Positions 1 through 21,641 of a stretch of 21,641 nt of DNA are shown piece after piece. The position numbers and the translations under genes were made by a program. Origin of the DNA: a virus. The notes under the pieces were generated by a model. It saw only the letters and a list, made by a program, of their open reading frames with translations, was not told the DNA's origin and made no database searches. How positions within the stretch are numbered: position 1 is the stretch's first letter; each line of letters starts with the position of its first letter. The stretch lies in the IMG/VR virus record IMGVR_UViG_3300013126_002903, positions 1 through 21,641 of that record. The stretch is one strand, 5' to 3'.

Positions 1-36
1 CCAAACGATGCGCCAATCGTGTCGGCACTCTTCCAT
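1..36 (-). CDS. Partial small ORF, cut by left window edge
   Basis: Only the first 12 codons are present (MEECRHDWRIVW), and the frame is open at the window edge. The start is well supported: a strong AAGGAGG ribosome binding site lies just upstream, inside the end of the preceding gene, and the ATG follows that gene's TGA by one base. This is the overlap style used throughout the leftward cluster. The product cannot be identified from 12 residues. Confidence 0.55.
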   Translation of the reverse strand, partial: MEECRHDWRIVW

Positions 37-37
37 C

Positions 38-244
38 TCACTCCTCCTTCGTGTCAGAGAGGCTATGCATGGGGCGATTTGCAGTGCGGTCTTTGCACCA
101 TCCGCACAACTCGTCCCTCTCGTGTAATACTATCCCGTCACATGGGTGAAAGTGGCAAATGAACGGGATATTAGCGTCAACCCAAGCAGAACGCTCTTTC
201 TCCGCCTCATCCTTTTCGGCGTGCGACCATGATTTGAGCATCAT
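38..244 (-). CDS. Small Cys/His-rich hypothetical protein (68 aa)
   Basis: The start ATG is preceded by AAGGAGG at good spacing; a second ATG directly follows, so the start is 244 or 241. The N-terminal third is charged and helical (KDEAEKER). The middle has C-H-F-H-P-C followed about 15 residues later by C-G-W-C, a plausible zinc-binding knuckle. Small Cys/His proteins like this are common in the accessory arms of tailed phages, where they often bind DNA or host proteins, but no family is recognised here. It is a member of the leftward small-gene operon. Confidence 0.65.
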   Translation of the reverse strand: MMLKSWSHAEKDEAEKERSAWVDANIPFICHFHPCDGIVLHERDELCGWCKDRTANRPMHSLSDTKEE

Positions 245-264
245 CGTTATTCCTCCTTTGTGTG

Positions 265-360
265 CTAGAGAGGACGGCGCGCCTTAAGGTCGGCCCATTG
301 GTCGGTGGTCATGGCTTGGCCGGCCCCATTCTCTGCGCGCAGCGCGTCGATGTCAGTCAT
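265..360 (-). CDS. Mini-ORF, 31 aa hypothetical
   Basis: The ATG at 360 overlaps the TGA of the upstream ORF (ATGA), and GGGAGA sits just upstream as a ribosome binding site. The peptide starts MTDIDALRAENG and ends DLKARRPL. The longer reading of the same frame, starting at 501, would run through most of the 61-aa neighbour and is unlikely. The support is the coupled start and operon context. No domain is visible. Confidence 0.4.
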   Translation of the reverse strand: MTDIDALRAENGAGQAMTTDQWADLKARRPL

Positions 361-542
361 ATCGGTTCTCCCGTGTCGGCCCACACTAATGGTTTGTCGA
401 GCCAGTGAGCACCCAGCCCGTCGCAGTTGCATTCCATTAATTGCACCTGACGACCAAATCGCCACGATAAGAACCGGGCACGATAACGAGCATTGCGACA
501 CAATCGGTGCTCATCTGGCAGTGTGTCGATGTCAGCGGTCAT
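357..542 (-). CDS. Small hypothetical protein (61 aa)
   Basis: The ATG at 542 has GAGAGG upstream and overlaps the end of the mini-membrane ORF 532-633. The protein is basic and aromatic in the middle (RNARYRARFLSWRFGRQ), followed by a CxC pair and a tryptophan-rich tail (GAHWLDKPLVWAD). It ends in an ATGA overlap with the next ORF, so translation is probably coupled. No family is recognised. A DNA- or RNA-contacting role is possible from the basic stretch but is only a guess. Confidence 0.5.
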   Translation of the reverse strand: MTADIDTLPDEHRLCRNARYRARFLSWRFGRQVQLMECNCDGLGAHWLDKPLVWADTGEPI

Positions 543-633
543 GGGGCCAATGCCTCTCTACAAGCGTTCCCACCCAGAACATGACGACTCCCACAATCGT
601 ACTTGACATGACTGACCACCAATCGATGTTCAT
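532..633 (-). CDS. Predicted mini-membrane protein (33 aa)
   Basis: This ORF encodes MNIDWWSV followed by one hydrophobic helix (about residues 9-25) and a charged tail ending ERHWPHDR. It is the first good ORF downstream of the phage-type promoter at 687-715, which supports its being a gene despite its size. The ribosome binding site is weak (GTGGA). It overlaps the 61-aa gene by 11 nt. The topology fits a single-pass inner-membrane peptide. A small holin or antiholin, or a superinfection-exclusion peptide, are possibilities but not shown. The competing frame (539-715) would use the promoter itself as coding sequence and is less likely. Confidence 0.45.
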   Translation of the reverse strand: MNIDWWSVMSSTIVGVVMFWVGTLVERHWPHDR

Positions 634-686
634 ATCCACGTTTCCACTTTACACTACTGCGTACCGAGTCCCCCGGCATCCTCTTA

Positions 687-715
687 ATCAAACCACACCA
701 CTTATCAGCTGTCAA
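687..715 (-). promoter_or_regulatory. Phage-type promoter P1 (leftward)
   Basis: On the minus strand TTGACA is followed by a 17-base spacer ending TGG and then TTTGAT, an extended -10 promoter. The downstream leader (TTTGAT, an A/G-rich stretch, then CCGGGGGAC) closely matches the leader of the rightward promoter at 14479-14507. It lies just after the stop codon of the transglycosylase-like gene and would drive the last five small ORFs of the leftward arm. Confidence 0.65.
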
Positions 716-722
716 TGTCTCC

Positions 723-1271
723 TTATGGAATCCCGAGCAGGTCGGCACATGTCCAACCACCCGCACCACCAAAGCGGCCTCTGTACTCTCGGATGTAGAG
801 TGCGGCCCGGGTGTTTACTAACGGATCGGACCACATCTCCTCGTTTAGACCAGCTGGAATAAACCAGCCATCCCACCCGGGTCTGCTCTTACCGATTTGG
901 TGGAAGCCGACACTATTGCCACTATCACCCTCAGCTAAGAGGTTTACCGTGTCTCTTCCCCCAGACGACTCACAAAATGCGATATCGGCCATATCCTTCT
1001 GCCACGTCGAGGGGACCCCTGCAGCAGCGTACACCAAAAACACTTCTCCCAGGGTCAACCGGGTCTTACCGTCCCATGCCGGTTGAGTTGGTCCTTGCCA
1101 CTCCCCGACTTCTTCCATGCCCGTCGTGACGTCTAGGACTACGAGTCGGTACCCGTGCCCGATCTGGCTCTCTTGACCTCTTCCTTGCCCTTCCGTAAAG
1201 CCACTCGCTGGGATCGATGCCAAAGCGCCGAGCAGCATGGCGTAAGACAGTAAAGCTGTTGTACGGACCAA
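723..1271 (-). CDS. Secreted transglycosylase/lysozyme-like protein (182 aa)
   Basis: This is a predicted peptidoglycan-cleaving enzyme. The chosen TTG start has AAAGGAG 8 nt upstream and gives a clean signal peptide (MVRTTALLSYAMLLGALASI then PASG). The C-terminal half has the layout of SLT/lysozyme-like domains: a helix ending in the likely catalytic glutamate, Glu101 in IAFCESSGG, then GDSGNSVGFHQIG, a DPLVNTRAALYI helix and a closing GGWTCADL. Proteins like this occur in phages as exported lysins or virion-associated muramidases. Its distance from the M23 lysis cassette suggests a separate role, such as entry or accessory lysis. A longer GTG start at 1292 is possible. The first 133 nt overlap the zinc-finger gene 1139-1453 in another frame. 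Confidence 0.75.
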   Translation of the reverse strand: MVRTTALLSYAMLLGALASIPASGFTEGQGRGQESQIGHGYRLVVLDVTTGMEEVGEWQGPTQPAWDGKTRLTLGEVFLVYAAAGVPSTWQKDMADIAFCESSGGRDTVNLLAEGDSGNSVGFHQIGKSRPGWDGWFIPAGLNEEMWSDPLVNTRAALYIREYRGRFGGAGGWTCADLLGIP

Positions 1272-1453
1272 GACATAAACTCCTTTCCGCACAACCGGCA
1301 GATACGTACGCCCTTGGTAAGCACACGCTGAACCCGGTTGCCGGGTTGGACCACATTACCCGCGAGCAAAGCCGCATCGTGGTTATAGTCGACATGTGGT
1401 AGAACACACACTCCACCCGGGGCGTACTCCCCACACGACCAGCATTCGTTCAC
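1139..1453 (-). CDS. Zinc-finger protein (104 aa)
   Basis: The GTG start at 1453 has AAGGAGG upstream and overlaps the previous stop by 4 nt (GTGA). Two Cys clusters are visible. One is CWSCGEYAPGGVC near the N-terminus. The other is CRLCGKEFMSWSVQQLYCLTPC, which follows the common phage pattern CxxCGKxF...QxYCxxxC and is followed by an Arg/Lys-rich tail. This suggests a small nucleic-acid-binding zinc protein; an HNH or endonuclease VII relative was considered but the catalytic His/Asn pattern is not clear. Its last 44 codons overlap the transglycosylase gene out of frame. The second Cys cluster lies at that junction, so the overlap appears genuine. Confidence 0.6.
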   Translation of the reverse strand: MNECWSCGEYAPGGVCVLPHVDYNHDAALLAGNVVQPGNRVQRVLTKGVRICRLCGKEFMSWSVQQLYCLTPCCSALWHRSQRVALRKGKEEVKRARSGTGTDS

Positions 1454-1725
1454 TTTAGTCCTCCTTGCATCAACCACAAAATAGCTGTATCTCGGTGAGA
1501 GAAACCGCCAACGCCACTATGTTGGTCTTCTGCTGACCAGCTAGTTCCGTGGTCGTGAACCCATCCGAGATCTTCCCCATCGATCCGTACCTTATACCAC
1601 TTTGCCGGATCATAGAAGGGGTGTACGGGCTGAATGCTGATTATCTGACACCGATCAAGCACGCGTCGTTTTTGAGCGTAGACGTGCCCGGGCTTCACTG
1701 CGAATGTGCTGCCGTCATGTTCCAA
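1450..1725 (-). CDS. Hypothetical protein, about 91 aa
   Basis: The protein has a compact beta-rich look (KPGHVYAQKRRVLDRCQIISI, WYKVRIDGEDLGWVHD), then GFSHRDTAILWLMQGG at the C-terminus. The start is uncertain. The TTG at 1725 follows GAAGG and overlaps the upstream 50-aa gene by 11 nt. An ATG at 1782 would add 19 low-complexity residues that are read through the neighbour, and a GTG lies inside. The stop overlaps the next gene's GTG by 4 nt. No family is recognised. Confidence 0.55.
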   Translation of the reverse strand: MEHDGSTFAVKPGHVYAQKRRVLDRCQIISIQPVHPFYDPAKWYKVRIDGEDLGWVHDHGTSWSAEDQHSGVGGFSHRDTAILWLMQGGLK

Positions 1726-1867
1726 CCTTCGGCGTTGTTGATGCTGTCGACTTGACGTAATGGGCGTACTCGATGCGTCCATCTTTCAGAATCCGGAACC
1801 AAAAAGCGTGGACTTTAACTTCTTCGTTCCCAAACTCCCCCACCAACCGAAAATCGCGAACTTCCAT
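1715..1867 (-). CDS. Hypothetical protein (50 aa)
   Basis: The ATG at 1867 has GGAGAGG three bases upstream. The peptide begins MEVRDFRLVGEFG and continues with an alternating hydrophobic pattern (VKVHAFWFRILKDGRIEYAHYVK) suggesting a small beta-sheet fold. It ends TTPKVGT. The TGA lies within the start region of the next gene (11-nt overlap). No family is recognised. The ribosome binding site and operon packing make it likely to be expressed. Confidence 0.55.
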   Translation of the reverse strand: MEVRDFRLVGEFGNEEVKVHAFWFRILKDGRIEYAHYVKSTASTTPKVGT

Positions 1868-1890
1868 TACCCTCTCCACCCCCCTAGTAT

Positions 1891-2124
1891 CTAGTTGGGT
1901 AAGTTGTCCTGTGAAAAATTAAACGAGTGTTTTGTCAGCTTGCGTATTTCCCGCCAGTCGCCGTCCCCATCTTTGGCCGAACTCGGAAAGTCATTCCGCT
2001 CTGCCCCACATTTTTTACACACCCCTAAAACTACTTTTTCGCCGTTCGGCTCCCCAAGTTGCCAGTGATGTGCCGTCCCCCCAATGCAATCAAGCAATGA
2101 ATTGGTTCTCTTTCTCGACTTCAC
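1891..2124 (-). CDS. Small zinc-knuckle protein (about 77 aa)
   Basis: The core HHWQLGEPNG...VLGVCKKCGAERNDFPSS is a recurring phage small-protein pattern: His/Trp, then a CxxCG knuckle followed by a charged F-P motif. Such proteins are usually unassigned and presumed to bind zinc. The start is ambiguous: GTG at 2124 gives 77 aa. A TTG at 2097, 10 nt after an AAAGAG and overlapping the previous stop by 8 nt, gives 68 aa and better fits the overlap style of this operon. Confidence 0.6.
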   Translation of the reverse strand: MKSRKRTNSLLDCIGGTAHHWQLGEPNGEKVVLGVCKKCGAERNDFPSSAKDGDGDWREIRKLTKHSFNFSQDNLPN

Positions 2125-2326
2125 TGGTCCAGATTACTCGGGGCCATTCACCTCGTCCCGGCCATTCCATTACGCGAAAAAACGCCTCGCAACCCATTCG
2201 ATTCGTTAGATAGCGAGCCATTTTCAGCGTCTTCCGCTTGTCCACTAGCACAACTTGATCGATTTGTACATCCCGCCAACGTTCGTCCGCTTCTTCCGGC
2301 TGTTTCAGCTGGATAGTGTAGTCCAT
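2090..2326 (-). CDS. Hypothetical protein (78 aa)
   Basis: The ATG at 2326 shares its A with the TGA of the 29-aa membrane ORF, so translation is coupled; a GTG directly before it (2329) is an alternative. The sequence is charged and mixed: an N-terminal beta hairpin (MDYTIQLKQ), RWRDVQIDQVVLVDKRKTLK, then GCEAFFRVMEWPGRGEWPRVIW. No known motif is visible. The C-terminus overlaps the following zinc-knuckle gene. Confidence 0.6.
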   Translation of the reverse strand: MDYTIQLKQPEEADERWRDVQIDQVVLVDKRKTLKMARYLTNRMGCEAFFRVMEWPGRGEWPRVIWTSEVEKENQFIA

Positions 2327-2415
2327 CACAAACCCCCATCAACAGCAATGGCTATCCCAAGTAGGACAAGCCACGCCGCAAGCGTGAACAGGAAAGACAT
2401 CCACCACTCTTTCAT
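2326..2415 (-). CDS. Mini-membrane protein (29 aa)
   Basis: This ORF encodes MKEWWMS followed by a single hydrophobic helix of about 18 residues (FLFTLAAWLVLLGIAIAV) and a short DGGL tail. GGGAGA lies 8 nt upstream. The ATG overlaps the previous stop (ATGA) and the TGA overlaps the next ATG, so it sits exactly in the gap between two coupled genes. That fit, more than its length, argues that it is translated. It is probably a single-pass inner-membrane peptide of unknown function. Confidence 0.5.
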   Translation of the reverse strand: MKEWWMSFLFTLAAWLVLLGIAIAVDGGL

Positions 2416-2594
2416 GACCGTCGTCTCCCGATGTAGCCATGTCCAGAAGGGGTGCCCTTCCGGTCCCATGCCCGCCAATGAAACGGACAAAACACAGCTT
2501 TGTTAATCGGGGTGCGCCGCCCTTCTTGGGCCTTTTCCCCACACGGCTTCCCGTCCGGCATGGCCCATTGACAGACGAGCTTTACGATGGTCAT
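2412..2594 (-). CDS. Small zinc-binding protein (60 aa)
   Basis: The sequence CQWAMPDGKPCGEKAQ followed by VFCPFHW gives a C-x8-C...C-x2-H arrangement, typical of small treble-clef or zinc-knuckle phage proteins. The ATG at 2594 overlaps the stop of the 27-aa ORF upstream (ATGA), and its own stop overlaps the next ATG in the same way. The C-terminus is basic (GYIGRRRS). It might act as a nucleic-acid-binding or host-modulating factor. The function is not known. Confidence 0.6.
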   Translation of the reverse strand: MTIVKLVCQWAMPDGKPCGEKAQEGRRTPINKAVFCPFHWRAWDRKGTPSGHGYIGRRRS

Positions 2595-2674
2595 GACCCG
2601 ACCCCGTACATTCTTCGCTCGAATGCAGCGAATCCGGCCGGCGCCTTGGCTCCATTTGCCGACATCTTTACCAT
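2591..2674 (-). CDS. Leader mini-ORF of the leftward operon (27 aa)
   Basis: This is the first ORF after the leftward promoter at 2703-2731. AGAGGAG lies 9 nt upstream of the ATG; a TTG three bases before it is an alternative start. The peptide is MVKMSANGAKAPAGF...RRMYGVGS, and its TGA overlaps the next ATG (ATGA). It has no recognisable domain. The very strong ribosome binding site suggests real translation, possibly mainly to deliver ribosomes to the coupled downstream genes. Confidence 0.5.
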   Translation of the reverse strand: MVKMSANGAKAPAGFAAFERRMYGVGS

Positions 2675-2702
2675 CAATTTACACTCCTCTCCGCTCCACA
2701 CC

Positions 2703-2731
2703 ATCAAAACACACCGGTTGCTGGGTGTCAA
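2703..2731 (-). promoter_or_regulatory. Phage-type promoter P2 (leftward)
   Basis: On the minus strand TTGACA, a 17-base spacer (cccagcaaccggtgtgt) and TTTGAT form an extended -10 promoter (TGT before the -10). The spacer differs at only 2 of 17 positions from that of the rightward promoter at 14479-14507, far beyond what promoter function requires. It drives the whole left-arm small-gene operon starting at 2674. Confidence 0.75.
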
Positions 2732-2924
2732 GTACTCTATTCAACCTACCCTCAGCCACATCTCGGGGCAAGGGCGATAGGAGCCGGGGCGGGATGGCGG
2801 ACCACCCCATAGGGGTGGGTCCTCCACCCGGTACCCCTTACCTCCCTAGTGGTCGGTCCTCCTGTCACTTGCCCGTAGATTTGTGGCTCCGTCTTGAATA
2901 ACCAGCCATTGATTCAGGGATATA
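2732..2924 (+). repeat. Divergent control region with inverted repeats, no gene
   Basis: Together with its flanking promoters this spans about 345 bases between the first leftward codon (2674) and nrdJ. No convincing ORF is seen. It contains an imperfect hairpin at 2799-2823 (GGACCACCCC, ATA, GGGGTGGGTCC), whose right arm could instead pair with ACCC..ACCCC just downstream (about 2826-2838). It also has an outer GGAGCC (about 2780) and GGCTCC (about 2885) pair, and a later GGTCGGTCC echo. This could be an operator, an origin-type structure or a mutually exclusive RNA structure in the nrdJ leader. No B12-box was convincingly matched. Confidence 0.4.
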
Positions 2925-2953
2925 TTGTGTCCGGAAAACTACGGGTGTATAGT
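2925..2953 (+). promoter_or_regulatory. Candidate promoter for nrdJ
   Basis: TTGTGT, a 17-base spacer ending GGTG, and TATAGT lie 68 bases upstream of the nrdJ start. The -10 is a 5/6 match, but the -35 is weak (3/6). It lacks the TTGACA and spacer conservation of the five phage-type promoters, so nrdJ and the primase may be controlled differently, for example earlier by host polymerase or with an activator. Confidence 0.4.
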
Positions 2954-3020
2954 GTGACTCGCCGCCTATTGTGGGGTGACGACGGGGTAGCAATTGAACG
3001 GAAGTAGAGAGGGGGAAAGA

Positions 3021-5129
3021 GTGCAACTTAGTAATACGGCTCGTCTTGTCTTGGAACGAAGGTACCTACGACCGGGCGAAACGCCGGAGCAGATGTTTGA
3101 GAGGGTAGCCAACGCCATCGCAGCAGCAGAGGCACCGGAGTACCGAAGCAGCATCGCTGCCGACTTTTACCAAGTGATGACCAACTTCGAGTTCCTGCCG
3201 AACTCACCCACGTTGGCAAATGCAGGGACGCCCGACGGCCAATTATCAGCCTGTTTCGTCTTACCAGTACCGGACGATATGGGTGGAATTTTTGCCACTA
3301 TCCGCAACATGGCTCTGGTACACAAATCGGGCGGAGGAACCGGATTCAGCTTTTCCGGGCTACGCCCTCGGGGATCGCCGGTCGGGCAGTATGGAGGCAC
3401 GGCTTCCGGGCCAGTGTCCTTTATGCGGATTTTCGACACAGTAGCCGATACCGTGCGCCAAGGCGGGATGCGGCACGGGGCGAACATGGGCGTCTTGTCC
3501 GTCGATCACCCGGACGTTGAGGAGTTTATCACGGCTAAACTAGACGGTTCGCTGACGAACTTCAATATTAGCGTTGGTTTGACCGACGCTTTTATGTCAG
3601 CAGTTCGTTACCACGAAAACCCGGAATATACCCGTCTCTGGAAGCTGATTTGTGAGTCAGCCCATCAAAGCGGCGATCCGGGAGTCCTGTTTATGGACCG
3701 AATCAATTCAAGTAAGGCGAACCCGGTTCCGAGTCTCGGTCCTATCAGGGCCACCAACCCGTGCGGTGAGCAGCCGCTCTACGATAACGACAGTTGTAAC
3801 CTAGGCTCAATCAATCTGTCCCGGTTCGTTAAGGACGAGGTTGGGTTTGATTGGCATCGTTTGGCACAAACCGTCTATCTAGCCGTGCGCTTCCTCGATG
3901 ATGTGGTAAGCGTCAACTGTGTACCGTTGCCCCAAATGGGAGTAATAAACGAAGGATTACGACGTATCGGCCTTGGTGTAATGGGATGGGCCGACGCCCT
4001 ATTCTGTCTTGGCATCCCGTACTCTAGCCAAAATGCCCGCGATGTTGCCAAGAAGGTGATGGGTTTCATCCAAGACCGAGCCGACGACGCTTCACGTGAT
4101 TTGGCTAAAGAACGCGGGTCGTTCCTGTTTCTGAATCAGTCGATTTACAGTTCGGAGCGCGCGTTCCGCAACGCAACCCGGACAACTATCGCACCGACTG
4201 GTACCATCTCGATCATCGCCGGATGCTCTAGTGGTATCGAACCGGTGTTTGCCTTAGCCTACAAACGGCAACACAAGCTTGATCACACAGACCCCAACAA
4301 AAACGTGTCCGCTTTCGAGATCAACCCAATCGTGGCTCGTAACCTAGCCGACAAGCCGAATGTTTTGGCTCAGTTGGTCGCTGGTGTACACATCTCCAAA
4401 ACCGAAGCACCAGAAAGTCTGGTCCGTGTCTTTGAGACGGCACACGACATCTCGCCTGAGGCACACTTGTTGATGCAAGCTGCCTTTCAGCAACATACCG
4501 ACAACGCCGTATCGAAGACCATCAACCTCTCCCATAACGCTACCCCGGAAGATATTTCGCGCATTTATCTGCAAGCGGATGAACTCGGGTTGATGGGAGT
4601 AACTGTTTACCGCGATGGCTCTAAAGCGGAACAGGTCTTCTCTGCTGTTTCCACACCGACTCCGGTTATTCCGGTCCGTCGCAAGCAACCGAAAACGCGG
4701 GAAGCGGTGATTCACAAGTTCCGCGTCGGCAACCACCAAGGATATTTGACCGTCGGTTTGAACCCGGAAGGCGAGCCGATGGAGTTATTCTTGAAAATTA
4801 ACCGGGAAGGGAACGGTCTGTCCGGTTTCGCTGACGCCGTATGTATTGCCACGTCCATTGGTTTACAATACGGAATTTCCCTCGACGTGTACGTGAAGAA
4901 GTACAAAGGTACCCGATTCGAGCCATCCGGCATGACGGGAGACCCAAACATCCCGAACTGTACTAGCGTCCTTGACTACGTATTTCGTTGGTTGGAACAG
5001 AGGTTTTTGTCACAGACGGTATCTACCGCGTCCGACGAACTAACTGAGGAATTCTGCCCGTGTGGCGGAATGCTTATCTTTGAGGAGGGGTGTTGGAAGT
5101 GCTATAGCTGTGGCGAATCCCGGTGCTAG
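3021..5129 (+). CDS. nrdJ: Class II (adenosylcobalamin-dependent) ribonucleotide reductase
   Basis: Reduces ribonucleotides to deoxyribonucleotides using a B12-derived radical, feeding phage DNA synthesis with or without oxygen. The protein has about 702 aa from the GTG at 3021, chosen because it follows GAGGGGG and places the family N-terminus (LSNTARLVLERRYL) at the start; a TTG at 2994 is an alternative. Visible landmarks are the redox cysteine in QLSACFV (Cys78), TNPCGEQ with the radical Cys248 and Glu250, the partner cysteine in DNDSCNLGSIN (Cys259), and APTGTISIIAGCSSGIEP. A Cys-rich tail (CPCGG...CWKCYSCGESRC) serves as zinc site and re-reducing dithiol. No ATP-cone is evident at the N-terminus. 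It overlaps the primase gene by 7 nt, so the two are one operon. Confidence 0.95.
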   Translation: MQLSNTARLVLERRYLRPGETPEQMFERVANAIAAAEAPEYRSSIAADFYQVMTNFEFLPNSPTLANAGTPDGQLSACFVLPVPDDMGGIFATIRNMALVHKSGGGTGFSFSGLRPRGSPVGQYGGTASGPVSFMRIFDTVADTVRQGGMRHGANMGVLSVDHPDVEEFITAKLDGSLTNFNISVGLTDAFMSAVRYHENPEYTRLWKLICESAHQSGDPGVLFMDRINSSKANPVPSLGPIRATNPCGEQPLYDNDSCNLGSINLSRFVKDEVGFDWHRLAQTVYLAVRFLDDVVSVNCVPLPQMGVINEGLRRIGLGVMGWADALFCLGIPYSSQNARDVAKKVMGFIQDRADDASRDLAKERGSFLFLNQSIYSSERAFRNATRTTIAPTGTISIIAGCSSGIEPVFALAYKRQHKLDHTDPNKNVSAFEINPIVARNLADKPNVLAQLVAGVHISKTEAPESLVRVFETAHDISPEAHLLMQAAFQQHTDNAVSKTINLSHNATPEDISRIYLQADELGLMGVTVYRDGSKAEQVFSAVSTPTPVIPVRRKQPKTREAVIHKFRVGNHQGYLTVGLNPEGEPMELFLKINREGNGLSGFADAVCIATSIGLQYGISLDVYVKKYKGTRFEPSGMTGDPNIPNCTSVLDYVFRWLEQRFLSQTVSTASDELTEEFCPCGGMLIFEEGCWKCYSCGESRC

Positions 5130-6943
5130 CCGAAAGTTCAACACTAAACGCCGCCTTAGATTACGCCGCTCGTGGTTGGTCGGTCCTCCCTTTGTACACT
5201 ATCCAAGGCGGACGATGTACTTGTGGTAATCGAGAATGTTCTTCTCCGGGGAAGCATCCGATGCCATCCTCGTGGAAGGAGCACTGGGAGCGTCGAGCCG
5301 GTGACGACGAGATCAGAGCGTGGTGGGGGAAGTGGCCCAACGCCAACATCGGAGTGGTTACCGGGGAAATTTCCGGCATAGTCGTGGCCGATATTGACAC
5401 CAAGCGAGGCGGAAAGGCTAGTGAGCAGTGGAAGCGGGCACCGACCGACTTAATTTCCGATACGGGTGGAGGCGGGCACCACCTGTTTTATCACTACCCT
5501 ACTGGGGAAGACATCGGCAACTCAGTTGGAGCAGACGGCATCGATGTCCGGGCCAACCGTGGTTTGGTGGTGCTTCCACCTTCGATGCACATCAGCGGGA
5601 AACGTTACTCGTGGCGAAGTCAAGGGACCATGGGCCAGTGGGTTCCGCCTCCGTCTTCCGTCCGTGAGCGACCAGTAGATGGTAGCAAGCCAAAGTGGCT
5701 CTCCGAGGCTTTGGGAGGAGTTGGATACGGTCAGAGGGACGACACCGCCACCAGAATAGCTGGATACTTCGCGGGCAAAGACGTGCCCCCGGATGTGACC
5801 TTACAGGTTCTATCGGCATGGAACGAAAAGAACGACCCACCGCTGCCAGTGGCCGACCTGAGCCGAATTGTGAAGTCGGTCTACGAAGGACACGTCCGCA
5901 GAGCTACCGTCCGGGGCGGTCTACAAGTCACAGCCACCGGCAGTAGAACCAACAGTCCTTTCTCGGTTACGCCACTTGATAACTTTATGCGAACGTACGC
6001 CGACCGAGAAGTACGGTGGATCATAAAGGACTGGATTCCGGAAGATACCATGCTCTTGGCAGTGGCTCCTCCGGGAACCAGAAAGACGTGGATGCTCTTT
6101 GACTTGGCCGTGTCCGTAGCCACCGGTACTCCGTTTTTGGGAATGTACCCGGTGGAAAAGATCGGACCGGTGATCATCGTTCAGCAGGAAGACCCACATA
6201 GCGATATTGCTTCCCGGTTGAGCGAGATTATTAATGCGCGACTTGGGATTGGTGATCGGACAAACGATAGCGGTAGCTTCGAGTTAGCTTTACCACCAAA
6301 TATTCCAATTTTCTTACACGAAGACCGGAGCTTGCACTTCGAAGACCCAGCATCCATGGAGAGCCTATATGCGGTGGTACAGAGCGTACAACCTGCTTTG
6401 GTGATTGTGGACCCGTTGTACTCTGCCGCGTCGACAGACGACTACATGGCCAAGGCTACTACCGCTATGTTGGGTTTAAAGACAATCCGCGACCGGTGTC
6501 GGACCAGCTTTGCCATCGCCCACCACACCAAAAAACGGGTGGGCACGGATACCGATCGAGAAGGCGCGTGGGGCTCTACCTTCTTAAATGCGTGGTTGGA
6601 AACGGGCTGGCAAATTAGGGCAGTTGAGAACCAGCCAAATACCGTCAACATTCTGAGGCACTTCAAGGTAAGAGGTGGCGTACCGCCCGTCCAATTAAAG
6701 TTTGATATCGAGACAGAGACGGACCACCGATACCGGGTGGAAGTGGTAGAGGAAGACGAAGTGGGACCTTCCGGCATCCTCGACCAGCTACAGGCCGGCC
6801 CTATGTCGGTAGCTGACTTGGCGGAAGCGTTGGGAACCAGCAAAGAAGCAGTACGCGAAACTTTGCGGCGAATGCGGCTGGATGGGCTCGTGTCGAACAA
6901 AGGCCAGTTGTGGAAGTTGGAACAAGAACTTCCGTCCCTATAG
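5123..6943 (+). CDS. Bifunctional primase-polymerase with RepA-like helicase domain
   Basis: Replication initiator fusing primer synthesis to a hexameric-helicase-type ATPase (606 aa). The N-terminal prim-pol domain (about 1-200) has a Cys insert (CTCGNRECSSPGKHP), the metal-binding pair Asp90/Asp92 in VVADIDTKRGG, the GGGGHHLFY nucleotide-binding His (119-120), and DVRANRGLVVLPPSMH. A middle linker leads to an AAA_25/RepA-like domain with a variant Walker A, APPGTRKT (315-322), Walker B VIVDP (427-431) and the AHHTKKR sensor motif (466-472). The C-terminus (about 555-606) is a winged-helix (SVADLAEALGTSKEAVRETLRRM) likely binding origin DNA. The GTG start overlaps nrdJ by 7 nt with no clear ribosome binding site, which implies coupled translation. 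Confidence 0.9.
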   Translation: MLAESSTLNAALDYAARGWSVLPLYTIQGGRCTCGNRECSSPGKHPMPSSWKEHWERRAGDDEIRAWWGKWPNANIGVVTGEISGIVVADIDTKRGGKASEQWKRAPTDLISDTGGGGHHLFYHYPTGEDIGNSVGADGIDVRANRGLVVLPPSMHISGKRYSWRSQGTMGQWVPPPSSVRERPVDGSKPKWLSEALGGVGYGQRDDTATRIAGYFAGKDVPPDVTLQVLSAWNEKNDPPLPVADLSRIVKSVYEGHVRRATVRGGLQVTATGSRTNSPFSVTPLDNFMRTYADREVRWIIKDWIPEDTMLLAVAPPGTRKTWMLFDLAVSVATGTPFLGMYPVEKIGPVIIVQQEDPHSDIASRLSEIINARLGIGDRTNDSGSFELALPPNIPIFLHEDRSLHFEDPASMESLYAVVQSVQPALVIVDPLYSAASTDDYMAKATTAMLGLKTIRDRCRTSFAIAHHTKKRVGTDTDREGAWGSTFLNAWLETGWQIRAVENQPNTVNILRHFKVRGGVPPVQLKFDIETETDHRYRVEVVEEDEVGPSGILDQLQAGPMSVADLAEALGTSKEAVRETLRRMRLDGLVSNKGQLWKLEQELPSL

Positions 6944-6954
6944 CCAATAGGATA

Positions 6955-6983
6955 TTGACAAGCTGTGCCGGCTGTGGTTTAAT
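6955..6983 (+). promoter_or_regulatory. Phage-type promoter P3 (rightward)
   Basis: TTGACA, a 17-base spacer ending TGG, and TTTAAT form a near-consensus extended -10 sigma70 promoter 12 bases after the primase stop. Its leader aligns with that of the promoter at 14479-14507: -10, A/G-rich stretch, CCGGG-type hairpin, then GAGTGCA. Both drive proteins containing the CGCG...GHD domain. Confidence 0.8.
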
Positions 6984-6993
6984 AGAAGGGTTC

Positions 6994-7008
6994 CGGGCGA
7001 AGCGCCCG
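6994..7008 (+). promoter_or_regulatory. Leader hairpin between P3 and the ribosome binding site
   Basis: CGGGCG, loop AAG, CGCCCG forms a 6-bp GC stem near the 5' end of the P3 transcript, upstream of AGAGGAG. A hairpin in the same place follows P5. Such 5' hairpins commonly stabilise phage mRNAs against 5'-dependent decay. That role is inference. Confidence 0.5.
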
Positions 7009-7023
7009 CAACAGAGGAGTGCA

Positions 7024-7656
7024 ATGGCAACAAAAACATATTCCGCAATCCCCATACACGTACCAGACACTCGCCAATGTCCCGTGTGCAAAACATGGGT
7101 TGAGTGCCGACCCGGTACCCGAGGCAAGCTCGATGAACATATTGGTCGGGAACACCCCGAGACGCAAGCCAAACAAGAAGCCACGTTCCGCGACTTGCTT
7201 GGACTACAAGAAGGAGAGATTCTAATGTCGGACAACAACGAAACTGTGGGCGGAATGACCCCCACCAAGACCAAGCGCGCCCCCAAGGCAAAGGCCGAGC
7301 CCAAGCTGAAGATCGTCAAGCCCGAAAAGGTTGCGATCAACTGCCTCTGCGGTTGTGGCACCCTCTGCAAGCCCGGTTCCTCGTTCCTGACGGGCCACGA
7401 CGCCCGCCTTGATGGTCGCCTCTCAAAGTGGCGCGATAACGGCGGCCCTTTCCCCGTCGACGAAGTGCTTGCCGCCAAAATCCTGCCAACCTTCCACAAG
7501 GGGAAGTATGCCCTGCTGGCCACCGCCGAAGGTCGTGTCGAAGTCGACAAAGCCCGCGCAGCCGCGCAGGAAGCCGCCATCGCCAAGAAGGCCGAGCAGG
7601 AAATGGCTAAGGAAGCCGCCGCCAAGGCAAAAGCCGAAGCTGTCCCCGCCGCGTAA
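7024..7656 (+). CDS. C2H2-finger / CGCG-GHD domain protein, possible dual start (210 aa)
   Basis: No named function is recognised. Residues 19-44 form a C2H2-like finger (CPVC...HIGREH). Residues 107-126 hold CLCGCGTLCK...FLTGHDARL, a small Cys/His motif shared with the protein at 14552-15145, ending in a common TFH(K/N)G(K/E)(Y/F)A segment. The last 45 residues are an Ala/Lys/Glu-rich helix resembling a histone-like or coiled tail. The ATG at 7024 follows AGAGGAG. An internal in-frame ATG at 7225 (Met68) has its own AAGGAG, so a shorter 143-aa form lacking the finger is likely. The first gene after promoter P3, followed by a strong hairpin, it is probably made in large amounts. It may bind DNA. 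Confidence 0.75.
   Translation: MATKTYSAIPIHVPDTRQCPVCKTWVECRPGTRGKLDEHIGREHPETQAKQEATFRDLLGLQEGEILMSDNNETVGGMTPTKTKRAPKAKAEPKLKIVKPEKVAINCLCGCGTLCKPGSSFLTGHDARLDGRLSKWRDNGGPFPVDEVLAAKILPTFHKGKYALLATAEGRVEVDKARAAAQEAAIAKKAEQEMAKEAAAKAKAEAVPAA
7211..7227 (+). promoter_or_regulatory. Internal ribosome binding site and start codon
   Basis: AAGGAG is followed 8 nt later by an in-frame ATG (7225), inside the C2H2/GHD gene. The site is better than many annotated starts in this window. Codon use shifts to a strongly GC-ending, Ala/Lys-rich style right after it, as if two ORFs had been fused. Either two isoforms are made or the upstream finger ORF was originally separate. Confidence 0.5.
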
Positions 7657-7672
7657 GCCGCCCCGCCGCCCC

Positions 7673-7704
7673 GGGGGAGGGTCCGCCCCTCCGGACCCTC
7701 CCCC
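7673..7704 (+). terminator. Strong GC hairpin, probable terminator
   Basis: A perfect 13-bp inverted repeat (GGGGGAGGGTCCG, 6-nt loop, complement) lies 17 nt after the stop of the GHD protein gene. No U-tract follows, so it is either a stem-only terminator, a partial attenuator or an mRNA 3' stabiliser. The nuclease gene downstream has no promoter of its own, so some read-through is expected. This would keep the GHD protein high and the nuclease low. Confidence 0.65.
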
Positions 7705-7740
7705 ACCACCGCCCTAAAAGGAGAACGTTTCAGGAGTGTA

Positions 7741-8787
7741 ATTACGAAAACATCACCGGAACTCTTGTCTTACTCCCGGCTTTCGGAGTGGCTTAAGTGC
7801 CGTTACCGCTGGGAACTTCGGTACGAGCGGAAAATTACGCAACGCGTCAACGATCGCGCACCCCAACTCGGCTCCGCCATTCACGTCGGCTTAGCTGCCG
7901 CTCTTAACGAACACGCAAAACAGCATGAGGTTGTGGACATCGCCTATGCCGCGTCCTGTTCAGCCATCGAAGCTTGGCGGGCGGAATGGTATACCCGCGA
8001 TATGTTCGATGAGGAATACGAGCAGGTTGAAGAAGTAGCTACTACTGCTACAATTATCGCTGCCCGTACCCTCGACGACTTCCATCTTCCACAATGGGAG
8101 GTTCTTCAACATCGCGGCGTGCCACTTGTGGAGAAGCAGTTAAAGGTTCGACTCCCCGGGTGGGCGGGTTTCCAAGTCTACTTCGATCTGGTGGCCCGCG
8201 ACCTGAACACTGGCCATGTGTGGCTTATCGATTGGAAGACCCGGAAGCAGTTCCTTCCGGTAGAAGCCGAGGAGGTCAACCTCCAGATGGGCATCTATCA
8301 GGAGGTAGCGCGTCGGCTTGGCATTCCGGCTGTTGGCTCCATCGCCTACCAGATCCGATCCAAGGTCCCAGCAACTCCGACCCTCAATAAAAACGGGACT
8401 ATGAGCCGGTCCCAGATCACCACCGACTGGCCCACTTACCGACAGGCACTTGTCGATAACGGGCTCGACCCAGAAGATTACCGGGAGGAAATGAGCGCCA
8501 AACTAACGACGCCGTTCTTTTCCCGGGCCACAGCGTATCGTACCGATGAAGAGACTCGGGCGTTATGGGAAGAGGTTGTGGTTCCTGCATCCCATGAAAT
8601 GCGGTACACCCGCCGCCATTTTCTCCGGAACCTGTACGCACTCAACTGCCAGACGTGTTGGGCTCGCCCTTGGTGTCTGGAGGAAATGCGCGGTCAAGAC
8701 CCGAGTTGGTTGCTCAACTCCCAGCTACAACAAGTTGCTGCAGCCGTCGATGCCGATACCCCCATTGACACCGACGAACCTATCTGA
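7741..8787 (+). CDS. PD-(D/E)XK exonuclease with Fe-S cysteines (Cas4/RecB-like)
   Basis: A recombination or replication nuclease of the RecB/Cas4 family. Counting from the TTG at 7765: the entry motif LSYSRLSEWLKC with Cys12; GSAIH (His40); Asp141 in QVYFDLVA; DWK (Asp156, Lys158) as the PD-(D/E)XK core; and LQMGIYQ (Gln174, Tyr178). With Cys12, CQTCWARPWC (295, 298, 304) completes the four cysteines of a 4Fe-4S cluster that pins the fold. The start is unusual: an ATT at 7741 sits 4 nt after AGGAG, exactly like the ATG of the gene at 7024, and adds TKTSPEL. The TTG at 7765 has no ribosome binding site. The gene lies upstream of a Sak4-like ATPase, as expected for a recombination module. Confidence 0.85.
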   Translation: MTKTSPELLSYSRLSEWLKCRYRWELRYERKITQRVNDRAPQLGSAIHVGLAAALNEHAKQHEVVDIAYAASCSAIEAWRAEWYTRDMFDEEYEQVEEVATTATIIAARTLDDFHLPQWEVLQHRGVPLVEKQLKVRLPGWAGFQVYFDLVARDLNTGHVWLIDWKTRKQFLPVEAEEVNLQMGIYQEVARRLGIPAVGSIAYQIRSKVPATPTLNKNGTMSRSQITTDWPTYRQALVDNGLDPEDYREEMSAKLTTPFFSRATAYRTDEETRALWEEVVVPASHEMRYTRRHFLRNLYALNCQTCWARPWCLEEMRGQDPSWLLNSQLQQVAAAVDADTPIDTDEPI

Positions 8788-8793
8788 TATGTT
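8765..8793 (+). promoter_or_regulatory. Phage-type promoter P4 (rightward)
   Basis: TTGACA, a 17-base spacer ending TGA, and TATGTT overlap the last codons of the nuclease gene. The first ten spacer bases (ccgacgaacc) match the promoter at 14479 at eight positions. The -10 is weaker than in the other copies. It would drive the ATPase at 8822 and the genes beyond. Confidence 0.6.
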
Positions 8794-8821
8794 GGTAGTA
8801 ACCTAGTTTAGGAGTGCACTG

Positions 8822-9688
8822 ATGGCAATTCACACCCCATATTTGGCCGGGGCGGAAAAGCCCAAGATCAACGCCCTGATCTACGGGCGACCGGGTTGCG
8901 GCAAGACTACTTTTGCCGCGCAAGCCAATGACCATCCCGACATGGCTAATGCGTTGTTTCTCAACGTCGAGGGTGGTTTACTTTCAGTCGCCCACCGGGG
9001 CGATATTCAGGCCATCGACATCCGCGATTCCAAGACCTTGGAAGATGTCTTTTGGGATTTGGTGAATAAAGATCCGGCGTTCGCGGACATCCAGACGATT
9101 GTCATCGACTCCGGATCCGAACTCCAATCGGTTGGTCTTCAGCAAATCGTCAGTGACGCCGTGGCCGACCCGAAGAAGGTTCGCCGGGACGATCTTGACG
9201 AAATCGAGATCGGAGACTACGGCAAGTCGACGGCCCAGCTTACACGGCTTTTCCGCTGGTTCCGCGACAGCCCGTACCACGTGATCATCACGGCTCTCCC
9301 CAAGTACGTATTCCCGAAGGGGAACACCAACGAGAACAAAGAGCCCATCGACTGCATCCCCTCTTTTACCGCCAAACTGGCCGAATCGGTCATGGGCTAC
9401 GTCGATTTCGTGTGGTACATGTACATCGACGCTGAGGGGAACCGTAAGATGCTTACACAGGAAAAGGGAATCTACCGGGCCAAAACGCGTGGCCCGGAGT
9501 TCGCCATGACGTTGGGACAGGTCGTCTCCGACCCCAACCTTAGTAGCATTTACGACCTGCTCCTAAAGACTCAGGGGAAAACCCCCTCCAAACCTGTCGC
9601 AATCAAGCGACCCGTCACAGCCGTGAAACCTCCGGCTACTCTGCCGGAACCGGCCCTAAGTCCTGAGTCCGAACAGGCTAGCGCTTAA
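8822..9688 (+). CDS. Sak4-like RecA-fold ATPase (AAA_24 type)
   Basis: A single-strand annealing or recombination ATPase of the phage Sak4 kind (288 aa). Walker A is YGRPGCGKTT (21-30) and Walker B is TIVIDS. The middle contains the acidic DDLDEIEIGDYGK stretch and RLFRWFRDSPYHVIITALPK, typical of AAA_24 proteins. The C-terminus is a Pro/Lys-rich tail (KTPSKPVAIKRPVTAVKP...ESEQASA) likely flexible and protein-binding. The ATG has TAGGAG upstream. It follows a Cas4-like nuclease and precedes a probable ssDNA-binding partner, the usual order in Sak4 recombination modules. A role in DNA repair or replication restart is likely. Confidence 0.85.
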   Translation: MAIHTPYLAGAEKPKINALIYGRPGCGKTTFAAQANDHPDMANALFLNVEGGLLSVAHRGDIQAIDIRDSKTLEDVFWDLVNKDPAFADIQTIVIDSGSELQSVGLQQIVSDAVADPKKVRRDDLDEIEIGDYGKSTAQLTRLFRWFRDSPYHVIITALPKYVFPKGNTNENKEPIDCIPSFTAKLAESVMGYVDFVWYMYIDAEGNRKMLTQEKGIYRAKTRGPEFAMTLGQVVSDPNLSSIYDLLLKTQGKTPSKPVAIKRPVTAVKPPATLPEPALSPESEQASA

Positions 9689-9692
9689 GCGC
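9681..9692. repeat. 12-bp palindrome over the ATPase stop codon
   Basis: GCGCTTAAGCGC is a perfect palindrome spanning the TAA of the Sak4-like gene. It is immediately followed by a GCC-TTCG-GGC mini-hairpin in the 28-nt gap before the next gene. It may be an mRNA processing or stability structure. A protein-binding site is equally possible. Confidence 0.35.
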
Positions 9693-9716
9693 CTTCGGGC
9701 AGAAAGCACAAAGAAA

Positions 9717-10181
9717 ATGGCAGTCCCCGGTAACGTAGTCGATCCGTTCGCGCAGTCCAATCCGCAGGAAGACGTCGAGTTTCAGGTAGACCTGACCGAT
9801 ATCCAGTCGAATTTCCGCATCCCGAAGGGCGAGTACGAAGCGGTTTGTTTCGATGTCGAGCGGTCCATCAGCGACGCGGGCAACCCGATGATCATCTGGT
9901 CTTTTCGCCTCACCAAAGGCGAATTCGCCGGACGCGAATGGAAGAACTTCACGGCCCTGACTCCGCAAGCGATGTGGAAGGTGGCCGAGACAGTCGAGTC
10001 GCTTGGTCTTGGTGCGACCGGTTCTGTGTCCCGGTTCAAGGCCGAAGACGCCCTCGGCCGACTCTGCGTACTCGCCATGATCGATGACGAGTACAAGGGA
10101 CAGAAGCGATCCGCTATCGGTTCGGTAATGCCCCACCCGGACGGAGTCGGGACCAAGATGAAGGCAGCCGGTCAGCCTTAG
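9717..10181 (+). CDS. Probable ssDNA-binding protein (DUF669-like, 154 aa)
   Basis: The layout is that of phage DUF669-type proteins encoded next to Sak4 ATPases: a short N-terminal arm (NVVDPFAQ), a beta-rich core (DIQSNFRIPKGEYEAVCFDVERSIS, NPMIIWSFRLTKGEFAGREWKNFTAL), a helix around the ALTPQAMWKVAETVESLG segment, and a final strand pair (GRLCVLAMIDDEYKGQKRSAIGSVMPHP). These are believed to coat single-stranded DNA and help the annealing ATPase. The start ATG has only a weak ribosome binding site. Upstream spacing is 28 nt and the gene is followed by a hairpin. The assignment rests on fold pattern and neighbours, not on a catalytic motif. Confidence 0.65.
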   Translation: MAVPGNVVDPFAQSNPQEDVEFQVDLTDIQSNFRIPKGEYEAVCFDVERSISDAGNPMIIWSFRLTKGEFAGREWKNFTALTPQAMWKVAETVESLGLGATGSVSRFKAEDALGRLCVLAMIDDEYKGQKRSAIGSVMPHPDGVGTKMKAAGQP

Positions 10182-10209
10182 CGAGAAGCTGAGCACGACC
10201 CGCCTGTAA

Positions 10210-10240
10210 GGGGCTGGCCTACGCACTCCGGGCCAGCCCC
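10210..10240 (+). terminator. 10-bp hairpin between SSB-like and polymerase genes
   Basis: GGGGCTGGCC, an 11-nt loop, and GGCCAGCCCC form a perfect stem in the 89-nt gap. No U-tract follows and no promoter is seen before the polymerase, so this looks like an attenuator or an RNA processing site rather than a full stop. It is the first of three hairpins clustered over the start of the polymerase gene. Confidence 0.55.
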
Positions 10241-10250
10241 CAATTCCACA

Positions 10251-10309
10251 AAGAAGGGAGGGGAAAATCCATGGCGACCGTCAGCACCGAAGATTTCCCC
10301 TCCCTTCTT
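10251..10309 (+). promoter_or_regulatory. Long hairpin enclosing the polymerase ribosome binding site and start
   Basis: The arms are 10251-10269 and 10292-10309. They pair over 18 bp with a single bulged A. The left arm holds the Shine-Dalgarno GGGAGGGG (10256-10263). The ATG (10271-10273) is in the 22-nt loop and the right arm is codons 8-13. Folded, this would hide the ribosome binding site, so the polymerase should be translated only when the hairpin is opened or not formed. This is the geometry of the T4 gp43 translational operator, where the polymerase binds its own mRNA. That analogy is inference. Confidence 0.75.
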
Positions 10310-12007
10310 CGTCGAATTGACGCCGCCGACGAGATTACCGTCGACCTTGAAACCACCGGGCTGCACCCATGGCTAGGCGATGAAATGGTGGGTACAGCCA
10401 TCCAAACAGACGGGCGGGATACTTACTACGTTCCATTCCGCCACTTGCACTCTAATCTCCCGCCCGTCTGTTTGGGTCCTCTAGTAAAGACTCTGGAACG
10501 CCACCCCAACCATGTCTACTTCAACGCCCAGTTCGACATTCAGTTTCTGATGGCCGAGGGTATGAAGTTGCCGGTGCACATTAAAGACTCAATGCTTGCC
10601 GCCCATCTGGTAGACGAAAACGAACCGAGTCACGCCCTCAAGACGCTAGGTGACAAGTACATTGGCACCGGGGCCAGCGCTGAACAGAAGGCCCTCGACA
10701 CCATCCTGCTAGAACACAAATTAAAAAAGAATGAGATGGGGAAGCTGGACCCCGCGTTGGTCGCACCCTACGCCGAACAGGACGTGCGTCTGACCACTCA
10801 GCTTCTCCGGTTCTACGAACCAAAGCTAGCCGCGTGGCACATCTCCCACCTATTCGACGAAGCCAACGAATACGCCCGGGCGTTGACGGACATGAGCGTT
10901 ACCGGTATCGCCATTGATGTTAATCTTACTCGACAATACCTCGAAGAATGCGGTCCGCAGACGGACGCCGCCAAAGCTACGCTACGAAAGTTGGCCGATA
11001 ATCCCAACCTCAACCCGGCCAGTGCTCCGCAAATGAAGAAGTTGTTGGGATTGCCGTCCACAGCCGCCCCGTTCTTAGAGCGGTTACAAATGCAGGGCAA
11101 ACTGTCGGACGAACAAAAGACGCTGGTGGATGCCATCCAGCTATTTCGCAGTTGGAATCGAACAGCCGGGGCTTATTACCAGCCGTACCTTGAGTCGATG
11201 GATGAAAACGGCGTACTGCATCCGACCTTCAACCAAGCCCGAGTGGTAACCGGACGACTAAGTTGTTCCGATCCCAACCTACAGGCAATTCCTCGCCACG
11301 ATGACCGGGTGGTTGGCAAGGTAAAAAACATCTTCATTGCTCGTCCCGGGTTTACTTTGGCGAATGCCGACTACGGACAGGCCGAGTTGCGGATGCTTGC
11401 ACACTACACCCAAGACCAAGAGATGATCGACCTGTTTCTCTCTGGCGTTGACTTCCACGGAGCGACAGCCGAGCAATTCCATATGTCCCGGGATGTCGCC
11501 AAGCGAATTAACTTCGGGATAGCATACGGACTCGGTAAGCGGGGTCTATCCGAGCGTACCGGGTTAACCGAGCAACAAGCCGCCGCGCACCTGAAACGAT
11601 ACCACAACGGACACCCCGGAATTCGACGCCTGATGAACATGGCTGAGAGTACCGCCGTCAACCGGGGTTATATTCGCATGTGGACAGGTCGACCAGCCCG
11701 CTTCCCTGCCGGGGCGCGAGATGCACACAAGGCGATGTCAACCTTGATCCAAGGCGGGGTGGGTGAGGTCATGCGGGTAAAGATTACCGAACTGCACAAG
11801 GGACTACCCCGTTTTGGTGCCCGAATGACTCTGCAGGTTCACGACTCGATCATGTTTGAGATTCCAGACGAGAACCTACAAGAGACGCTGGCGTATATCC
11901 GGGCGACGATGACGGACCTTCCGTTTAGCTGCCCATTTATTGTTGATATAGAAGTAGGGAAACGGTGGGGAACCGCCGAGAAAGTAAAACAAGGAGTAGC
12001 AGCATGA
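10271..12007 (+). CDS. polA: Family A DNA polymerase with 3'-5' exonuclease (DpoZ candidate)
   Basis: Replicative polymerase (578 aa) with proofreading and no 5' nuclease. Exonuclease motifs: VDLETTG (Asp25, Glu27), NAQFD (Asn85, Asp89) and YAEQD (Tyr167, Asp171). Polymerase motifs: TGRLSCSDPNLQAIP; motif A ADYGQAELR (Asp367, Glu372), where family members usually have DYSQIELR; motif B R407..K411..F415..Y419 G; motif C QVHDSI (Asp525), where the usual HDE has become HDS. The gene overlaps purZ by 4 nt. Together with purZ this suggests the DpoZ group, which copies 2-aminoadenine in place of adenine. The start is fixed by GGGAGGGG 7 nt upstream, which lies in a long hairpin. Confidence 0.93.
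   Translation: MATVSTEDFPSLLRRIDAADEITVDLETTGLHPWLGDEMVGTAIQTDGRDTYYVPFRHLHSNLPPVCLGPLVKTLERHPNHVYFNAQFDIQFLMAEGMKLPVHIKDSMLAAHLVDENEPSHALKTLGDKYIGTGASAEQKALDTILLEHKLKKNEMGKLDPALVAPYAEQDVRLTTQLLRFYEPKLAAWHISHLFDEANEYARALTDMSVTGIAIDVNLTRQYLEECGPQTDAAKATLRKLADNPNLNPASAPQMKKLLGLPSTAAPFLERLQMQGKLSDEQKTLVDAIQLFRSWNRTAGAYYQPYLESMDENGVLHPTFNQARVVTGRLSCSDPNLQAIPRHDDRVVGKVKNIFIARPGFTLANADYGQAELRMLAHYTQDQEMIDLFLSGVDFHGATAEQFHMSRDVAKRINFGIAYGLGKRGLSERTGLTEQQAAAHLKRYHNGHPGIRRLMNMAESTAVNRGYIRMWTGRPARFPAGARDAHKAMSTLIQGGVGEVMRVKITELHKGLPRFGARMTLQVHDSIMFEIPDENLQETLAYIRATMTDLPFSCPFIVDIEVGKRWGTAEKVKQGVAA
10402..10475. repeat. 18-bp perfect inverted repeat inside the polymerase gene
   Basis: Arm 10402-10419 is the exact reverse complement of 10458-10475, with a 38-nt loop. 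It lies in codons 44-69 of the polymerase, next to the hairpin at the start codon. Such a long perfect repeat in conserved coding sequence is not expected by chance. It could be an mRNA structure acting with the start-site hairpin, or a DNA cruciform or single-strand origin element. Confidence 0.8.
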
Positions 12008-13053
12008 TTACAGCCGTGGTAGGTGGCCAATATGGGAGCGAAGGGAAGGGCGTTATCGTCCACCACATCGCAAACCGTTACGACGTTCACGTGAGGACGG
12101 GTGGCCCGAACGCCGGACACTCGTTCCAACACCTTGGGAAGGTCTGGAAGATGCAGGTGATTCCTTGCGGCTGGACCAACCCAAATGCCCACATCATCAT
12201 CGGGCGGGGTGCTTTGGTGGACCCACACCAACTACAACTAGAACTGGAAGCGATCCGAAAGGTGGATCCGACGATCGACGAGCGGCTGTTCATTGACGCT
12301 GACGCCGGAGTACTCGACAGTCGCTACCACATGGCCGAGGGTGGGGTTGCCGGGGCCATCCACGCACGCATCGGCTCCACCGGGGAAGGCGTAGGAGAAG
12401 CCCGCATGGCTCGTATTGCCCGGAATCCAGAAGCTAACGGCTTCCGGTTGTGGAAAGACGCCGCGTCGGAGTTCGGATTTGAGCATTTGTCCTACCCGGA
12501 CACACCCCGCATGCTTCACGAGTCGATTCGCCAAGGGGATCACGTTCTGCTCGAAGGAACACAGGGAAGCGGGTTGTCGCTCATCCACGGGCCATGGCCT
12601 TACTGCACCAGCCAAGACACCAACGCTGCAACTCTGGCAGCAGAAGCCGGGATTCCGCCGCAGCACATTACCGACGTTCTCTTGGTGGTACGCACTTATC
12701 CGATTCGCGTTGCCGGAAATTCCGGCCCACTGGAGCGGGAGTTGACGTGGGAACAAATGAGTGCTCGTATCGGCAAGCCGGTCGAAGAAAAGACCACCGT
12801 CACTCGCCTCGTGCGCCGGGTGGGCGAGTGGGACCCTGACCTTATCAAGCGGTCGTCCGTTCTGAACAGCCCGACTTCTGTTGCATTGACATTTGCCGAC
12901 TACATCTCCCCACAAGATGAAGGGAAGAAAGAATGGAACCAGCTGTCCCGGCACACCATCGATTTTGCCGAGAGTGTGGGGATGGTAGCCGGGGCACCGG
13001 TTAACTTCATCGGCACGGGCGGCTCCGTGTGGAGTGTCTGCGAGCGTGGATAG
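12004..13053 (+). CDS. purZ: PurZ-type adenylosuccinate synthetase (2-aminoadenine synthesis)
   Basis: PurZ joins aspartate to dGMP, giving N6-succino-2-amino-dAMP, the precursor of base Z. The protein has 349 aa, the length of PurZ and archaeal PurA rather than bacterial PurA (about 430). The P-loop reads GGQYGSEGKG: Ser12 stands where PurA has the catalytic Asp that activates IMP, a change described as typical of PurZ. Other sites: GGPNAGHS (His39), GSTGEGVG (125-131), LLEGTQGSGLSLIHGPWPYCTS (182-203), VRTYPIRVAGNSGP, and TTVTRLVRRVGEWD. The ATG at 12004 overlaps the polymerase stop (ATGA) and has AAGGAG upstream. The next gene is dut. An ordinary PurA making AMP is the alternative, but the Ser argues against it. 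Confidence 0.9.
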   Translation: MITAVVGGQYGSEGKGVIVHHIANRYDVHVRTGGPNAGHSFQHLGKVWKMQVIPCGWTNPNAHIIIGRGALVDPHQLQLELEAIRKVDPTIDERLFIDADAGVLDSRYHMAEGGVAGAIHARIGSTGEGVGEARMARIARNPEANGFRLWKDAASEFGFEHLSYPDTPRMLHESIRQGDHVLLEGTQGSGLSLIHGPWPYCTSQDTNAATLAAEAGIPPQHITDVLLVVRTYPIRVAGNSGPLERELTWEQMSARIGKPVEEKTTVTRLVRRVGEWDPDLIKRSSVLNSPTSVALTFADYISPQDEGKKEWNQLSRHTIDFAESVGMVAGAPVNFIGTGGSVWSVCERG

Positions 13054-13477
13054 GGTCTATTTCGTCCTCGGGTCAGAGTCTTTCGCGGAACCACAGGCTC
13101 CGGCCCGAGCCTATCCTTCCGATGCAGGTTGGGACCTTTTCGTGTCCCGAACCACAGAGGTGATCGGCAACAGTTTTGTCGATGTCCACACCGACATCAA
13201 TATCGCCATGCCGCCCGGTTACTGGGGACTTATCACCGGGCGCTCCTCGACTGTCCGCAGACGCCAACTAAGAGTAGAGCCCGGGGTAGTGGATGAAGGC
13301 TATCGAGGCGAGTTGAAGATTGGCGTATGGAACCTCAGTGGCTGGGTTACCAAAGTGTTAGCCGGGGAGCGACTGGCCCAACTGATTTTTATCGCCAGCA
13401 ACCGGTTCGAATGGCGAGAGGTAGAAAATCTCCCGCCCGGGGAGAGAGGATACAATGGATTCGGATCAACCGGTTAA
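13034..13477 (+). CDS. dut: dUTPase
   Basis: Hydrolyses dUTP to dUMP and pyrophosphate, keeping uracil out of DNA and supplying dTMP synthesis (trimeric family). All five motifs are present in 147 aa: DAGWDL (30-35), TGRSS (68-72), GVVDEGYRGEL with catalytic Asp87, ERLAQLIF (112-119), and ERGYNGFGSTG at the C-terminus. The GTG start at 13034 overlaps purZ by 20 nt; a second in-frame GTG at 13046 is possible. Its stop overlaps the next gene by 23 nt. Within this operon it fits a module that sets the composition of the dNTP pool. Confidence 0.92.
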   Translation: MSASVDRVYFVLGSESFAEPQAPARAYPSDAGWDLFVSRTTEVIGNSFVDVHTDINIAMPPGYWGLITGRSSTVRRRQLRVEPGVVDEGYRGELKIGVWNLSGWVTKVLAGERLAQLIFIASNRFEWREVENLPPGERGYNGFGSTG

Positions 13478-13928
13478 CGAAATCAAGCGTGACCTACTTA
13501 CCAAAGCGATCGAAACGACTTGTGGTGATCGCAACGTCGATTATGGTGGTCCCCGTACAAATTTCCGTGCAGTAGCTACCCTATGGGAAGCATGGGAAGA
13601 AATCTGCCCTCCGGGGAAGTACAGCCCGGAACACGACTACTGTATCCGCATGATCTTGGTGAAACTGGCCCGCATCGCGACCGGCGTCGTCAAAGAAGAC
13701 AACTACCTTGACGGCATCGGCTACTTTGCAAACGCGTGGGAGATGGCTACACCAAACCCGGTCAGTGGAGTTGTGGTATTTCACCACACCGAAGTATGGG
13801 AAGACACCAGCGTTATTTCTGGTGGGGATGGCTCCGCCGGGTTCAAGTACCCCGACGGCCCACAACCGTGGGACAACTCGCCGGACAAGATGCATGGAAA
13901 GAGTCGAGCCGATGCAAACTCCTCTTGA
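13455..13928 (+). CDS. DUF6378-like (MazG-related) protein, candidate nucleotide pyrophosphohydrolase
   Basis: Residues about 10-100 have the DUF6378 pattern: LLTKAIETTCGDRNVDYGGPRTNFRAVATLWEAW, then EHDYCIRMILVKLARIATG and KEDNYLDGIGYFANAWEM. This all-helical phage family resembles MazG-type NTP pyrophosphohydrolases, and the K..R...DN..D..GY residues would line a metal/nucleotide site. The last 55 residues are an extra, loop-like extension (GGDGSAGFKYPDGPQPWDNSPDKM). The ATG has GGAGAGGA upstream. In Z-DNA phages a MazG-like enzyme (MazZ) turns dGTP into dGMP for PurZ. Its position two genes after purZ makes it the best MazZ candidate here, but DUF6378 is also common in ordinary phages. Confidence 0.7.
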   Translation: MDSDQPVNEIKRDLLTKAIETTCGDRNVDYGGPRTNFRAVATLWEAWEEICPPGKYSPEHDYCIRMILVKLARIATGVVKEDNYLDGIGYFANAWEMATPNPVSGVVVFHHTEVWEDTSVISGGDGSAGFKYPDGPQPWDNSPDKMHGKSRADANSS

Positions 13929-14298
13929 ATCCACTGTAGTAAAAACTATCCTGAATGGCCTTCGCTCCTATGGGGCAAAGGCCATCAAGATTCACGTTGA
14001 CGGCTATGTTGAAGAAGGCACCCCCGACATCTTCGCCTGTCTAAATGGCTGGATGTTTGCCATTGAGGTAAAGCGACCAGACGACAAGGAACACCCGACC
14101 AAGAAGCAGCAATACGAATTGGCAGCGTGGGAAGAAGCCGGGGCTGTTGTTGGCGTAGCCCGAGGATGGCCCGACGTAGAGCGACTTATTCGACCTGCCC
14201 TTCGGAGCCCACGGGTAACCCGGGAGAGCCCCGGACCGATATACGGGGCTGTAGAGATCCCTCCTATTTCTCAGTGTCCAACGGAGAGGCTTCCGTGA
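13912..14298 (+). CDS. VRR-NUC domain nuclease (128 aa)
   Basis: A small PD-(D/E)XK nuclease of the VRR-NUC family. Residues 1-20 form a helix (ESTVVKTILNGLRSYG), then the catalytic core: GTPDIF with Asp39, FAIEVKRP with Glu52 and Lys54, and a Gln/Tyr helix (KKQQYELAAWEEAGA) followed by VGVARGWPDVERLI. Stand-alone phage VRR-NUC proteins are thought to cut branched or flapped DNA during replication and recombination. The ATG at 13912 has GGAAAGAG upstream and overlaps the DUF6378 gene by 17 nt. The stop overlaps the GTG of the methyltransferase remnant. The last 25 residues are Pro/Arg-rich and look disordered. Confidence 0.85.
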   Translation: MQTPLESTVVKTILNGLRSYGAKAIKIHVDGYVEEGTPDIFACLNGWMFAIEVKRPDDKEHPTKKQQYELAAWEEAGAVVGVARGWPDVERLIRPALRSPRVTRESPGPIYGAVEIPPISQCPTERLP

Positions 14299-14482
14299 GT
14301 TTTCAGACCGTAATAGCTGACCCGCCTTGGCCTATCGGGGACAACCTGTCTTGGGGTGGAGCCCGGGAAACCCGACGCGTTCTATTTTAATAGTGGAATC
14401 GCTATCCCCCGGCCCCTACTTGGAGCTATTTGCCCGGACAGAGCGCCCCGGGTGGGTCTGTATTGGAAACGAAATATATTGA
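14295..14482 (+). pseudogene. Decayed MT-A70-type N6-adenine DNA methyltransferase
   Basis: Pieces of one MT-A70 enzyme survive in three frames. The start (GTG 14295, coupled to the VRR-NUC stop) encodes MSFQTVIADPPWPIGDN, containing the catalytic DPPW motif, but stops at 14388. From about 14356 another frame gives PGKPDAFY. From about 14384 a third gives IVESLSPGPYLELFAR and RPGWVCIGNEIY, the family's C-terminal block, ending at the TGA at 14480. About two thirds of the enzyme is missing between the DPPW motif and KPD, and there is a one-base shift in the ATTTTAA run. Two independent lesions argue for true decay rather than a sequencing error. Promoter P5 begins within its stop codon. Confidence 0.8.
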
Positions 14483-14507
14483 CACCCACCAACCGGGGTG
14501 TTTTAAT
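14479..14507 (+). promoter_or_regulatory. Phage-type promoter P5 (rightward)
   Basis: TTGACA, a 17-base spacer (cccaccaaccggggtgt) and TTTAAT form an extended -10 promoter. The spacer is nearly identical to that of leftward promoter P2, and the leader is similar to those of P1 and P3. The TGA of the methyltransferase remnant is part of TTGACA, so the promoter may have been brought in, or fixed, when that gene was lost. It drives the second GHD-domain gene and the helicase. Confidence 0.85.
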
Positions 14508-14517
14508 AAAAGAGTAC

Positions 14518-14534
14518 CGGGGGACACGCCCGGA
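14518..14534 (+). promoter_or_regulatory. Leader hairpin downstream of P5
   Basis: CCGGG, a 7-nt loop, and CCCGG lie between promoter P5 and the GGAG ribosome binding site, at the same position as the hairpin following P3. The shared CCGGG(G/C)GA sequence shows the two leaders are related. Confidence 0.45.
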
Positions 14535-14551
14535 CGCGGAGTGCAAACAAA

Positions 14552-15145
14552 ATGGCAAAGCTGGTTCTCATCAACACCGTCAACAGCGCCAAACTCAGCA
14601 AGGGCAACAACGGATTCGCCGTTCACGCCGCCGATTGCGCAGACTTGGCAAAGGCGCTCAAGACTCTTGGTGTCCACAAGGGCACCGAAGCCGACACTCT
14701 CGACGAACTGGCCAAGGCATTTAACGACGACATGGTTGCTGGTGGATTCGAGCCGGGTGAGTGGGATTTTGACCGCGACGTGAAGTTGTTTGCTTGTGCC
14801 ACGACTACCGTCACCAAGCGAGCCAAGCCTAACATGGCCAAACTTTCCGAGTCTCCTTGCTGTAACCTGTTCCCCCACGAGCGCACCTGCCTTTCCGCCC
14901 TTCGGGCAGCTAACAAGGCCGCTCGCGCCAAAGCAATTGTCCCGCCCGTCAACGAAATCAACGAAGTCGTTCCGGGGCGTTGCCGCTGCGGTTGCGGTGC
15001 CGCCGTCGACAGCAAGCGCAACTTCCGCCAAGGGCACGACCAGCGACTCGTCGGCCTACTCCGCAAGGGTACGGTTCCGGCAGAGGCCAAGGGCGCTTTC
15101 CTTCTCACCTTCCACAACGGCGAATTCGCGAGGCTGGTGTCCTAA
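14552..15145 (+). CDS. CGCG-GHD domain protein, paralogue (197 aa)
   Basis: No named function is recognised. The N-terminal 125 residues differ from the protein at 7024: an initial strand (KLVLINTVNS), helices (ADLAKALKTLG, TLDELAKAFNDDMVAGGFEPGEW), then SPCCNLFPHERTC with clustered cysteines. The C-terminal domain (144-197) carries RCRCGCGA...FRQGHDQRLVGLL and LLTFHNGEFARLV, which aligns with residues 107-166 of the 7024 protein. Three close cysteines plus the GHD histidine look like a metal site. Expressed first from promoter P5 with a leader related to P3, it was probably copied together with its control region. The start ATG has GGAG 10 nt upstream. Confidence 0.75.
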   Translation: MAKLVLINTVNSAKLSKGNNGFAVHAADCADLAKALKTLGVHKGTEADTLDELAKAFNDDMVAGGFEPGEWDFDRDVKLFACATTTVTKRAKPNMAKLSESPCCNLFPHERTCLSALRAANKAARAKAIVPPVNEINEVVPGRCRCGCGAAVDSKRNFRQGHDQRLVGLLRKGTVPAEAKGAFLLTFHNGEFARLVS

Positions 15146-15348
15146 TGAAAACAGGATGGGGTCGGTCGTGTCGGTGGACTTCCATCAGTGAAGCCATCCG
15201 GGCTGCACAAAACAGCGCAGCCCGGGGAGGTCGCCCCCGTGCAGTGAGTCGCTCTCGGAGAGGTGGCTTCACGCTTAGCTGGACCGACATTCTCTGCTGG
15301 GTAGACGCCTCTGGTACCGTCACCCACCAACGCCCGAAAGGATACTGA
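15145..15348 (+). CDS. Hypothetical basic protein (67 aa)
   Basis: The ATG shares a base with the TAA of the GHD gene (TAATG), suggesting coupled translation. The middle is Arg-rich (RGGRPRAVSRSRRGG), and the end (FTLSWTDILCWVDASGTVTHQRPKGY) resembles a small structured domain. A 9-bp hairpin at 15198-15225 falls inside it, so the region might instead be a terminated leader. No family is recognised. Confidence 0.45.
   Translation: MKTGWGRSCRWTSISEAIRAAQNSAARGGRPRAVSRSRRGGFTLSWTDILCWVDASGTVTHQRPKGY
15198..15225 (+). terminator. 9-bp GC hairpin after the GHD gene
   Basis: CCGGGCTGC, a 10-nt loop, and GCAGCCCGG form a perfect stem about 50 nt after the GHD stop codon, without a U-tract. It parallels the strong hairpin that follows the first GHD gene at 7673-7704, so both GHD units have the arrangement promoter, leader hairpin, gene, hairpin. 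It lies in the predicted 67-aa ORF. Confidence 0.4.
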
Positions 15349-15361
15349 GGTAAGTGGCGCG

Positions 15362-15568
15362 ATGAAAATCACCAGACGCAAACTTCTGGGGGTGTCCAAC
15401 TATGCTGTTTACCACGGAATGGAACTCATCGGCTCTGCATGTATGACTGGCAGGTGGGCGTTGCCGATACTCTCCGGTCTTGTGTCGACAGCATCCGCTA
15501 CGCTGCTCTTGGTCCCAGTCATCTGTAGTGGCTCCGGAGCCTTCCCCGTACTCTCGGAGAAAGCATGA
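15362..15568 (+). CDS. Hypothetical protein with hydrophobic C-terminal half (68 aa)
   Basis: The ATG at 15362 has a loose GAGGT upstream. The N-terminus is basic (MKITRRKLLG). Residues about 33-55 are hydrophobic (LPILSGLVSTASATLLLVPVIC), so a membrane association is possible. The stop overlaps the next mini-ORF (ATGA). Another frame is also partly open here, so the reading is uncertain. No family is recognised. Confidence 0.4.
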   Translation: MKITRRKLLGVSNYAVYHGMELIGSACMTGRWALPILSGLVSTASATLLLVPVICSGSGAFPVLSEKA

Positions 15569-15630
15569 GCTATATCTGTAGCCATCCGATAGCTTCCGTG
15601 TTAGGAGAGCTTTCCCGTGAACTTCCGTGA
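15565..15630 (+). CDS. Coupling mini-ORF (21 aa)
   Basis: The ATG overlaps the previous stop (ATGA), and the ORF ends 14 nt inside the helicase gene, spanning its ribosome binding site. It encodes MSYICSHPIASV...SRELP. Its main role may be to carry ribosomes across the helicase start. Confidence 0.3.
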   Translation: MSYICSHPIASVLGELSRELP

Positions 15631-16969
15631 GTATCCTCCGCCTCTATGGCCACACCAAGCTGAAGCCTTGTACCAAGCAACCGCGCACCCGGGGTTCATG
15701 CTGGCCATGGACATGGCCACCGGGAAATCGCGAGTGGCTGTCGACTGGATACAGAGAGTCGGAGCCAAGCGCGTCTTGTTAGTAGCTTCTGCTAATGTGG
15801 TGTCCGTGTGGCCGGATCAGTTTGAGCAGTGGGCTCCCGGGGCACACCGAGTAATTGTCCTCGCCGGGACCAACAAGCAACAAACCATGCGAATGTTGGC
15901 TGACTCCGATCCGGGCGTTTTCATTGTGACCTATGGCACGGTTTGGCGCAATCCGATGAAGGATTTCCTGTTCGATAACCGAGAAACCCATATTGACGCC
16001 GCCATCCTAGACGAAAGTCACCGCATCAAGTCGGCGGGGTCAAAGGTCTCGAAATTCTTTGCCGCGTTCGGTAGGAGACTAGAGCATCGACTGTGTTTGA
16101 CCGGCACGCCCGCCCCCAACTCCCGGCTCGACCTGTACGGACAATTCCGATTCCTCGACCCTACGGTATTCGGCACGAATTACAACCGTTTCGCGAACAA
16201 ATATGCTGTGTTCGGTGGGTTCGAGAAGCGTCAACTCCTGTTTTATCGGGAAGAGATGGAAGCCGACATGCGTAACCGCTTCTATTCCCTGTCTTATCGA
16301 GTCAAGCTCGACGATGTACTCGACGTCCCGCCCTACGTGCCTACGGTCATACGTAGCTTCCAACTAGGGAAAGAGGCATTCCGGGTGTACAAAGAAATGG
16401 AAAAAGATTCGTTGGCGGACCTACAGGGAGCAACCGCTGTTGCGGGTAGTATCTTGACCAAGATGCTCCGGCTCCAACAGGTAACGTCGGGGTTCATTCC
16501 AGACGATACTGGAAAGGTGCATCAAGTCGATACCGGGAAAATCAACGCGTTCAAAGACCTACTGGAAGACCTATCCCCGGACAAAAAGGTCGTGGTATTT
16601 TGCCTGTTTGTTCATGACATCGCCGCTGTCAAAGCAGCTGTAACGGCTTCTGGTCGGAAAGTCGCTGAGCTATCCGGAAAGATAAAGGAACTAGACGGCC
16701 CGCGATTCCCCGAGTGGGCCGACGTGCTGGTAGTCCAACAACAAAGCGGGTCTGAGGGCATCGACTTAACTGCCGCCCGGTACTGTGTCTTTTATTCGCT
16801 GGGTTACAGTAGGGGAGTTTACGACCAATGTCGTGCCCGGTTACGTCGCCCCGGACAGACTCGCCCGGTCGCTACCATCCACATCAACGCCACCAAAACA
16901 GTGGATACTCGCATCTCCAAAGTGATCGACACCAAAGGCGACCTAATTCGAGCACTGCTAGACAAATGA
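15617..16969 (+). CDS. SNF2/SF2-type DNA helicase (450 aa)
   Basis: An SF2 helicase/translocase of the SNF2 class as found in phage replication modules. Motifs: Q-like PPLWPHQAEAL (8-18), Walker A DMATGKSR (32-39), DEAH-box variant DESH (132-135), motif III LTGTPAPNSR (161-170), then the second RecA-like lobe with KVVVFCLFVHD, SGSEGIDLTAARYCVFY (motif V) and QCRARLRRPGQ (motif VI arginines). No extra domains are present, so it is close to a minimal core. It probably remodels protein-DNA complexes or recombination intermediates. The GTG start has AGGAG 9 nt upstream; an in-frame downstream start would lose the PPLWPHQ motif. It is the last gene of the rightward arm and is followed directly by a terminator. 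Confidence 0.9.
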   Translation: MNFREYPPPLWPHQAEALYQATAHPGFMLAMDMATGKSRVAVDWIQRVGAKRVLLVASANVVSVWPDQFEQWAPGAHRVIVLAGTNKQQTMRMLADSDPGVFIVTYGTVWRNPMKDFLFDNRETHIDAAILDESHRIKSAGSKVSKFFAAFGRRLEHRLCLTGTPAPNSRLDLYGQFRFLDPTVFGTNYNRFANKYAVFGGFEKRQLLFYREEMEADMRNRFYSLSYRVKLDDVLDVPPYVPTVIRSFQLGKEAFRVYKEMEKDSLADLQGATAVAGSILTKMLRLQQVTSGFIPDDTGKVHQVDTGKINAFKDLLEDLSPDKKVVVFCLFVHDIAAVKAAVTASGRKVAELSGKIKELDGPRFPEWADVLVVQQQSGSEGIDLTAARYCVFYSLGYSRGVYDQCRARLRRPGQTRPVATIHINATKTVDTRISKVIDTKGDLIRALLDK

Positions 16970-17004
16970 CCCCGGGTTACGGCACCAAACGCAACCCGGG
17001 GTCA
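16967..17004. terminator. Bidirectional terminator between convergent arms
   Basis: TGACCCCGGGTT and AACCCGGGGTCA form a perfect 12-bp stem with a 14-nt loop. The stem begins at the helicase stop codon. AAAA follows on the plus strand and a short T-rich run would flank it on the minus strand. It separates the rightward replication arm from the leftward lysis/tail arm and can serve both. A second pair of CCCCGGG blocks lies at 17013-17041, before the last leftward stop. Confidence 0.75.
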
Positions 17005-17051
17005 AAAGCTGTCGCCCCGGGCTGGAGAGATGGAGGAGCCCCGGGCGGAGC

Positions 17052-17333
17052 TTACGTCATGTCGCCGGGGTCCCGCGTCGCCGCAGAATTACCCGACGCT
17101 CGCCACTTGCTTACGTCACTAGCGCCTTGCGATATTTGGTGGACAAAACCATTTCCACTGATAAACGCCATAGTGTCTCGTACCGGCGTCCAATCCAAAG
17201 CCCCGGGGTGGCCAGTAAGCGCCAACACCGTGCTAGCTGTGAGAAACGCCACCAACGCCACTACAAGGAAAACCCCGACAAGTACCATGCCGGTCCACTT
17301 GCGGGAAGACTTGAGGACGTCCGGTACCGGCAT
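17052..17333 (-). CDS. Single-pass membrane protein (93 aa)
   Basis: The start at 17333 lies two bases after the upstream stop (TAG AG ATG), favoured over an in-frame ATG at 17384 that would overlap the neighbour by 49 nt. Residues about 15-36 are one transmembrane helix (TGMVLVGVFLVVALVAFLTAST). The rest is a soluble tail (GHPGALDWTPVRDTMAFISG...) ending in Asp/Arg-rich sequence. Last gene of the leftward lysis cassette; a spanin-like or holin-accessory role is possible but no motif proves it. Confidence 0.6.
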   Translation of the reverse strand: MPVPDVLKSSRKWTGMVLVGVFLVVALVAFLTASTVLALTGHPGALDWTPVRDTMAFISGNGFVHQISQGASDVSKWRASGNSAATRDPGDMT

Positions 17334-17335
17334 CT

Positions 17336-17638
17336 CTAAACCCCCGGGTCTGGGATTTTCTTCTTGCCAATTAACGAAATCCATCGTATACCGAGCGCTG
17401 GCAACAGAAACGCCGCGACTTCTTCCCATGGGCTCGCAACAGAAGACACACCAGCGGCGACAACTTCAAGCCAGAACTCCTGATTACCGAGCAGCGTAGG
17501 ACAGTGTACCGTGTTGGTGCCCCCGGGCACCGTACACGTCTCGCCGCCGACAGTTGCCAGCAGTCTCATCGGTCCACTCAACGTAAGAAAGAGCAAACCA
17601 ACTACGACCGATAAGACAAGGGATCGCTGTATAGTCAT
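17336..17638 (-). CDS. Membrane or exported hypothetical protein (100 aa)
   Basis: The N-terminus is a signal-anchor (MTIQRSLVLSVVVGLLFLTL), followed by a segment with two cysteines (GGETCTVPGGTNTVHCP) that could form a disulfide outside the membrane. A long hydrophobic region follows (FWLEVVAAGVSSVASPWEEVAAFLLPALGIRWISLI) and then a basic KKK tail. The ATG begins right after the upstream stop TAG. The position between the holin candidate and another membrane protein suggests a lysis accessory, for example an antiholin. The function is not known. Confidence 0.6.
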   Translation of the reverse strand: MTIQRSLVLSVVVGLLFLTLSGPMRLLATVGGETCTVPGGTNTVHCPTLLGNQEFWLEVVAAGVSSVASPWEEVAAFLLPALGIRWISLIGKKKIPDPGV

Positions 17639-17851
17639 CTAACCGGGGCCATTAGCCGGGAGAATCGATTCGAGCCAAGGCAACGCCCGCTTTAGTCCAG
17701 CGCCGACAATGGCAAAACCGGCTGCAATTGCCCACGCCCCCCAGTCAGAAATGGGTGACAAGCTGGCGTCAAGAAAGAGTTGAATTGCCATACCGAGGCC
17801 CCCTGCCACAAAGGCCACAATTGTGTAGATGACCGCTGTCCGGATGCTCAT
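17639..17851 (-). CDS. Holin candidate (70 aa, two membrane helices)
   Basis: Two hydrophobic helices (about residues 6-27, TAVIYTIVAFVAGGLGMAIQLF, and 38-52, WGAWAIAAGFAIVGAG) are joined by a short acidic turn (DASLSPISD), with a basic stretch (LKRALPW) after the second. Size and layout match class II holins. It has a strong GGAGGT ribosome binding site and its ATG overlaps the M23 endopeptidase stop codon (TAATG), the expected partner. Holins have no conserved sequence motif, so this call rests on topology and context. Confidence 0.65.
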   Translation of the reverse strand: MSIRTAVIYTIVAFVAGGLGMAIQLFLDASLSPISDWGAWAIAAGFAIVGAGLKRALPWLESILPANGPG

Positions 17852-18576
17852 TAGATACCTCCGATTTTGTCGATGATCTTCTTCTGCGCGACTTGCGTTC
17901 GACGCAGCCCGAGCGGAAAGCTGAATTCACGGAGTTTACAGTACGTAAACGCAAGTGGCCCTGTCAAGGTGATAACATCTTCGTCCCGGGCCGTTCCCTC
18001 TTGGACAATCGGAGTACCCGAAGGGAAACACTCCTCTGTTCCCGGGTAACACACCGCATCGACGCCGTATTCGCCAAGGAGCTTGCGGATTGACGCCGTG
18101 TCTTCTTCGATCTTCTGCAGTCGGTCCATTTCTTCCTCCGAGAGTACAAGCGGGAGCGGGTCGCGTGAGTGTGCGATGTCGAGCGGGAATGTCGGGCTAT
18201 CCGACAACTGCCAGTGGAGATGGTCAAGGTATTGGCCGAGGAATGCCCCCTCATGACCGGTCAGGCCAAGATGTTCCCCGGCTTCTACCCTCTGCCCTAG
18301 CCGGACGTAGGACGCCGAGCCGTGGGCAAACATCGAGAAGCGAAAAGCGTCCGATACGTGATCGTGTTCGAGGCAAACCGCATACCTGCCGAACGTCCCA
18401 TCGTTGGTAGGCCGGACCACAACACCTGGGGCTGGTGCCCGGTAGAGATTCCCGGCTGCGATGTCGTAGTCAATACCTCGATGTTGGTACGGAGGTGTAC
18501 CAGAATACCACTGTGCAAAGCGCCCCGAGTAGGGAGCTTGCACCGGCTCACAGTAAAAAACCAGCTGATCTACCAT
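17851..18576 (-). CDS. M23-family endopeptidase (endolysin)
   Basis: A zinc metallopeptidase that cuts peptidoglycan cross-bridges, likely the phage endolysin (241 aa). The LytM core shows HRGIDYD (His32, Asp36), SMFAH (His85) and HLHW (His119, His121), the expected zinc and catalytic residues, plus APAPGVVVRPTNDGTFG and GEHLGLTGHEGA. There is no signal peptide, so export would need the holin encoded next. The C-terminal 110 residues (a SEEEMDRLQKIEEDTASIRKLL coiled-coil, then a Cys-containing domain) are not a known cell-wall binding module and may be a new targeting domain. It overlaps the upstream membrane protein by 7 nt. Confidence 0.88.
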   Translation of the reverse strand: MVDQLVFYCEPVQAPYSGRFAQWYSGTPPYQHRGIDYDIAAGNLYRAPAPGVVVRPTNDGTFGRYAVCLEHDHVSDAFRFSMFAHGSASYVRLGQRVEAGEHLGLTGHEGAFLGQYLDHLHWQLSDSPTFPLDIAHSRDPLPLVLSEEEMDRLQKIEEDTASIRKLLGEYGVDAVCYPGTEECFPSGTPIVQEGTARDEDVITLTGPLAFTYCKLREFSFPLGLRRTQVAQKKIIDKIGGI

Positions 18577-19046
18577 CCCGGAACCACCTGCTGGAAGAAG
18601 TCGATTGCGTGATGGAATTCGCTTAGAGCGAATAGAGTAGCACCAACAACTGTTCCGGCAACGAAAATCACTGCCGCCACGGCGGCGAGAACAACAGGAT
18701 GTACGACGTTGTTAACTACCGCAGTACCTAACCGTTTTTCGTCCGCAACGCGTCGACTATAACCAGAGATATCCGCTGCCTCTACGTCTTTTCCGTGTTG
18801 TATCGAGTCACAAAATGCCCGCTGCTCTCGAAGCCCCGCCAAAGCTTCTCTTACGCCGCCGTTCTGAACGTCGACTCGCGATGTTAGCGCGGCCAAATTG
18901 TTATCTGTTTTCTCGAAGTGCAAGTCAGTTTCACGCATCCACTTTACACTGTCATCGAGCCGACCCGCGATGTGTTCTACTTGATGCTGTATCGTGGTAA
19001 ACATGGACTCGATCAGAACTACCGCCACCGTACCTTCTTCTGCCAT
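18570..19046 (-). CDS. Coiled-coil protein with C-terminal membrane helix (158 aa)
   Basis: Begins MAEEGTVAVVLIESMFTTIQHQ two bases after the upstream TAA. Residues about 20-80 are heptad-rich (VEHIAGRLDDSVKWMRETDLHFEKTDNNLAALTSRVDV), a coiled coil. Residues about 118-142 form a hydrophobic helix (VVLAAVAAVIFVAGTVVGATLFAL), followed by a short tail. This C-tail-anchored layout is common in phage lysis or tail regions, as a pinholin-like or membrane-bound structural accessory. It precedes the endolysin. No named family is recognised. Confidence 0.65.
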   Translation of the reverse strand: MAEEGTVAVVLIESMFTTIQHQVEHIAGRLDDSVKWMRETDLHFEKTDNNLAALTSRVDVQNGGVREALAGLREQRAFCDSIQHGKDVEAADISGYSRRVADEKRLGTAVVNNVVHPVVLAAVAAVIFVAGTVVGATLFALSEFHHAIDFFQQVVPGW

Positions 19047-19048
19047 CC

Positions 19049-19324
19049 TTAGAACACCGACGCCAAAACAATCAAGGTATGCTCCTCCACCGCGTTTACG
19101 GTTCCAGTAACGCCGTGCCACAGAATAGACCAAACTCCGCTATCGTCAAGTAAAATATCACAGTGATAATTGCCGGTGCTGTCGTTAACGACGGTACCGA
19201 CTACCTCAACCCCGTTTGGTTGCTCGATGGTACAGGTTACCGAGTCCGGGTTAGCTAGCACACCAGCCGAATTACGGAAAACGGCTGAACTGCGCAGAGT
19301 CCCGCCTTTGGTGTATTCCGCCAT
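19049..19324 (-). CDS. Small beta-sandwich tail-appendage protein (91 aa)
   Basis: The pattern of alternating strands (TLRSSAVFRNSAGVLANPDSVTCTIEQPNG, VVGTVVNDSTGNYHCDILLDD, GVWSILWHGVTGTVNAVEEHTLIVL) matches the small Ig-like modules of phage tail or capsid decoration proteins. The ATG overlaps the previous stop and has GGAGG 7 nt upstream. It is probably a virion component decorating the fibre or baseplate, but no specific family could be named. Confidence 0.6.
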   Translation of the reverse strand: MAEYTKGGTLRSSAVFRNSAGVLANPDSVTCTIEQPNGVEVVGTVVNDSTGNYHCDILLDDSGVWSILWHGVTGTVNAVEEHTLIVLASVF

Positions 19325-19533
19325 CAGATTACCTCCGCGTCGGTGCTGGTAACTGTCCCCAGTAATGTATCAGATGATAGCACGGAACTCAATGGGGTGT
19401 CTGACGCTAACGCCGACCCCAAAAGAGCATCCGACACAGACAACCCGGGTGTACCCAGTGCCAGAGGAGCGCCCACTTTCGCCCAGTAATGTGCTGCCCA
19501 GTAACGTGCTGCCCAGTGACGTGCTGCCCACAT
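19324..19533 (-). CDS. WAARxW-repeat virion-region protein (69 aa)
   Basis: The N-terminus is built from five-residue repeats rich in Trp and Ala (WAARH, WAARY, WAAHY, WA). The tail is Leu/Ser/Thr-rich (LSVSDALLGSALASDTPLSSVLSSDTLLG) and itself mildly repetitive. Short proteins with such aromatic WAARYW runs are seen beside phage tail and fibre genes, with no assigned role. The ATG follows the fibre gene's TAA directly. It could be a membrane-active or fibre-associated peptide. Confidence 0.6.
   Translation of the reverse strand: MWAARHWAARYWAAHYWAKVGAPLALGTPGLSVSDALLGSALASDTPLSSVLSSDTLLGTVTSTDAEVI
19479..19533. repeat. 15-bp tandem repeats encoding the WAARxW run
   Basis: The unit GTGCTGCCCAGTAAC occurs with small changes at 19491, 19506 and (partly) 19521, preceded by a degenerate fourth copy. 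The repeats are in frame with the 69-aa gene and each encodes one five-residue WAAxx unit, so repeat number can change without frameshift. Confidence 0.7.
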
Positions 19534-20820
19534 TTACGTAAGATCCAATGTTACGTCGATTCGGTTCCCGTCCGCGTCGACAGTTGCAGCTATCCGATTG
19601 ACGGTGTCGGCCAAGTCTCGGAGAGCCATAGCTGTCGTCCCGGCCCCCGATACCTTCCCGGCGTTTGCTGCGTTTCCAATCCGGAGCGACTGGATCAGGG
19701 TAATGGTCCCTTCGATTACGAGTGCCCCAACCGCATTTGCTGCCTGTGTAGCGCTCAAGTTGTTCAGAGCCGCAATCGCGGCAAGGATAGCGTCGTCACC
19801 CGAGGCAAACCCAGCGTCCATCTCCGCCTTGGTAGGCGGATCGTAAGCAGCGAGTGCCGCAGCAATGTCCCCGGTGGCTGCAGGTGCTACAGGCAGGTTG
19901 TCGGTTTTGGCCTTGATTGCGGCGATCTCGGTGTCGAGGTAGCCCGCGATCGCCCCGATCGTCGCGTTATCAGGAGCCACGTAGCCCGCCGCCGCCAGCC
20001 GCGAAGATATCGCCGCGTCGATGCGCGCCAGTTCGGTGGCCAGTTCCGTTCGTACCTGTGAGGCGATGGTCGAAGCAGAGGGAATGGCCGCTTCGACAGC
20101 ACTCTGATCGGCGGGGTCGATGGGCAAATTGTCCGTCTTCGCCTTGATGGCTCCTACCTCGGTGTCGATGTAGCCAACAATGACGGCGAGCGTAGCAGGA
20201 ATGTCCGTACCGGTGTCACCCTCAATCACCGCCGTCTGCGCCTTGACAGCAGCAACGTCCGCAGCGAGACTTGCGCCCGCTGGCGCTCCGAGCTTTGGCT
20301 GCATATCGGCGGTATCAGCGAGGATGGCATCGAGGTCAAGCCCTCCCGCATCCGAAACCGGAAGCCCCCCGGCTGCGTCCGCAGCAGCAGCAGGTAGCGC
20401 GGTACCGGCGAGGCCGCGCGTGGCGCTCCAAGCACTTTCGATCAACGCGTCGTTGAGGCCAGCAGCACGGAAGCCGATGATCGGCCCGCGCCACGGAAGC
20501 ACGCCGGTCGCCATGCCAGTAAACCAGCCGAAGCCCTCAGTGTCGTTGTTGATGGAGGCCCCGCCCGAAGCGGGAATCTCGATCGTGTAGACGCCGTCAC
20601 CTTGATGCGTCCAGTCATAATTGCCCCCGGTAGTCGGGGTGACAACTGTCTGGGTAAAGGCACCGGCAGCAGTAACGAAGTTCCAGACGAGGTCCATGCC
20701 CGCAGCGTTGTAGGCGACTGCGGTTTCGCGCGTCTTGAAGTCGGTGTCATCAAGGAGAGGCAGGATGTTTACCGGCACCTCCGCCAACGCCGCGTCGACA
20801 TCCATCCACAGGTCAGGCAT
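19534..20820 (-). CDS. Tail fibre / appendage protein (428 aa)
   Basis: A long virion protein. The N-terminal third is a beta-rich domain (DDTDFKTRETAVAYNAAGMDLVWNF, NYDWTHQGDGVYTIEIPASGGASINNDTEGFGWFTG) similar to phage structural modules fused to fibres. The rest is an Ala-rich helical/trimeric stalk with internal repeats, notably two copies of (Y)(I/L)DTE(V/I)(G/A)AIKAKTDNLP. It ends AATVDADGNRIDVTLDLT. Strong GAGGAGG precedes the ATG. The stalk repeats fit a trimeric fibre. Base composition is visibly more GC-rich than in the lysis genes, possibly a sign of modular exchange of the host-range gene. Confidence 0.7.
   Translation of the reverse strand: MPDLWMDVDAALAEVPVNILPLLDDTDFKTRETAVAYNAAGMDLVWNFVTAAGAFTQTVVTPTTGGNYDWTHQGDGVYTIEIPASGGASINNDTEGFGWFTGMATGVLPWRGPIIGFRAAGLNDALIESAWSATRGLAGTALPAAAADAAGGLPVSDAGGLDLDAILADTADMQPKLGAPAGASLAADVAAVKAQTAVIEGDTGTDIPATLAVIVGYIDTEVGAIKAKTDNLPIDPADQSAVEAAIPSASTIASQVRTELATELARIDAAISSRLAAAGYVAPDNATIGAIAGYLDTEIAAIKAKTDNLPVAPAATGDIAAALAAYDPPTKAEMDAGFASGDDAILAAIAALNNLSATQAANAVGALVIEGTITLIQSLRIGNAANAGKVSGAGTTAMALRDLADTVNRIAATVDADGNRIDVTLDLT
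19888..20177. repeat. Duplicated stalk segment of the fibre gene
   Basis: Two diverged DNA copies, about 19888-19945 and 20117-20177, encode the same element (YxDTExxAIKAKTDNLP). Each would be one turn of the fibre stalk. The copies differ by about a quarter of their bases, so the duplication is old. Confidence 0.6.
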
Positions 20821-20832
20821 AGCTAGTCCTCC

Positions 20833-21641
20833 TCATTGCTGCACATAGGCGTAGGTCGGTTTGCCGCCTCCGCCACCCCCCGCCGCATGTGTCACCGCCA
20901 GCACCGGGCGGTACCCCGCCGTCGCGTGGTCCTGTGAGGCGATGGAGATGTACTCGTTCCCTGTCGGCGTGGTGTTGCTGTAGTCTCGGCTCGACCGCAG
21001 AGAAAAGTAGGTATACCCGGTCTTGTTCACATACCCCGGCGTCAGGTCCGCCGACGTGTATTGCGTGTTGGGAGACATCCCGCTTGTGTTGCGCCACACG
21101 GCGGCAGTTGCACCAGCAAGACAGTTGTCAAAGAATGCCTCACGCGTACCAGTAGCTAACGGGTCTTGCGCGCTCCAATCCTGCTCCACAATCTGCACGT
21201 CGAGATCGGTGTCGGAGTAATCATAGACGCAGACAAGTTTGAGCGCGTCCTGCGAAACGTCATCCCCGTCCGGGACGCCACTCGTGTCGATCTTTAACCC
21301 GGCGCGATTCACATAGTAGACATGATAGCCCTTGCCGTCGTCGTAAAAACGCTGCCCTAGATCCAAGTAGGGGAAGCTATTGGAATACGCGACAGACATA
21401 TTACGCGCGGTTGAATAAAGCCAGCCCTGACCTTGCACATGCCCGTCCGCCGTGGTGTCGCTGTAGTCCGGGTCAATCGTCACCGGGTAGATAGCCGTGT
21501 CGAGCACGCTCACCGAGACGCCCGTGAGCATCCAGCGCACGCCTTGCCCGTCCGTCCTCATCAGACGCCGCACAGGGAGGTCATTGCGCTTGCCGCTCTT
21601 GAGTACTTTCGAGTCCCACGCCTCTGGAGGCAGATGGTGGA
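20833..21641 (-). CDS. Virion structural protein, 5' end beyond window
   Basis: The frame stays open to the window edge (upstream codons read HHLPPEAWDSKVLKSGKRNDLPVRRLMRTDGQ...), so the start is not in this window. At least 268 residues remain. The sequence is beta-rich with many Tyr/Asp/Thr (DPDYSDTTADGHVQGQGWLYSTARN, GYHVYYVNRAG, YDYSDTDLDVQIVEQDWS), ending in a Gly-rich tail (AAGGGGGGKPTYAYVQQ). The style matches phage tail or fibre proteins with carbohydrate-binding-like beta sandwiches, but no family is certain. It sits 12 nt before the fibre gene in the same operon. Confidence 0.65.
   Translation of the reverse strand, partial: HHLPPEAWDSKVLKSGKRNDLPVRRLMRTDGQGVRWMLTGVSVSVLDTAIYPVTIDPDYSDTTADGHVQGQGWLYSTARNMSVAYSNSFPYLDLGQRFYDDGKGYHVYYVNRAGLKIDTSGVPDGDDVSQDALKLVCVYDYSDTDLDVQIVEQDWSAQDPLATGTREAFFDNCLAGATAAVWRNTSGMSPNTQYTSADLTPGYVNKTGYTYFSLRSSRDYSNTTPTGNEYISIASQDHATAGYRPVLAVTHAAGGGGGGKPTYAYVQQ

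Follow-up and report, generated by a model that had tools for sequence, protein, structure and literature searches.

The 21.6 kb stretch of viral DNA analysed here (the window) carries four overlapping genes at positions 10271–13928, which raise the question of whether a phage with this locus builds 2-aminoadenine (Z) into its DNA in place of adenine, and if so, whether a dedicated polymerase takes part. The earlier note had read the genes as a Z-genome operon composed of a family A polymerase, PurZ, a dUTPase and a MazG-like protein. Our analysis indicates that the operon probably represents a third lineage of Z phages, in which Z would be synthesised for DNA, and the gene content predicts Z in the virion DNA of the window phage.

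Organization of the locus

The window is a virus record classed as linear; such records are often fragments, and the genome is known here in part. The following genes are all encoded on the plus strand:

2994–5129, +, class II (B12-dependent) ribonucleotide reductase (RNR), which would supply dNDPs and is not Z-specific
5123–6943, +, PrimPol-helicase (PF09250, PriCT_1 and AAA_25), part of the replication module of the lineage
7765–8787, +, PD-(D/E)XK nuclease, part of the same replication module
8822–9688, +, AAA_24 ATPase, part of the same replication module
9717–10181, +, ssDNA-binding-like protein, kept in 17 loci of the lineage
10271–12007, +, family A DNA polymerase (PolA) with 3'-5' exonuclease, 578 aa (PF00476, 5e-68; PF01612 exonuclease, 9e-12)
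12004–13053, +, predicted PurZ-type succinoaminodeoxyadenylate synthetase of the third clade, 349 aa (PF00709, 5e-52)
13034–13477, +, DutZ-type gene of the dUTPase fold (Dut), 147 aa (PF00692, 1.5e-26), a predicted dATP/dGTP (and dUTP) diphosphatase
13455–13928, +, DUF6378 protein, 157 aa (PF19905, 8e-15), with a predicted four-helix core
13912–14298, +, VRR-NUC nuclease, Holliday-junction-resolvase-like, with its ATG at 13912; a conserved downstream gene of the lineage
15617–16969, +, SNF2-type helicase, part of the replication module

The genes for PolA, the PurA-like synthetase, Dut and DUF6378 overlap by 4, 20 and 23 nt, respectively. The start of purZ overlaps the end of polA in an ATGA sequence, and an AAGGAG site is located 8 nt before the purZ ATG. 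Chance can be excluded as an explanation for the four-gene operon because of the E-values of the Pfam matches and the synteny conserved over about 20 metagenomic contigs. The coordinates of the operon, its four overlapping genes and the 4-nt polA overlap are thus as originally described.

Active site of the synthetase

The motif GGQYGSEGKG places Ser12 of the window synthetase at the position of the catalytic Asp13 of PurA, as the earlier note had pointed out. We do not regard this replacement as sufficient proof of a PurZ, since chromosomal homologues also carry Ser. A broader comparison is offered by S-2L PurZ, for which 20 positions around dGMP and the aspartate loop have been described (PMC8342488). 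In the window synthetase 19 of these are identical, including Ser23, Ser131, Thr273–Thr276 and Arg280 in S-2L numbering; the residues kept, in window numbering, include Ser12, Thr126, Val236, the TTVT loop and Arg271. PurA departs from both proteins at Ser23 (Asp), Ser131 (Thr) and Thr273 (Gly). The position of Arg303 in E. coli PurA, a residue that touches the 2'-OH of IMP (PMC8342488), is occupied by Leu in the window synthetase, the same as in S-2L PurZ. Furthermore, both the window synthetase and phage PurZ have a deoxy-type insertion after PIRV (PIRVAGNSGP in the window) that PurA does not have, and which in PurZ pushes against the 2' side of the sugar.

The sole mismatch to S-2L among these positions is Gln308, which is Asp299 in the window; Asp at this position is common to PurZ0 and PurA. 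Since Gln308 in S-2L PurZ is reported to disfavour guanine (PMC8342488), Asp299 predicts a GTP-type donor. In the survey of PMC12884076, one sentence assigns a preference for ATP to PurZ0 and for GTP to PurZ, and the introduction gives ATP for PurZ; by the logic of the residues, the order in that sentence looks swapped. Pocket residues, tree and operon context all bear out the assignment of the synthetase as a PurZ, and this identity is strongly supported.

A third clade of PurZ

Relatives were gathered from IMG/VR, which was scanned with a phage PurZ alignment, and from a scan of bacterial and archaeal genomes. The window PurZ is up to 62% identical to the relatives found in these scans, as compared with at most 38% to proteins of isolated phages. 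In the careful tree it forms a group with 15 other sequences (98/92), which four deeper relatives join at 100/98, while PurZ0 (100/100), PurZ including S-2L (100/100), PurA (100/99) and the chromosomal proteins (100/100) form separate groups. PurA is split off by the 100/99 branch, with the window synthetase on the PurZ side in its own starred clade (100/98). With regard to known PurZ enzymes, the assignment in the earlier note stands insofar as the protein is apart from PurA, but it also falls outside both PurZ0 and PurZ, in a third clade.

The third clade is made up entirely of metagenome sequences. Its sole member from outside the viral collection (L093) lies on a 13 kb contig in a Bacteroidetes bin; the contig has the same phage replication genes, because of which it is probably viral. 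One member, L187, has Gly in place of the catalytic Ser and has lost the NAGH motif, a state that looks like decay. Working from NCBI viruses, the survey of PMC12884076 distinguishes two clades of phage PurZ, each paired with a separate group of polymerases, and puts the number of origins of Z-selective polymerases at two. We found no description of the third clade in the openly accessible literature searched.

Dut and the enzymes of the nucleotide pool

The best matches to the window Dut among 961 phage records are the Dut proteins of PurZ0-type phages, with 124 bits for Theresita and 118 bits for Arthrobacter phages, whereas among the matches listed, Dut of phages outside this group reach 81 bits or less. 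The Dut tree separates six canonical dUTPases from all 34 proteins that come from PurZ-positive phages, among them DutZ, with support of 100/97; although few, the canonical proteins take in the nearest non-Z relatives. The window motif TGRSSTVRR stands where canonical dUTPases have P[RK]S[GS]. In PurZ-positive phages the marker at this site is GRSS (at times ARSS, TRSS or SRSS) followed by Thr, Ser or Ala, and the canonical counterparts are PRSG, PRSS, PKSG and one SRSG. The DutZ proteins of Ghobes and Wayne hydrolyse dATP and dGTP to monophosphates (PMC12884076), an activity that suits PurZ, as it yields dGMP and removes dATP, and by analogy the window Dut may be expected to act on the same two nucleotides. 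That the dut is of this type, a point not made in the earlier note, adds weight to the Z reading.

Of the 22 PurZ-positive loci of the lineage (two of them near-identical), 18 have Dut, whereas the five distinct PurZ-less relatives all lack it (Fisher p 0.0016, computed ignoring the kinship of the loci). Among the four PurZ-positive loci that have no Dut, L016 carries a gene for a DUF5664 dATP/dGTP diphosphohydrolase immediately 3' of purZ, and L017 a DUF1599-NDT fusion; in L018 and L037, neither Dut nor a substitute pool gene was recognised. Members of the lineage other than the window carry DUF1599, NDT (DmtZ-like) or DUF5664 genes at the corresponding place. NDT-family genes occur in five relatives (L014, L017, L027, L031 and L201), in three of these beside Dut (L014, L031 and L201); in comparison with DmtZ they give 98.4% in hhalign, with the Tyr, Asp and Glu positions kept, and Asn kept in most. 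In Ghobes, gp55 is Dut, and the sequence of gp53 is NDT-like. Within the 21.6 kb of the window there was no match for DatZ (YfbR-like HD phosphohydrolase, PF12917), and no NDT/DmtZ gene, MazZ or DUF5664 was found, the DUF5664 search having been run without a positive control. An HD protein of six relatives was considered as DatZ and dropped at an hhalign probability of 2%.

Polymerase and PurZ-less sister phages

The window PolA has intact motifs for the exonuclease (DLET) and the polymerase (DYGQAELR, RDVAKRINFGIAY and QVHD). In the tree it falls outside both starred clades, DpoZ-1 and DpoZ-2, in a distinct lineage of its own, and its scores against NF038380 (222 bits, cut-off 500) and NF038381 (69 bits, cut-off 350) are below the cut-offs. 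The window PolA was thus not placed with the dedicated polymerases (DpoZ) of known Z phages to which the earlier note refers. The operon could still be a complete system, in which PurZ is accompanied by a third dedicated, Z-selective DpoZ and a MazZ-type protein. This would agree with the position of polA: it adjoins purZ on almost every PurZ-positive contig of the lineage, and in a first scan 23 of 23 loci with a PolA near that of the window had PurZ as the neighbouring gene. It would also agree with the intact exonuclease, since DpoZ makes use of its exonuclease (PMC8599892). The peptide patterns of the first scan were, however, taken from PurZ-positive loci. A second scan, which used the neighbouring AAA_24 gene, gave the sister loci L303, L307, L315, L320/L321 and L324, which keep the order PrimPol-nuclease-AAA-PolA, and from whose whole 36–55 kb contigs PurZ is absent. 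Their PolAs are equally similar to that of the window (39.5–39.8%, 406–413 bits), and in the PolA tree PurZ-less members are interleaved with PurZ-positive ones, L315 beside L205 and L303/L307 beside L187. Strict linkage of PolA and PurZ was withdrawn as a result, together with the third dedicated DpoZ. Because the PurZ-less sisters interleave in the same clade, we regard the window PolA as the polymerase of the lineage.

The second component of such a complete system would be DUF6378. This family occurs in about 800 isolated-phage records, very few of which belong to the known PurZ host groups. It gave no match to PDB sequences up to E 10, and an hhalign probability of 0.6% against S-2L MazZ. 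The structure model has four helices (pLDDT 75), with no Foldseek match in the PDB at E 0.001, and a simple protein-level scan turned up no relatives of DUF6378. We therefore dropped DUF6378 as a MazZ candidate, and find no support for the label MazG-like. With a polymerase common to sister phages without PurZ, and a DUF6378 protein that is neither Z-specific nor a match to MazZ, a complete system with a dedicated polymerase appears unlikely.

Proposed mechanism

For synthesis of Z by the third lineage, the following route can be envisaged. The PurZ-type enzyme would join dGMP and aspartate to a succino intermediate (the dZMP precursor), GTP being a likelier donor than ATP, and a host lyase and kinases would complete dZTP. 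The DutZ-type diphosphatase would turn dGTP into dGMP and clear dATP (and dUTP), and PolA together with PrimPol would replicate the DNA using dZTP; such a polymerase could also serve A-DNA phages. It would copy with whichever nucleotides are left, as PMC8065100 proposes for S-2L, whose PrimPol is unselective. Because the PurZ-less sisters use the same PolA lineage, the choice of Z over A would probably be made mainly by control of the nucleotide pool and not by a dedicated polymerase. We place less confidence in an unselective polymerase than in the synthesis of Z itself. A more far-reaching reading is that these phages are a third, independently assembled kind of Z phage, in which a GTP-using PurZ and a DutZ-type diphosphatase were gained or lost on an otherwise ordinary replication module, with no dedicated polymerase and with Z switchable between sisters; we put this forward tentatively, as possible but somewhat short of an even chance.

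A third PurZ clade that combines a DutZ-type enzyme with another polymerase lineage widens the known range in relation to the survey of PMC12884076. The PurZ-positive and PurZ-less sisters constitute natural pairs for the question of whether a dedicated polymerase is needed, or whether control of the dNTP pool is enough, a question that is also relevant to building Z-DNA in laboratory bacteria.

Comparison with PurZ0 and PurZ phages

The PurZ0 phages comprise Gordonia phages Ghobes and Archimedes, the Arthrobacter Wayne group, and Microbacterium and Streptomyces phages. As in these, the window synthetase combines an Asp at the position of the donor base with the Ser and the TTVT loop, a Dut of the DutZ type is encoded close by, and the replication module combines PrimPol with PolA; some members of the third clade also have NDT (DmtZ-like) or DUF5664 genes. 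Unlike in PurZ0 phages, purZ directly overlaps polA in the window, where DmtZ and DUF5664 were not found; the window PurZ is at most 38% identical to its PurZ0 counterparts and lies in a separate starred clade, and the PolA is not a DpoZ-1.

With the PurZ phages phiVC8, SH-Ab 15497 and S-2L, the window shares the residues of the dGMP pocket and loop, and with S-2L also the presence of PrimPol, VRR-NUC and helicase genes. The two groups differ at the donor position, where the window has Asp299 and these phages have Gln308 or Asn297, and in the separate, starred position of the clade in the tree. In addition, the window has Dut instead of DatZ and MazZ, and its PolA is not a DpoZ-2.

Comparison with chromosomal and archaeal homologues

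The chromosomal Ser-type proteins are 36–43% identical to the window synthetase, and like it have Ser at the catalytic position and an insertion after PIRV. Unlike the window protein, they form a starred clade of their own (100/100), are fused to a P-loop kinase, have changes at Arg146, Tyr203 and Thr274, and occur in a non-phage context. The bacterial and archaeal cassette is built on this kinase-PurZ-like fusion, which lies beside DUF7002, and does not resemble a replication module.

These kinase fusions, located in a cassette so different from a replication module, are compatible with a synthetase whose product, a succino- or 2-amino-purine nucleotide, has another use, such as counter-defence, partial Z or a role as a soluble nucleotide, which may also hold for the Ser-type homologues in bacterial chromosomes themselves, and the same can be said of the sister phages that manage without PurZ and of the altered PurZ of L187. 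On the other hand, the chromosomal clade is separate and differs at the three residues mentioned, whereas the window protein keeps the residues of phage PurZ, and purZ sits inside a replication operon alongside DutZ. Another use of the product is accordingly considered improbable compared with synthesis of Z for DNA.

Archaeal PurA (Pyrococcus horikoshii, PDB codes 5k7x and 2d7u) has a similarly short fold of about 340 residues, but has Asp, Gly and Arg303 where the window has Ser, Thr273 and Leu, and is without the insertion on the ribose side. The window synthetase scores 273 bits against the archaeal PurA profile (cut-off 368) and 236 bits against the PurZ profile NF038379 (cut-off 300), and by themselves these scores are ambiguous between PurA and PurZ. 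One reading of the NF038379 score is that a divergent clade lies beyond the range of the seed sequences of the model. The structure model of the synthetase (pLDDT 93.6) superposes on PurA, PurZ0 and PurZ. Its highest fold Z-score, 44.7, is to P. horikoshii PurA, which also has the top sequence score, and among solved enzymes Pyrococcus PurA comes closest by sequence and fold, followed by PurZ0 and then by PurZ. Because Pyrococcus PurA outranks PurZ, neither the fold nor raw similarity can tell the two apart, and the fold comparison was dropped as a separator. That the gene encodes an ordinary PurA, or one of archaeal type that the phage acquired, acting on IMP to boost dATP, might be suggested by the Pyrococcus enzyme as best solved relative and by the higher score of the archaeal profile, but is very improbable in view of the Asp to Ser, Gly273 to Thr and Arg303 to Leu replacements, the ribose-side insertion, the position on the PurZ side of the 100/99 branch, and an adjoining DutZ, whose predicted destruction of dATP would defeat any raising of the dATP level.

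Sister phages without PurZ

The window-type replication module, together with its PolA, is present in the sister phages L303, L307, L315, L320/L321 and L324 (L-numbers denote loci or contigs of relatives), and both PurZ and Dut are absent from the contigs of these phages, L315 and L206 being one contig. They constitute natural controls for Z-dependence. The phage with L187 is sister to PurZ-less L303/L307, and in its PurZ (L187:7078-8037) the catalytic Ser is replaced by Gly, and NAGH by AGNVHQ. Possibly, this purZ is in decay.

Genes near purZ and polA in relatives

L017:11013-11780, L031:8262-8900 and L201:9078-9953, DUF1599-NDT fusions near purZ
L016:11044-11325, DUF5664 (dATP/dGTP diphosphohydrolase; 5.8e-20), immediately 3' of purZ
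L020:11043-13472, PolA fused at its N-terminus to a uracil-DNA glycosylase domain, adjoining purZ
L024:5845-6426, HD-domain protein, upstream of polA

In the fusions, DUF1599 (nucleotide modification associated domain 1) is joined to a DmtZ-like NDT domain, a combination new to Z metabolism; in L031 and L201 the fusion gene is adjoined by a Dut. L016 belongs to a clade member that lacks Dut, and its DUF5664 represents a gene swap, with the same role as Dut. The HD-domain protein is conserved at this position in one subclade, in L024 and five relatives; as a candidate DatZ it was rejected, since hhalign detected no similarity.

A chromosomal PurZ-like cassette

A Ser-type PurZ-like protein is also encoded in bacterial and archaeal chromosomes (loci L099-L171), where it forms the C-terminal half of a fusion of about 540 residues with a P-loop (dNMP-kinase-like) domain. 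Example cassettes, found also at L113 and L148, are:

L114:8039-11704
L130:8031-11694
L158:7923-11731

In 60 of 78 loci the fusion is followed by a DUF7002 gene, and in 44 a gene for an ImmA/IrrE (Peptidase_M78) protein lies upstream. The L130 copy of this protein scores a match to CapP, and its C-terminal part gives a weak one to the DarG macrodomain. The top PDB match of DUF7002 is DarT1, also weak (E 0.038). Type I R-M genes lie close to some of the loci, and PADLOC returned no match for the PurZ-like or DUF7002 proteins. The cassette may encode a toxin-antitoxin or defence system that resembles DarTG and includes a nucleotide synthetase.

Other reading frames of the window

6910-7656 and 14552-15145, ORFs sharing a small domain, CxCGCG...F..GHD.RL...L
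17851-18576 (-), M23-peptidase-like lysis or tail protein

The shared domain is exemplified by INCLCGCGTLCKPGSSFLTGHDARL and CRCGCGAAVDSKRNFRQGHDQRL, and ORF 14552-15145 matches phrog_5395. The late genes, at the window's 3' end, are encoded on the minus strand.

Follow-up and report, generated by a model that had tools for sequence, protein, structure and literature searches.

A predicted hairpin over the DNA polymerase start of a PurZ-encoding phage as a candidate self-closing translational latch

In the single-stranded RNA phage MS2, the maturation gene is under kinetic control, and its start site is usable only before folding of the RNA is complete. The DNA polymerase of phage T4, gp43, belongs to family B. 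This enzyme binds an 18-nt hairpin with a -UAAC- loop, located some 40 nt before the AUG of its own gene, together with sequence of the ribosome binding site, and T4 provides precedents for autocontrol by both the polymerase and the single-stranded DNA-binding protein (SSB) (PMC3014915). In a further group of genes, comprising T4 e, soc, I-TevI and segB as well as Aeh1 mobE, very stable structures sequester a good Shine-Dalgarno (SD) sequence, and the late transcript of I-TevI lacks upstream sequence on which the inhibitory structure depends (PMC2988022). Our analysis concerns a hairpin, designated I1, at the start of the DNA polymerase gene of an uncultured phage (IMG/VR virus record IMGVR_UViG_3300013126_002903, positions 1-21,641; this whole stretch of 21,641 bases is referred to as the window).

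The + strand around the hairpin encodes a ribonucleotide reductase, a primase-polymerase, a PD-(D/E)XK nuclease, a Sak4-like ATPase, an SSB-like protein (9717..10181, weak PHROG SSB matches), PolA, PurZ, a dUTPase, and a DUF6378 protein. PolA (10271..12007) belongs to DNA polymerase family A and carries a 3'-5' exonuclease domain (PF00476 DNA_pol_A, PF01612); no in-frame start precedes the ATG at 10271, and the PolA N-terminus aligns with those of its relatives in the family alignment. PurZ (12004..13053) matches the PHROG 2-amino adenylosuccinate synthetase family (phrog_1211, E 1e-70), carries the GSEGKG motif that is common to its PurZ relatives in our alignment, and adjoins a family A polymerase, the combination that characterizes the PurZ module of Z-genome phages. 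The PolA stop and PurZ start overlap as ATGA at 12004-12007, with an AAGGAG SD for PurZ; the dUTPase gene (13034..13477) overlaps PurZ in turn, and the DUF6378 gene (13455..13928) overlaps the dUTPase gene. Positions 11965-13928 hold PurZ, dUTPase, and DUF6378 as an overlapping cassette immediately 3' of PolA, of which the DUF6378 protein may be a MazZ-like member. The gene set and its order agree with those of PurZ phages such as the Arthrobacter phages Wayne and PinkFriday, and with those of many uncultured phages. Because PurZ is encoded, the phage genome probably contains a modified base, 2-aminoadenine (Z), as judged from gene content; PMC8599892 and PMC12884076 give background on Z-DNA and PurZ.

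Folding of 10240-10320 confirmed the 18-bp core of I1 described in the original prediction, in which 10251-10266 and 10268-10269 pair with 10292-10309 around a single bulged A (10267), and revealed a longer stem than had been claimed. The helix extends outward by a further 2 + 6 bp (10248-10249 with 10311-10312 and 10241-10246 with 10314-10319, leaving out two mismatches), giving a total span of 10241-10319 with a 5' arm at 10241..10269, whose outer extension covers 10241-10249, and a 3' arm at 10292..10319, both on the + strand. The SD GGGAGGGG (10256..10263, +) is fully paired within the 5' arm, 7 nt before the ATG (10271..10273, +), which resides in the 22-nt loop and partly in a weak 3-bp inner helix. 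The 3' arm consists of PolA codons 8-17 (DFPSLLRRID), with codon 8 at 10292-10294 and codon 13 at 10307-10309, so that the predicted layout of an SD in one arm, a start codon in the loop, and codons 8-13 as the opposite arm is exact. The minimum free energy of I1 was -40.3 kcal/mol against a shuffle mean of -19.7 (sd 3.4; z -6.1), none of the 200 shuffles being as stable, and the window's other gene starts ranged from -11 to -24 kcal/mol. Opening the SD would cost about 21-25 kcal/mol and clearing the 30S footprint about 34 kcal/mol. Among 1168 gene starts from related viral loci, the SD-pairing score of the PolA start (20) ranked first, with the runner-up at 14. As an inverted repeat I1 likewise scored 20, against a maximum of 13 when the whole window was dinucleotide-shuffled 40 times. 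The earlier remark that the stem exceeds the needs of ordinary occlusion was thus borne out, and stable SD pairing beyond chance, the mark of an SD-sequestering mRNA hairpin, is found at the PolA start. Rfam 15 returned 0 matches at the gathering score in the window; neither I1 nor hairpin T, a GC-rich 10-bp stem between the SSB-like gene and PolA (10210..10240, +), is followed by a T-run (the latter has no U-tract), and both are absent from the terminator list, unlike intrinsic terminators.

Like the gene 43 operator of T4 and RB69, I1 is a hairpin in the mRNA near the beginning of a phage DNA polymerase gene and is predicted to limit translation of that gene. In I1, however, the SD is inside the stem, 7 nt from the ATG, its partner is codons 8-17, the stem comprises 24-26 bp, and the polymerase is of family A. 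Assignment to the gene 43 operator class is not supported, as a short hairpin with the SD outside it and a family B polymerase are both missing here. Of the original prediction that polymerase output is regulated at translation, the part that stands is the locking of a full-strength SD, from which an effect on translation is the natural expectation under the folding model, whereas the likeness to the autogenous T4 operator is not supported. An autogenous operator in a wider sense, in which PolA or the SSB-like protein would bind the hairpin and repress polA translation as T4 gp43 and gp32 do on their own mRNAs, is possible by analogy, and the conjunction of replication protein genes with a long duplex at the start is in keeping with it; nevertheless, the hairpin is predicted to block unaided, leaving a repressor unneeded, the geometry, loop, and polymerase family differ from those of T4 gene 43, and relatives have no SD pairing. 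Autogenous control is without specific support, and we judge it quite improbable.

The resemblance to T4 e, soc, I-TevI, and segB and Aeh1 mobE lies in a very stable structure over a good SD in a polycistronic phage operon. By extension of what is reported for these genes (PMC2988022), long early transcripts would be silenced by the hairpin, and an internal promoter would later yield open mRNAs. I1 shares the stable sequestration of the SD but not its release by an internal start: in computed folds of transcripts beginning at 10241-10260, the SD was 93-100% paired (93-99% for 10258-10260), and in those beginning from 10264 on the SD was gone. Unlike in I-TevI, the complement of the I1 SD is downstream coding sequence, initiating transcription within the hairpin cannot release the SD, and the gene is a replicase. 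Given this position of the SD in the 5' arm and of its complement in the coding sequence, no leadered transcript escapes I1, which excludes the arrangement described for I-TevI, leaderless mRNA aside; the promoter scan also found no sigma-70-like site in or near I1. The late-promoter model was rejected on this geometry, with only a leaderless version (mRNA from 10264 on) surviving, and a switch of this kind appears very unlikely.

We favor the interpretation that I1 acts in cis as a translational latch on the polymerase cistron, to which we give about an even chance of being correct. In the folding of growing transcripts, SD opening cost about 6 kcal/mol until the RNA reached approximately 10300, then 16-20 kcal/mol at 10305-10308 and about 25 kcal/mol at 10320, suggesting that the SD would be free until about 10300 has been transcribed and would then be locked at about 20-25 kcal/mol. 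A ribosome would load on the nascent RNA in the interval, roughly one second at textbook rates, before the 3' arm emerges, or alternatively would enter close behind another ribosome that keeps codons 8-17 open; an idle mRNA would snap shut and stay silent. Such a start, usable only before folding, would resemble that of the MS2 maturation gene, although MS2 is a single-stranded RNA phage and its control involves a long-range leader structure. Because the PurZ, dUTPase, and DUF6378 genes overlap successively with PolA, the latch could gate PolA together with these three, that is, the whole replication and Z-nucleotide cassette. The upstream SSB-like gene, set apart by hairpin T, would be free for production in quantity, and since a ribosome completing it would halt 90 nt upstream, opening of I1 by that ribosome is not expected.

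The original account of the hairpins was correct for I1 and incomplete for the locus, having overlooked both hairpin T and a second, perfect 18-bp inverted repeat (I2) that, like I1, falls in the 5' end of the PolA ORF. The 5' arm of I2 (10402..10419, +) spans PolA codons 44-50 (IQTDGRD) and its 3' arm (10458..10475, +) codons 63-69 (LPPVCLG). I2 scored 18, again above the maximum of 13 reached by the 40 whole-window shuffles; the probability of perfect pairing given the peptides and codon usage was 2.3e-6, and none of 1000 synonymous recodings gave a score above 13 within the first 260 nt. As only 12 distinct repeats score at least 17 across 2.26 Mb of related viral loci, chance is no explanation for two such repeats within 235 bp, which need a common or local cause. 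One candidate is a DNA-level element, in which the three hairpins at 10210-10475 would form a replication or priming site as folded single-stranded or cruciform DNA, with the coding overlap incidental. The clustering of I1 and I2, the lack of an obvious translation-initiation role for I2, and the nearby PrimPol, polymerase, and SSB-like genes are compatible with such an element; against it, a search of 10100-10600 found no iterons, the G+C content of 0.57 across 10001-11000 is not AT-rich, and the hairpin positions are not conserved, which together render it improbable. Elsewhere in the window, strong intergenic hairpins of terminator-like appearance occur at 7673-7704 (13/13 bp) and 16967-17004 (14/15 bp), the latter at the end of an SNF2-like gene and, on the - strand, with a T-rich tail behind it.

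Searches of INPHARED and IMG/VR at the protein and DNA levels yielded no relative above about 41% PolA identity. PurZ phages syntenic to the window were inspected start by start (L104-L127, L170, L184-L202), and SD pairing was absent in every one of the 19 other synteny-group loci, with scores of 4-9 and none above 9; likewise, no polymerase start with a repeat of at least 13 was found among 80 distant PolA relatives (<30%). Homologues that keep the protein and lose the pairing had been named beforehand as evidence against regulation, and this is the state of the 19 loci, in which the protein and gene neighborhood are kept; their PolA is mostly 37-41% identical (33% in L170), and they are too divergent to settle whether the pairing is conserved in the window's own lineage. 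One of these syntenic PurZ phages carries a different hairpin of 21 of 23 bp at +17 to +69 of its polymerase gene (L106:4285-4337, identical to L201:3012-3064), which is among the strongest repeats of the related loci; the observed frequency of such repeats predicts about 0.03 in the approximately 6 kb around those polymerase starts, which makes this case suggestive, albeit a single one.

The main rival to the latch draws on the same observations and holds that the repeats are of recent mutational origin, generated while the genome was replicating by intrastrand template switching or quasipalindrome correction, and that they have little or no function. Specifically, a roughly 28-nt inverted copy of 10292-10319 would have been placed in the leader, and an imperfect repeat would have been corrected to the perfect I2. 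In both repeats the pairing between the arms is nearly all Watson-Crick, third codon positions included; two substitutions and one A-run indel are what separate I1 from an inverted copy; and two independent repeats in one gene that are absent in relatives, and hence lineage-specific, along with the distinct repeat at +17 to +69 in L106, are what a repeat-prone locus could produce. On the other hand, the I2 arms encode family-typical residues (NLP..CL; AI..GR..YY) in the family alignment, which makes a wholesale inverted copy unlikely there while leaving quasipalindrome correction unaffected, and so strong a lock over the SD of an essential gene should be costly unless tolerated or useful. We regard this origin as a serious possibility, albeit on the unlikely side. 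An assembly or sequencing artefact, in which chimeric reads create inverted repeats, could be suspected of a single uncultured record with no second copy of the sequence in our phage and IMG/VR searches; the intact reading frame, the agreement of residues across both right arms with the family alignment, and the normal SD position speak against this, and we consider it most unlikely.

Across related loci, the boundary between the SSB-like gene and PolA (or primase) assumes two main states, namely, a gap of -1 to 4 nt with no hairpin or a gap of 64-103 nt with a GC hairpin. The latter occurs in the window, L104/L105, L089, L090, L092, and L005, with the hairpin just 3' of the SSB-like gene (L104:162-194; L089:3597-3629; L090:3593-3629; L092:13144-13175; L005:2258-2318). 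Exceptions comprise L119/L127 (91 nt, no hairpin), L107 (871 nt), L108 (486 nt, two hairpins), and L109 (frame uncertain). Because a hairpin recurs in the relatives with a 64-103 nt gap, except L119/L127, and is missing where the genes are coupled, this boundary looks like a control point. In another group of PurZ phages (L142, L146, L148, L151, L152, L154-L158, L162, L165, and L166), an inverted repeat is conserved inside a long ORF upstream of purZ; its arms, TGACCGACTTGACCGACC / GGTCGGTGAAGTCGGTCA, are separated by an 81-nt loop.

A precedent for the geometry of I1 emerged from an IMG/VR pattern scan for the same arms, whose 10 matches were mostly intergenic or repeat-like hairpins, except for RuvC-like resolvase genes (phrog_159). 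In four of these (L264, L265, L329, and L333; also L317 by a looser scan), codons 5-10 (GLDPSL) form the partner of the SD region and the start codon is in the loop, while most other family members have no such pairing; L264 equals L096 and L333 equals L101, and L317/L318 and L329/L330 are each listed together. The leader changes with the codons (GGGGTCCAG/CTGGACCCC versus GGGGCCTAGGC/GCCTAGaCCCC). True leader/gene pairs had a mean score of 6.08 compared with 5.40 (sd 0.17) for swapped leaders, with 0 of 300 swaps as high, and five true cases scored at least 9 versus 1.1 with swapped leaders, in a test that controlled only roughly for relatedness and included two members found via the pattern itself. 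These data back the use of an SD/early-codon geometry, short of proof. The resolvase hairpins share with I1 the placement of the SD in the 5' arm, of the start codon in the loop, and of early codons in the 3' arm; they differ in belonging to an unrelated protein, in their shorter stems (10-17 nt), and in their presence in several divergent members. In L096 and L101, the resolvase gene is directly 3' of another same-strand gene. This family offers enough sequences for a covariation test of the principle.

Taken together, the latch is supported by the geometry and stability of I1, its outlier position among the 1168 starts, its non-chance character, the boundary pattern, the overlapping downstream starts, and the resolvase precedent. 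It is weakened by the lack of SD pairing in the synteny group and of any closer PolA relative, by I2, which is wholly within the coding region and superfluous to a start-site latch, and by a predicted lock that could be strong enough to silence the gene without an opener. The principle is known, whereas this polymerase and this geometry appear to be new. If the latch operates as proposed, the ratio of SSB to polymerase to PurZ in a Z-DNA phage would be set by one hairpin, and a complement located downstream predicts expression that depends on transcription speed and ribosome supply rather than on promoter choice. More broadly, and only as a doubtful extrapolation, a self-closing latch built from a gene's own first codons may limit the replicative polymerase and, through overlapping starts, the 2-aminoadenine enzymes of a PurZ phage, may have arisen independently with the same geometry in phage resolvase genes, and may represent an unrecognized general means by which phages couple the output of replication genes to transcription and translation in progress.
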